Origin: Saprospiraceae bacterium
Lineage (GTDB): Bacteria; Bacteroidota; Bacteroidia; Chitinophagales; Saprospiraceae
DNA length: 51,774 nt
Direction: 5' to 3'
Assembly: GCA_028277915.1 (NCBI GenBank)
Contig: JANQFJ010000041.1
Span: forward strand, 1 to 51,774
Shown here piece by piece: positions 1 to 51,774 of this stretch. The translations under genes were made by a program, and so were the position numbers. Below the pieces are notes generated by a model. That model saw nothing but the letters and a program-made list of their open reading frames with translations, was not told the DNA's origin and ran no database searches. The first letter of the stretch is position 1. Every line of letters starts with the position of its first letter.

Positions 1-1
1 A

Positions 2-1414
2 AGCCAAAAAGAGAATTCTGAAAACCCAACTTCACAGAGTAGCCAATCTGAAACTAGTTTTCAAAAACTGGCTGATTGCTTCGAAACCGGTGAACTGACT
101 GTTTTGCTGAATAATAGTGCTTTTTCTTACGTCATTTACAGAGGCATCCCTTTTGGCTATGAATATGAATTGCTAAAAATGTTTTGTGATGAAAACGGAC
201 TGAACCTTAAGATCAAAATATTAGAGCGCTCATCCGAAATGATCGACAGCCTCGAGATGGGGCATGGCCATATTGCCGCTTCCAATTATACCATAAATGC
301 CAGTAGGTTAGAGCGAATAAAATTTAGTCAGCCTTTCTTTCGTACACGTCAGGTATTAGTCCAAAAACTTCCCGACAACTGGCGAAAAATGACCGTTGAC
401 AACTATAAAAAACAATTGGTCCAGGATCCTTTAGACCTCGACGAAATCACCGTTCATGTGAAGCGAGCTTCATCTTTTGAGGAAAGACTGAAGAATTTCT
501 CCTTTGAGAACGGGCTCAATATCAACGTGGTGAGTGCTTCACCAGAAATAACTGTCGAAGACTTGATCGAAAAACTGAATAACGGTGAGATCCAATACAC
601 CGTAGCAGATCAAAATACCGCGAGTTTTTACAAAGCAGCCTATCCTAATCTCGATTTTGATACTCCCATCAGCTTAAACCAAAACATTGCCTGGGCTGTC
701 AACAAATCGCAGCCAGAGCTCCTCCATCGAATCAATGACTGGATTGACAAAAACAAAGGAGGCTTGCGTTTTAATATGCTAAACAACCGTTATTTTAAAT
801 TGTCAAAAAGTGGAAGAAAATTGATCCGTGAAGGTATTGCCGAAGTCAAAGAAGGCAAGATTTCTCCTTACGACGAAATCATCCAAAATGAAGCAGAAGC
901 CTTAAAAATGGACTGGCTGATACTGGCTGCTTTGATCAACCAGGAATCCAAATTTGATCCAAAAGCCAAATCATGGGCCGGGGCAATGGGATTGACCCAG
1001 GTTTTGCCTACTACGGCTAAAGAATTTGGTATAAAAAACCCAAATCAGTTGTATCAACCAGAAATCAGCATAAAAACCGGAGCCACCTATTTGCAACAAT
1101 TAATTGATTTTTGGGAACCCATCGTCAATGACTCTACAGAGGCAGTCAATTTCGCATTGGCCTCATATAATACCGGTAAAGGTCATGTTCTCGACGCACG
1201 AAGGCTTGCCGATAAATATGGCAAAAATGAAAACGTATGGTTCGACAATGTAGAACCGATGTTGTTAAAAAAATCAAACCCAAAGTATTTCAACGATCCT
1301 GTTGTCAAATACGGCTATTGCGTTGGCAAAGAACCCGTCCAGTATGTTTCAAATATCAATGAGTATTACGAGACTTTTAAAAATTACAAATTAGAAAAGA
1401 CTTCGATCAATTAA
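2..1414 (+). CDS. MltF-like membrane-bound lytic murein transglycosylase, 5' end outside window
   Basis: The frame is open from the left edge (codon at 2) to the stop at 1414, so the N-terminus, presumably a signal or lipoprotein peptide, is missing. A TTG at 104 is in frame but lies inside the first domain and is not a credible start. The visible part starts with a Ser/Gln-rich linker, then a family-3 solute-binding domain (about 104-800) and a C-terminal SLT lysozyme-like domain. The SLT domain shows the INQESKFD motif; its Glu (codon at 944) should be the catalytic acid, followed by GAMGLTQVLP and the ASYNTGKGHV segment. This order is that of MltF, which cleaves peptidoglycan glycan strands to 1,6-anhydromuropeptides at the outer membrane. 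The downstream gene is 118 bp away and probably separate. Confidence 0.88.
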   Translation, partial: SQKENSENPTSQSSQSETSFQKLADCFETGELTVLLNNSAFSYVIYRGIPFGYEYELLKMFCDENGLNLKIKILERSSEMIDSLEMGHGHIAASNYTINASRLERIKFSQPFFRTRQVLVQKLPDNWRKMTVDNYKKQLVQDPLDLDEITVHVKRASSFEERLKNFSFENGLNINVVSASPEITVEDLIEKLNNGEIQYTVADQNTASFYKAAYPNLDFDTPISLNQNIAWAVNKSQPELLHRINDWIDKNKGGLRFNMLNNRYFKLSKSGRKLIREGIAEVKEGKISPYDEIIQNEAEALKMDWLILAALINQESKFDPKAKSWAGAMGLTQVLPTTAKEFGIKNPNQLYQPEISIKTGATYLQQLIDFWEPIVNDSTEAVNFALASYNTGKGHVLDARRLADKYGKNENVWFDNVEPMLLKKSNPKYFNDPVVKYGYCVGKEPVQYVSNINEYYETFKNYKLEKTSIN

Positions 1415-1532
1415 ACCCTGGAAAATGAATGATTTGTTTTTCACAATTAAAATTTTAGAAAAATCGACCATCGAAAACTGAGAATTTAACTAATTTGGGC
1501 AGGATTTGAATTAGAGAACAAAACCCTGTCTA

Positions 1533-4500
1533 ATGGCTTTTTCTTTACAAAAGTTTCTTTGCACCATAATTTTAATTTTTGGGATATTTGCTTTATCGAA
1601 AGCACAACGAACCATCAACGGCACTGTTACTTCAGCAACCGACAATGAGCCTTTGATCGGTGTCAATATTGCCCTGAAAGGCGGTACAACCGGCACAGTC
1701 ACTGACCTTGACGGAAAATACAGCATCGAAGTACCCAACGACGAAGCCGTCATTGTCTTCAGTTACATTGGTTATCTCAATCAGGAAATCAGTGTAAATT
1801 CCCAAACTACAATTGACGTATTATTAGAACCCAACGCAAAGCAACTGGATGAAATAGTTGTGACTGCTTTTGGTATAAAAAGACAAAAAAGGGAGTTGGG
1901 TTATTCTACCGAAAAAATTGACGGAAAAGAGCTGACGCTTTCCAATGCCCAAAATGCAGCAAATGCCCTTAGCGGAAAAGCCGCTGGTGTCAATATTATC
2001 AATCCAAATGGAGTAGATGGTGGTACCACTAGAATTGAAATCCGTGGGAACAATAATTTGACCGGCAATAATCAGCCTTTGATCATTGTCGATGGCGTTC
2101 CTATGGAAAATGAACCAGGCTGGACAGATATCGGCAGAGGACAAGATTGGGGATCAGCGATCAACAACATCAATGCTTTTGATATTGAAAGTATGGATAT
2201 TCTAAAAGGCCCCACCGCTGCTGCCCTTTATGGTTCACGAGGTGCAAACGGGGTGGTTTTGATCACCACCAAAAGAGGTTCTGTTCAAAAAGGAATTGGA
2301 ATCAATTATACCTTTAGCCATAAAATCATCCAACCTTATCGCTTTCGGGAGGTCCAAAACAAATACGGAGGCGGAGGTCCAAATACTTTTACAGAACCGG
2401 TTTTTCCTGTTGACAATGAAGGCAATGTCTTAATACCCGACGGAAACCACATTTCTGATGGACCAAACAACCGGCCAACCTGGGAAGATTTTGGTTTTTA
2501 CTCCACCGGCGTGTCCTGGGGACCGGAGATGAAGGGTCAAATGGTGGAATGGTGGGACGGTGAAATACGACCTTATAGCCCTCAGCCGGACAATCTGAAG
2601 CTTTATTTTTCAAATGGTTCTACGACTACTCATAATCTTTCTTTTTCAGGAGGAAATGATTTCGGAACCATCCGGGCATCACTGACCCGATCAGATCACG
2701 AAGCGGTTGTCCCGAATAGTCATTTTAATCAAACAACAGTCAATTTGGGTTCAAGGCTCAAAATATCTTCAAAAGTAAAGGCAGATGTTTCCGCTTCGTA
2801 CATTAATTACCATCGCCTGAATTCCCCATCCTTGGGAGACGATAACAATGCTTCTTTTGGAAAAGGAATTCTGTATAGCTGGCCGCGCAGTTATAAAGGA
2901 TTGGAAAAAGATATTAATATTCTTCCTGACGGCACTCGTAATGATTATGATGGGAGATATCCCTACACTTTCTCTCCACCACATCTTTGGTGGAACGCTT
3001 TTAACAACAATACAACACTCGACAGAAATAAGCTGATCGGTGCTTTGGCACTGACTTATGACATTACAAGTTGGTTGAATGTATTAGGGAGAATTGGCAT
3101 TGATCTGACAGCGAACCAATTTGAAAGAAGAAATAATCCAATCAATAGTCTTGGTATTCAAGGTGGATATTACAGTAATAATCTGAACAGAAATATTGTC
3201 GTAAACAATGAATTTCTTTTTACCGCTCATGAAGAAAACATTTTCGATTCGAAAATAGACACAAAATTTTCTTTCGGCGGAAATCAATGGAAAAGAAGAG
3301 ATTATGCAATCACTGGTCAATCCGGGACATGGATCGACCCCTGGTTATTTACCTTTAATAATTACACTCCTCCTCTCAGTAGCAATCAAATTCCAGACGA
3401 ATTTTGGTACGAAAAAGATATAAACTCACTTTTTGCTTTTCTGAACCTGAGTTACGATGATTTCCTTTTTTTAGAATTGACTGGAAGAAACGACTGGAGT
3501 TCGTCCTTGCCACTTGACAACAATTCCTATTTCTATCCTTCAGCTTCTTTAAGTTTTATTTTGACTGAAGCGGTTGACCTGAGATTGGAGTGGTTAAACT
3601 TTTTAAAATTAAAAGGTGCAATCGCTAAAACAGCCACTGATACTGACCCATACCGTCTAGATTTTGTGTACTCAACAAATTCTTTTGGCGGATTTCAAAC
3701 AGCAAGACTGCCAGGCACGATTCCTCCAATTACCTTAAAACCCCAGACGGCCAGTTCGTATGAAGTCGGAACCACAATTGGTTTATTTGATGATAAAATC
3801 AATTTTGATTTTACCTACTATTATATTCGTTCGTTTGATCAGATATTAAATTCCCCGCTACCAAGCTCGTCAGGAGCTAATACGATCACAATTAATTCAG
3901 GGGAGTTAGAAAACAAAGGGATTGAAATTATTCTGAACGCACAAATTATCAATCGCAAAAACTTTTATTTTCACTCAGGACTCAATTTTGCCCGCAACCG
4001 GAACTTCGTCACTTCTTTAGGTGAGGGTGCCAAATTGCTTGAAATTGCAAATATCTGGGGACTCAACGGACCAGCCATTGCTGTAAGGGAAGGTGAAGAA
4101 TACGGAACGATCATCGGATATGATTATATATATGATGAAGCTTCGGGCAAACCTATCCTCAATGAAGAAGGAACGCATTATAAAATTACGGAAAACCGTG
4201 TACCCATTGGCAACGCATCTCCGGATTTCACAGGTGGCTGGACGATGAAATTTGGCTTTAAGGGATTCTCTTTGAACACTTTGATCGATTGTAGCTGGGG
4301 TGGAGATATTTACGCAGGATCTTATACTATAGGGCTTCAAACCGGCCAAAGTCCCGAAACCCTGATTGAAAGAGATGGCGGCGGTTTGCCATACACTGAT
4401 CCAGATGGTGTCACTCGAAATGTTGGAGTCATCTTAAATGGCGTTTATGAAAATGGTACTCCAAATGATAAAGTTGTTCATTATTATTACAAATACCTTC

Positions 4501-4799
4501 CAAATGCAGGTGGCTGGGGCAAATACCCCACCCGGCCGGGCATCCTTGAAAACAATTGGTTGAAATTCAGAGAATTGGTTTTGACCTACCAGTTTTCACC
4601 AAATTTGATGAAAAATTCAAGGGTTTTCCAGAAGCTGAGTATCTCGCTGATAGGTAGGGATCTGTTTTATTTCTATTCTTCGATTCCGGATAAAATAAAC
4701 CCTGAAGGCACCAATGGTGCCGGAAATGCACGTGGATTGGAATGGGCTTCGTATCCAGGCATGCGATCATTTAGTATCATGGTCAATGCATCATTTTAA
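1533..4799 (+). CDS. SusC/RagA-family TonB-dependent outer-membrane receptor
   Basis: This 1088-residue protein has a signal peptide (about residues 1-25), a carboxypeptidase-regulatory-like domain (about 26-105), a TonB-box-like DEIVVTAFG stretch, a plug domain (SGKAAGVNI, RGNNNLTGNNQPLIIVDGVPM region, then the AALYGSRGANGVVLITTKRG SusC signature) and a C-terminal beta-barrel ending in aromatic Phe. The length is normal for SusC. It would move a bulky ligand (glycan or peptide) across the outer membrane using TonB energy, with the SusD partner as lid. The susD gene follows after 18 bp and is surely co-transcribed. The substrate cannot be read from the sequence; the PNGase F-like gene downstream suggests glycoprotein-derived material. 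Confidence 0.95.
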   Translation: MAFSLQKFLCTIILIFGIFALSKAQRTINGTVTSATDNEPLIGVNIALKGGTTGTVTDLDGKYSIEVPNDEAVIVFSYIGYLNQEISVNSQTTIDVLLEPNAKQLDEIVVTAFGIKRQKRELGYSTEKIDGKELTLSNAQNAANALSGKAAGVNIINPNGVDGGTTRIEIRGNNNLTGNNQPLIIVDGVPMENEPGWTDIGRGQDWGSAINNINAFDIESMDILKGPTAAALYGSRGANGVVLITTKRGSVQKGIGINYTFSHKIIQPYRFREVQNKYGGGGPNTFTEPVFPVDNEGNVLIPDGNHISDGPNNRPTWEDFGFYSTGVSWGPEMKGQMVEWWDGEIRPYSPQPDNLKLYFSNGSTTTHNLSFSGGNDFGTIRASLTRSDHEAVVPNSHFNQTTVNLGSRLKISSKVKADVSASYINYHRLNSPSLGDDNNASFGKGILYSWPRSYKGLEKDINILPDGTRNDYDGRYPYTFSPPHLWWNAFNNNTTLDRNKLIGALALTYDITSWLNVLGRIGIDLTANQFERRNNPINSLGIQGGYYSNNLNRNIVVNNEFLFTAHEENIFDSKIDTKFSFGGNQWKRRDYAITGQSGTWIDPWLFTFNNYTPPLSSNQIPDEFWYEKDINSLFAFLNLSYDDFLFLELTGRNDWSSSLPLDNNSYFYPSASLSFILTEAVDLRLEWLNFLKLKGAIAKTATDTDPYRLDFVYSTNSFGGFQTARLPGTIPPITLKPQTASSYEVGTTIGLFDDKINFDFTYYYIRSFDQILNSPLPSSSGANTITINSGELENKGIEIILNAQIINRKNFYFHSGLNFARNRNFVTSLGEGAKLLEIANIWGLNGPAIAVREGEEYGTIIGYDYIYDEASGKPILNEEGTHYKITENRVPIGNASPDFTGGWTMKFGFKGFSLNTLIDCSWGGDIYAGSYTIGLQTGQSPETLIERDGGGLPYTDPDGVTRNVGVILNGVYENGTPNDKVVHYYYKYLPNAGGWGKYPTRPGILENNWLKFRELVLTYQFSPNLMKNSRVFQKLSISLIGRDLFYFYSSIPDKINPEGTNGAGNARGLEWASYPGMRSFSIMVNASF

Positions 4800-4817
4800 A
4801 GCAGATTAAAAAGAAAA

Positions 4818-6407
4818 ATGAAAATGTTTAAACTAAAATTTTATAAAATATTATTACTGTCGATTTTGACTTTTACAGCTTGCGACAAAGGGTTTGAAGA
4901 ATTGAACAAGAATCCATATTTCCCTACCAGGGTTGATTTCGGGCCTTTGTTTAATACCATCATTGAATCTTTGCAGCTTACCTGGGATGAGCAATTTTAT
5001 TTACACAATGACACCTATTATGAAATTACCCAGCAAGCAGCCCTTACTTCAAGGTTTACCTCAATCAACACCAATGGAACTGAAAGTATTTGGGGTAATT
5101 ATTACTCTGCATTAGCTCATGTCCGTGAGTTGGAACAAAGATTTGACGCTTTTGAAGGAAATCAGGAAATACTAAACAATGTCCGAGCCCAATTGAAAAT
5201 AATCGCAGCTTATAAGACTTTTCGAATAACAGATCAATTCGGTGATATCCCGTTTTTTGATGCCGGAAAGGGGTTTCAGGATTTACAATATCTGCGCCCA
5301 AAATTTGATTCGCAAGAAGATATTTACAAATTTTTACTGGAAGACCTAGAATGGGCAGTAGATCATATCGACCTAAATCTTACCACTCCATCGGGAGAAG
5401 AATACATCAGCTACGGTAACTTTGACACCTTTCTGGATGGAGATTTGCGATGGTGGAAAAAATTTGCCAACTCCCTCCGTCTTCGTCATGCACTGAGAAT
5501 GGCAGACAAGGATATTGCATTTGCAGGTCCTATTTTAAAAGATATTATCGAAAATGATTTAGAAGTCATAGAAGACGGCGAGACTGTTGGAATGTATCCT
5601 CGCAAGCTTTCCTGGGCAAAACAAAGTACTCATTGGTCATTTCGGGAGCACAAAGGCCTACGACTGGGTTCAAACATTTGGAATCACCTGTCTGAACATG
5701 ATAGTATTGACGGAAGCGGTATATTTGACCCAAGAGCATATTTCTTTTTTGAAACCAACAATCTTGATGAGTGGGTGCCGTATCCTCAACTTTCAGACTC
5801 TAACACTCCCCCTTCCGGAGGGATACCTTACCAGGGCCACAGAGATAACAACTATACCATCAAAGGTGCTGATAATATTTATTCGCCGTTTAATTATTAT
5901 TTGATACGTGATGAAAAAGACATCCCCGAACTGATTATGACCCCTGCTGAAGTACAATTTATAAAAGCAGAAGCTTATATCAGGGGGCTTGGTGTCGAGA
6001 TGGATATTCCAGCTGCAGAAGCTGCTTATACCAATGGTGTTGTTGCTTCAATATCTACTTGGCAGGATATTGTTTTTAGCACAGAAATCTGGGAAAACGC
6101 ACCAGCAGAATTAACGATAAACGAGATTTTTCAAGTCGTTAGCCACCCAAGAATTGATATATTTTCAAATAACAACAAATTAGAATTGATCTATACACAG
6201 CGTTGGATTGATGCATTTAGACAACCTTGGGAAGCTTACGCTTTGTGGAGAAGAACAGACACTACACCACGAGAAGGTCCCCCACCTGAACACTATCGAC
6301 TGGCATATCCTCCATCAGAAGTAGAAAATAATCCTGACAATTGGGCTGCTCAGGTAGCAAAAATGGGAGGTGACACCCCTAAAACTAAAGTCTGGTGGCA
6401 AAATTAA
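4818..6407 (+). CDS. SusD/RagB-family outer-membrane lipoprotein
   Basis: 529 residues with a lipoprotein signal: hydrophobic stretch and lipobox ending at Cys22 (LTFTAC). The mature start, DKGFEELNKNPYFPTRVDFGPLF, and the later GDLRWWKKFANSLRLRHALRM segment are typical of the SusD-like 2 group of TPR-based surface lipoproteins, as is the C-terminal LIYTQRWIDAFRQPWEAYALWRRT segment. It binds ligand on the cell surface and closes over the SusC barrel encoded just upstream. No sensor, sigma or anti-sigma gene lies next to the pair, so regulation is not visible. Confidence 0.93.
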   Translation: MKMFKLKFYKILLLSILTFTACDKGFEELNKNPYFPTRVDFGPLFNTIIESLQLTWDEQFYLHNDTYYEITQQAALTSRFTSINTNGTESIWGNYYSALAHVRELEQRFDAFEGNQEILNNVRAQLKIIAAYKTFRITDQFGDIPFFDAGKGFQDLQYLRPKFDSQEDIYKFLLEDLEWAVDHIDLNLTTPSGEEYISYGNFDTFLDGDLRWWKKFANSLRLRHALRMADKDIAFAGPILKDIIENDLEVIEDGETVGMYPRKLSWAKQSTHWSFREHKGLRLGSNIWNHLSEHDSIDGSGIFDPRAYFFFETNNLDEWVPYPQLSDSNTPPSGGIPYQGHRDNNYTIKGADNIYSPFNYYLIRDEKDIPELIMTPAEVQFIKAEAYIRGLGVEMDIPAAEAAYTNGVVASISTWQDIVFSTEIWENAPAELTINEIFQVVSHPRIDIFSNNNKLELIYTQRWIDAFRQPWEAYALWRRTDTTPREGPPPEHYRLAYPPSEVENNPDNWAAQVAKMGGDTPKTKVWWQN

Positions 6408-6481
6408 ACTAAAAAAACAGATTAGAATTACTGATATAAACGAGAGAATAATTAACAATTTTGAAATTAAATTTTTTAACA

Positions 6482-9001
6482 ATGAAAAAACTTTTTACCT
6501 ATTTAAAAACACTGCTAACTACATTAATTATCTTGCAAACAGCTTTGTTATTAGCTCAATCACAACAATATCTTCATTTTGATAAAGAGGATGATTATGT
6601 TGAAATTCCTGAAGCATCAAAATATATAGCCAATTCCACAGAAATTACCATGGCAGGTTGGTATTATTGCGATCAACTGGCTTATGGACAAGGAATGATT
6701 GCTTTTCGAAATGGCGGTTCAGGAGTAGGAGAAATGTACCTCATCCAATTGAGTAATGGCGTATTAGAATGCCGATTAATCACTACGGATGGATTCCATG
6801 AAGTTGTGGCACCAAATTTTTCAGTTGCACCACAAACCTGGCAGCATTTTGCCTGGGTTTATAACGGTTCCACTGTAGAATTATTTATCGACGGAGTTTC
6901 TGCCGGAAGCACTCCTGCATCTGGAGTTTTTACCTCTTTGGATACTCCACTGGCTATCGGAAAACATATCAGTCCCTGGAATTTTTATTACGGCGGTCGG
7001 GTCGATGAAGTTTCTCTTTGGAGCAAAGCACTTACGCCTACCGAAATTCAAAATATGATGAATGATGAATTAGTTGGTGACGAACCAGGTTTGGAGTTAT
7101 ATTACAAATTTAATCAGGGCGTACCTGGCGAAGACAATACAGCCATTACACATTTGATTTCTGAGGTTGAACCCGGAGTGCGTGATGGCGAGTTGAAAAA
7201 TTTCGCTTTAACGGGAAATTCTTCCAATTTCCTTGGAGAACTTGATAACAGCGTTCAAGTTATTTCATTTCCACAAATTGGTAACAAACTGATCACTGAC
7301 GCGCCTTTTGACCTTAATGCAGAAGCCTCCTCAGGACTACCTGTTTCTTATGAAATTGTCTCTGGACCTGCCTCAGTTAATGGTAACACAATAACCTTAG
7401 ATGGTACGGTTGGTGAAGTGGTCGTCCGAGCCAGTCAACCAGGCGATGGAACCTACGATCCTGCGGATGATGTTGAAAACGCTTTCAATGTTTTAGACCC
7501 TCAGACAAATGTTCCCATCACTGATGTTCGAAATCCACTGGCAGGAGACGTTTATGTCCCGGAATTAGGGCCAATTCAGTTGGCAGCAATAACCACAATT
7601 AATTTTACTGATATTTTTTCGGTTGAAAGTGTTTCTTTTGAAATAGGCAGCGACGTAATTCCTGCTAAAGACTGGCAAAATAACCATTATACTGGTTGGT
7701 GGACACCACCAGATTATGGCACTTACACAATGAATGTTGTTGCCGAAAACAATTATGGTGGCACAAGCACAGAGAGTGTTGTAATCAATATCGTTGACCA
7801 AAGCTCAAATATGACCGCAAATGCTGGCGAACAAGTTTGGTTAAGTGTTGACATTGGTAGTGCAATCGTAGAAGCAGAATTGCCGAGCTATATGGGAGCT
7901 TTTGATGAAATCATCGGCAACCTGGATATAACTTGTCCTCCGGGAGGTTGTGATCCATGGGATAGAATTTCAGGAATCGAAGCAAAAGGTCACAATGGCG
8001 AATGGTATGAAATTATCCGTTATATAACACCTTATGGCGTTGCCTGTAACTCTACGATTGATCTGACTGATTTTTCCTCTATCCTTCAAGGGAAAATTGC
8101 TTTTCGGTATTACCTCGGCACTCAGGGTAATGGTTTTGAATATACTTTAGATCTTGATTTCAATGCCGGATCACCCGATTACAATTACAGCCACATCCGA
8201 AAACTATGGTACGAAACATACAACTTTGGAGATCCTGGCAATTTACAACCCACTGAGACCATCGATGCACCAATTCAGGACAATGCTTTGGCTGCAAAAA
8301 TCAAACTGGTTTCAACAGGACATGGCTGGGGTGAAAACAATACTGGCAACGCAGCAGAATTCCATGAAGACACACATCATATTTGGGTGGATGGTACGGA
8401 AACATTTGATCAACACAACTGGCTGGGGTGCAACCCTAATCCTGATGGTTGTCAACCTCAAAATGGTACCTGGTTTTATGATCGCGCAGGTTGGTGCCCT
8501 GGAACTATCGCTCCATGGTTTGACTATGACATGTCTCCATTTGTGGATCAAAATGAGGTTGAACTGAAATATATTTTCAATGAAGATTATGTTGACCTTT
8601 GCCATGCTAATAATCCGGATTGCGTTTCAGGAGTAACCTGCAACAACTGCAATGATGGATTTAATCCACACTTGATAGTTGCCTCCTACTTAATTACATT
8701 GGGGGATACACCAATTGATGATGTTTCAACGAATACTCATGATTTGATTAGAAACGAATTGGCTTTTAAAATTTATCCAAATCCTTCTTCTGGTTTGATC
8801 AATCTGGAATTAAATGAAGTCGCCACTCAGCTGGAAATCAGGGTTTTAAACAATCTGGGTCAAGTTGTCAATACTTTTAAAGAATCAAACACATTGATCT
8901 CATCACATGTCATTGACCTAAAAGGTTATTCCAAAGGAATATACTTTGTCGAAGTAAAAACCGAAAACGGAATCGGAATTGAAAAAGTGATGATTGAATA
9001 A
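6482..9001 (+). CDS. T9SS-secreted protein with LamG and PNGase F-like domains
   Basis: I take ATG 6482 (839 residues) because it starts a clean signal peptide (MKKLFTYLK...LLLAQ); a longer frame would need TTG 6461. Domains: LamG/concanavalin-like (about 25-215, with WQHFAWVYNGSTVELFIDG), Ig-like or cadherin-like region (about 245-440), then a two-part region matching Flavobacterium peptide:N-glycosidase F, including CDPWDR, GEWYEIIRYITPYG, SPDYNYS, STGHGWG and DRAGWCPG. It closes with a Por secretion tail (YPNPSSG...GIYFVEVKT). PNGase F releases N-glycans from Asn. The catalytic Asp60 matches Asp494 (WDR) and Glu206 matches Glu626 (AEF), but PNGase F Glu118 aligns with Leu545 in my hand alignment. 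Activity is therefore likely but unproven. It follows the susCD pair by 74 bp. Confidence 0.85.
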   Translation: MKKLFTYLKTLLTTLIILQTALLLAQSQQYLHFDKEDDYVEIPEASKYIANSTEITMAGWYYCDQLAYGQGMIAFRNGGSGVGEMYLIQLSNGVLECRLITTDGFHEVVAPNFSVAPQTWQHFAWVYNGSTVELFIDGVSAGSTPASGVFTSLDTPLAIGKHISPWNFYYGGRVDEVSLWSKALTPTEIQNMMNDELVGDEPGLELYYKFNQGVPGEDNTAITHLISEVEPGVRDGELKNFALTGNSSNFLGELDNSVQVISFPQIGNKLITDAPFDLNAEASSGLPVSYEIVSGPASVNGNTITLDGTVGEVVVRASQPGDGTYDPADDVENAFNVLDPQTNVPITDVRNPLAGDVYVPELGPIQLAAITTINFTDIFSVESVSFEIGSDVIPAKDWQNNHYTGWWTPPDYGTYTMNVVAENNYGGTSTESVVINIVDQSSNMTANAGEQVWLSVDIGSAIVEAELPSYMGAFDEIIGNLDITCPPGGCDPWDRISGIEAKGHNGEWYEIIRYITPYGVACNSTIDLTDFSSILQGKIAFRYYLGTQGNGFEYTLDLDFNAGSPDYNYSHIRKLWYETYNFGDPGNLQPTETIDAPIQDNALAAKIKLVSTGHGWGENNTGNAAEFHEDTHHIWVDGTETFDQHNWLGCNPNPDGCQPQNGTWFYDRAGWCPGTIAPWFDYDMSPFVDQNEVELKYIFNEDYVDLCHANNPDCVSGVTCNNCNDGFNPHLIVASYLITLGDTPIDDVSTNTHDLIRNELAFKIYPNPSSGLINLELNEVATQLEIRVLNNLGQVVNTFKESNTLISSHVIDLKGYSKGIYFVEVKTENGIGIEKVMIE

Positions 9002-9022
9002 CCATAGTATAAAAACATTTCT

Positions 9023-9062
9023 TATCAAAAAAGCTCTTTCAATTGAAAGGGCTTTTTTGATA
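9023..9062 (+). terminator. Strong hairpin terminator after the PNGase F-like gene
   Basis: An 18-bp inverted repeat (9023-9040 with 9045-9062, AATT loop, one G-U type mismatch) starts 21 bp after the stop codon. The arms carry A6 and T6 runs, so it can act as an intrinsic terminator in either direction. It closes the susC-susD-PNGase transcription unit. Confidence 0.85.
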
Positions 9063-9449
9063 AATGTAAAGGACATTTTTTATCTCAGAAGTTGTTGATC
9101 ACATGATCTGCATTGAAAGCCATGGGAGAACTCGTGAATTCGCACCTTTAATTTAGTTTTAATTTCCATATTCCAAATAGCGGATTTTAGCACTTCACAG
9201 GATTATTGTCAAATAATTTATCATGCTCAAAAGAAGCTAAAATCCAAATTCATTCTTCAATAGTTTACCTTTTTCAATTTTCGGTACTAAGTGCTGAAAA
9301 CATTTTTTACTAAAACTTTTTCAAAAATTACTGTACTCGCATTGTCACTTTTCAGGGTGTGCTGCAAAGAATGCATACATTCTGCATATGATGGCTTTGT
9401 TTTTTTGCATGACTTATTAATCTCTCTTTTTAACTTAAAATATGCAACC
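9063..9449. other. 387-bp spacer without a supported gene
   Basis: AT-rich spacer after the terminator. A GTG at 9291 opens in frame with the next gene, but the 53 residues it would add do not resemble a leader and would put the signal peptide internally. A small imperfect inverted repeat (AGAATG/CATTCT) lies at 9368-9383. I could not find a convincing TAnnTTTG promoter, although one must lie here for the 9450 gene. Confidence 0.5.
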
Positions 9450-10085
9450 ATGATTTTAAAAAACATTTCACTTCAAGCCTTTTTGATAGTTATTACAACT
9501 TTTTTGTTTTTACCGAATGATTTAATATCCCAAGACTCATCTACTACAAAATTTTATAAATATGGTAGGCTAAAAATGAAGTCAGGAAAAGATCTGAAAA
9601 TTAAAAAAGTACAACTATTGGATGACCATATTAAATTTAATCTCGTCCAAAACAACGGTGTCCTTTCAGATCAAACACTAGATAACAGCCAGATTGAATG
9701 CCTTGAATTGAGCAATAAAAATGCTGGGGTTATTGGCGCTTTAGCAGGAACCGGGGTTGGACTTATCACTATGATTATTGTTGAAAAACAAGTTGAAAAA
9801 CCAAAAAGTGAAACTACTATAACTTCTACTCCTGGGACTACGACAATTACCACTACAACTTTTAAAAAAATAATGGCACCCGGCCCAAAAATAGTTATTG
9901 TTGCAGGAGGCACTTTGATAGGCACTTTGATAGGCACTTTGATAGGTATAGGCATTAAACGCGGTTGGAAAACAATTTACCCTCAATCCGGGGAGAAGTT
10001 GGACAATGTTGACATTAATCTAGGTCTGTCAATAAACAATGACTACAGCTATACTCCATCAGTCAAATTGAAATATACATTTTAA
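9450..10085 (+). CDS. Hypothetical exported protein with glycine-zipper segments
   Basis: 211 residues from ATG 9450, chosen because a signal peptide follows immediately (MILKNISLQAFLIVITTFLF). The mature part has a small beta-rich region (about 25-85, RLKMKSGKDLKIKKVQLLDD). Two Gly-rich hydrophobic segments follow (GVIGALAGTGVGLITMIIV and the GTLIGTLIGTLIGIGIKRG zipper) around a Thr-rich loop, and the C-terminus ends in Phe (SVKLKYTF). I do not recognise a family. The Gly-zipper plus terminal Phe fits an envelope protein; the function is unknown. The zipper is encoded by three identical 12-bp units. Confidence 0.7.
   Translation: MILKNISLQAFLIVITTFLFLPNDLISQDSSTTKFYKYGRLKMKSGKDLKIKKVQLLDDHIKFNLVQNNGVLSDQTLDNSQIECLELSNKNAGVIGALAGTGVGLITMIIVEKQVEKPKSETTITSTPGTTTITTTTFKKIMAPGPKIVIVAGGTLIGTLIGTLIGIGIKRGWKTIYPQSGEKLDNVDINLGLSINNDYSYTPSVKLKYTF
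9909..9944 (+). repeat. Three perfect tandem 12-bp units inside a glycine-zipper coding region
   Basis: The unit GGCACTTTGATA occurs three times in a row, each coding Gly-Thr-Leu-Ile, followed by a diverged GGTATAGGCATT. Because the unit is a multiple of three, slippage would change the zipper length without breaking the frame. Confidence 0.95.
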
Positions 10086-10147
10086 AAGGGTTCAATTTCG
10101 ATAATTGTAAATCCTCATCTATTTTATTCTTCAAAAACTTAACAATC

Positions 10148-10486
10148 ATGAAAGAAAAATTTAAAGATTCCACCATTGGAGCTTTGTCGGTTAGCGCTTT
10201 TTTACTAATTCTAACAGGAATTATTGCACTTTTTTCAGAGATAGTCACACCTGAATTCATATTAATAGTGCCACTATATTATTTTATCGTTTCAATTGTA
10301 TTTTATGGATGCTTGTCATTTTCAAGGAGTCAATTAGCAAGAGATGAGCTCTTTTTTATAGGAGCAACAATTTTTGCAACCGGTGGCGGTTGGTGGATTT
10401 TACATGCATTCGCTTTTCTCAATGTGAAAATAAATGAAGGAGTTTATAAAAAGTTTGTATCACTATTTGATAATAAATTTGCCTAA
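10148..10486 (+). CDS. Small hypothetical integral membrane protein
   Basis: 112 residues with three likely membrane helices (about 11-32, 36-58 and 70-92) and short charged ends (MKEKFKDS; KKFVSLFDNKFA). ATG 10148 is preceded by an A-rich leader. I know no family for it. It lies between an exported unknown protein and a T9SS-secreted protein, 62 bp and 76 bp from them, without a clear terminator on either side, so co-transcription is possible. Confidence 0.6.
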   Translation: MKEKFKDSTIGALSVSAFLLILTGIIALFSEIVTPEFILIVPLYYFIVSIVFYGCLSFSRSQLARDELFFIGATIFATGGGWWILHAFAFLNVKINEGVYKKFVSLFDNKFA

Positions 10487-10562
10487 GGAAATATAAAATG
10501 AAAATTATTTTTCATATTTCGATTTTCATTGCCTACTTTTCAAAAATTTAAATATTAGTACC

Positions 10563-11786
10563 ATGAAAACATTAATTGCATTATTTACTTCAATTTTAGT
10601 CGCTTCTGGATTTTCGCTCCAGGCACAAAACATTGTTGGTGACTGGACTTTAACCTCAGGAACTTACAACAATTCGCCACTTCAGAACTTATCAGGTTCA
10701 TTGTTAATTTACAATTGTCCTGATGACACCATTAATTATAATGCAGATTTTACTTATGGGAATTTTACTGGTTCTGCAGAAGCGCGATTCACACTTTCAG
10801 GAAACAAATTTTTGTCTAACCTGACCGGCGAAAATATTCCTTTGAACGGGTTCGCTCAAGTAACTGAACAACCTAGTGGGATACTTTTGTGGAGAACAAT
10901 TTTAAATATAACACTCACCGCCTTCAACCAGGTTGGTGGGACGGCTATCTTATATGGTGATCCTTCTTTTTCGGTTTCAGGAAATAATATGACTATTATT
11001 AGTTTTGATGGGAATACAATACTTAATTATAGTTCAACTAACAACACTGAATATACAGGGTTTGGATGTGGCAATCAGCCTGCTCCGGCAAACAATGACT
11101 GCGAAACGCCACAAGAGGTTTTCCTGGGGTTTGACCAGGATTTTTCAACTTTAGGCGCAACGACCAATGGTCCAAGTCATCCCACATCATCTTGTTTCCC
11201 TACAGGTAGTTCGAATATAGAACACGATATTTGGTATGAATTTACAGCTCCAAATACAGCTACGGTAGAGTGGTCTACTTGTAATAAAGCAAGTTGGAAT
11301 ACACGACTGGTTGTATATAAATCCGGTGAAACCTGTCCTTTTTCCGATGCAGATATTTTTTCTTGTAATGACAATCAACCCACTTGTTTTGATGGTACTT
11401 CAAAACTGACCTTTGATGTAGATGCAGGATCAACTTATTTTCTTCGATTAGGTGGATTTGACCAGGGTGAATTTGGTGTTGGCAAGTTTGACCTACACGA
11501 GTTGACCGTCAGCACAAAAGAGGAAACTTCCTTTGAAAGGGTTATTATTTCCCCAAATCCAGTCATTAATACAGCAAAGCTTCAATTTACTATTAAAAAG
11601 CCAAGTGATATTTCAATTAAAGTATTATCTCCATTGGGGCAAAGCATATTTAATATTACTGAAGGATATTTTACTGAAGGAGATCATGTGCTAGATATTA
11701 ACACATCTTCATTGCCAACCGGAATTTATTTTTTAAAAATTAGTGGAGATGAAAAAGAAAACATTTTGAGATTTGTGAAACAATAA
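10563..11786 (+). CDS. T9SS-secreted protein with pre-peptidase C-terminal-like domain
   Basis: 407 residues with a signal peptide (MKTLIALFTSILVASGFSLQAQ). Residues about 23-165 form a beta-rich region beginning NIVGDWTLTSG, lipocalin-like in flavour but not assignable. Residues about 178-320 (NDCETPQEVFLG, DIWYEFTAPNTATVEWSTC, YFLRLGGFDQGEFG) resemble the Bacteroidota PPC-like jelly-roll found on secreted enzymes and adhesins. The last 80 residues are a type A T9SS sorting domain (ISPNPVINTAKLQF to LPTGIYFLKISGDEKENILRFVKQ). No catalytic domain is visible, so surface binding is more likely than catalysis. Confidence 0.8.
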   Translation: MKTLIALFTSILVASGFSLQAQNIVGDWTLTSGTYNNSPLQNLSGSLLIYNCPDDTINYNADFTYGNFTGSAEARFTLSGNKFLSNLTGENIPLNGFAQVTEQPSGILLWRTILNITLTAFNQVGGTAILYGDPSFSVSGNNMTIISFDGNTILNYSSTNNTEYTGFGCGNQPAPANNDCETPQEVFLGFDQDFSTLGATTNGPSHPTSSCFPTGSSNIEHDIWYEFTAPNTATVEWSTCNKASWNTRLVVYKSGETCPFSDADIFSCNDNQPTCFDGTSKLTFDVDAGSTYFLRLGGFDQGEFGVGKFDLHELTVSTKEETSFERVIISPNPVINTAKLQFTIKKPSDISIKVLSPLGQSIFNITEGYFTEGDHVLDINTSSLPTGIYFLKISGDEKENILRFVKQ

Positions 11787-11798
11787 CCAATATTTAAA

Positions 11799-11822
11799 AT
11801 CAAACGCTCAGCCAAGTTTGAT
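11799..11822 (+). terminator. Weak hairpin after the secreted-protein gene
   Basis: A 7-bp perfect stem (ATCAAAC / GTTTGAT) with a 10-nt loop lies 13 bp after the stop codon at 11786. There is no T-run directly after it, so it is only a candidate. Confidence 0.3.
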
Positions 11823-11921
11823 AAACAGACTTTTTAGGCAAACAATATAGCGCAATTTTTTAAATAAAATTTCAAAGGCAGAGTTTTAAAAAAGTTCACA
11901 TAATTTTCTCGCCTTTTATAA

Positions 11922-11956
11922 TTTGAGAAACTGATGCTGGGATTTTCTTAAATTTG
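11922..11956 (+). promoter_or_regulatory. Bacteroidota-type promoter of the XdhC-like gene
   Basis: TTTG at 11922-11925 and a perfect -7 element TAAATTTG at 11949-11956, separated by 23 nt, fit the primary sigma consensus TTTG-N17-23-TAnnTTTG. The -7 element ends only 5 nt before the ATG, implying an almost leaderless transcript. Confidence 0.55.
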
Positions 11957-11961
11957 GCATT

Positions 11962-12996
11962 ATGAAAGAACTACTCCCAACTATCAATGACTGGATCAAT
12001 ACTAAGAAACCATTCGCCATAGCCACCGTCATCAAAACCTGGGGTTCTTCTCCACGCCCAGTTGGTTCTTCGATGATCATTTCCAGTGAAATGGAAATGG
12101 TTGGGTCAGTGAGTGGTGGATGTGTGGAAGGTGCTGTTATCGAGGCTGCTTTGCCGCTGATCAAAAAGGGTGCTTCGGAGAATTTGGCTTTTGGAATTAG
12201 CAATGATGAAGCCTGGACAGTTGGATTGACTTGCGGTGGGCAGGTGGATGTTTTCGTCGAACGATTTATTGCATTTGATGATCGTCCAGGGGAAAAAGAA
12301 ATCTGGGCCAAGCTTTGGCATTGTTTGCAAAATAATGAAGCTTGTATTTTCTTAAGTCACCTCGGCGAAGGATTGAGCAGTCACTTTTTGGTGCTGCCGA
12401 ATGATCAAATTTTAGGTGAAAAACACGATGAACAATTGCTCTCTGAAGCACTTCGTTCATTTTCTGAAAGAAAAAGTCAAATCATTGAATGGAAAGAAGA
12501 AAACTATTTTGCTCAGGTTTTTCCAAGAAAAAGCCAATTGCTTGTCATTGGTGCTGCACATGTCACAACTGACCTGGTAGAATTGGCGAAGATGTACGAT
12601 TTTGAGACAATTGTCATTGACCCTAGAGGAATTTTTTCAAAAAAAACGCAATTCAAAGTTACTCCGGATCGGCTCATTGAGGATTATCCTTCAGAAGTGT
12701 TAAACGATTTTAAATTGGATGCTTACACCTATGCCGTGGTACTTTCCCATGATCCGAAAATTGATGACAATGCTTTGCAGATTTTATTGAAATCAGAAGT
12801 AGCCTATATCGGCGCATTAGGGAGTAGAAAAACACATGAAAAAAGGCTAAGCCGTCTAAAAAAAGCAGGTTTTTCCGAAGAAGAATTGAATCGCATTCAT
12901 GCTCCTGTCGGCGTTCCAATCAAAGCAAAATCAGCAAAGGAAATTGCATTGAGTATTATGGGAGAGATTATAAAAGTGAAAAATGAGTTTTTGTGA
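11962..12996 (+). CDS. XdhC/CoxI-family molybdenum-hydroxylase maturation protein
   Basis: 344 residues. The N-terminal XdhC/CoxI domain (about 10-80) has the GSSPRPVGSSM and CGGQVDVFVE motifs. The C-terminal XdhC_C Rossmann-like domain (about 190-335) has LLVIGAAHVTTDLVELAKMYDF and the terminal IHAPVGVPIKAKSAKEIALSIMGEI signature. The family delivers sulfurated molybdenum cofactor to xanthine dehydrogenase or CO dehydrogenase-type enzymes in the cytoplasm. No molybdenum hydroxylase gene is in the window. It converges on a minus-strand operon that encodes a cysteine desulfurase (SufS), which could be a sulfur donor; that link is inference from proximity only. Confidence 0.88.
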   Translation: MKELLPTINDWINTKKPFAIATVIKTWGSSPRPVGSSMIISSEMEMVGSVSGGCVEGAVIEAALPLIKKGASENLAFGISNDEAWTVGLTCGGQVDVFVERFIAFDDRPGEKEIWAKLWHCLQNNEACIFLSHLGEGLSSHFLVLPNDQILGEKHDEQLLSEALRSFSERKSQIIEWKEENYFAQVFPRKSQLLVIGAAHVTTDLVELAKMYDFETIVIDPRGIFSKKTQFKVTPDRLIEDYPSEVLNDFKLDAYTYAVVLSHDPKIDDNALQILLKSEVAYIGALGSRKTHEKRLSRLKKAGFSEEELNRIHAPVGVPIKAKSAKEIALSIMGEIIKVKNEFL

Positions 12997-13006
12997 TTTT
13001 GGTTTG

Positions 13007-13058
13007 TGGTTAGAAATTGAACTAAAAACCTTGAACTATAAACTCTGAACTTAAAACC
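13007..13058. repeat. Degenerate 7-bp periodic repeat between convergent genes
   Basis: Alternating heptads of the type GAACTAA / AAACCTT / GAACTAT / AAACTCT / GAACTTA fill the space between the XdhC-like gene and the TSUP gene. The same kind of 7-bp spacing occurs at 19992-20047 and 22020-22047. Confidence 0.6.
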
Positions 13059-13059
13059 A

Positions 13060-13809
13060 TTATAAATATTTGACCAAAATCCGAATACTCACAAAAAGTA
13101 CCAGCAAGCCTGTTAAAAACTTTACAACTCTCGGTCTGAATATAGCTGCACCAAGGCGTGATCCTATTTGTCCTCCAGCAAAAACGCTGATCATTAGAAA
13201 AGCTGCTAATTTCCAATCGACATTAAATTCAGGATTGCTCATTTGACCAACAATTCCGGAAACTGAATTGACTAAAATAAAAAAACTAGCCGTTGCAGCA
13301 ATGATTTTCGGACTGTCCCAGCGCAATAAATGAAGCAAAGGAGCTAAAAATATACCACCACCGATCCCTACCATTCCGGAAAGGAATCCAATCCCGCCAC
13401 CCAATCCACTGTTGACGAGTAGCTTCGATTTATTATTGCCCAAAGAAGGCTCAATAGATTTTAGTGGTTGAAACCACATCAAAACAGCAACCGAAATTAA
13501 AACCAAACCTAAAACAATAAAAAAAGTTGACTCCTCAATCCTAAGACTACCACCGATATAAGCCATAGGGATACTGACAATAGCCAAAGGAACTACCTTT
13601 TTCCATTTGAAATGACGATGTTTGAAAAAAATATAACACCCAAAAGAAACTACAGTGATATTACACAGTAAAGCCAATGCCCTCAACAAATGGTATTCAA
13701 AACCATACAAAGCCAAAATCGCCAAATAACTCGACCCTCCTCCAAAACCTACCGAAGAATACATGATTGCAATCATGAAAAAAAACAACAGTACTTCCCA
13801 ATGCTCCAC
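13060..13809 (-). CDS. TSUP-family (TauE/SafE) membrane permease
   Basis: 249 residues with about seven or eight membrane helices and the two family repeats (GFGGGSSYLAILALYGF near the N-terminus and GGGIGFLSGMVGIGGGIFLAPLL in the middle). TSUP proteins move sulfur compounds or organic acids across the inner membrane. The start is GTG at 13809: the SufU stop codon (TAG, 13813-13815) lies in the same frame just upstream, leaving only ATT before the GTG. It is the last gene of the YkgJ-SufS-SufU-TSUP operon, so sulfite, thiosulfate or sulfide export is a reasonable guess. Confidence 0.88.
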   Translation of the reverse strand: MEHWEVLLFFFMIAIMYSSVGFGGGSSYLAILALYGFEYHLLRALALLCNITVVSFGCYIFFKHRHFKWKKVVPLAIVSIPMAYIGGSLRIEESTFFIVLGLVLISVAVLMWFQPLKSIEPSLGNNKSKLLVNSGLGGGIGFLSGMVGIGGGIFLAPLLHLLRWDSPKIIAATASFFILVNSVSGIVGQMSNPEFNVDWKLAAFLMISVFAGGQIGSRLGAAIFRPRVVKFLTGLLVLFVSIRILVKYL

Positions 13810-13812
13810 AAT

Positions 13813-14250
13813 CTATTGATTTTGATATTTTGTTAAAAAATCACTCATCTCGTCCCAACTCAATGTGGCGCATTTTTTCCTTTCCGGAAAAATTTTTGCA
13901 GCTGAAAAAGCTTCAAATTCTTCGTCCATCGGTTCCGGAAGAGCGGATTCAATATTCACATAATTATAAAATTCCGCGCATATCGTAAGTGCTTTCCGAA
14001 TAGATTGCCCGCGGAGTTTTCGAACCATTATTGAAGCAGAAGCTTTGGAAATCGCACAACCGTGACCATAAAAACTCAAGTTATTGACAACCTCATCGTC
14101 AATATCAAAAAAAAACTCAAATCGATCGCCACATATTGGACTATGGGCTTTCAAAACAAATTGGGTTACTTCTTTTTTTTCAAAATACATCGGATTATTG
14201 CTGTGCTCTAGGATTACCGTTTTATACAAAGCTCTTAGTCTGTCGTTCAT
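13813..14250 (-). CDS. sufU: SufU-type iron-sulfur scaffold / sulfur-transfer protein
   Basis: 145 residues of the IscU-like SufU type. The three zinc/cluster cysteines are Cys40 (SPICGD, with Asp42), Cys65 (HGCAIS) and Cys127 (RKKCATLSW). The roughly 18-residue insert between the second and third cysteines is characteristic of SufU rather than IscU. SufU accepts persulfide sulfur from SufS. Its ATG overlaps the sufS stop codon (14247-14250), indicating translational coupling. No sufB, sufC or sufD genes are in the window. Confidence 0.92.
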   Translation of the reverse strand: MNDRLRALYKTVILEHSNNPMYFEKKEVTQFVLKAHSPICGDRFEFFFDIDDEVVNNLSFYGHGCAISKASASIMVRKLRGQSIRKALTICAEFYNYVNIESALPEPMDEEFEAFSAAKIFPERKKCATLSWDEMSDFLTKYQNQ

Positions 14251-15464
14251 GCAAAAAATTTTTGAATCGATTTCAATGATTTTACCAGTTTGTCCACTTC
14301 ATCCGTCGAATTGTAAATTGTAAACGAAGCTCTTATAGTCCCTGGAATTCCTAATAAATCCATGGCCGGTTGGGTGCAATGTTGCCCTGCTCGCACAGCG
14401 ATGTTTTCTTCAGCCAAAAAAGTGGCAACATCGTGGGGGTGAATATTCTTCAAATTAAAAGAAATGATATTGCTATTATGATTTGAATTGCCAAATATCT
14501 TCAAATTTTCGATAGCAGAAAGTTTTTCAATAGCATATTTCCCCAGCATCTCCAGATATTTCATTACTTCCTTTTTTTCGAACTTTTCCAAATAATCAAT
14601 GGTATGCCCAAGACCGATGACCCCTGCTAAATTTTGTGTACCCGATTCAAATTTTTGAGGAAAATCAGCGAAGGTTGTCTTTTCAAAACTGACTTCTTTG
14701 ATCATGTCCCCTCCAAATTGAATGGGTTGCATTTTTTTGAGCCATTTCTCTTTTCCATAAAGGACGCCAACACCTGTCGGACCAAAAATTTTATGTGCCG
14801 AAAATACAAAGAAATCACAATCCAGGTTCCTGATATTCATTTCATAATTCATAACGCTTTGCGCTCCATCGACAAGAACTGGAATGTCCTTTTCATGAGC
14901 GAGTTCAATAATATCTTCGATCGGATTGACGCTCCCAAGTGAATTGGAAATATGAACCACTGATATCATTTTTGTTTTTTCGGAAAGCATTTTTTTGTAT
15001 CCCGAAAGATCCAATTGAGCTGTTTGGTCCATTGGAATCACCCTTAGCTCAGCACCTTTTTTTTGGCAAAGCATCTGCCACGGAATTAGATTTGCGTGAT
15101 GCTCCATCGCAGAAATAATGACATTGTCCCCAGCTTCGAGGCGAGGTTCCAAAAAGGATTGAGCAACTAAATTGATGCTCTCGGTAGTTCCGCTGGTAAA
15201 AACTATATTTTTCGAATCCGCTGCTCCCAGATAATTTGCTGCTTTGGTACGAACACTCTGATAATTTTTAGAGGTTTCTATAGCAATTTTATAAAATCCT
15301 CTGTGGATGTTTGCATTTTCTTTTTCATAAAAGTTTTTGACTCCATCAATGACGGCTCCTGGCTTTTGTGTGGTTGAAGCATTATCGAGATAAATCAAAT
15401 CCGGATGGTGTTTAAAAATCGGAAAATCAGCCTTCACTTTTGTAACATCAAACATGCGCTTCAT
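14247..15464 (-). CDS. sufS: SufS-type cysteine desulfurase
   Basis: 405 residues, class V aminotransferase fold, group II desulfurase. Lys225 in FSAHKIFGPTG binds PLP; Cys363 in AVRAGQHCTQP is the persulfide-carrying residue. It turns cysteine into alanine and passes sulfur to SufU, encoded directly downstream with a 4-bp overlap. Two starts are possible, ATG 15464 and ATG 15455; I keep 15464 because it sits 2 nt after the upstream stop codon, as expected for coupled translation. Confidence 0.95.
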   Translation of the reverse strand: MKRMFDVTKVKADFPIFKHHPDLIYLDNASTTQKPGAVIDGVKNFYEKENANIHRGFYKIAIETSKNYQSVRTKAANYLGAADSKNIVFTSGTTESINLVAQSFLEPRLEAGDNVIISAMEHHANLIPWQMLCQKKGAELRVIPMDQTAQLDLSGYKKMLSEKTKMISVVHISNSLGSVNPIEDIIELAHEKDIPVLVDGAQSVMNYEMNIRNLDCDFFVFSAHKIFGPTGVGVLYGKEKWLKKMQPIQFGGDMIKEVSFEKTTFADFPQKFESGTQNLAGVIGLGHTIDYLEKFEKKEVMKYLEMLGKYAIEKLSAIENLKIFGNSNHNSNIISFNLKNIHPHDVATFLAEENIAVRAGQHCTQPAMDLLGIPGTIRASFTIYNSTDEVDKLVKSLKSIQKFFA

Positions 15465-15466
15465 TT

Positions 15467-15949
15467 TTAATTAAATGCTTTCAAACGATTTACAATCTCT
15501 AAAACAGCCGGGCAAATCAATGTGTTTTTGTAAGTCAAATCCAGCAATTGATGTATTTTTCGACGATCCGTATGCGGATATTCGCGACAGGCTCGTGGGC
15601 GAATTTCATAGATTTCGCAATAATTTGCTGGTCCCAGAAAAGGACAGGGAGCATAATTCAACACGTAGTCCTGTTCTTCGTCGAGATGGAGATATTTTTC
15701 AACAAAGCCTGATGGCCGGATTCGAAAATGCTTTGCCAAACGTTCGATATCTTTGTCCAAAAAGATTGGGCTGGTGGTTTTGCAACAATTGGCGCAATCC
15801 AAACAATCGATGACTTCGAAAACTTCATCGTGTAAATGGTGAAACTGTTCGTCCAATCCACGAGAATTTTGTTTTTTCAACTTCTGAAGATACTTCTTAT
15901 TACTCTTTTTTTGATCCTTTGCTCTTTGCCTGAATTTTTCAATATCCAT
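15467..15949 (-). CDS. YkgJ-family cysteine-cluster (Zn/Fe-binding) protein
   Basis: 160 residues from ATG 15949 (a TTG three codons earlier is also in frame). The N-terminus is Lys/Gln-rich. The core has the family cysteines: CLDCANCC, then YAPCPFL, ANYCEIYEIRPRACREYP. This CxxxCxxCC-type domain probably binds a metal or an Fe-S cluster; its biochemical role is not established. It heads the operon YkgJ-SufS-SufU-TSUP, which makes a role linked to Fe-S or sulfur chemistry plausible. Confidence 0.85.
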   Translation of the reverse strand: MDIEKFRQRAKDQKKSNKKYLQKLKKQNSRGLDEQFHHLHDEVFEVIDCLDCANCCKTTSPIFLDKDIERLAKHFRIRPSGFVEKYLHLDEEQDYVLNYAPCPFLGPANYCEIYEIRPRACREYPHTDRRKIHQLLDLTYKNTLICPAVLEIVNRLKAFN

Positions 15950-15955
15950 ATTTTT

Positions 15956-15963
15956 CAAAAGTA
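15956..15963 (-). promoter_or_regulatory. -7 promoter element of the YkgJ-sufS-sufU-TSUP operon
   Basis: On the minus strand the sequence reads TACTTTTG, a perfect TAnnTTTG. It ends 6 nt before the ATG at 15949, so the mRNA would be nearly leaderless. No good TTTG is found at the right distance upstream. Confidence 0.45.
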
Positions 15964-16053
15964 ATAAAAAAGACAGGATTTAAAACCGCGCAATCTGATT
16001 TTTAAAACCTCGTTAAAACTGAATAGCTGATTATTATAAAAAATCAATTTGGT

Positions 16054-16061
16054 TATATTTG
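16054..16061 (+). promoter_or_regulatory. -7 promoter element of the S46 peptidase gene
   Basis: TATATTTG matches TAnnTTTG exactly and lies 17 nt upstream of the ATG at 16079. The -33 region is not well conserved. Its presence also argues against the TTG at 16049 as a start, because transcription would begin after it. Confidence 0.5.
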
Positions 16062-16078
16062 CAAAAAATCAAAAAAAC

Positions 16079-18310
16079 ATGAATAAAATTTTCAAATCTA
16101 CTCTTCTTTTAATTTGTATTACACTATTTTCAAAAATAAGCTTTGCCGGAGAAGGCATGTGGCTTCCGATCTTTTTGAAGTCCCTCAATGAGGCTGAAAT
16201 GCAGGCCATGGGCATGAAATTGACTGCTGAAGATATCTACAGCGTCAACCAGGGCAGCCTGAAAGATGCTATTGTCCACTTCGGAGGATTTTGTACTTCT
16301 GAACTTATTTCTGATCAGGGGTTATTGCTCACCAACCATCACTGCGGATATGGCAATATTCAGTCGCATACAACCCTGGAGAACAATTATATTCGAGATG
16401 GCTTCTGGGCAAAAAGCTATAAAGATGAATTGCCCAATCCGGGATTATTTGCCACATTTATCGTTCGGATAGATGAAGTGACGGATCAGATCCTTGAAGG
16501 TGTAACCAAAGGCATGACTGAAAAAGAGCGTCAATCCACTATTGATAAAAATATCGCCGCACTGAAAAAAAACTTTTCACTAAGATCTTACGAAAAGTAT
16601 GTCGTAAAACCATTTTTTAAAGGCAATCAATATTTTGCTTTTTTGACGAGGACTTACAATGATGTTCGATTAGTGGGAGCACCTCCAGAGTCTATCGGTA
16701 AATTTGGTTCGGATACCGACAACTGGGTTTGGCCAAGACATACGGGCGATTTTTCATTGTTCCGCATTTACGCAGGGCCGGACAATCTTCCTGCTGATTA
16801 TTCCGAAGACAATGTGCCTTTCAAGCCAAAACACTATCTCCCGATTTCGATGGATGGAGTAGCGCAGGATGATTTTACTCTGGTTTTTGGTTTTCCGGGC
16901 AGAACAAATGAATATTTGCCTTCATATGCCATCGAGCAGTTGGTCGATGTACTTAATCCATCAAAAATTGCGATACGAGATAGAGCTTTAAAAATTGTTG
17001 ATGTCGAAATGCGCGCCGATCCTGCTGTTAAAATCCAATATGCTTCAAAATATGCAAGAATAGCCAATTACTGGAAAAAGTGGATCGGGGAAAGCCTGGG
17101 TTTGAAAAAGACCGGAGGTGTTCAAAAGAAGAAAAATCTCGAAGCTGAATTTATGGAAAGAGTCAACAACAAGCGAGAATGGACGAAAAAATATGGAAAT
17201 CTGTTGAGTGAATTTGAGGTTTTATACAAAGAAATTGAGCCTTATGCCCTAACTCGTGATTATTATAATGAAGTAGTAGGCAGAAATATCGAAATCATGC
17301 GAGTTGCTGGTTATATGCGTCGTTTGGTCAATTATTATGATGAAAACGGCGAAGCCGGTTACAATGATTATAAAGGTCGTTTGAGTGGATTTTTAGAAAA
17401 TTTTTATAAAAATTACCGCCCCGATATTGATCAGAAAGTCTTTGCATCATTGATGAAAATGTATGTTGCTAATGCCAAATTAGGAGTAGCCGATGTTGTT
17501 AAAAAGGAGATTTTTATGTTGGGGACCGATGACTATGCCGTATTGGCTAAGCATAAATTTTTTAAATCAGCTATCCCATTTCAAGAAAAATTAAATGCGA
17601 TCCTGGAAAAAAGCCCTGAGGAAGCCATTAATTTGTTGAAGGAAGATCCTTTGTATAAATTTTCGAGTGCACTTACAGCAGCTTACAACGATAAAGCAGC
17701 AACAAAATACAGTGAAATTAGTGCACAGCTTAATACCTTACAACGCAAATACATGGCAGCTTTGATGGAGGTTTTTCCAGAAAAGAAATTCTATCCCGAC
17801 GCCAACAGCACCATGCGATTCACGTACGGGCAAGTTGGAGGTTATACACCGAGGGATGCCGTGACTTATACTCCTGTGACCTATCTCGAAGGTGTTATTG
17901 AAAAGTACGTTCCCGGCGATTATGAATTTGATGTTCCTAAAAAATTGATAGAATTGTACAACACAAAGGACTATGGGCATTATGCAGACAAAAACGGTAA
18001 ATTGCCTATTTGTTTTATCGGGACCAATCATACAACTGGCGGCAACTCTGGCAGCCCTGCGATTGATGCGCATGGAAATTTGATAGGTTTGAATTTTGAC
18101 CGCGTTTGGGAAGGAACCATGAGTGATTACAATTATGATGCTTCCATTTGCCGAAATATCATGGTTGATATTCGATTTGTACTGTTTATTATCGACAAAT
18201 ATGCAGGAGCTTCGCATCTTATCAAGGAAATGAACCTTGTTCATCCAAAAAGTAAAAAAGCAAAAGCTTCTAATCCAAAAAAATCAGCGATTCCAAAGAG
18301 TAGAGACTAG
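16079..18310 (+). CDS. S46-family dipeptidyl-peptidase, DPP11 type (Asp/Glu-specific)
   Basis: 743 residues from ATG 16079, with a signal peptide (MNKIFKSTLLLICITLFSKISFA). S46 peptidases remove dipeptides from oligopeptides in the periplasm. The catalytic triad is visible: His in TNHHCGY (87/88), Asp224 in RHTGDFSLFRIY and Ser657 in GGNSGSP. Residue 675, 18 after the Ser, is Arg (NFDRVWEG). In Porphyromonas gingivalis the same position is Arg in DPP11, which prefers Asp/Glu at P1, and Gly in DPP7. The family's usual length is about 700-720. The C-terminus has an extra Lys/Ser-rich tail. A -7 promoter element precedes it and a perfect hairpin follows, so it is likely monocistronic. Confidence 0.93.
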   Translation: MNKIFKSTLLLICITLFSKISFAGEGMWLPIFLKSLNEAEMQAMGMKLTAEDIYSVNQGSLKDAIVHFGGFCTSELISDQGLLLTNHHCGYGNIQSHTTLENNYIRDGFWAKSYKDELPNPGLFATFIVRIDEVTDQILEGVTKGMTEKERQSTIDKNIAALKKNFSLRSYEKYVVKPFFKGNQYFAFLTRTYNDVRLVGAPPESIGKFGSDTDNWVWPRHTGDFSLFRIYAGPDNLPADYSEDNVPFKPKHYLPISMDGVAQDDFTLVFGFPGRTNEYLPSYAIEQLVDVLNPSKIAIRDRALKIVDVEMRADPAVKIQYASKYARIANYWKKWIGESLGLKKTGGVQKKKNLEAEFMERVNNKREWTKKYGNLLSEFEVLYKEIEPYALTRDYYNEVVGRNIEIMRVAGYMRRLVNYYDENGEAGYNDYKGRLSGFLENFYKNYRPDIDQKVFASLMKMYVANAKLGVADVVKKEIFMLGTDDYAVLAKHKFFKSAIPFQEKLNAILEKSPEEAINLLKEDPLYKFSSALTAAYNDKAATKYSEISAQLNTLQRKYMAALMEVFPEKKFYPDANSTMRFTYGQVGGYTPRDAVTYTPVTYLEGVIEKYVPGDYEFDVPKKLIELYNTKDYGHYADKNGKLPICFIGTNHTTGGNSGSPAIDAHGNLIGLNFDRVWEGTMSDYNYDASICRNIMVDIRFVLFIIDKYAGASHLIKEMNLVHPKSKKAKASNPKKSAIPKSRD

Positions 18311-18320
18311 TTGAATTTTT

Positions 18321-18356
18321 CAAACAGCCTTTTGACCAAAATCAAAAGGCTGTTTG
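18321..18356 (+). terminator. Perfect 15-bp hairpin after the S46 peptidase gene
   Basis: Arms 18321-18335 and 18342-18356 pair perfectly around a 6-nt loop, 10 bp after the stop codon. There is no long T-run after it, but the stem strength and position suggest transcript termination or 3' end protection. Confidence 0.7.
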
Positions 18357-18485
18357 AAGTTGTAAGTCAGCTAAATCGAAATTGGTAAACTTTTTGAAAT
18401 ACTCCTTACAACAAACAACACAACACACCGACCAAACACTGATGCGATAAAGGAAAAATACCCCCTTTAAAGCAAAATCAGTGAA

Positions 18486-19667
18486 ATGTTAAAAAGTAAA
18501 CTACCCGTGCTAGGCATTCTGATGTGCCTGCCCTTCTTGTCTTTTTCTTCAGAAAAAGTCTCCACAGCTAAAGTTAAATTTTATTCAGCAACTGTTGATG
18601 TTCAATACGATCCGGGTATAGTTTTGAAATTCCGAACCTGTACTCGTGACAAGTGTCTCAGAACATTCTTTGAAAAGATGGAAGCTACCAATTACCAGGT
18701 TTTCTTAGATGATTTGATGAATTACAAAAAAATATTGAAATTAAATGATTGGTTCTTTTACAATTTTGTCAGAAAATCTGTAGAGGAAATCTATTCCAAA
18801 GAATCTCAAATTTACCAAACGTTGGTTTGTTGGTTTTTATTCACCAAAGCGGGATACGATACGCATCTCAATACGGCGATTAACAAATTTGTTTTTTTAA
18901 ATGTCGCCACAAAAGATAAGGTTTACAATACACCTTTTAGCCGATACGAAGGTAAAATATACATCAATTTGACTGCCTTATATTTTGGTTTGAATACTCG
19001 GAGAGCGCTTTATGAAATTCCTGCTTATAAAGCTTCTGATGGTGGGAAAATCTTTTCTTTTAAAATCGATCATTTACCAAATATTCCTGCACGAACTATA
19101 AAAAAAACAATTCAATTTAAATATGACAAAAAACCACATTCCATTGAAATTGAAGTTGATACAATTGCCAGGGCATTGATGAGTAATTATCCGGGAATTA
19201 AAGATAAGTATTATTTAAAAGTAGATCCGTCTGACAAATTGAAAGCCTCTTTATTACCGCAACTAAAGTCGTTTCTGGAAGGAAAGACTGATGAGGAAAA
19301 AGTACAATTCCTGGTTGCTTTTACCCGTACAGGATTTAAATACAAGCCTGATGAAGAACTATATCGCCGAAACAGGCCCATGATCCCCGAAGAGGTTTTG
19401 TTGAGTGAATATTCAGACCACGAAGACCGTTGTGCATTGTTTTATTTTTTGACAGATGAATTAACTGAGCTCAATGCTATTCCCATCCGATATTACGATG
19501 TTTTCTTTTCAATGGCTGTAAATCTGCCAACTCCTGTCGGAAATCCAGTGGATTATAACGGACAGAAATATTCTGTTTGTGATCCAACATGGCCGAATAA
19601 TTCTCAAAAAATTGGAATTTTCCCTCCGGGAATGACTAATGAGACTTTGGAAATAATTGATTTTTAA
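18486..19667 (+). CDS. Exported transglutaminase-fold protein, probably lacking catalytic Cys and His
   Basis: 393 residues with an N-terminal signal peptide (VLGILMCLPFLSFSS). The C-terminal third resembles the transglutaminase-like domain of Bacteroidota proteins whose core reads SDCEDRxALF, then a DHVxxAVNL segment, then YTVCEPT. Here the first is SDHEDRCALF, so the nucleophile position is His312. In the second, AVNLP is kept but the His position aligns with Phe340. The Asp-containing segment is kept as VCDPTWPN (Asp366). A Cys316 lies four residues from the normal place. I infer a pseudoenzyme; the alignment is from memory of the family and is less secure than the fold. Confidence 0.65.
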   Translation: MLKSKLPVLGILMCLPFLSFSSEKVSTAKVKFYSATVDVQYDPGIVLKFRTCTRDKCLRTFFEKMEATNYQVFLDDLMNYKKILKLNDWFFYNFVRKSVEEIYSKESQIYQTLVCWFLFTKAGYDTHLNTAINKFVFLNVATKDKVYNTPFSRYEGKIYINLTALYFGLNTRRALYEIPAYKASDGGKIFSFKIDHLPNIPARTIKKTIQFKYDKKPHSIEIEVDTIARALMSNYPGIKDKYYLKVDPSDKLKASLLPQLKSFLEGKTDEEKVQFLVAFTRTGFKYKPDEELYRRNRPMIPEEVLLSEYSDHEDRCALFYFLTDELTELNAIPIRYYDVFFSMAVNLPTPVGNPVDYNGQKYSVCDPTWPNNSQKIGIFPPGMTNETLEIIDF

Positions 19668-19677
19668 AATTGAAGGA

Positions 19678-19740
19678 CAATGGAGAAAGGATGAAAGAGG
19701 ATGAAGGATACTGCCACCTCCTCCCTTCCATCCTTCTTTC
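19678..19740. repeat. Purine/pyrimidine imperfect inverted repeat between convergent genes
   Basis: A purine-rich arm (GGAGAAAGGATGAAAGAGG, 19681-19706 or so) faces a pyrimidine-rich arm (CCTTCCATCCTTCTTTCT, 19724-19741) and they pair imperfectly. It lies between the plus-strand transglutaminase-fold gene and the minus-strand rnf operon end, so it may serve as a bidirectional terminator. Confidence 0.45.
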
Positions 19741-19781
19741 TAAACTAAATAATATATTACCATCAAAAGAAATCTTTAGAG

Positions 19782-19979
19782 TTATTTAATATTTTTAATG
19801 CTTAAAGTTGGTTTTTCGTTTGTACAATAATCCTCTACTCCACCGCAAGTGCAATGGCCACATGATGAATTCAGGTGATCAAAATGATTTTTGGTTTTCA
19901 TCTTTTTTGCAATAATTTGCACAATCACCCAACCTGCGCAAAGCGCTGCAAGACACAATATTGGTATAATATATTTCAT
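19782..19979 (-). CDS. Small Cys-rich membrane protein, NqrM-like candidate
   Basis: 65 residues from ATG 19979; a longer TTG-initiated frame reaches 20072 but overlaps the rnfA stop and adds a non-hydrophobic leader. It has one membrane helix (about 3-25), a basic stretch (KKMKTK), and then Cys40, Cys43, Cys45 and Cys52 in a CGHCTCGG...C arrangement. Vibrio NqrM, needed to insert iron into the membrane part of the related Na+-NQR complex, is also a small one-helix protein with a four-Cys cytoplasmic tail and is encoded at the end of the nqr operon. The position directly after rnfA supports an equivalent role for Rnf. Homology itself is not proven. Confidence 0.65.
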   Translation of the reverse strand: MKYIIPILCLAALCAGWVIVQIIAKKMKTKNHFDHLNSSCGHCTCGGVEDYCTNEKPTLSIKNIK

Positions 19980-19991
19980 TTTTAATTTTTT

Positions 19992-20047
19992 GTTGAAAGT
20001 TGGAAGTTGGAAGTCAGGAATCCAAAGATTGAATCCTGGCTTCCGCC
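19992..20047. repeat. Heptad-periodic repeat between rnfA and the NqrM-like gene
   Basis: Successive 7-bp units GTTGAAA, GTTGGAA, GTTGGAA, GTCAGGA, ATCCAAA, GATTGAA, TCCTGGC, TTCCGCC. The first three are near-identical; the rest drift but keep the period. Confidence 0.65.
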
Positions 20048-20068
20048 TTATCTCTTCCAGCTTCTTTT

Positions 20069-20644
20069 TCAAGAACTAAATAAACCGGCGAATCCCATAA
20101 ATGCCATGGAGATAATACCGGCAATAATTAAATTGATAGCTGAACCTTGTATAACGTTTGGGATATTTAGTATCCTGGTTTCTTCTCTTACTCCGGCTAA
20201 TAGAACTAAGGCTAAAGTTACACCTCCACCAGCTCCCAGGGCATAGATCATTCCTTCAACAAATCCGTAGCCTTTGTTAGTAGAAAACAATGCTAAACCA
20301 AGAATTGCACAATTTGTGGTAATAAGGGGCAAGAATATTCCCAGTGCCCGAAACAAGTCAGGACTTAGTTTTTTCAATGCCATTTCAACAAATTGAACAG
20401 AGCTTGCAATTACTATTATAAAACTGATCAATCTCAAATAAGGCGCATAAATCAAAACCCAGGTATTTAATACATAAGCACATGCTGCTGTGATCAGCAT
20501 AACAAAGATATTTGCCAAACCCAAGCGAAAAGCGGTCTCTAATTTACCGGAAACTCCAAGGAATGGACATAAACCCAAAAAATAGGATAAGGTGAAGTTG
20601 TTGATCAACAAAGCTGAAATAAATATCCACATCAAATTATCCAT
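20069..20644 (-). CDS. rnfA: Rnf complex membrane subunit RnfA
   Basis: 191 residues, six membrane helices, family RnfA/NqrE. The two half-helix cysteine segments that hold the intramembrane [2Fe-2S] cluster are visible: LGLCPFLGVSG near residue 25 and TTNCAILGLALF near residue 108. It sits in the inner membrane as the inverted-topology partner of RnfE. The gene starts 18 bp after rnfE ends. Because rnfB, not nqrF, is in the operon, I use Rnf naming. Confidence 0.93.
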   Translation of the reverse strand: MDNLMWIFISALLINNFTLSYFLGLCPFLGVSGKLETAFRLGLANIFVMLITAACAYVLNTWVLIYAPYLRLISFIIVIASSVQFVEMALKKLSPDLFRALGIFLPLITTNCAILGLALFSTNKGYGFVEGMIYALGAGGGVTLALVLLAGVREETRILNIPNVIQGSAINLIIAGIISMAFMGFAGLFSS

Positions 20645-20661
20645 AATATTCTTTTGTTTGC

Positions 20662-21309
20662 TTAATTCAGTTTTTGTTTAATTAAAGCTCGTTCTTTTTT
20701 CTTTTGAGAATACCAGTTAAAACCTAAAAGCAAAAAACCAAGCATAAAGAATCCACCGGGTGGTAATATCATCACTACCCACGGCTCAAAGCTGTCTCCA
20801 AATAATTGAATATTAAATAAACTTCCACTGCCTAGCACCTCCCTCGGAATTCCAATACACAGCATTGCAAATGTAAATCCGGCACTCATACCTAAAGCAT
20901 CCATGATGGATAATCCTACTGGATTTTTCGAAGCAAAGGCTTCCTGCCTGCCAAGTATTAAACAATTAACCACGATCAGTGCGATAAATGCCCCAAGTTC
21001 TTTATGAATTGCGGGTGTAAAAGCTGCCAAAGCAAAATCAACCACTGTAACAAATGTGGCGATTATAATAATATAGGCAGTTATCCGAACTTGCTTTGGA
21101 ATAATGGATTTAAAGGTTGACACTAAAATACTGGAACACAAAAGAACAAAGGTTGTTGCCAATCCCATTGCCAGACTATTAATGGCAGTATTTGTTACCG
21201 CTAAAGCTGGACACATGCCTAGTACTGCTACAAATACTGGGTTTTCGTCCCAGAGGCCTTTTAAAAATTCCTGTGCATTTTGGTTTTTATATTCTACTAG
21301 CTTATTCAT
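20662..21309 (-). CDS. rnfE: Rnf complex membrane subunit RnfE
   Basis: 215 residues, six membrane helices, family RnfE/NqrD. The conserved Cys segments are LGMCPALAVTNTA (about residue 33) and VVNCLILGRQEAFA (about 114). With RnfA it forms the antiparallel membrane pair around a [2Fe-2S] cluster. The ATG overlaps the rnfG stop by 8 bp, so the two are translationally coupled. The C-terminus is basic (YSQKKKERALIKQKLN). Confidence 0.93.
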   Translation of the reverse strand: MNKLVEYKNQNAQEFLKGLWDENPVFVAVLGMCPALAVTNTAINSLAMGLATTFVLLCSSILVSTFKSIIPKQVRITAYIIIIATFVTVVDFALAAFTPAIHKELGAFIALIVVNCLILGRQEAFASKNPVGLSIMDALGMSAGFTFAMLCIGIPREVLGSGSLFNIQLFGDSFEPWVVMILPPGGFFMLGFLLLGFNWYSQKKKERALIKQKLN

Positions 21310-22009
21310 GTTTTTCTGAAACCCTTATTTTATTTTCTTTGATATATTCGTCAATGTTGGTTTGCCAGACACCCATTGATTTGTTTAGTAATTTCACAAT
21401 CGCTTTTGAAGAGATGGTAGCTCCTGTAATGGTTTCTACTTCGTTTGCATTTTGTTTCTCTCCTTTTTTTACGGGGACAATTTCAGGCTCTACCGCAAGA
21501 GCACTAAAGTTTGTTTGAAAATCAGCATCTTTAAATATTTTATCTCCTAAACCAGGCGTCTCTTTACTTTCTAAAACTTCGAAGCCAATAATTACATTTT
21601 CTTTATCATCATAACCGAATATAGCACCGATCACATCCTGAAAACCCGGTTCATCACCTGGAATAGCAAAACCAATAAGTTCTTTATTTGTGTTGTATCC
21701 TGCATAAATCAATAATTCTTCCTTATCTGACTCTTCTTTATTATCGTCGCTAGCAACTTTTTCGATCAGTTTACCATCATCTAATTTTAAAGGTGTATAA
21801 GTTTCACATCCAGGCAATACTTTAAAAATTGCTCTTTTAATGGCAGCTTCTTTATTGGCCTTTATCATTGGATTGGTATAAATAAAAATACCTACCAAAA
21901 TAATCCCAGACATTAATCCGGCAATTCCTAACGCGAGTATCAGCCTGAAAGAACTGGGTTCTTTTTCTTCAATTAAATCAGGCAATACTTTACTTTGCTC
22001 TTCAGTCAT
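21302..22009 (-). CDS. rnfG: Rnf complex flavoprotein RnfG
   Basis: 235 residues with one N-terminal membrane helix (about 24-44) and an FMN-binding domain. The flavinylation motif is ETITGATISS, in which Thr198 should carry covalent FMN through a phosphoester bond placed by ApbE. The apbE gene is not in this window. RnfG faces the periplasm and hands electrons between the membrane [2Fe-2S] site and RnfD. It is slightly longer than many RnfG proteins because of an acidic insert (DDNKEESDKEELL, about residues 93-105). Confidence 0.93.
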   Translation of the reverse strand: MTEEQSKVLPDLIEEKEPSSFRLILALGIAGLMSGIILVGIFIYTNPMIKANKEAAIKRAIFKVLPGCETYTPLKLDDGKLIEKVASDDNKEESDKEELLIYAGYNTNKELIGFAIPGDEPGFQDVIGAIFGYDDKENVIIGFEVLESKETPGLGDKIFKDADFQTNFSALAVEPEIVPVKKGEKQNANEVETITGATISSKAIVKLLNKSMGVWQTNIDEYIKENKIRVSEKHE

Positions 22010-22019
22010 TACTGATTGT

Positions 22020-22047
22020 GTTTGAAGTTTGAAGTCCGAAGTTTCGT
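22020..22047. repeat. GTTTGAA heptad repeat upstream of rnfG
   Basis: Units GTTTGAA, GTTTGAA, GTCCGAA, GTTTCGT in a row, placed between rnfD and rnfG. It belongs to the same class of heptads as 19992-20047. Confidence 0.65.
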
Positions 22048-22054
22048 TCTACTT

Positions 22055-22162
22055 TCATTTAATTTTCTTTTTGAATGCTATCATCATATTCATCAAATTA
22101 AAGGAATCAGTATAATGGTTTCTAAATTCTTGTTCAGTAACATATTTCCAACTACCTCTCAT
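22055..22162 (-). CDS. Possible 35-residue small protein between rnfD and rnfG
   Basis: ATG 22162 overlaps the last codons of rnfD and the frame runs 35 codons to TGA at 22055. The product (MRGSWKYVTEQEF...MIAFKKKIK) is amphipathic with a basic end and no membrane helix. Its start fits translational coupling with rnfD, but I know no homologue and the frame could be chance. Confidence 0.25.
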   Translation of the reverse strand: MRGSWKYVTEQEFRNHYTDSFNLMNMMIAFKKKIK

Positions 22163-23159
22163 GGCCATAGGTTCTGATCTTAGTAAATCGATTGATTAAG
22201 GGCGTTGCTGCATTCATCAACAATATTGCATACATCACCCCTTCGGGCAGTCCGCCCCAATTCCTTATCAAAACGATTAAAATACCGATGCCTATTCCAA
22301 AAATCCAGGTTCCCTTTGGTGTTAAAGGTGATGTCACCAGATCAGTCGCCATATAAACTGTTCCCAACAACATTCCGCCAGATAGAATCATAAAAACCGG
22401 AGACGGGTAAATTTCAGGATTAATGAGGTAAAACACTCCTGAAAACAAGCTTACAGAAAGAATGATTGATAATGGAATTCTCCAGTTAATGATTTTTTTA
22501 AACAACAAATAAATTCCTGCGAGTATTATTAAAATCGCACATGTTTCACCGAGAGAACCTCCTGTGCTACCAATTAGCAAATCCATGATGTCAGTTGATA
22601 CATGATCGAATTTCATTTTTGCTAAAGGAGTAGCGCCTGTAGCGCCATCTACATTTACACCTTGGAATAAAGGAAACGCTGCATTTGTGCCTCTTAAACT
22701 AAAATACATTCCATCAGGAGGAGACCAGGTGGTTATGGCTGTTGGAAATGCCGCTTGCAGAAAAGCTCTTCCCAACAATGCGGGATTAAAAACATTTTGT
22801 CCTAATCCACCCCACATCGCTTTTCCCATGCCTATAGCAACCACTCCTCCGATAAATACCATCCACAAAGGAAATCCGGGGGGAAGTGTCAGCGCCAAAA
22901 GCAATCCTGTAATTAAGGCACTTCCATCTTTTAATGTTTTAAAAGGAGCTTCAGACTTATTAAATAACCACTCTGTAAATACACATGAAATCACTGCTGT
23001 CAATGATATCAAAAAGGCACTTAATCCAAAAAAATAATAGGAAACCAACACTATCGGAATCAAGGTATAAACCACAGTAAACATAATTCCAGGGGTGGTT
23101 TCCCGATCTTTTAGGAAAGGCGCTGTCGAGACCATTAATTTTCTACTCAAATCACTCAT
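22152..23159 (-). CDS. rnfD: Rnf complex membrane flavoprotein RnfD
   Basis: 335 residues, about ten membrane helices, family RnfD/NqrB. The flavinylation motif is VDGATGATPLAK with Thr177 as the expected FMN-bearing residue. The GLGQNVFNPALLGRAFL and GTVYMATDLVTSPLTPKG segments are conserved in the family. It carries out the ion-coupled transmembrane electron step with riboflavin and FMN. Its start is 498 bp from rnfC because a decayed gene and repeats interrupt the operon. Confidence 0.94.
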   Translation of the reverse strand: MSDLSRKLMVSTAPFLKDRETTPGIMFTVVYTLIPIVLVSYYFFGLSAFLISLTAVISCVFTEWLFNKSEAPFKTLKDGSALITGLLLALTLPPGFPLWMVFIGGVVAIGMGKAMWGGLGQNVFNPALLGRAFLQAAFPTAITTWSPPDGMYFSLRGTNAAFPLFQGVNVDGATGATPLAKMKFDHVSTDIMDLLIGSTGGSLGETCAILIILAGIYLLFKKIINWRIPLSIILSVSLFSGVFYLINPEIYPSPVFMILSGGMLLGTVYMATDLVTSPLTPKGTWIFGIGIGILIVLIRNWGGLPEGVMYAILLMNAATPLINRFTKIRTYGHER

Positions 23160-23194
23160 TTAATTTTTCGATATCTTTTTTGTAGAACTTGTAG

Positions 23195-23235
23195 TATTAA
23201 AAATATTTAGAGTGCCTAAACTACTTAACTCAGTT
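23195..23235. repeat. Nonamer-type periodic repeat, left flank of the IVP pseudogene
   Basis: About four units near 9 bp (GTAGTATTA, AAAATATTT, AGAGTGCCT, AAACTACTT), related to the TACTCTAAG / CTTAGAGTA units at 23627-23671 and 32241-32327. It overlaps the pseudogene's stop codon. Confidence 0.45.
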
Positions 23236-23581
23236 TCGCTGCAATTGAAGTAAACATCGCAAGTATTTCATTCGCTTCATTCAGTGTTAACTGTACTTTA
23301 TTAGCCTCAATCCAGTTTAGTTTATCTATAATCTCTAACCAATAAACCGTCTCGCTTGCTTCGCTTTCACATATTTTTATTTTATGTTTAAAATCAGCTT
23401 TGCTTCTTGATCGATTCGCTTCCCTTTAGTTTGCACCAACACTCGTTCCTGATTTTGTTATTTGATTTTTTATTACCCTCCCTTCTGGCGTTCCAGGCAA
23501 AGAAGTTGATAACCTAATAATACTAATAGCAAATTTTTTCGTTCTACTTTCTAATTGCTTACCAAATTCTTTGTTAGTCAT
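23225..23581 (-). pseudogene. Four-helix-bundle protein (23S rRNA IVP family), nonsense-mutated
   Basis: Reading the minus strand from ATG 23581 gives 118 codons to TAA at 23225, broken only by TAA at 23426-23428 (codon 52). The translation has the whole family: MTNKEFGKQLESRTKKFAI, LSTSLPGTPEGRVIKNQITK, SGTSVGAN, then the stop, then REANRSRSKADFKHKIKI, CESEASETVYWLEIIDKL and ending ANEILAMFTSIAAKLS. Family members read GANYREAN here, so a Tyr codon (TAT or TAC) became TAA by one substitution. The family is a small cytosolic helical bundle of unclear function, first seen in 23S rRNA intervening sequences. It interrupts the rnf operon between rnfC and rnfD and is bracketed by 9-bp periodic repeats. 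Confidence 0.85.
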
Positions 23582-23626
23582 TTTAGTATCTTATAATAAT
23601 GCATTGAGCATTTAAAACGTCTAAAA

Positions 23627-23671
23627 TACTCCAAGAACTCCAAATACTTTAAGTACTCTAAGTACTTTTCA
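23627..23671. repeat. TACTCTAAG nonamer repeat overlapping the end of rnfC
   Basis: Five 9-bp units in register: TACTCCAAG, AACTCCAAA, TACTTTAAG, TACTCTAAG, TACTTTTCA. The rnfC stop codon (23658-23660) and its last codons lie inside the array, so the repeat forms the 3' end of the gene. Confidence 0.75.
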
Positions 23672-25019
23672 ATTTCTCCCTCATAGCTTTTTCACGCAAA
23701 ATCCCTTTAGCCACTCTGAAGCTCTGAACTAATGGAATGCCTGATGGACATACATATGAACAGCTTGCACATTCAAAACAATCCATCACATTGTACTCCA
23801 GCATTTCATCCCATAATCCCTTCTTTGCCAATAATCCCATCATTGTTGGATTTAAAAATAAAGGACAAGCATCCACACATCTCCCGCATCGAATGCAACT
23901 GTATTCTTCAAAGTCTCTTACTTCATTCTGGCCCAATACCAGAATTCCTGAGGTACCTTTAACAACGGGAACATCAAGGCTTTTTTGGACAGCACCCATC
24001 ATGGGGCCTCCCAATAGAATCCTTGCAGCATCATCAGTGATTCCACCACACAATTCGATGACAGCTCTCATTGGAGTGCCAATGGGCACTAAAACATTTG
24101 CAGGTTTTTTTAATGCTGTCCCGGTTACAGTAACAATCCGTTCGATCAATGGTAATCCCTTTCTGAAATACTCTGAAATCGCTTTTATCGTTCCAACATT
24201 GCAAACCAACACTTCCAGGTCTAATGGCAATTTGCCACTTGGCACCTCTTTACCTAAAATTGCTGAAATCATCATTTTTTCCGCTCCTTGAGGGTATTTG
24301 ACTTTTAAAGGAACCACTTCGATTGGAAAGCTGTTTTTTGCAACCAAATTTGACAAAATTTCGATAGCATCCGGTTTGTTTGCTTCAATTGCTATATATG
24401 CTTTTTCAGCTTTTAAAAAACGATTCAGGATCAATATTCCGTCTATAATCGCTTCAGGATATTCTACCATTGTACGATGATCAGCTGTTAAAAATGGTTC
24501 ACATTCACAGCCATTAAGCATTATGTATTTGCAGTTTTTACCTTCCGGGATAGAAAACTTCACATGTGAAGGGAAAGCTGCTCCTCCCAGGCCAACTATA
24601 CCTGCATTCTGCACTGCAGAAATAAACCCTTTTGCATCCAATGATTCAAAATCAACAGGAGTTTCGACAGTTCTTTGAGTGCTGTATGGATCCGTTTTAA
24701 TTTTAATCCCCGGAAGTACGTCACCTTTAGGAGTATCAAATATTCCAATTTCACTAACTACGCCATCAACCGGCGAATGTAAGGCAACAGAAACAAAGCC
24801 GGCAGCATCTGCGATCTTTTCCCCTCTTTTTACTTTTTGCCCTTTAACGACCAAAGCTTTACTTGGAGCCCCAATATGCTGCCCTAATGGCAATGTGTAT
24901 TCATCGACAAAGGGCATCCTTTGAATTTTGCATTGGTTACTTAGTTCCTTAAACTCTTCAGGATGAACTCCGTGACTAAAGGTTAGAGTATTTTGTGGAA
25001 ATTTGGCTGTTGCTGACAT
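23658..25019 (-). CDS. rnfC: Rnf complex subunit RnfC
   Basis: 453 residues. N-terminal barrel-sandwich region (GQHIGAPSKALVVKGQKVKRGEKI, about 47-70), then the flavin/NADH-binding domain with VGLGGAAFPSHVKF (about 142-155) and the CECEPFLTADHRTM segment. Two [4Fe-4S] sites follow: CIRCGRCVDACPLFL and CFECASCSYVCPSGIPL. RnfC is the peripheral subunit that exchanges electrons with NAD(H). Length is typical of the short, non-repeat type. It begins 2 bp after the 1242-residue protein ends, so the two are tightly linked. Confidence 0.95.
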   Translation of the reverse strand: MSATAKFPQNTLTFSHGVHPEEFKELSNQCKIQRMPFVDEYTLPLGQHIGAPSKALVVKGQKVKRGEKIADAAGFVSVALHSPVDGVVSEIGIFDTPKGDVLPGIKIKTDPYSTQRTVETPVDFESLDAKGFISAVQNAGIVGLGGAAFPSHVKFSIPEGKNCKYIMLNGCECEPFLTADHRTMVEYPEAIIDGILILNRFLKAEKAYIAIEANKPDAIEILSNLVAKNSFPIEVVPLKVKYPQGAEKMMISAILGKEVPSGKLPLDLEVLVCNVGTIKAISEYFRKGLPLIERIVTVTGTALKKPANVLVPIGTPMRAVIELCGGITDDAARILLGGPMMGAVQKSLDVPVVKGTSGILVLGQNEVRDFEEYSCIRCGRCVDACPLFLNPTMMGLLAKKGLWDEMLEYNVMDCFECASCSYVCPSGIPLVQSFRVAKGILREKAMREKLKST

Positions 25020-25020
25020 G

Positions 25021-28000
25021 CTATGCTTTCGTTTTATTTTGGGCCATTTTTGAAAGCGTAACCAATTTTTCCTTCAGCTGTTGCCTTAATATTTCGGTTT
25101 GAGCGACTTCCTGTTTTTTGAGTTGCATTTCATAGTTCTTTTTTAATTCAGCCGCATTTTTTTCATAATGTTTACTTAATTCTTGGCGTACTTCTTCTCG
25201 CAATTTCAATGGAAATTCAGTAAGTAAACCGGCAAGCTCCTGAAGTGTATTCCAATTGGATAATACCGCTTCGGTCATTTCAACAACTTTATCGCTAACA
25301 GAATAATACTTCAAGCCTTGCTCATTGGATCTCATGATCACAGGTACTCTACCTTTTCTGGCTTTTTCAGCCAATTGGATATAATCCGTCACCAATGTAT
25401 TAGTACTATCCTCTTCTATTGTTGTAAATTGATTTTTCCAATCACTTTGGGTAAAAGCCCAATCTGCCCAGCTAATTTTGTAATTTATCGTTTCTTCGAT
25501 TGATATTGAAACTTCCTCCTGAACCCAATCCAATTTGCTTCCTTTATTACCATCAAGGTTTATTGCGCCACTTAAAAAATCACTTTTCTCTCCCGGATCG
25601 TAACGCAATGCTGGAAATGCTCTACTATTCAAAGCCAATGATGCAAAAGGAGTCCAGTCAATATTGGCAACACCATGTTTTTCATATTTAGTTGCGTACA
25701 AATTAAAAAGTGCCGGGTAAGGTCTATCTAAACCATCCATCAGACCAGCAAACAAATGGTCGATATTTCCCATTCCCCCTTGAAAGACAAAAGCATTTTT
25801 TAATCCTATCGTACTAAACATGCCAGAATTTGTTTGGGCAAGCGAAGCAATCGGAGATTTGTTCGGAGGTGCCATATGATCAAGCAAAATTACCTTAACA
25901 GGATATTTTTCAGCTAAAAGTTTGTTTAAACTACTCCATCCTGATTCGTTCAAATCGTCTCTTTCAGCAACCAATAAGATTGGGGGAATCAACTGCTTTT
26001 CGTCATCTGTCAAATCATCCCAACTTAGTGTAGCTATTTCCAGATCATGAACAGAAGGATCATATTTGTCTTTTGATTCCAAAGTTGCTCTTCGCATAAT
26101 TTTAATGTGATCGAGCAGATATCGCAATTGACCATAAAATAGCCCTAAAGCTTGCTCTGGAGCTGAACCATTCCAGTGAATTACACAAGGGTTAGAAAAA
26201 TGATTGACCGGATATTGTTTCGCCCAATCAAGGGAATTTGAACCGGCAAGCATCAGCCCATAACGCGAACGACCAACTCCGCTTAGCCCTTCTGATAATA
26301 ACCATTTTAAATTCTTCAAATCATCTACCAGATCAGTTTTACGCTCAAGATCTTCAGAATCAATAAATTTTCCTTGCTCCAGTTCTCCAATTTGATTAAC
26401 CACATCCTGGATAGATATTTTTCTTCTTCTTGCTCTTTTTAGTGATTTTGATAAGCTATCTAAATTATCTTTTGGTAAAGCACTACTTAATTTTTTGTGA
26501 ACATTTTCTGATAGAGAATCGATTAAATCCTCAATATTCTTGATCTGAATCATTACTTTGGGTTGCACAACAGCTTCAGTAGTTGCCGTTACAGTATGAA
26601 GCAATGTTTTATAAGGGCTGTTTCTTTCTGAATCACTCGCTCCGGTCATTGCCATGTAATAATTCCTGCTTAATAACAAAGCAGCTAAAGAAGGATAATC
26701 CTTGTCGTTGTGTAAACGATTTATCGTATCTGCAGAGGTGTCAGGCAATTGTTCCCAAAGCTTGAATTGTCGATTGATATTTGCCAGATTTTCTTCTCCC
26801 TGAGGCTCCATAGTTAAAGCCTCTTCTTCGCATACCTGAGCACAAATGGAGCATCCTGTACATGCAACTGGATTTACAGATAGTGAAAACAGTTCGCCGC
26901 TACCTTTTTCAATCGAAGAAGGAGTATTAAAAAATTTATCAGTAACCGAAACAGAGAACTCCCCAATTTCCTGCATAACCGCATTAAATTCATTTTGAAC
27001 AGTTTCCAGCTTTTCACCCTCCAATTTCATTTGAACTGCTAAACTTTCAAAAGCAGATGGGAGAAAATCTCCTGCTGACATGACATCAGTTTCTTTTATT
27101 GTCTTGGCAGCAACTTTTGCTAAGTTTTTAAACATTGGTGTTAGCCGGGTAATAAGCACTCCTTTTTTTGAAGCTATCTCTGCACCTGCTTTCACCAATT
27201 GTTCTACTCCGATTGCAATTGGCGGAATGGCTGAGTGAGGGCAGTGAATAAAACAATCGCCACACGCAGTACATTTATATGGATCGAAAATTGGCAGCGA
27301 ATTTCTTTTCGCCGATTGGTTAAAAAAGCTTGCGCTGGCGCCTGGTGTCGCAGGTATAGCAGTGAAAGGATTCGCAACTAATTCATTGTATTCCTCATGT
27401 TCATAAAAGAAAGCTGTATCGTCATAAAACCTTGATAGTTTCGAATAGTTTGGCCCATGATCCTGATACATTCGAATCGCCAATGGAATTTCATCCTTCA
27501 CATTTGAGGAAGTAACCGAAGTTGTTTTATTACTTAAAATGGATTCACTTCCTATCTCAGGATATTGTTTACTGATTTCTTGTAATAAAACCTCATGTTT
27601 TGGGTAAGGGCTTGAATCTTTCGTAAATGGAATTCCAAGAAAATAATCAGTTTTGGCCTGGTTTGAAACCATATGCTGGATTGCCATTTTCAAAGAACCC
27701 GCATCAATATCCGTTCTGTATTTCCCTGTATAGATTTTAAGGGGTAACTCTTTTAATGAATAAAGAACATTGTAATAAAAGGAGGAATTAGTTAATCCCA
27801 GAGCAGAAGTATTTTCAAGGATAGTCACTGATTTTTTTCCTTTCACCAAACCAGCCAAAGCATCAAAAGGAAAAGGATTCAATTGGTTGATTTGTATTAT
27901 CTCGATTTTCTTATTTTCTTCTGAAAGTTGTTCGAACAAATCACTCAGTTGCCCTCCAATTGAAATTACACCAAAGTCAGATGATTTTCCTTTTAACGAG

Positions 28001-28749
28001 ACAGGCTTTATTTCTACATTAAAAATTTCCTTAAACTCATGGAATGCCTGTTCGATCAATTGAGATAAATGATCGTAAAAATATTTTTGGTTAGCAGCCC
28101 CTTCAAACGAAATCGCTTCACTCCCCTTTCGGGCACCCAACATAACCGGAGTATCAAAACTGAACCAGTTGGGGATTCTCCTTCTGGTTCTGCCAAAAAT
28201 CATTTCCTGAGCTGGCGTAGGGCATTCAATTTGATCATCCGGATCTCCCAAATAATTCCTAATTAATTCATCTTCAGGAAAATCGACAACATTATCAGAC
28301 AATTCATAATCTGCGATTACAATCCCCGGAATTAATGAAAGTTCCGCTATTCGATGAGCGATCAGACTTAGGTGAATCTCCTCCTGATGAGAATTTGCTA
28401 CAAATTGAAAACAACCGGTTTGTTGAATTGCATTTATATGATCATAGTTATTAATCGGTGAATAATCAGACTCACCTACTAATCTCGCATTTGTATTAAC
28501 TACTAATGGCAGATGCTGACGCGATGCCGTTAAAAATTGATTGTAGTTGCTGATGACTTTGTTGCCATCCAACAGGGCTACCCCTCTTAATCCTGTCGAA
28601 ATCAGTCCATTAATAAAAGATAAATCTGAAGATTCATGCGTAGCTACTGTTCTGAAAAATGCATTTTTCCTTTGTTCTGTATTACCTAATGATGAAGATT
28701 GAAGTCCCTCTCCAATTTTGTACGCCAGTTTTTCAATCGATGCATTCAT
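25021..28749 (-). CDS. PFOR-like protein lacking thiamine-diphosphate motifs, in the rnf operon
   Basis: 1242 residues, close to full-length pyruvate:ferredoxin oxidoreductase (about 1170-1200). By eye it follows PFOR order: domain I (about 45-230; NSHQEEIHLSLIAHRIAEL matches the PFOR SVQEAMDLALIAH segment), domain II (about 255-350; INQLNPFPFDALAGL, ILENTSALG), two [4Fe-4S] sites (Cys493/496/499/503 in CTACGDCFIHCP; Cys630/633/636/640 in CTGCSICAQVC) and a domain VI-like part (about 780-1170). The N-terminus lacks YPITPSS, and the GDG thiamine-diphosphate motif is replaced near PPILLVAERDDLNE. It should not decarboxylate 2-oxoacids. The C-terminus (about 1185-1242) is a charged coiled coil. 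It lies between rnfB and rnfC with 11-bp and 1-bp gaps. Soluble, presumably docked on Rnf; the role is inferred. Confidence 0.8.
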   Translation of the reverse strand: MNASIEKLAYKIGEGLQSSSLGNTEQRKNAFFRTVATHESSDLSFINGLISTGLRGVALLDGNKVISNYNQFLTASRQHLPLVVNTNARLVGESDYSPINNYDHINAIQQTGCFQFVANSHQEEIHLSLIAHRIAELSLIPGIVIADYELSDNVVDFPEDELIRNYLGDPDDQIECPTPAQEMIFGRTRRRIPNWFSFDTPVMLGARKGSEAISFEGAANQKYFYDHLSQLIEQAFHEFKEIFNVEIKPVSLKGKSSDFGVISIGGQLSDLFEQLSEENKKIEIIQINQLNPFPFDALAGLVKGKKSVTILENTSALGLTNSSFYYNVLYSLKELPLKIYTGKYRTDIDAGSLKMAIQHMVSNQAKTDYFLGIPFTKDSSPYPKHEVLLQEISKQYPEIGSESILSNKTTSVTSSNVKDEIPLAIRMYQDHGPNYSKLSRFYDDTAFFYEHEEYNELVANPFTAIPATPGASASFFNQSAKRNSLPIFDPYKCTACGDCFIHCPHSAIPPIAIGVEQLVKAGAEIASKKGVLITRLTPMFKNLAKVAAKTIKETDVMSAGDFLPSAFESLAVQMKLEGEKLETVQNEFNAVMQEIGEFSVSVTDKFFNTPSSIEKGSGELFSLSVNPVACTGCSICAQVCEEEALTMEPQGEENLANINRQFKLWEQLPDTSADTINRLHNDKDYPSLAALLLSRNYYMAMTGASDSERNSPYKTLLHTVTATTEAVVQPKVMIQIKNIEDLIDSLSENVHKKLSSALPKDNLDSLSKSLKRARRRKISIQDVVNQIGELEQGKFIDSEDLERKTDLVDDLKNLKWLLSEGLSGVGRSRYGLMLAGSNSLDWAKQYPVNHFSNPCVIHWNGSAPEQALGLFYGQLRYLLDHIKIMRRATLESKDKYDPSVHDLEIATLSWDDLTDDEKQLIPPILLVAERDDLNESGWSSLNKLLAEKYPVKVILLDHMAPPNKSPIASLAQTNSGMFSTIGLKNAFVFQGGMGNIDHLFAGLMDGLDRPYPALFNLYATKYEKHGVANIDWTPFASLALNSRAFPALRYDPGEKSDFLSGAINLDGNKGSKLDWVQEEVSISIEETINYKISWADWAFTQSDWKNQFTTIEEDSTNTLVTDYIQLAEKARKGRVPVIMRSNEQGLKYYSVSDKVVEMTEAVLSNWNTLQELAGLLTEFPLKLREEVRQELSKHYEKNAAELKKNYEMQLKKQEVAQTEILRQQLKEKLVTLSKMAQNKTKA

Positions 28750-28760
28750 AACAGTACCTT

Positions 28761-29651
28761 TTATTGGTAATATTTGTCTTTATCAATTACTTCCTCAACA
28801 CGACCTATAGGAAGGTTTAATTTCTTTTTTTGTTCAAATTGATTGTCCCCTTCTAACCAAACAATTGCGTCAGTAGGGCATCTTTTTACTGCAACCGGGC
28901 TTGTGAGATCATTCAATTCATAATTGATCACCGCCAGATTATCTTTTATTTCAATAACTCCGGGAGCTGAATCCACAACACAACGGGCACAAGCGGTACA
29001 AGCCACACTACATTTCGATTCTGCCAAATCACCCTCTATTAATGAACGGCATTGCACAATAAGTTTTCGACTTATGGGCATAAGAACAAACAGTTCTTTG
29101 GGACATACTTCAATGCAATCGTTACAAGCGGCACATTTTTCGGCATCAACCACCGGCAATCCATTATCATTCATTGTTATTGCATCGAAATCGCAAACCG
29201 TTTCGCAGTCACCTAAGCCTAGACATCCCCATGAGCAATCCTTGCTACCTCCAACCACAACTGCTTCTCCTCTGCAAGTACTCATTCCTCCTTTGTAGCT
29301 AGCCAGGTTGTGCGCTTCAGAGATTCCTCCTGCACAAAGTAATCTAGCTACCCATTTTTCTTCCTCGCTTGCTTCGACTCCCAAATAATTGGCTATATCC
29401 ACGATCCCTTCAGGAGAGCTTACCGTACATTTGGCTGGGTTAGTACCTTCATTTACAACCTGCTCAGCAAATGCTCTGCATCCTGGCACTCCACATGCTC
29501 CGCAGTTGGCATGAGGTAACATTTCTTCAACCTTATCAATCCGAGGATCTTCATCGACTTTAAAGCGCTTGTAAGCTATTGATAATACAATACCAAATAA
29601 CAAACCCAATCCAACAAGAATTAAAAGCGGTATGAGAAAGTCACCTACCAT
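28761..29651 (-). CDS. rnfB: Rnf complex ferredoxin-like subunit RnfB
   Basis: 296 residues. One N-terminal membrane helix (about 5-27), then the RnfB cluster motif with Cys50, Cys53, Cys58 and Cys75 (HANCGACGVPGCRAFAEQVV). Further [4Fe-4S] motifs follow: CSWGCLGLGDCETVCDFDAI, CAACNDCIEVCPKEL and CTACARCVVDSA, plus RCPTDAI near the end. RnfB takes electrons from soluble ferredoxin at the cytoplasmic face. The gene lies between the two PFOR-derived genes with gaps of 6 and 11 bp. Confidence 0.95.
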   Translation of the reverse strand: MVGDFLIPLLILVGLGLLFGIVLSIAYKRFKVDEDPRIDKVEEMLPHANCGACGVPGCRAFAEQVVNEGTNPAKCTVSSPEGIVDIANYLGVEASEEEKWVARLLCAGGISEAHNLASYKGGMSTCRGEAVVVGGSKDCSWGCLGLGDCETVCDFDAITMNDNGLPVVDAEKCAACNDCIEVCPKELFVLMPISRKLIVQCRSLIEGDLAESKCSVACTACARCVVDSAPGVIEIKDNLAVINYELNDLTSPVAVKRCPTDAIVWLEGDNQFEQKKKLNLPIGRVEEVIDKDKYYQ

Positions 29652-29657
29652 TTTCTA

Positions 29658-32234
29658 TTAATTGAATTTTTCAGCTCTCTTGATTAATTCATCCAAGTCA
29701 GGTTCGTTGGGATTAAGGGGCGATCCCGGATGAATAATCCCCACCGGACATACTTCTGCCGCCTCTACCAACTCTCTAAACGTTCCTGCATTCGGATCAG
29801 CAATATATGCCATCTTATCAGCATTGTATTTAAACATAGCACCGTTCAAATCTGTACATTCATTACAGGAAGTGCATAGTGCAGTATCAATATAAGGATC
29901 ATTGGAAAGCACTCCTTCATCCTCTTCAATTTCTTGAGGGACATCTTCTTTAGGGCTGGTATCCTCTGCTTCCGTATCAACGACTGTACTGGTGGTCGAA
30001 GGAGGATTTGAAGCAGGTAAATTCGTTGAAGTGACTACATTCGTAGTATCTAAGTTCAATAATACTGAAACGAGGTTTTCCATTGCTTTTCCTGCCTCTT
30101 CTTCTTTTACATTTTGAATTTCAAATTCATGAACTCCCTTGATCTGTTCAATTTCTTTTTCATGTTCTTCCTGCATTTCTGCTTTTGCCTGCTCAACAGC
30201 CTGAGTGACATGATAGTTGTTTATTCCACTATTTTCCTGTAAGAATCTCCAAAAATCCAAACGCTCTTGTGTAGCTAATACCACTGACCATGATACTGCT
30301 ACTTTATATAATTCACTTGCCTCATCCATCATCCAAATAAAAGGTATTTTGCCAATATTATCCTCAGCATTCCTTTCCATGTATTCTGTCAAAGGAATAA
30401 GGTCGTCGCTCCAATAAGATGAGTTTATTGCCATGTAATGCTTCGCGTAAGCTGGATTTAGCACAGCCTGATCAGCAAAAGTAAATGGAAATTCCATTTC
30501 AATATTTTCGCCTTCGGCATTTACCACAGTTATTTTATGTACCGGCCAGTTTAAACGTGGTTGTGGATTGTTTTCCACTTCAAACCTGCTTCCCCACGGA
30601 GTGCCTAATAAGCCTTTAAATGTGAACCCGGGAAAATCTCTGCTTTCAATCGTAGCGCTTGTCCATAAAAAGGGATTCTTGTGGATTTTTTCATCAATGT
30701 TTAACACATAGAAAAATGCAGGCGCGAAAGCAGATAATCCTTCTTTAAAGCCATTAAATAAATATTTAGGTGTAATGGAAGAGGATTGAGCTACAAAAAT
30801 GTTTTTGTGAGATAACATCAAAGCTCCTAACTCCGCCTGCGTATGTAAACCGGTGGTATTTTTTTCTGATCCATTTTGTCTTTGATCAACATAATTATCT
30901 CTTTTTACGGCTACAATTTTAACCGGAATATTGTCCGACAGCATCGTAGAAAGCTTGCTAAATTCTGTGTCGAAAATCTGAATATCATCCACAATCAAAA
31001 TAAAGTGAGGACAGCTGTTTAATTCTTCCGAGGTAAAGCTTTGCCAGGTAAAATGTTTAAAATATTCGTCGTGTAATTCCGGTTGATAACTGTTCTCCAA
31101 TTCCAATTCACCAATTCTTTTTGCTACAAAAAAATTGGTGCAAGTAGCAATATGTTTGTCAAAGGCTAAACCAACTGAGCTACAACCTTTTCCTTTTTGA
31201 AAGGCCTCAATTTCAGTATTTTCAAATAAATTATCCCAGTCAATATTTTTATTGTTATGCAATATTTCATCAACAAACAAAAAGCCATGATGATCCATAA
31301 TGGCCCCTGCTTCTTCTAGAGCTTCAAGCGCATTTAATATTCGCTGAACCCTGGCTTTTCCCATACTTTCAGAACCTGCTTCCGGCAACATGGAGGATAA
31401 TTCATCAAATTTCACCATATTGTCAACAAAAGCCAGGGAATCCTGAAGTTGGTCCGGGTTTTTCCTTTCAGGTCCTTTTCCCTGTTCAATTCTTAGTAAA
31501 TCTTTGAGTTTGCCTTTTAATTCTACAACTTCTTGATTCAATTTTTTCCGGATAGGACTGATTGTTGCAAACATGGCCGCTTCCAATATCTGAAATGAGG
31601 TGTCTATGGAATAAGGCAGCAAAACACCATTTTCCGGCAATACCTGCTTTAAATTATTGAGACCATTGCTAAATGCAATCGCTTCCTCTCCTGATATATC
31701 TATTTGTTTTTCCAGTTCATCCAGTATTTTAAAAATAGCTAGCTGGAAGAGTTGAGGCTTTTTATTAGTTAAATGATTATTTGCAATATGAAGAATGCGC
31801 TCAATATTCTCTTTTAAGATACGTGCCTCCTTTTCTTCTAGCCCAATTTCATCCAAAGCCTGGGTTATGACTTCTTTAAGTGACAAACAAAAAGCTCTTT
31901 CACCTTTATAATTTTCACCTGCTATCCAAACAGGAAAATCAGTCCCCACCATGGTTTTGGTTTGCAAAGAACCCATTATTGCAGGTGAAAACCCACTAGG
32001 TAAACCAAGCAAATTATTGCCATTTCTAAAAAATGACCTCAACTTTCGCCAATGAGCTTTAAACTCATCTTCTGCAACTTCTCCTGCTTTGGTTAGCCTT
32101 GGAAATTCTTCTTTTTTAACATAGCCAGTTTCGTTCAAATTCTGAGGATCACTCTTCCCATGAATTATGTCCTGAACCGTTTCAGCATCTTCTTTAAAGA
32201 AATGGCTAAATGTGCTTTTTTCTTTTTTTGGCAT
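29658..32234 (-). CDS. PFOR domain VI-like protein with C-terminal ferredoxin domain
   Basis: 858 residues. The N-terminal 400 are mainly helical and unfamiliar. About 405-690 resembles the last domain of the 1242-residue protein two genes downstream: PVKIVAVKRDN against PVKVILLDHM, KNIFVAQSSS against KNAFVFQGGM, and SRDFPGFTFKG against SRAFPALRYDP. This maps onto PFOR domain VI, but the GDG thiamine-diphosphate motif is replaced by LIVDDIQIFD. A charged coiled coil (about 690-735), a Thr/Pro/acidic linker and a ferredoxin domain with Cys787, Cys790, Cys793 and Cys829 follow. I see one cluster site. It follows korB and precedes rnfB by 6 bp. Its likely role is to pass electrons from Kor to RnfB; this is inference. 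Confidence 0.75.
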   Translation of the reverse strand: MPKKEKSTFSHFFKEDAETVQDIIHGKSDPQNLNETGYVKKEEFPRLTKAGEVAEDEFKAHWRKLRSFFRNGNNLLGLPSGFSPAIMGSLQTKTMVGTDFPVWIAGENYKGERAFCLSLKEVITQALDEIGLEEKEARILKENIERILHIANNHLTNKKPQLFQLAIFKILDELEKQIDISGEEAIAFSNGLNNLKQVLPENGVLLPYSIDTSFQILEAAMFATISPIRKKLNQEVVELKGKLKDLLRIEQGKGPERKNPDQLQDSLAFVDNMVKFDELSSMLPEAGSESMGKARVQRILNALEALEEAGAIMDHHGFLFVDEILHNNKNIDWDNLFENTEIEAFQKGKGCSSVGLAFDKHIATCTNFFVAKRIGELELENSYQPELHDEYFKHFTWQSFTSEELNSCPHFILIVDDIQIFDTEFSKLSTMLSDNIPVKIVAVKRDNYVDQRQNGSEKNTTGLHTQAELGALMLSHKNIFVAQSSSITPKYLFNGFKEGLSAFAPAFFYVLNIDEKIHKNPFLWTSATIESRDFPGFTFKGLLGTPWGSRFEVENNPQPRLNWPVHKITVVNAEGENIEMEFPFTFADQAVLNPAYAKHYMAINSSYWSDDLIPLTEYMERNAEDNIGKIPFIWMMDEASELYKVAVSWSVVLATQERLDFWRFLQENSGINNYHVTQAVEQAKAEMQEEHEKEIEQIKGVHEFEIQNVKEEEAGKAMENLVSVLLNLDTTNVVTSTNLPASNPPSTTSTVVDTEAEDTSPKEDVPQEIEEDEGVLSNDPYIDTALCTSCNECTDLNGAMFKYNADKMAYIADPNAGTFRELVEAAEVCPVGIIHPGSPLNPNEPDLDELIKRAEKFN

Positions 32235-32240
32235 CTGCTC

Positions 32241-32327
32241 TTTAGAATATTTTGAGTACTTAGAGTATTTAGAGTGTTTGAAAAACTTTAGGCACTCCCA
32301 GTCACTTCAAATACTTTAGGCACTTTG
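32241..32327. repeat. Two-orientation nonamer repeat between korB and the 858-residue gene
   Basis: Units such as TTTTGAGTA, CTTAGAGTA, TTTAGAGTG are followed by units of the opposite sense (CACTTCAAA, TACTTTAGG, CACTTTG). The two halves can pair imperfectly into a long hairpin. The korB stop codon directly abuts the array at 32328. Confidence 0.65.
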
Positions 32328-33281
32328 TTATATAGCATATTTGTCAAATTCAGCATTCAACACAGCTTCTTTTTGTTCTATCGTGAACCCAAGGTTTGAA
32401 GCACCATAATCATCGTAACAAGGAGCATTTTTATTTTGATAAAATAATCCGAGATAAATTATGTCATCCTCCATCGCTAAATCTCTTGCGGCAGATAAAT
32501 CAGATGGGTCATGACTTAACCTGCTTTTAAAAGTTTTAGCAATATCTTCACTAACAGTAATACCATTTTCATTTTCCAAATAACACATTGCCTCTTTATT
32601 AGAGGTCCATTCATCGACCAAAGCAAGTTGAAAAACGGGACACCTCTGAAGAATATGAACAAATGCAAACCCCTTGTGCTCATAGGCTGCTTTGAGCGTT
32701 GCGTACATATGTGCCGGATTCCAGTCTGCTGTTTGGGCTACAAAAGATACATTTGACACTCCCAGCGTAGTTTGTACTGGATGGATTGGAGGTAACACTG
32801 AACCGTCAGGGGTAGTGTTTGATGAAGTACCTAATCTGGATGTTGGAGAGACTTGTTTTTTGGTTAATCCATAAATCTCATTGTTTAACAGCATTACAGT
32901 CATATCCATATTGTACCGGATTGCATGAACCCAAGCCCCTGCACCAATTGAACAACAATCTCCATCCCCTGTTATTACAAATACATCCAGGTCTGGTCTT
33001 CTGAATTTCACACCACATGCCACTGGAAATGCACGACCGTGTAAGCCATGGAAACCATAAGTATCCATATAATGAGGAAATCGTGAGGAACATCCGATAC
33101 CCGATACAAAAACAGTTTTTGCAGGATCCATCTGTTTCTCTCTAAGTAACTTTTGTGTATTGGTTAGAACTGCATGATCGCCGCAACCCGGACACCACTT
33201 GGCTACTCCTTTATTATAATCCTCCAAAGAATAATATTTCGAAGGTAGATCTAACGCTACATCTGGTTTTAATCCGTACAT
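32328..33281 (-). CDS. korB: 2-oxoacid:ferredoxin oxidoreductase beta subunit (KorB, copy 1)
   Basis: 317 residues. Thiamine-diphosphate domain with CPGCGDH (cluster ligand and cofactor region), GIGCSSRFP, GLHGRAFPVACGVK, and the GDGDCCSIGAGAWVHAIRYN...LNNEIYGLTKKQ cofactor motif. Together with KorA it makes the CoA thioester from a 2-oxoacid and reduces ferredoxin; 2-oxoglutarate is the commonest substrate for this pair type, but the substrate is not proven here. It lies 5 bp after korA copy 1. Confidence 0.92.
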   Translation of the reverse strand: MYGLKPDVALDLPSKYYSLEDYNKGVAKWCPGCGDHAVLTNTQKLLREKQMDPAKTVFVSGIGCSSRFPHYMDTYGFHGLHGRAFPVACGVKFRRPDLDVFVITGDGDCCSIGAGAWVHAIRYNMDMTVMLLNNEIYGLTKKQVSPTSRLGTSSNTTPDGSVLPPIHPVQTTLGVSNVSFVAQTADWNPAHMYATLKAAYEHKGFAFVHILQRCPVFQLALVDEWTSNKEAMCYLENENGITVSEDIAKTFKSRLSHDPSDLSAARDLAMEDDIIYLGLFYQNKNAPCYDDYGASNLGFTIEQKEAVLNAEFDKYAI

Positions 33282-33286
33282 TTTTG

Positions 33287-35179
33287 TTAGTTTTTAATAT
33301 CTAATTTATTTTTTATCACACCTAATACTCTGCCTGGAGTCAATGGTTGACCTTCCACATTTGAATAGCAATCTACATCTACTAAAGTTCTCGCTCTTAA
33401 CAACCAGGATAATTGAGAAAACCTCCGGCTGGATTCCGTAAATTGTGGATTGTCTTTATTATCACTATAGTTGATTTCAACAGTCATCACATTTTTGAAG
33501 TTCTGGAAAATCTCTTTCAAACCAGGTTGAAAAGGACTCATGAAACGAAGATGGATAGACGAGACTTTTATTCCTTCCTTTTGTGCCATTTCTACCGCTT
33601 CATTGATTGCCCCTAAGGTGGACCCCCATCCTACAATTAACAAGTCTCCTTGTTTTACTCCATTAACTGTCGGTGGGTTTAAAGTTTTTTGAAATGCAGC
33701 GAATTTCCGGCTTCGCATTTCTGATGCCTCTTGATTTTCATCAGGAACATATGAAACGCTACTATTTCTATCATGTGCCAAACCTGTTACGGTATGCTGC
33801 CCTCCTGGTTGTCCTGGAATAGGCCGCTTACTTAAACCAGTCTCACTGTCCCATTGATACGGTTTAACATCTGCTTTCCACGGGCTTTGATCTATCGGTG
33901 GAGCAAACCAGTCCTTTTTAATTTTAGGTCTTGGGAAAGGAGTTTGGCCTGTCGCTAAATTTGCATCACTCAAAATATAGACCGGTGTTCTGAAAGATTC
34001 GGCCAACTTACGTGCTAAAATCACGAAATGGAAACATTCTTCAATTGTTGAGGCTGCCAACACAATTTTAGGCGAAGCTCCAGGCTGACCATAAAGCACT
34101 GCCAGCAAATCACTTTGTTCAACTTTGGTTGGCAAGCCAGTGGAAGGGCCTCCTCGTTGTACATCTATTACTACCAACGGAATTTCTGCCATCGTTGCAA
34201 GGCCTAAAAATTCTGTTTTTAAAGCCATTCCGGGACCTGATGTAATGGTCACTGCTGTTTTACCGGCATAAGATGCGCCAACAGCAAAACCGATTGCTGC
34301 AATTTCATCCTCTGCCTGATGAACCAATCCCCCAGATCTCGTAAGCACATCCGCCAACAAATGAGAGGCTGAAGTAGCTGGGGTTATTGGATACATAGAA
34401 CATACCTCCATGCCTGAGGCCAATACACCCAAAGCTAGTGCTTCATTGCCACTCATCACCACATATTCTTCATCCGACTCCATCGCCGGAACATCATATT
34501 GAAAATCCAAATTTTCTTGTGCCCATTTATAACCGGCATGAAACAATTCAATATTGGAATTAATGACGGCATCAGATTTTTTCCGGAATATATTTCTGAT
34601 TTGGGCTTCTCCTTTTTCTATACTTCTATTATAAATATCACATAACATTCCCAGCACCCACATGTTTTTCCCTCTTCTTGCATTCTTTACAATTTTCAAA
34701 CATTCAACTTCCATCGGTATTTCAACCACATTATATCCCCTGCTTTTGAAATCAGCTAATGCCTCGGCATATTTGTTACGAATATCTTCAGAAGCATCTG
34801 TTGCCCATTTATTTTCAAGCAACATAGTTGTTCCTTCACTATAGGCTTTTTGATCAATTCTACCGTAGGGCACCTGCTCGTTTAGTGCAACGACCAAATC
34901 AGCTTCATTTCCAGAATTTGTAATTTTTTTAGAACCAATTCTAATTCGGATCCCGGAAGCTCCGGCCCGGCTCCGTACAGGTGGTTGGATTTCTGCTGGA
35001 ATAATTTCTACTGTCCAAACTCCATTACCCATTTTTGCTGAAATTGCAGCGAAACTTTGACCGCATTTTTGTGCTCCTTCTCCGGAATCACTTACAATCT
35101 CAACGATATGTTCATCGATTTTCATTGCTTTCGGAGTATTCTTAGCTCGCATTTCTTTTGTTTCGATTGAATCACTCAT
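33287..35179 (-). CDS. korA: 2-oxoacid:ferredoxin oxidoreductase alpha subunit (KorA, copy 1)
   Basis: 630 residues. Fused gamma domain (about 27-200) and alpha domain. The alpha part has MYPITPATSASHLL (about 260), HQAEDEIAAIGFAVGASYAGK, TSGPGMALKTEFLGLA and RGGPSTGLPTK. It ends with the C-terminal transketolase-like region (GDLLIVGWGSTLGAINEA). It binds the 2-oxoacid and CoA and works with the KorB encoded 5 bp downstream. It is the first gene after a 460-bp spacer with a large palindrome, so it likely starts the Kor-Rnf transcript. Confidence 0.92.
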   Translation of the reverse strand: MSDSIETKEMRAKNTPKAMKIDEHIVEIVSDSGEGAQKCGQSFAAISAKMGNGVWTVEIIPAEIQPPVRSRAGASGIRIRIGSKKITNSGNEADLVVALNEQVPYGRIDQKAYSEGTTMLLENKWATDASEDIRNKYAEALADFKSRGYNVVEIPMEVECLKIVKNARRGKNMWVLGMLCDIYNRSIEKGEAQIRNIFRKKSDAVINSNIELFHAGYKWAQENLDFQYDVPAMESDEEYVVMSGNEALALGVLASGMEVCSMYPITPATSASHLLADVLTRSGGLVHQAEDEIAAIGFAVGASYAGKTAVTITSGPGMALKTEFLGLATMAEIPLVVIDVQRGGPSTGLPTKVEQSDLLAVLYGQPGASPKIVLAASTIEECFHFVILARKLAESFRTPVYILSDANLATGQTPFPRPKIKKDWFAPPIDQSPWKADVKPYQWDSETGLSKRPIPGQPGGQHTVTGLAHDRNSSVSYVPDENQEASEMRSRKFAAFQKTLNPPTVNGVKQGDLLIVGWGSTLGAINEAVEMAQKEGIKVSSIHLRFMSPFQPGLKEIFQNFKNVMTVEINYSDNKDNPQFTESSRRFSQLSWLLRARTLVDVDCYSNVEGQPLTPGRVLGVIKNKLDIKN

Positions 35180-35639
35180 AACATTCTGTAAAATAAATTC
35201 AATTAAATAATTTCATATAAGCTGCTTGTGGCATTATCACCCATAAATTTATTTAGTCGATTCATTTAATTTTTCGAAATCTGATAGGTTTCGTACCATC
35301 AAATTAAATAATCTTAACGGTTTTTATTAGAAAATTCTCCCCAGGTAATATTTTTCAAGCAGATAGCATACATCTAATTTACAATAATCTGAATTTTGAA
35401 TGTCAAAAAAGGTGAGGAAAGTCATCAATTAAACTAACAAAAGTCAGTAAATCGGAACAATATTTATTTAGTACTAAATAAATATATAATTTTTTATCCA
35501 ATGATTTTTAATTTAAGAACCAAAGTTGACAGGAAAGGTCAAAGATTGGGCTGCCTTGCCTTATCTCTCATCTGTTAATATATGTTGAAAATCAAGCTTT
35601 ATATGCCTCTAACAGCTAACATATGCCAACAATTTTTAA
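35180..35639. other. 460-bp spacer upstream of korAB-rnf operon
   Basis: AT-rich region separating the two kor units. It holds a 26-bp perfect palindrome (35460-35485) and a small TTGAC/GTCAA hairpin near 35528-35544. Several short frames with ATG exist on the minus strand (for example near 35279) but none resembles a protein. It presumably contains the promoter for the downstream operon; I found no exact TAnnTTTG on the minus strand. Confidence 0.6.
35460..35485. promoter_or_regulatory. 26-bp perfect palindrome, candidate operator
   Basis: The two 13-bp halves (ATATTTATTTAGT and its exact reverse complement) meet at 35472/35473. It lies 281 bp upstream of the korA copy 1 start, in the only long spacer of the redox block. 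A dimeric regulator site is the simplest reading; the AT-only outer arms also allow cruciform extrusion. Confidence 0.6.
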
Positions 35640-36692
35640 CTACCTATACTCCTCATTAATCCTTTTCAAAACCTGAGACCCCGGACAAAGCTCCTCCTCC
35701 CTTAAGCTATTCAAAGGCTTTTTCACGGTTCTCTGGAGTTCGTGTAGATCCTTACTGTTTGTATCGATATAAAGTAATCCGGTGAGCACTTCACCTTTTG
35801 CCTTAGCTTCCTGGAGGCGATTGATAGCCGATTTGCGGTCCTGAGGATACCAATGAGGAGAAAGCTTACTGAGATGGATGACTGAGCCATCATGTAAAGT
35901 GACATAAGCAGATTGTCCTTCTATATATGAAACAGTGATTTCATCTTTATGAGGCACAAAATCAATGGTGGAAGTCGCTTCCATATGTTCCCTGACAAAA
36001 TCATATGATTTTGTAGAGCCTTTATTATTATTGAATGTGACACATGGAGAGATTACATCAATGAATGCAAAGCCTGGGTGGGACATTGCTGCTTTGATCA
36101 TTGGGACTAATTGTTCTTTATCACCTGAAAAACTGCGACCTACAAAAGTAGCTTCCAATTCCATCGCCATGCCTACCAAATCGATCGCCGGGAAAACATT
36201 TTTTTCACCAGCTTTATTTACTGAGCCAAAATCCGCGGTGGCAGAGTCCTGTCCTTTGGTCAATCCATAGCAGCCATTGTTCATCACGATATATACCATA
36301 TTCATGTTCTTTCGAATGGAGTGTACAAACTGGCCCATGCCGATAGAAGCAGTATCTCCATCCCCCGAAACTCCAAGGTAAATCAGGTCACGATTAGCCA
36401 TGTAAGCACCCGTAGCTATAGATGGCATCCTTCCATGAACGGAGTTAAAGCCGTGAGAATTATCTAAAAAATAAGTGGGTGTTTTTGAAGAACAACCAAT
36501 ACCGGAAAGTTTTGCTAATTGGTGAGGCAGGATCGACATTTCAAAACAAGCCTGTACAATTGCTCCGCTTATAGAATCATGCCCGCAACCTGCGCATAAG
36601 GTAGATATTTTTCCTTCATAATCAGCCTTTGCAAAGCCGACTTTGTTTTTAGGTAGCCCTGGATGTCTAAAATTTGGTCTTACATAGGTCAT
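35640..36692 (-). CDS. 2-oxoacid:ferredoxin oxidoreductase beta subunit (KorB, copy 2)
   Basis: 350 residues. CAGCGHDSISGA, GIGCSSKTPTYF, GRMPSIATGAYMAN, and the GDGDTASIGMGQFVHSIRKN...MNNGCYGLTKGQ cofactor motif. It differs clearly from copy 1 in sequence and has a longer C-terminal part (WYPQDRKSAINRLQEAKAKGE). Its ATG overlaps the stop of its alpha subunit by 4 bp. Substrate unknown; 2-oxoglutarate, pyruvate or branched-chain 2-oxoacids are all possible. Confidence 0.92.
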   Translation of the reverse strand: MTYVRPNFRHPGLPKNKVGFAKADYEGKISTLCAGCGHDSISGAIVQACFEMSILPHQLAKLSGIGCSSKTPTYFLDNSHGFNSVHGRMPSIATGAYMANRDLIYLGVSGDGDTASIGMGQFVHSIRKNMNMVYIVMNNGCYGLTKGQDSATADFGSVNKAGEKNVFPAIDLVGMAMELEATFVGRSFSGDKEQLVPMIKAAMSHPGFAFIDVISPCVTFNNNKGSTKSYDFVREHMEATSTIDFVPHKDEITVSYIEGQSAYVTLHDGSVIHLSKLSPHWYPQDRKSAINRLQEAKAKGEVLTGLLYIDTNSKDLHELQRTVKKPLNSLREEELCPGSQVLKRINEEYR

Positions 36693-38524
36693 GATGCAGT
36701 CTGTGTTTTTTCTTGAGGAGATGAAGGATATTTTTCAATAATTTGATTTTTGATTGTATCAGCAGTGATTGGTTTGCCATCATAATTCAATACTTTGATC
36801 AGTTTTTTCGGATTCACTTCCAGTTCGTTGATCAGTAGGGAACGAAATTGTGCATCACGGTTTTGTTCGATAACAAATATTTTTTCATGATTTTCAATAA
36901 ATTCTTCTACCATTTTATTAAAAGGGAAAGCCAAAATACGCATACCATCCAAAATAATTCCTTCAGCTTCCAACATATCTATAGCTTCTAACGCTGCATA
37001 CCTTGTAGTTCCAAAAAAGATAATCCCGCACTGACTAGGTATATCGTGTATTCGAAAAACAGGCACTGGAACATAATCTTTTGCAGTTTCCCATTTTTTT
37101 AAAATGCGATCAACTATCCTGACATAAACTGAACCGTCTTCCGTGTACTGTGCATATTCATCCCGTGAAGTTCCTCGGGTAAAAAATGAGCCTTTTGTTG
37201 GATGCGTACCAGGGATCGTTCTATAGCAAACACCATCGTCATCAACATCCAAATACCGACCGTAAACTTCCATGTTTTCAAGGTCTTCAGCATTTAACAC
37301 TTTACCCAAATCATACTTTTTAGAATCGTCCCATTCCAGTGGAGGAGACATATGATTGTTCATTCCTAAATCCAAATCAGACATCACAATGATGGGAGTC
37401 TGCAAGCGATCTGCCAGATCAAATGCTGCAACGGTATGCTCGAAACATTCAGCTGGAGTACTTGGGAACAATAGCACATGTTTGGTATCCCCATGAGAGG
37501 CATAAGCGGAGGATAATATGTCAGGTTGCTGGGTCCTGGTAGGCATACCAGTAGAAGGGCCACCACGCTGAACATTGATGAGGACAACAGGAATTTCAGC
37601 AAAATAAGCCAGACCAATAAATTCACTCATCAACGAGACACCAGGCCCGCTGGTAGCGGTAAAAGCTCTGGCCCCATTCCAGGTAGCTCCGATGACCATT
37701 CCCATCGCCGCCAGTTCGTCTTCAGCCTGAATAATGGCATATTTCTTTTGACCGGTTTCCTGATCGATTCGCAATTTTTTAGCATATTTTTCAAATGCTT
37801 TAACTACAGAAGTGGAAGGCGTAATTGGGTACCAGGCTGCTACAGTCGCACCGGCATATATAGCGCCTAAGCCAGAAGCTGTATTTCCATCAATCAATAT
37901 ATGATCGCCAACATTATTCCTTCTCTCCAATCGAACACCAAGCGGACATTCATAATTTTCTTTAGCATGGTCAATCCCTAATTGAAGTGCTTGATAATTA
38001 GGTGAAATTAGTTTTGGTTTTTTTTCAAATTGCTCGGAGATAATAACTTTTATAATATTGACATCCATATCCAGTAATGTAGCCAAAGCACCGACGTAAA
38101 CCATATTTTTAAACAACTGCTGTTTTCGCGGATCAGCATAATGATCCATGCACAATTGCATCATTGGTATTCCAATGAAATGAACATCATCGCGTAGATA
38201 CTCTTTGTGCAATTTTCGAGTATTGTCATATACAAAATACCCTCCAGGCTTGACAGATGCGATGTCATTGGCCATGCTTTCGGGATTGACACAGACCATA
38301 AGATCAACTCCGGCACGTCGTCCCAGGTATCCTTTTTCATTGATTCGTACCTCAAACCAGGTAGGCAACCCCTGAATATTTGAAGGAAATATGTTCTTCG
38401 GAGAAATAGGTATCCCCATTCTAAAAACTGCCTTGGCAAACATATTATTTGCACTGGCTGATCCTGTTCCGTTTACATTTGCAAAGCGAACTACAAAGTC
38501 ATTTACTGCACTTACTTTTAGCAT
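36689..38524 (-). CDS. 2-oxoacid:ferredoxin oxidoreductase alpha subunit (KorA, copy 2)
   Basis: 611 residues from ATG 38524 (MLKVSAVNDFVVRFANVNG); a longer frame would reach about 90 bp further into the upstream gene. Gamma domain first (GTGSASANNMFAKAVFRMG), then alpha with WYPITPSTSVVKAF, IIQAEDELAAMGMVIGATWNGA, TSGPGVSLMSEFIGLA and RGGPSTGMPTRTQQ. The start overlaps the GltD-like gene's stop by 7 bp and the end overlaps korB copy 2 by 4 bp, so the three genes form one coupled unit. Confidence 0.92.
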   Translation of the reverse strand: MLKVSAVNDFVVRFANVNGTGSASANNMFAKAVFRMGIPISPKNIFPSNIQGLPTWFEVRINEKGYLGRRAGVDLMVCVNPESMANDIASVKPGGYFVYDNTRKLHKEYLRDDVHFIGIPMMQLCMDHYADPRKQQLFKNMVYVGALATLLDMDVNIIKVIISEQFEKKPKLISPNYQALQLGIDHAKENYECPLGVRLERRNNVGDHILIDGNTASGLGAIYAGATVAAWYPITPSTSVVKAFEKYAKKLRIDQETGQKKYAIIQAEDELAAMGMVIGATWNGARAFTATSGPGVSLMSEFIGLAYFAEIPVVLINVQRGGPSTGMPTRTQQPDILSSAYASHGDTKHVLLFPSTPAECFEHTVAAFDLADRLQTPIIVMSDLDLGMNNHMSPPLEWDDSKKYDLGKVLNAEDLENMEVYGRYLDVDDDGVCYRTIPGTHPTKGSFFTRGTSRDEYAQYTEDGSVYVRIVDRILKKWETAKDYVPVPVFRIHDIPSQCGIIFFGTTRYAALEAIDMLEAEGIILDGMRILAFPFNKMVEEFIENHEKIFVIEQNRDAQFRSLLINELEVNPKKLIKVLNYDGKPITADTIKNQIIEKYPSSPQEKTQTAS

Positions 38525-40293
38525 TGTTCTGCTTTTGTTACATTGTATAAATATTTTTGCATATCCCAGGCGGCTGTGGGGCATCTTTCGGCACATAAAC
38601 CACAATGCAAACATACATCCTCATCTTTAACCATCACCCTGGTGGTTGGTAAAAGATCCGAGACATAAAGATCTTGTGTCAGATTTTCAGCAGGTGCATT
38701 CAGTCGCACCCTAATTTCTTCTTCTTCTCCATTATTTGTGAATGTGATGCAAGAAGTGGGGCAAATATCCACACAAGCATCGCATTCGATGCACCTGCTA
38801 GTATTGAAAACAGTTTGTACATCACAATTCAAACAACGCTGTGCTTCTTTAAAACCCAAATCCTCATCAAATCCCAGTTCCACTTCCACCAGTCGGTCTT
38901 TAAGCGCAACAGCATTGGATTCATGAGGTACTTTATATCGCATATCATCCACCACAGGGCTGTCATAAATCCATTCATGGATGCCCATTTTCTGGCTAAC
39001 TAAGTTAGTCATCGGTAAAGGCCGGTCACTAACATTCCGGCCCTGACAAAATTTATGAATAGAAATAGCTGCCTGATGCCCATGAGCAACTGCAGTAATA
39101 ATATTTTCAGGCCCAAAAGCCGCATCTCCTCCAAAAAATACTTTGGGAATTGTAGATTGGAAAGTTTCTTTATTTAAAACCGGTAGGTCCCATTTTCCGA
39201 GTTCAAGGCCAATATCCCTTTCTATCCAGGGAAAAGCATTGTCTTGCCCAATGGCGATCATCACGTCATCACATTCGATGAAAACATCTGGTTCATCGGT
39301 GGGTATTAAAGTTCGCTTGCCGTTTTCATCATATTCCGCTCTGACCTTTCCAAATAAAACACCTTTCAGCTTTCCATTCTCAACCACAAACTCTTTTGGA
39401 GGCATGTTATTAAAAATAGGAATATCCTCTCGTTGGGCATCTTCAATTTCCCATGGAGAAGCTTTCATGTCCTTGAAAGGACTGCGAACCACCACTGTGA
39501 CCTCTTTTCCTCCAAGTCGACGGGAAGTACGGCAACAATCCATTGCAGTATTTCCACCACCAAGGACGATTACCTTCTTTCCTACTTTTTTGATATGTTC
39601 AAAAGCTACTCCTGCTAAAAAATCAATTCCAATGTGAATATTTTCATCACCTTCTTCTCGCCCCGGAATACTTAGGTCACGCCCTTTGGGAGCTCCCGTC
39701 CCCACAAAAATGGCATCATAATCTTTTTCCAGGATTTCTTTCATACTTTTAACATAGGTGTTAAAGTGGGTGTGAATGCCCATATCAAGGATATAGTCCA
39801 CTTCTTCGTCCAAAACTGTTTCAGGCAATCGAAAAGCAGGAATTTGTGTTCGCATCATACCGCCACCTTTTTTCCATTCATCATACAAATGGATTTCATA
39901 ACCCAAAGGAGCCAAATCGCGAGCCACAGTCAAAGAAGCCGGGCCGCCGCCAATCAATGCAATTTTTTTTCCGTTTTTTTCTTTTGGAATCTTTGGCATC
40001 AAATGTTTAACCTCCCCCTTGTTATCAGCAGCAACCCGTTTAAGTCGGCAAATAGCAACTGGTTCTTCCTCCACTCGGCCGCGCCGGCAGGCTGGTTCAC
40101 ATGGCCGGTCACAAGTACGGCCTAGTATTCCTGGAAATACATTAGATTCCCAATTAATCATAAAAGCTTCGGTATATTTTTCGGCGGCGATAAGTCGGAT
40201 ATATTCCGGAACAGGTGTATGGGCAGGGCAAGCATACTGACAGTCCACGACTTTGTGGAAATATTCTGGATCTTTTATATTGGTTGCCTTCAA
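38518..40293 (-). CDS. GltD-like NAD(P) oxidoreductase with two C-terminal [4Fe-4S] sites
   Basis: 591 residues. N-terminal helical [4Fe-4S] domain (CQYACPAHTPVPEYI; CDRPCEPACRRG), FAD site (IALIGGGPASLTVARDLAPLGY), NAD(P) site (VIVLGGGNTAMDCCRTSRRLG) and two ferredoxin motifs at the end (CIECDACVDICPTSC; CLHCGLCAERCPTAAW). The start is TTG 40293: an in-frame TAA lies 15 bp upstream with no ATG between, and the next Met (47) would delete the first cluster domain. Its ferredoxin tail and coupling to KorAB suggest electron exchange between NAD(P)H and the ferredoxin of the KorAB reaction, not glutamate synthesis; no gltB is present. Confidence 0.88.
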   Translation of the reverse strand: MKATNIKDPEYFHKVVDCQYACPAHTPVPEYIRLIAAEKYTEAFMINWESNVFPGILGRTCDRPCEPACRRGRVEEEPVAICRLKRVAADNKGEVKHLMPKIPKEKNGKKIALIGGGPASLTVARDLAPLGYEIHLYDEWKKGGGMMRTQIPAFRLPETVLDEEVDYILDMGIHTHFNTYVKSMKEILEKDYDAIFVGTGAPKGRDLSIPGREEGDENIHIGIDFLAGVAFEHIKKVGKKVIVLGGGNTAMDCCRTSRRLGGKEVTVVVRSPFKDMKASPWEIEDAQREDIPIFNNMPPKEFVVENGKLKGVLFGKVRAEYDENGKRTLIPTDEPDVFIECDDVMIAIGQDNAFPWIERDIGLELGKWDLPVLNKETFQSTIPKVFFGGDAAFGPENIITAVAHGHQAAISIHKFCQGRNVSDRPLPMTNLVSQKMGIHEWIYDSPVVDDMRYKVPHESNAVALKDRLVEVELGFDEDLGFKEAQRCLNCDVQTVFNTSRCIECDACVDICPTSCITFTNNGEEEEIRVRLNAPAENLTQDLYVSDLLPTTRVMVKDEDVCLHCGLCAERCPTAAWDMQKYLYNVTKAEQC

Positions 40294-40460
40294 TTTTAAA
40301 TTTCGTTATTGAGTATTAAGTATTTTGCAATTTAACGCAGAATTTTAAAAATCCAAAATGATAGTTCATTTTTTAATATATCTCACAAATATGATTTTGC
40401 CAACTTGTACATTTCTGGTTAATAGCGAAAAAATATACGTTCAATAAAAATCAATTTTAC

Positions 40461-40494
40461 AAAAAAAGCTGCCTCGTTTTCAATCCAGACAGCT
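40461..40494 (-). terminator. Intrinsic terminator of the fasciclin lipoprotein gene
   Basis: On the minus strand, AGCTGTCT (40494-40487) pairs with AGGCAGCT (40474-40467) with one wobble, followed by a T7 run (40467-40461). It lies 34 bp after the stop codon. Confidence 0.75.
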
Positions 40495-40527
40495 CAGAAT
40501 TTGTATTTATTCAAAAGGTAATTTCAA

Positions 40528-41469
40528 CTACAAATTAGCTGGAATTATAACTTTGTCAATTACATGGATCACTCCATTTGTAGCCTGTACATCCGTCAAA
40601 ACTACTGTAGAAGTATTACCACTAGCGTCAGTAATTAAAACATTGTTTCCAATATTTATTGTGAATTTTTCTGAATTTACAGTTATTACTTCCATACCAT
40701 TCGTCAATATCGCCGAACGAACATTACCTTCAACAACGTGATAAGTAAGCACATTTGCCAATTGATCTTCATCTAAAGTTGCCACTACATCAGAAATCTC
40801 TTCAAAGGCAGAATTTAAAGGAGCAAAAATGGTGAAAGGTCCTTCACTCTGTAAAACAGATACTAAATCACCTGATGCTATCCCCAATGCACCAACTAAA
40901 GCTGAAAATTCACTATTTGCTGCTGCATGACCAACTACATCCAAGGGTGTAATAACAGCATCAACAACGTGTATTACACCATTTTTAGCTTCAATGTCAG
41001 CAGTAGTTACATTGATATTTCCATTAATCGAAACGCCTGTATTTGACTTTTCAATAAGCATGGACAATTGGTTTTCTTCAGGTCCAGTAGCGGCAGCGGT
41101 AGTTACATATGTCTGCCCATCAACGATATTTGAAGAAGGGACTTCAGCACCAAGTACATGGTACAACAATATTTCAGTCAAATCTTCATCAGTAATTGTG
41201 TTGAGATCCACTCCCAAAGCAGTGAATGCATCATTTGTTGGTGCGAAGACTGTAAATGGACCGTCTCCTTCCAAAACAGTAACCAGGTTCACTCTCTGCA
41301 AAGCACTGACAAGGGTGCTGAATTGATCATCTCCAGCAGCAATTTCAACAATAGTTTGAGGCTCTGGTTGAGGTGTTGGAACAGATGTATCATCATCGTT
41401 GCAAGAAATTAGAATCAGCGGTAAGCTTAAGAGTAATATCCAGCTAAGGTTCAAAATAGATTTTTTCAT
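40528..41469 (-). CDS. Surface lipoprotein with two fasciclin (FAS1) domains
   Basis: 313 residues. Lipoprotein signal ending at Cys23 (LILISC), an acidic start (NDDDTSVP) typical of surface-exported Bacteroidota lipoproteins, and two FAS1 domains (about 42-175 and 178-312). Each domain has the two conserved stretches: FTVFAPTNDAFTAL with NGVIHVVDAVITP, and FTIFAPLNSAFEEI with NGVIHVIDKVIIP. FAS1 domains mediate adhesion. The gene has its own terminator and stands apart from its neighbours. Confidence 0.92.
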   Translation of the reverse strand: MKKSILNLSWILLLSLPLILISCNDDDTSVPTPQPEPQTIVEIAAGDDQFSTLVSALQRVNLVTVLEGDGPFTVFAPTNDAFTALGVDLNTITDEDLTEILLYHVLGAEVPSSNIVDGQTYVTTAAATGPEENQLSMLIEKSNTGVSINGNINVTTADIEAKNGVIHVVDAVITPLDVVGHAAANSEFSALVGALGIASGDLVSVLQSEGPFTIFAPLNSAFEEISDVVATLDEDQLANVLTYHVVEGNVRSAILTNGMEVITVNSEKFTINIGNNVLITDASGNTSTVVLTDVQATNGVIHVIDKVIIPANL

Positions 41470-41528
41470 TGAGTAAAGAGTTTAATTTTTTTTAAAATCG
41501 AATTACTCAAAGGGAACATAGCTTTGGT

Positions 41529-41568
41529 ATTTTTGTTTAATTATTTTATGAAAATATTAAACAAAAAT
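41529..41568. promoter_or_regulatory. Long near-perfect inverted repeat upstream of the fasciclin gene
   Basis: Outer arms of 12 bp (41529-41540 and 41557-41568) pair perfectly. The inner part (TATTTT / AAAATA around ATG) also pairs, with one unpaired T at 41541. It lies 60-99 bp upstream of the start at 41469, so an operator is likely; a transcript hairpin is the alternative. Confidence 0.5.
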
Positions 41569-41660
41569 TATTTTTACTTCTAAATCTTCAAGAATTATAG
41601 AAGAGGAAGTTGCCAATATTTAGAGTGAAATTATAATTATTTCCGCTAAAATCAGTTTTC

Positions 41661-42350
41661 TCAATTCTTTAAGAAATTCACAATCCAGCTGGCGATAAGT
41701 TCTTTATCGGATTGTTTTTTAAGACTATCGATTGCTTTTTCTACTTTCTCACTGCCAATTTTATCAAGCCTGTCCTCCATCAGGGCTTTTTCGTAGTCAT
41801 TTGAAAATTCCGGATGAGCCTGGATGCCCAACATGTGATCCCCAACTTTAAACATACCAATCGAACAGTCATCAGCATATGCCAACAGTGTGCTATTCTC
41901 TGGCAAATGAACAACCTGGTCCTGGCACATCATCAATAATTCGATTTTTTGCTGAACAGGGTCCATCCAGGGTTCTTTCACAAGCATTTCAAAAGGATGA
42001 ATTCCAACATTCCACCCGTTACCATTTTTCAAAACCTTACCGCCTAAAGCTTCAGCAAGCATTTGATGACCAAAACAAACACCAACAAATTTTCGATGCT
42101 TTTTAAAGGCCTGAACGACAAAATCTTTTAACTCATTGACCCAAGCAATGTTTTCATAAACCGAATTTTTTGAACCGGTACAAATAAATCCTTCGCAATC
42201 ATGAACAGAATCAGGAAAATGACCCTTGCATACATCAAAAAAATGAAGTTCAAGTTGTGGTAACAATACTGAAAACATATCCCGATAAGTACCTGAAATG
42301 TGAAGGTATTTTTCCGAGACATGATCGCATTCTAATAGTCCGATTTTCAT
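41661..42350 (-). CDS. Class I glutamine amidotransferase-type hydrolase
   Basis: 229 residues. The triad is Cys92 (GVCFGHQMLAEALGG), His179 and Glu181 (IQAHPEFS). Stand-alone members include the gamma-glutamyl-gamma-aminobutyrate hydrolases and GMP synthase-like amidotransferases. Because it ends a row of permease, glutamylamide ligase, SDR and ALDH genes on the same strand, it may hydrolyse the final gamma-glutamyl amide, releasing glutamate. It is of the GMP synthase-like rather than PuuD-like (peptidase C26) type, so that role is inference. Confidence 0.85.
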   Translation of the reverse strand: MKIGLLECDHVSEKYLHISGTYRDMFSVLLPQLELHFFDVCKGHFPDSVHDCEGFICTGSKNSVYENIAWVNELKDFVVQAFKKHRKFVGVCFGHQMLAEALGGKVLKNGNGWNVGIHPFEMLVKEPWMDPVQQKIELLMMCQDQVVHLPENSTLLAYADDCSIGMFKVGDHMLGIQAHPEFSNDYEKALMEDRLDKIGSEKVEKAIDSLKKQSDKELIASWIVNFLKN

Positions 42351-42452
42351 TTATTTGAATTGGTTAAGAATTAAAAGATATTGGTTGTTATACCTTGTTC
42401 GCATATCTCTATCATGCGCCTCCCTCTCTTCTTTCCCCTCCTCCTTTTTCTT

Positions 42453-43862
42453 TCAAATTGTCACTTTCAAGTGGAACGACTTTGGGCGTGTCAAAGCTTC
42501 GTAACCCAATTTTGAAAGCGCGCACCCCCTACCTGAATCCTTCACTCCTGTCCAGGCCAAAGCTGGATCAAGATAATCACAACGATTCAAAAAAACGGTC
42601 CCTGTTTCGATTTGATTACCAATTAATACAGCATTTTCAACATCTTTAGACCAAATTGAAGCCGTCAAGCCATATTTGCTATCGTTCATCAATTTTAACG
42701 CTTCTTCATCGTTTTTCACCGACATGATACCTACGACAGGACCAAAGGTTTCCTCAGTCATGATTTCCATTTGGTGGTTGACATTGATCAAAACCTGCGG
42801 AGCAATGTAGGGTGTCCCTACATGGTGACCTGGAAATGATTTTTGATTGATCAGTGCTTTTGCTCCCATGTGAACAGCCTTTCGGATTTGAGCAATAACG
42901 AAATCAGCTGCTGAAGTTTTTACCATTGGACCAAGAGTGGTATCCTTTTCAAGGGGATTGCCAAGTTTATATTCCTTTGTTAGTGATACAAATCCTTCCA
43001 CAAAACGATCAAATATCTTCTCATCCACATAAATTCTTTCAACACCACAGCAGGACTGACCGGAATTAAAAAAAGTACCATCCACCAAATTTTCAACGGA
43101 ATGCTCCACATCAGCATCAACCCTGACATAAGCCGGATCCTTACCTCCAAGTTCCAAGCCCGTTGCAATAAACCGTTGACTTGCTGCTTTTTGAATGGCT
43201 TTTCCGCCATCCACCGAACCTGTAAAAGCCACAAAATCAATCCTATGATCAACAATTACCTTGGCAACCTGATCATGCGAAAGGTGCATGATCTGAAAAA
43301 CGCCATCTGGCAAACCAGCAAATTGAAAAGCTTTTTCATAACGCTCGGCACATAGCGGCGTTTGTTGGGCATGTTTCAAAATGACCGTATTCCCAGCCAT
43401 CAAAGCCGGGATTATTGCATTTACTGAGGTCAAATAAGGATAATTCCAGGGAGCGAGAACAAACACAGTACCCAATGGTGTCTTCCGGATAAATCGCTGG
43501 AATCCATCATTTTTTTCAATCGGAATATCTGCAAGACTAGGTCCTGCAATACTGATCATGTACTCCGCCCGTTCCTTAAATCCTTTTCTTATTTCAAAGC
43601 CAGAGTATTGTATTGGCCGCCCCATCTGCCAGGTCAATTCTTCTTTTACCTCGTCGATATGACTTAAAAAATAATTAATTGCTCTTTGGCATATTTTTGC
43701 TCGTTCAGCAATTGATGTATTTTTCCAAGCTTTTTGACTCTTGCGTGCTTTGGCCAGTTTTGATTCAATTTCCTGCTCACCGGCAAAAAATCTTTCCAAA
43801 TACACAGAGCCATCAACCGGGCTGATCGTTTGAAAGGGTTTGCTCATTCCAATAGTTCTCAT
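42453..43862 (-). CDS. NAD(P)-dependent aldehyde dehydrogenase
   Basis: 469 residues, standard ALDH fold. Cofactor region FVLAPWNYPYLTSVNAIIPALMAGN (about 134-158), general base Glu237 (GLELGGKDPAYV), nucleophile Cys271 (NSGQSCCGVERIYVDE), and the TEETFGPVVGIM signature. It oxidises an aldehyde to a carboxylate in the cytoplasm. In context the likely substrate is the gamma-glutamyl amino aldehyde made by the SDR encoded upstream. The TIR gene ends 24 bp before its start. Confidence 0.93.
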   Translation of the reverse strand: MRTIGMSKPFQTISPVDGSVYLERFFAGEQEIESKLAKARKSQKAWKNTSIAERAKICQRAINYFLSHIDEVKEELTWQMGRPIQYSGFEIRKGFKERAEYMISIAGPSLADIPIEKNDGFQRFIRKTPLGTVFVLAPWNYPYLTSVNAIIPALMAGNTVILKHAQQTPLCAERYEKAFQFAGLPDGVFQIMHLSHDQVAKVIVDHRIDFVAFTGSVDGGKAIQKAASQRFIATGLELGGKDPAYVRVDADVEHSVENLVDGTFFNSGQSCCGVERIYVDEKIFDRFVEGFVSLTKEYKLGNPLEKDTTLGPMVKTSAADFVIAQIRKAVHMGAKALINQKSFPGHHVGTPYIAPQVLINVNHQMEIMTEETFGPVVGIMSVKNDEEALKLMNDSKYGLTASIWSKDVENAVLIGNQIETGTVFLNRCDYLDPALAWTGVKDSGRGCALSKLGYEALTRPKSFHLKVTI

Positions 43863-43886
43863 GAAAAATACAAAGAAAAGAAAGTT

Positions 43887-44663
43887 TTAGATGTGTTGTT
43901 TGATTCCCTGAATTAATCTTTCCATATCCCGGTGAAAGTCAGGGTCCGGTCTGACAGGAATTCCATTTCTAAATGCCAGTGCTTTCATGCTATCCGGAAG
44001 TTCATCTTCCTGTGGCATTTGAGCACTTCTTACTAAAACGGGAATGACCGGAATATTTCGTTCTAGCGCCGATTCTATTTCAATTCGGACAAAATCTTTT
44101 TCGCTATTGATTCGCTTCTGCTCTTTTGGAACATTTGGTTCAATCCACTGATTTCCAATGACTGCTATTAAAACATTGCATTCCCCAACTTTTTGGTTTA
44201 AATGTTTTCGAAAATCCACTCCGAGTGGAATGGAATCCACATCTTTGAAGATTTGATTTTTTTCAAACGATTGCAAAAGTTTGTCATAAATTCGACCGGT
44301 GACATTGGCGCTGTCTTCCCGTCGATAAGAAATGAAGACATTTTGTAAAGTTTGCTCAGTTTCTTCAATATCCAACTGGATCGGTTCCGCCTTGTGAGAA
44401 GTATCATTTACCTGGTGCTGTTCATTTTCAGCTTTAAGCTCAGGTGTAAAAGATTTTTGATTTGCTGTTTGTGATTCAGCGAATGTTTCTCTTTTTTTAG
44501 CGTTTTTATATTTTATAAAACTAATTATTAAAAATATTACTCCAATGCTAGTTAAAATCGCCTTATACAATACCCCCATTCCGAGAATACCAAGCCCATA
44601 TGTTCCCAAAAGACAAAACAGCAAGCCTAAATAACCATATGTTCTTGAGTTACTCTTTTTCAT
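43887..44663 (-). CDS. Membrane-anchored TIR-domain protein
   Basis: 258 residues. Two membrane helices (about 9-30 and 33-51), a linker (about 55-105) rich in charged and polar residues, and a TIR domain (about 107-258). The TIR domain shows VFISYRREDS, IFKDVDSIPLGVDF, VLIAVIGNQW and the DFVRIEIESALERNIPVIPVLV segment. Glu195 sits where the catalytic glutamate of NAD-cleaving TIR domains lies. It could be a NADase effector, a sensor or a scaffold. It is embedded in an amine-catabolism gene row without a known defence partner. Confidence 0.85.
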   Translation of the reverse strand: MKKSNSRTYGYLGLLFCLLGTYGLGILGMGVLYKAILTSIGVIFLIISFIKYKNAKKRETFAESQTANQKSFTPELKAENEQHQVNDTSHKAEPIQLDIEETEQTLQNVFISYRREDSANVTGRIYDKLLQSFEKNQIFKDVDSIPLGVDFRKHLNQKVGECNVLIAVIGNQWIEPNVPKEQKRINSEKDFVRIEIESALERNIPVIPVLVRSAQMPQEDELPDSMKALAFRNGIPVRPDPDFHRDMERLIQGIKQHI

Positions 44664-44750
44664 TTCATTAGATGTACAAATCGAAAAATTAAGTTTTAAT
44701 TAAAAAAGGTCTTCTTAATATCTTTTCTAAAAATACTAAAAAAAGAATAA

Positions 44751-45524
44751 TTATTCAGGTGTGACATAAGCTGCGGTGATCCCACCATCGACCATAAACT
44801 CAGCCCCTGTAACATAAGAAGATTCATCAGAGGCCAGGTAAAGAGCAGCTGAAGCTATCTCTTTGGCTTCGCCAAAGCGCCCCATTGGTATTTGTATCAA
44901 ACGCCTTTGTTTTTTTTCGTCAGTATCCAAAAATTTCATCAATAGCTCCGTCCTCAAAGGTCCTGGACAAAGGGCATTGACGCGGATATTTTCTCGGGCA
45001 TGGATCACTGCCAATTCCCTTGTCATCGAAAGTACAGCGCCTTTGCTCGCTGTATATGCCAATTGAGGGGTAGCCGCACCAAGCAATGCTACAAAAGATG
45101 CAGTATTAATAATTGATCCGCCACCTGCTCTTCTAAGAGCTGGAATCGCATATTTGCAACCAAAAAAAACACCTTTTACATTTATACTCATGGTCAGGTC
45201 CCAGATCGATTCTTCTGTTGAAATAGCATCGCCATCTTCGCTGTGCATGATGCCAGCGTTGTTAAAAATGATATCCAAATGGCCAAAAGCTTTTTCAGCA
45301 AAATCCACCATTTTTTCACAATCTTCGTCCTTTGATACATCTGTTCGAATAAAAACAGCTTCACCCCTGGTTGATTTGATTAATTCAACGGTTTTGATTC
45401 CTTCTGCATCATTAATATCAGCAATGACCACTTTTGCTCCTTCTTTTGCAAACAGGATGGCTGTTTCTTTTCCAATCCCGCTGCTTCCACCAGTTATTAT
45501 TGCTACTTTATTTTTTAAACGCAT
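44751..45524 (-). CDS. Short-chain dehydrogenase/reductase (classical SDR)
   Basis: 257 residues. Cofactor motif TGGSSGIG (11-18), NNAG (88-91), and the catalytic set Asn114, Ser143, Tyr157 and Lys161 (YTASK). Asp36 after the second strand (VVIADIN) favours NAD+ over NADP+. In this gene row an alcohol dehydrogenase role fits: oxidation of a gamma-glutamylated amino alcohol to the aldehyde. The substrate is inferred from neighbours only. Confidence 0.9.
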   Translation of the reverse strand: MRLKNKVAIITGGSSGIGKETAILFAKEGAKVVIADINDAEGIKTVELIKSTRGEAVFIRTDVSKDEDCEKMVDFAEKAFGHLDIIFNNAGIMHSEDGDAISTEESIWDLTMSINVKGVFFGCKYAIPALRRAGGGSIINTASFVALLGAATPQLAYTASKGAVLSMTRELAVIHARENIRVNALCPGPLRTELLMKFLDTDEKKQRRLIQIPMGRFGEAKEIASAALYLASDESSYVTGAEFMVDGGITAAYVTPE

Positions 45525-45579
45525 TTTTTTGAAAAGTTATGGATTAAAAGTTAGGTGGTTAAAAAGTAAGATTAATGTC

Positions 45580-45719
45580 GCAAATCCGTCCTCAAGAATC
45601 AAGAAGCCAGTTGTCAGTAGAGAGAGGCTTCCAGCGACCCAGTTCATCTTCCATTATTCCTATCCTCCCTTCTTCATTTTCCCTTTTCCTGCATCCTCCT
45701 TTCCCCTCTTTCTTTCTTC
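45580..45719. other. Spacer with heptads and a long pyrimidine tract
   Basis: From about 45641 to 45719 the plus strand is nearly all pyrimidine (CCTCCCTTC, CCTTTTCC, CCTCCTTTCCCC and similar). A few CTTGATT-like heptads precede it on the minus strand (about 45582-45610). A shorter pyrimidine tract lies at 42415-42458, again just beyond the stop codon of a minus-strand gene. Confidence 0.5.
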
Positions 45720-47096
45720 CTAAATCCGCTCAAAATACCTTTTACGTTCCCAGTCTGTGACCGCTGAATTATAAGCTTCCAGTTCTTTTTTGAAATAATG
45801 AGAATAATGCTCAACAACAGATGTTCCAAAAACATTTTTTGCAAATTCACTGTTTTCAAATTCCTGAATAGCTTCTCCCAAATTATACGGAACTCTGGGC
45901 AAATGTTTAGCTGCATAAATATCTCCTTCAAAACATTCGGGTGGCTCAATTTTATTTTTCAAACCATCCAAACCTGAAGCCAAAGCTGCTGCAAAGGCCA
46001 AATACGGGTTGCAATCAGCTCCCGGAATCCTGCATTCGATCCGCAGGCTTTGTCCATTTCCTACGACGCGAAAACCCGCCGTCCTGTTGTCATAACCCCA
46101 GGCCAGTCGTGTCGGCGCCCAGGAGCCATCAACATATCTTTTGTAAGCGTTGACTGTTGGCGCATAAAACGGCATTACATCTGCCACATGAGCAATCCAA
46201 CCTCCCAAAAACCATCGGAAAATATCGGAACACTCAATCGGCCCAAATTGCTGATCTCCAGCAAAAGCATTTTTTCCATCTTTCCACAAACTCATGTGGA
46301 TGTGACAGCTTGAGCCCGCCTGGTCTTCTGCAAACTTGGCCATAAAAGTCACTGACATATCCATCGAATCGGCAATTTCTTTCAGACATTGCTTGTAAAT
46401 GATATGGCGATCTGCCATTTCCAAAGCTTCTGCAAAACAGACGTTTAACTCATGCTGTCCGAGTCCCCACTCTCCTTTTGAGTTTTCAACGGGAATTCCG
46501 GATTTTTTTAAATGTCTTCGAGCAGCAGCAGTAAATTTCTCCGTTCTCGTACCCTGCAAAATGTGATAATCTTCGAGGTACCAACCCACTGGTTTTAAAT
46601 TGTGAAAATGTTGCTCGAATGCTTCGCGGTAACTATCCTCAAAAACATAATATTCCAACTCTGAAGCTGCAAAACAATCAAACCCCAGTCCAGAGGCCAA
46701 TTCAATTTGTTTTCGAAGAATAGTACGTGGGGCTTCTGAAATCAATTCATGTGTTTTTTCACTTTCCAGATCACAAAGCACCAAAGCCGTCCTGTCCAGC
46801 CATGATATTTCACGAAGCGTAGAGATATCCGGCACTAAATGAAAATCGCCATACCCCAGCTCCCAATTAGCAAATTTGTACCCTGCAACAGGTTCCATTT
46901 CCATGTCTGTGGTCAGCAAATAATCGCAGGCATGCGTACCGCTTTTTTGAATAGATTCAACAAAAAACTCCGCGTCAAAACGTTTTCCTACCAATCGCCC
47001 ATAATGATCGGTGAAGGCAACGATGATCGTTTCGATCTCTTCGTTTTTAGCTTTTTCTTTTAATTCGGCTTCGCTGAGCTTTCCTTTGATTTTCAT
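45720..47096 (-). CDS. Glutamine-synthetase-like gamma-glutamylamide synthetase
   Basis: 458 residues of the GS family, PuuA/GlnA4-like branch. Catalytic beta-strand motifs include SELEYYVFEDSY (metal-binding Glu), LGQHELNVCFAEAL, GSSCHIHMSLW and the AGFRVVGNGQSLRIECRIPGADCNPYLAFAAALA end. Such enzymes ligate glutamate to an amine (putrescine, ethanolamine, isopropylamine) with ATP. It follows the permease by 20 bp. Together with an alcohol-type SDR instead of a PuuB-like flavin oxidase, ethanolamine or another amino alcohol is the best substrate guess. Confidence 0.88.
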   Translation of the reverse strand: MKIKGKLSEAELKEKAKNEEIETIIVAFTDHYGRLVGKRFDAEFFVESIQKSGTHACDYLLTTDMEMEPVAGYKFANWELGYGDFHLVPDISTLREISWLDRTALVLCDLESEKTHELISEAPRTILRKQIELASGLGFDCFAASELEYYVFEDSYREAFEQHFHNLKPVGWYLEDYHILQGTRTEKFTAAARRHLKKSGIPVENSKGEWGLGQHELNVCFAEALEMADRHIIYKQCLKEIADSMDMSVTFMAKFAEDQAGSSCHIHMSLWKDGKNAFAGDQQFGPIECSDIFRWFLGGWIAHVADVMPFYAPTVNAYKRYVDGSWAPTRLAWGYDNRTAGFRVVGNGQSLRIECRIPGADCNPYLAFAAALASGLDGLKNKIEPPECFEGDIYAAKHLPRVPYNLGEAIQEFENSEFAKNVFGTSVVEHYSHYFKKELEAYNSAVTDWERKRYFERI

Positions 47097-47116
47097 CTTT
47101 TGATTTTTTAAAAATA

Positions 47117-48436
47117 CTACTCCCTATGCATCAATTTAAACCAAATATAAGCAATCAAAAGAATTGCGAAATAAATTAACGCCAGCCATGGATTGTAAAT
47201 CGTGATTGCCAAAAAAGCAATGCAGGCAATTACTAATGCAATGACCGGTGACAAGGGATACAAAGGAACTTTAAATGGCCGCTCCAAATCCGGTTCTTTC
47301 TTTCTCAGAACGAACAAAGCAACCATAGAAATGATGTACAAATTTAAAGCACCAAAACAGGCAATAGTGATAATTTCACCGGATTTACCGGTCAGCAGGG
47401 CGATGATTCCAATGACCATATTTAAAACAAGGGCATTTGCGGGAGTTTTGAAACGTGAGTGCACATTTCCCAATTTTTTTGGTGCAAAACCAACACGGCC
47501 AAACTCAAAAGTTGCCCTTCCGGCTGCTAAAATGATCCCGTGAAAAGAGGCCACCAAACCAAACAATCCAATAAAAGTCACCACCTTGTATAAAATATGG
47601 TTTTGCCCCAAAGTATGTGCGATCGCCAAAGGCAAGGGCGAATCTGAAGCCTCTGCTCCAACCTCCGGAAACACGATCACTTCCCATCCACCAACTCCAA
47701 CCGCCGCCGAAAATGTGATCAAACAAAGCACCACTAATGTCAAAATCGCTGAACCAAAACCAATCAAAACATTACGTTGAGGATTGATGGTTTCCTCAGC
47801 AACATTCGCTACTCCTTCTATTGCTAAAAAAAACCAAATCGCAAATGGAATAGCAGCAAATGCTCCTTTCCAGCCGTTGGGTAATGCATTTTTTTCAAGA
47901 TTTTGCCACTCAAATTCCGGAATTGTTGTTCCTGCAAATATTAACAAACCGATCACAGCAATCACCGTTATCACCAGCTCAAAAGAAGCAGCTGCTTCAA
48001 TACCATAAATATTCAACGCTGTAAAAACAAAATAGAAAAAAATAGCTATGGAAAGTACTGAAAGCGACGGAATCAACAAATGCAAATAAGCACCAATAGC
48101 AAAGGCTATCGCTGGAGGAGCAAAAATAAATTCGATATTTTGGGCCATACCACCAAGAAAACCCCAATTTTTACCCAAAGCCCTGATGGCGTAATCAAAA
48201 GCTCCGCCTGCTTTTGGGATCGCGCACGCCAACTCCGTGTAGCTGAAAGTAAATGTGAGGTACATGATGATAATAAAAACCGTAGCCACAGCTAGTCCCA
48301 AAGTCCCTCCTTTTTCCAGCCCTAGATTCCAGCCAAAATACATCCCCGAAATGACGTAACCCACTCCAAGTCCCCAAAGCATCAATGGTCCAAGCGTTCT
48401 TTTAAGTTGTTGTTGGTTTTGTTCTGTTTCAGCCAT
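47117..48436 (-). CDS. APC-superfamily amino acid/amine permease, ethanolamine-permease type
   Basis: 439 residues with about twelve membrane helices. The first helix reads GVGYVISGMYFGWNLGLEKGG, the pattern of the ethanolamine permease subfamily. Helix 6 has IWFFLAIEGVANVAEET and the loop after helix 8 reads ILAAGRATFEFGRVGFAPKKLG. It should import a small cationic amine across the inner membrane and heads the catabolic gene row, 20 bp before the glutamylamide synthetase gene. Confidence 0.87.
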   Translation of the reverse strand: MAETEQNQQQLKRTLGPLMLWGLGVGYVISGMYFGWNLGLEKGGTLGLAVATVFIIIMYLTFTFSYTELACAIPKAGGAFDYAIRALGKNWGFLGGMAQNIEFIFAPPAIAFAIGAYLHLLIPSLSVLSIAIFFYFVFTALNIYGIEAAASFELVITVIAVIGLLIFAGTTIPEFEWQNLEKNALPNGWKGAFAAIPFAIWFFLAIEGVANVAEETINPQRNVLIGFGSAILTLVVLCLITFSAAVGVGGWEVIVFPEVGAEASDSPLPLAIAHTLGQNHILYKVVTFIGLFGLVASFHGIILAAGRATFEFGRVGFAPKKLGNVHSRFKTPANALVLNMVIGIIALLTGKSGEIITIACFGALNLYIISMVALFVLRKKEPDLERPFKVPLYPLSPVIALVIACIAFLAITIYNPWLALIYFAILLIAYIWFKLMHRE

Positions 48437-48476
48437 AAACGGTTGGTTTGAAATTTAAAAACACAATTTACATTTT

Positions 48477-48506
48477 TTTGTGCTATTGACAATTTTGGTA
48501 GATTTG
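48477..48506 (+). promoter_or_regulatory. Bacteroidota-type promoter of the SRPBCC gene
   Basis: TTTG (48477-48480), an 18-nt spacer and TAGATTTG (48499-48506) match the primary sigma consensus exactly. The -7 element ends 16 nt before the ATG at 48523. It is the best-formed promoter I found in the window. Confidence 0.75.
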
Positions 48507-48522
48507 GTAAAATTTTATAAAT

Positions 48523-49007
48523 ATGGATGCTTTCAATTCGAAGAAAATTACATTGGGGTTTAAACAAACCAACAATGCTTCGCCTGAAAAGGTCTTTCCG
48601 CTGCTTTGCCCTGTAAGGGAAAAAGATTGGCTGGATGGCTGGAACTACAAAATGATCTACTCAAAAAGTGGTGTTGCTGAAGATGGCTGCGTATTTACGA
48701 CACCTCATCATGGCGAAAATGAAACCGTGTGGATCGTCACAAAATATGATCCTGCAAATTTTGAAATTGCTTTTATAAGAACGACTCCAGGCGACAGCGT
48801 GGTCCGCATTTCGATAAATCTCGAAAACAGCGGCACAAATGCCACACACGCATTCATTAAATACGAATACACTTCTCTCAGCGCTGAGCAAACGAGTTAT
48901 TTGGAAAACGGATTGGAAAAGATTTTCAGGCTTCAATGCTTTGGTGGGAAAAAGCGATCAATCATTTTCTGAAAAATGGGAAAATGCTGAAAAAAGAATC
49001 CGTCTAA
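48523..49007 (+). pseudogene. SRPBCC-family (START-like) protein with C-terminal frameshift
   Basis: The frame from ATG 48523 ends at TGA 48972 after 149 residues, with an abnormal tail (QCFGGKKRSIIF). In the -1 frame the DNA continues as MLWWEKAINHFLKNGKML and stops at TAA 49005-49007, a typical last helix for this lipid/hydrophobe-binding fold. Inserting one A in CAATG (48934-48938) would join both parts into one 162-residue protein. The body (VFPLLCPVREKDWLDGWNYKMIY, ENETVWIVTKYDP) is normal for SRPBCC proteins. Either a recent one-base deletion or a sequencing error explains it; the truncated product would lack the helix that closes the pocket. Confidence 0.8.
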
Positions 49008-49009
49008 GG

Positions 49010-49534
49010 TTATTTTAATACACAAACGATTTCAATTTTTGCCTCTTTACTGGCGGTAAAACTCCCATAATCCACGCCAATCCCATAATCCAGCCTTTTG
49101 ATCTTTATGTTCCCCGTGAATGTTTTATTTTTAAAAGTGAAGGGAATTTCGATCTCTTTTGTGATACCGTGTAATGCCAGATTCCCAGTTGTTTTAAAAC
49201 CATTTTTTGTCTTTTCAATTGAAGTCGAAACAAAACATATTTCCGGAAAATTTTTAATAAAAAAGAAATCTTCGCTTCTTAAATGATCGTCCCTTTTTTG
49301 ATTTTTGGTGTTAACGGTCGAAGGATCAATGCAAACACTAAATGCTGAATTTTCCAAGTTGTTTTCATTAAAATTAATCTCACCTTTCATCCCTTTAAAA
49401 GTTCCGTTGACTTTATTGACTTTCAAGGCAACTGCGGTAAAATTCACCACCGATTTTTCACCGTCAATGGTTTGAGCTGGAAGAAATGAAGAACTACAAA
49501 AAGTAAAAAGTGTGAATAAAATAGTTTTGAGCAT
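49010..49534 (-). CDS. YceI-family periplasmic lipid-binding protein
   Basis: 174 residues with a signal peptide (MLKTILFTLFTFCSSSFLPAQ). YceI fold: SVVNFTAVALKVNKVNGTFKGMKGEINF, STVNTKNQKRDDHLRSEDFFFIKNFPEICFVS and GNLALHGITKEIEIPFTF are all present. The family forms a lipocalin-like barrel that binds isoprenoid or other lipid chains. Convergent with the SRPBCC gene: it ends 2 bp after that gene's restored stop. Confidence 0.93.
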   Translation of the reverse strand: MLKTILFTLFTFCSSSFLPAQTIDGEKSVVNFTAVALKVNKVNGTFKGMKGEINFNENNLENSAFSVCIDPSTVNTKNQKRDDHLRSEDFFFIKNFPEICFVSTSIEKTKNGFKTTGNLALHGITKEIEIPFTFKNKTFTGNIKIKRLDYGIGVDYGSFTASKEAKIEIVCVLK

Positions 49535-49577
49535 TACAAATGATTGGCATTAATATTTTAAAACTAGTTCAATATCT

Positions 49578-49609
49578 AAAAAAAGGGCGATTTCATTACA
49601 AAACCGCCC
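49578..49609 (-). terminator. Intrinsic terminator of the VIT/VWA gene
   Basis: On the minus strand GGGCGGTTT pairs with AAATCGCCC (one G-U wobble, short loop), followed by a T7 run (49584-49578). It lies 39 bp after the stop codon at 49648. Confidence 0.8.
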
Positions 49610-49647
49610 AATATTTCATTAAAAACAAATCTGTAAAAAATTTGTTC

Positions 49648-51732
49648 TCACAACTTTACCACTTTAGACCTGAAAATTTTTGATCCAACTTTTAAAACAA
49701 CATAATAAACTCCTTGCGCTACTCTTGTTCCATTGAAAGACTCACCATTCCATGAAATTATATTTTCTTCTCCTCCGATTATTGTAGTAAAAAACCGCTG
49801 AACCAAAACTCCATCAACACTCCAAATCTCTACTTCAGCTTCTTCACCGAACGTATTCCATGGAACTTGAAAATGTATATTAGTAAATTCTCTGAACGGA
49901 TTTGGAGAAACGAAAATCACTTCTTCATCTTCCACATGAAGCTCGTCAATTTCGACCTGCGTACCCCCAGAATTGTCTTCAAAACTGGTAAAAGGACTAA
50001 TCACACCGTAACAAAGACTGATGTTAACGATGCTATCTTCAAGGGCTGTAGCCTCTGGAGAACCAGATTGCGCAGAGAAAAATTCGAGATACAAATGTTC
50101 CATTTTTCGCTTCGCCCAAAGACGCGGGAGAAACTGTAACTCCGCAGAGGTAGCATCTGACAGAGGAAGCGGATAGTCATAATAAACATTGTTACCAAAA
50201 GCAGTACCGCTAAAGTTGACATTGACTTCCTGTGGATTTTGATAGCGCCCAACAACGATTAATTGTTGTCCTTTGAACAGATTCGGTAACGGGTTTGGAT
50301 AAGTCTCCACAACAACATCCGGATCAAAAAACATTTCAGTATTCAGCAAAACAGGATTTTGAATGGTCAGGTAAAAATTTGTTATGACTTCCAGCAGTTC
50401 TTCAGCTCCCAGAAACTCAGAAAGTCCATTGTTTTGAAGAGCGAGTAAAGTCAGCAATTGTTGGTTTGCTCCCTCTCCAATTCCAAAAGTAAAAATGCTT
50501 AAATCGTGGACTTCATTATTATTCACAAGGCTGGCAACGTGATCAAGTATGCCTTGAGTACTCGTAATTCCAGCAGTCGCAGCACCATCTGTAAAAAAGA
50601 TGATGATCTTTGCTTTTTCAGGATCGCTGTTATTGAATTGTGGAATTGCTGTTGAAAAAGCCCCGGAGATATTTGTTGATCCGCCATCAGTTATGCCCTG
50701 AATGAAGCTTAAAGCTTCCATTTGAGTGTTCAAATTATACGGTACATGGTCATTTTTAAAAGTAGAAATTTGACTGTCAAATACCACAATGTTAAATTCA
50801 TCCCCCTCGTTGAGGTGGTTAACAATAAAAGATGCAGCATCTCTGGCTTGCTGAATTTTTGATCCGGACATACTGCCGGATTTGTCAATGATCAGCGTAA
50901 ATATTTTGTCAATAACTTCCGTATTTTCGCTGGGATCAGGCTCAACAATGAAAGCCATAAACCCTTCACCATCTTCGTCGCAATGCAAAATCGTATCAGC
51001 AATAAACGTACTAAAAGAAAACAATCCCAACTCATCAGAATTCAGTTGATATTCAATGACCAAGTTTTCATCAGCATAGTAATCGTTTAGCTCCAAACTC
51101 AAAAAAGCTTCATTGCCATTGTTGATGACAATTTCGTCATTGTGTTCTTTTAAATCCAACCAATCAATCGTTCTGTCAGAATACAGTTCAAAGTTGATTT
51201 TTAAGGAATCCAGAGGTTCGTTTTGAAACAATGAATAATCGTTCCAGTGAAAAAACTCTACAACATTGAAAGCATAGGGCAAAAGATCAACATAAGTGAT
51301 TTCGAAAGTAATGTACCCTCCTGCTGGAATGTGTTGTTCGAGATTGAAATACAAGGGATAATCTCCCAGGTATTCCTTTATTATACTGTAAGTAGGATCT
51401 CCACCGGTATTTCCAGGGAGCGTCGTGTCTTGGGGTGTTGGTGAAAAGTCAGCAGTGTACCAAACACCGTAATTGTTCCATCTCAACTGAAGCGCACTTG
51501 CAGTTTCAGTCAATGGAAAAGCGTATTTAATCAAAGTGTCTACCCCGGTGTCATTGTAAAAGACCTGGGTGCTTACAATAGTAGCGATCTGATTGTTAAC
51601 AGTAACGTTGATTTCAGAAGCAACAAGTGGTAGGTAGGTGTCATCGTCTGCATTAATAATACAGACTCCATTTGAAAAAAGGGAAAAGAAGGGTAAGCAC
51701 GTGAGCAAGCCCACGAAAATGTGAATTTTCAT
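49648..51732 (-). CDS. T9SS-secreted VIT/VWA-domain protein
   Basis: 694 residues. Signal peptide (MKIHIFVGLLTCLPFFSLFS), a VIT-like domain (about 30-170; VNNQIATIVSTQVFYNDTG, IKYAFPLTETASAL), a von Willebrand A domain (about 275-450) with an intact MIDAS start (Asp283-x-Ser285-x-Ser287 in IIDKSGSMSG), a beta-rich stretch, and a C-terminal T9SS sorting domain (SPNPFREFTNIHF to VAQGVYYVVLKVGSKIF). The architecture is that of inter-alpha-trypsin-inhibitor-like proteins. It is probably surface-attached with metal-dependent protein or matrix binding; the ligand is unknown. Confidence 0.9.
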   Translation of the reverse strand: MKIHIFVGLLTCLPFFSLFSNGVCIINADDDTYLPLVASEINVTVNNQIATIVSTQVFYNDTGVDTLIKYAFPLTETASALQLRWNNYGVWYTADFSPTPQDTTLPGNTGGDPTYSIIKEYLGDYPLYFNLEQHIPAGGYITFEITYVDLLPYAFNVVEFFHWNDYSLFQNEPLDSLKINFELYSDRTIDWLDLKEHNDEIVINNGNEAFLSLELNDYYADENLVIEYQLNSDELGLFSFSTFIADTILHCDEDGEGFMAFIVEPDPSENTEVIDKIFTLIIDKSGSMSGSKIQQARDAASFIVNHLNEGDEFNIVVFDSQISTFKNDHVPYNLNTQMEALSFIQGITDGGSTNISGAFSTAIPQFNNSDPEKAKIIIFFTDGAATAGITSTQGILDHVASLVNNNEVHDLSIFTFGIGEGANQQLLTLLALQNNGLSEFLGAEELLEVITNFYLTIQNPVLLNTEMFFDPDVVVETYPNPLPNLFKGQQLIVVGRYQNPQEVNVNFSGTAFGNNVYYDYPLPLSDATSAELQFLPRLWAKRKMEHLYLEFFSAQSGSPEATALEDSIVNISLCYGVISPFTSFEDNSGGTQVEIDELHVEDEEVIFVSPNPFREFTNIHFQVPWNTFGEEAEVEIWSVDGVLVQRFFTTIIGGEENIISWNGESFNGTRVAQGVYYVVLKVGSKIFRSKVVKL

Positions 51733-51774
51733 ATCAATAATTTTTGGAATTTTGGAAATAGAATCGCTTTATTA

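What the first reader, a model, noticed from the sequence alone, without database searches (positions are those of the whole stretch)
23225..23581. Unannotated four-helix-bundle (IVP) pseudogene interrupting the rnf operon
All 118 codons are readable with one nonsense codon (TAA at 23426-23428, normally Tyr in the GANYREAN motif). Family genes are known both inside 23S rRNA intervening sequences and as free genes. Here a free copy lies between rnfC and rnfD and is decaying while the surrounding operon is intact.
Basis: seen in the sequence. Interest (0 to 1): 0.6.

Follow-up and report, generated by a model that had tools for sequence, protein, structure and literature searches.

The report
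Decayed repeat-bracketed mobile gene in operon
A broken copy of a small 'four-helix-bundle' gene sits between two energy-metabolism genes; its 9-letter repeats, running in opposite directions on either side, identify it as the remains of a small mobile element of the kind known from split 23S ribosomal RNA genes, and the same anatomy recurs around most such genes examined in several bacterial phyla.

Summary
On the minus strand, 23581-23225 encodes a 118-codon IVP protein (PF05635, 75.7 bits; TIGR02436, 93.7 bits) with one TAA (23426-23428), between intact rnfC and rnfD. "Pseudogene" is supported, with no read check. "Interrupting the operon" is too strong: it fills the intercistronic spacer, and rnfC's stop codon lies inside the upstream repeat array.

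The gene is bracketed by inverted arrays of 9-nt repeats. This is general: 70% of 115 IVP matches in relatives have inverted flanks, versus 2-3% of controls, mostly 7-8-nt units that differ per element and are G-rich upstream. The same anatomy occurs in 13 of 14 plasmid IVPs from cyanobacteria, Gemmatirosa, Riemerella, and Azospirillum, where it lies inside 23S rRNA. The whole unit moves: one genome carries three copies (86-96% identical) whose similarity ends at the array edges, and an empty site exists in a congener of the window's genome. In the rnf spacer, remnants are confined to one clade and decay differently in each lineage.

Best reading: a dead rRNA-IVS-type element outside rRNA, removed from transcripts by stem cleavage (inferred). 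How it moves is unknown; several IVP-rich genomes lack a detectable reverse transcriptase or Y1 transposase.

The parts
23225..23581 (-). IVP (four-helix-bundle) ORF, 118 codons plus terminal stop, inactivated by one nonsense codon
23426..23428 (-). in-frame TAA (nonsense codon)
23625..23669 (-). upstream arm: five imperfect 9-nt units AAAAGTACT TAGAGTACT TAAAGTATT TGGAGTTCT TGGAGTATT; rnfC's stop TAG (23658-23660) opens the second unit
23188..23226 (-). downstream arm: inverted, more decayed copy of the 9-nt array (core 23199-23226, 79% complementary over 28 nt)
   Evidence: pairs with the upstream arm in MFE and centroid fold
23658..25019 (-). rnfC (upstream operon gene, intact)
22152..23159 (-). 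rnfD (downstream operon gene, intact)
32241..32327 (.). second array of the same 9-nt family (TTTAGAGTA x4.3) followed at once by an inverted stretch, no IVP: an ORF-less hairpin version in the spacer next to a porB-like gene

Best explanation
The feature is a dead copy of a small (~0.5 kb) mobile element of the same build as the intervening sequences (IVS) of bacterial 23S rRNA: one IVP gene bracketed by inverted arrays of a short repeat. Shown: the anatomy, that such units exist as near-identical copies at unrelated sites, and that the rnf site is occupied, decayed or empty in relatives. Inferred: the element entered the rnfC-rnfD spacer once, in the ancestor of a clade of Bacteroidota, in the direction of transcription. 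In the operon mRNA the arms pair into a long stem that can be cut out by RNase III, as in rRNA IVSs. This makes insertion between cistrons nearly harmless, while IVP, a pentameric bundle in a solved relative, helps the element or its ORF-less repeat hairpins spread. Once the copy stopped serving that spread, the ORF was free to decay, by a nonsense codon here and by truncation or deletion in relatives.
For: Inverted arms around this ORF, pairing in both MFE and centroid folds. Across 115 IVP matches the flanks are inverted repeats in 70% versus 3% (shuffles), 2% (random blocks) and 0% (ORF flanks). A locus's own downstream flank is the best of 109 for 53 loci. Own-arm RNA duplexes are stronger than mismatched ones (p 2e-9). 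The upstream arm is G-rich in 73 of 79. The same build occurs in plasmid IVPs of three other phyla, including one inside 23S rRNA. Mobility: three G020 copies 86-96% identical, ending at the arrays; empty site in congener G003 where the window's genome has an intact IVP. rnf site: 9-mer and IVP remnants only inside one clade (support 100/99), with L186's truncated IVP nearest to the window's (60%, next 48%). Codon-position mismatches 19/11/30 indicate past protein constraint. Co-orientation with the host operon 55 to 13.
Against: RNase III cleavage is not tested here. The window's own stem is degraded: whole-element fold z -1.2, and its arm duplex is not unusual against mismatched flanks (21st percentile). 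One ancestral insertion needs several losses, including a clean one in L204, sister to L248. The closest relative, L179 (90% RnfC), shows neither array nor IVP in the 126 nt before its contig ends. No mobilising enzyme is identified, and no target-site duplication was found.
Confidence: 0.7

Rival explanations
1. REP/RAYT-like system: IVP is the trans-acting factor that spreads short-repeat hairpins through the genome, and the IVP gene bracketed by inverted arrays is its autonomous form. The rnf copy is a dead autonomous copy.
For: Units of IVP arms are dispersed without IVP in the same genome: TTATATTG across G004, including its own rnfC-rnfD spacer; TTAATGG at dozens of loci in G020 but not matched in four congeners; the 9-mer at 32241 and in C46 of the window's genome. 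ORF-less inverted pairs exist. Genomes with 4 or more IVPs have 5.5 arrays per 100 kb versus 0.7 in those with 3 or fewer. RAYT genes are likewise always flanked by two inverted REPs and covary with REP number (PMC2817692).
Against: Rank correlation is weak (rho 0.35, p 0.05; IVP per Mb not significant) and not corrected for kinship. G031 has 6 IVPs and no arrays in 80 kb. IVP has no known nuclease or transposase motif.
Confidence: 0.35
2. Avd-like partner of a reverse transcriptase: IVP (a homologue of DGR Avd) and an RT make the G-rich arrays by copying the C-rich 3' arm of the transcript, telomerase-fashion.
For: Avd homology reported (PMC10053308); constant G-rich strand and short unit.
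Against: No RVT_1 hit in the window's genome or in IVP-rich genomes G015, G018, G026, G031, G033. The one RT-linked tandem IVP pair (G038 C24) lacks strong inverted arms (score 21).
Confidence: 0.08
3. Ordinary degraded gene beside unrelated microsatellites: short arrays arise by slippage, and their association with IVP is neutral.
For: Arrays also occur without IVP.
Against: Inverted pairing of the two sides, constant G-rich polarity and the own-arm match cannot come from independent slippage. Copies move with their arrays.
Confidence: 0.08
4. The stop is an assembly or sequencing error and the gene is live.
For: Single-contig MAG at 76% completeness; all other codons read through.
Against: Decayed arms and independent breakage in relatives at the same site; stops occur in 9 of 113 IVP loci at scattered positions.
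Confidence: 0.1

Closest known systems
23S rRNA intervening sequences (IVS) with an S23p/IVP ORF, e.g. Coxiella burnetii (PMC4990558)
   Same: IVP ORF, complementary ends forming a stem of about 28 bp, short tandem repeats at the 5' side (GACAGAT heptamers in Coxiella), size about 430-450 bp, decaying ORF.
   Different: Lies between protein genes, not in rRNA; 9-nt unit; excision untested.
Free IVP genes (PF05635 / TIGR02436; XCC0516 2gsc, 2rld)
   Same: Same protein family by HMM and by match to 2rld.
   Different: This copy has a nonsense codon. The family's flanking inverted arrays were not described in any paper I could search.
REP / RAYT (REPtron) systems (PMC2817692)
   Same: A gene flanked by inverted copies of a short repeat that is also dispersed in a species-specific way.
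   Different: IVP is not an HUH (Y1) transposase; the repeats are tandem 7-9-mers rather than single palindromes.
Dispersed heptamer arrays: GGGAATC in Xanthomonas (PMC4692102), TAACTGA in Beggiatoaceae, cyanobacteria and Bacteroidetes (PMC4679880)
   Same: Intergenic 7-nt arrays, including about 70 inverted pairs per Xanthomonas genome.
   Different: The passages I searched do not link these arrays to IVP genes.
Diversity-generating retroelement Avd
   Same: Homologous four-helix-bundle protein (literature).
   Different: No RT found in the window's genome.

Membership tests
IVP protein family (PF05635/TIGR02436) | whole-protein HMM score above curated cut-off | tested here: met
   75.7 vs 33.8 bits and 93.7 vs 24 bits
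IVP protein family (PF05635/TIGR02436) | intact reading frame | tested here: not met
   one internal TAA: a pseudogene of the family
IVP protein family (PF05635/TIGR02436) | four-helix-bundle pentamer | not tested
   only sequence match to 2rld
23S rRNA IVS | inserted in rRNA | tested here: not met
   no Rfam hit in the window; lies between rnfC and rnfD
23S rRNA IVS | complementary termini that bracket the ORF | tested here: met
   same build in Azospirillum 23S IVS
23S rRNA IVS | RNase III excision without ligation | not testable with these tools
   needs RNA ends
REP/RAYT | gene flanked by two inverted repeats | tested here: met
REP/RAYT | cognate repeats dispersed in the same genome | tested here: inconclusive
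   clear in G004 and G020; only a few loci in the window's genome
REP/RAYT | Y1 (HUH) transposase encoded between the repeats | tested here: not met
   the ORF is PF05635; no PF01797 match anywhere in G000
Diversity-generating retroelement (Avd) | reverse transcriptase partner | tested here: not met
   no RVT_1 in G000, an incomplete genome

The most novel reading that the evidence does not exclude
Free IVP genes, rRNA IVSs and the dispersed heptamer-type arrays of Bacteroidota, cyanobacteria and xanthomonads are one system: a family of mobile elements in which the four-helix-bundle protein itself spreads arrays or hairpins of a short G-rich repeat, by a mechanism that uses neither a known transposase nor a resident reverse transcriptase.
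Probability: 0.3. Interest if true: 0.87.

Novelty: new variant of a known kind. Interest (0 to 1): 0.6.

Why it matters
IVP proteins have long had no assigned function. Showing that most free IVP genes carry the same inverted repeat brackets as rRNA IVSs, and that the bracketed unit moves, turns 'rRNA oddity' and 'orphan gene' into one testable element class. It also offers a candidate agent for the unexplained 7-9-nt repeat arrays scattered in many genomes. The window copy itself is only a fossil of this class.

Tried and rejected
RT-driven array synthesis: rejected as obligatory, because many IVP-rich genomes have no RVT_1 hit. Y1 transposase as obligatory mobiliser: absent in G000, G026 (6 IVPs), G019, G030 and G036. 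Defence or phage gene: no PADLOC or PHROGs match, and no phage record encodes a near relative of a consensus IVP. Programmed or recoded stop: stops in 9 IVP loci sit at scattered positions. Target-site duplications: not found. The L025 and L086 flanks are not adjacent in congeners, so they give no empty site. Strong direct repeats around some IVPs (17 loci) were inspected for 11: most are flanking arrays or whole ORF-less hairpins in the same orientation, and one (L106) is two tRNA-like sequences.

Full report
Observation. The feature lies on the minus strand, as does the rnf operon. Window 23581-23225 encodes 118 codons with a single TAA at 23426-23428. It is an IVP-family protein (PF05635 E 3.8e-21; TIGR02436 93.7 bits) and its best structural relative by sequence is 2rld. 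Its neighbours are rnfC and rnfD by curated models, both open. Window 1-51774 is contig C159 of a 4.3-Mb, 352-contig assembly. RnfC places it among uncultured Bacteroidota; the nearest named record is a Saprospiraceae MAG, 90% identical.

Repeat search of the spacer shows inverted arms on both sides of the ORF: 23199-23226 against 23642-23669, 79% complementary over 28 nt, with a 9-nt period. Read in gene direction the upstream arm is AAAAGTACT TAGAGTACT TAAAGTATT TGGAGTTCT TGGAGTATT; rnfC ends at the TAG that opens the second unit, so its last codons come from the repeat. No operon gene is broken. The arms pair in both the MFE and the centroid RNA fold. The whole fold is not unusual (z -1.2) and the arm duplex is unexceptional against mismatched flanks, as expected of a decayed element but also weak evidence taken alone.

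It is a class. I collected IVP loci from 39 relatives, giving 115 usable matches in 109 loci. Inverted similarity between the two flanks reaches a set score in 70%, against 3% of dinucleotide shuffles, 2% of random blocks and 0% of ORF flanks from the same loci. The unit differs from element to element, mostly with period 7, 8 or a multiple. The upstream arm is richer in G than in C in 73 of 79 (p 1e-15). The flank that best matches an element's upstream arm is its own downstream flank in 53 of 109 (chance about 1). The median upstream arm lies about 90-130 nt outside the conserved core. Fourteen plasmid-borne IVPs from cyanobacteria, Gemmatirosa, Riemerella and Azospirillum were then inspected. 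Thirteen have inverted arrays (L311 has arrays in the same orientation instead), and the Azospirillum one lies inside 23S rRNA. The published Coxiella IVS likewise has a 28-bp terminal stem and GACAGAT heptamers (PMC4990558). Free IVP genes and rRNA IVSs therefore share one anatomy.

It moves. Genome G020 has three copies, 86-96% identical over about 550 bp; similarity stops at the outer edges of the arrays and the flanking genes differ. In the window's own genome an intact IVP element (L001) sits between two genes whose spacer is about 25 nt and empty in congener G003. Among IVPs lying between co-directional genes, 55 are co-oriented and 13 opposed (p 3e-7). In about 30 of 47 elements the upstream gene's stop codon is within 20 nt of the arm's outer edge, that is, they sit in intercistronic spacers, although short spacers alone would favour this.

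The rnf site in relatives. In about 30 Bacteroidota the rnfC-rnfD spacer is mostly -4 to 73 nt and empty. L181 has the same inverted 9-nt arrays around a different insert; L248 has the arrays around a 55-nt stub that begins like the IVP start; L180 has an array remnant; L186 has a truncated IVP; L194 (the same contig as G004's, L036) has only an octamer array. In the RnfC tree all remnants with the 9-mer or the IVP fall in one clade of ten (support 100/99) that also contains empty sites. The L186 IVP is closest to the window's (60%, next best 48%), and their codon-position mismatches are 19/11/30, so the protein was under constraint in the past. One ancestral insertion followed by independent decay is the simplest reading. 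It requires several losses, and repeated insertion is not excluded.

Repeats without the gene. The same 9-nt family recurs at 32241-32327 as an ORF-less inverted pair and in contig C46. TTATATTG, the unit of an IVP element in G004, is scattered through G004. TTAATGG is scattered through G020 but not matched in four congeners. Genomes with four or more IVPs carry 44 arrays in 797 kb, those with three or fewer 4 in 550 kb, but the rank correlation is weak (rho 0.35, p 0.05) and not corrected for kinship.

Mechanism. Supported by data: the element's build and its mobility. Inferred from the rRNA IVS literature: RNase III excision. Speculative: a direct role of IVP in spreading arrays, by analogy to RAYT genes flanked by inverted REPs (PMC2817692). 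Resident RTs and Y1 transposases are not consistently present, so I do not propose either as the required partner.

Novelty. IVP genes, rRNA IVSs and dispersed heptamers are each known. In the searchable open-access library I found no paper that links them; the library lacks most subscription papers and all bioRxiv preprints, so priority is unproven. From memory only, small dispersed repeats embedded in heptamers have been described in Nostoc. The window copy is a decayed member; the generalisation is what deserves attention.

Noticed in passing
window 32241-32327: ORF-less inverted pair of the same 9-nt arrays in the spacer beside a porB-like gene.
   Followed up: partly
window 9908-9946: AGGCACTTTGAT x3.2, resembling the decayed end of the 9-mer arrays.
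   Followed up: no
window 25021-32234: Two very long proteins with oxidoreductase- and ferredoxin-like stretches (1242 and 858 aa) are encoded around rnfB in the rnf cluster (rnfB, 1242-aa gene, rnfC, IVP, rnfD, rnfG, rnfE, rnfA).
   Followed up: no
L181 about 4360-4690: Inside the 9-nt inverted arrays lies what looks like a second, nested inverted array with another 9-mer (ACGCTGATT-like).
   Followed up: no
L179 after 4365: The nearest relative has a different short ORF after rnfC and no rnfD within the 126 nt before its contig ends.
   Followed up: no
G038 C24 (L028, L108): Two tandem IVP-like genes near a reverse transcriptase, probably DGR Avd, without strong inverted arms: a natural contrast case.
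   Followed up: partly
L301, L305: IVP elements between cas6 and cas4 in Pseudanabaena and Anabaena plasmids; in Nostoc pNe_5 (L299) one lies between the two ribonucleotide reductase genes.
   Followed up: partly
L025, L086: Genes flanking the G020 elements (hppD-like/hmgA-like; pcrA-like/queG-like) are not adjacent in congeners, so elements may sit at synteny breakpoints.
   Followed up: no
L120, L089, L142: IVPs bracketed by directly repeated whole hairpins (array-loop-inverted array) on each side.
   Followed up: partly
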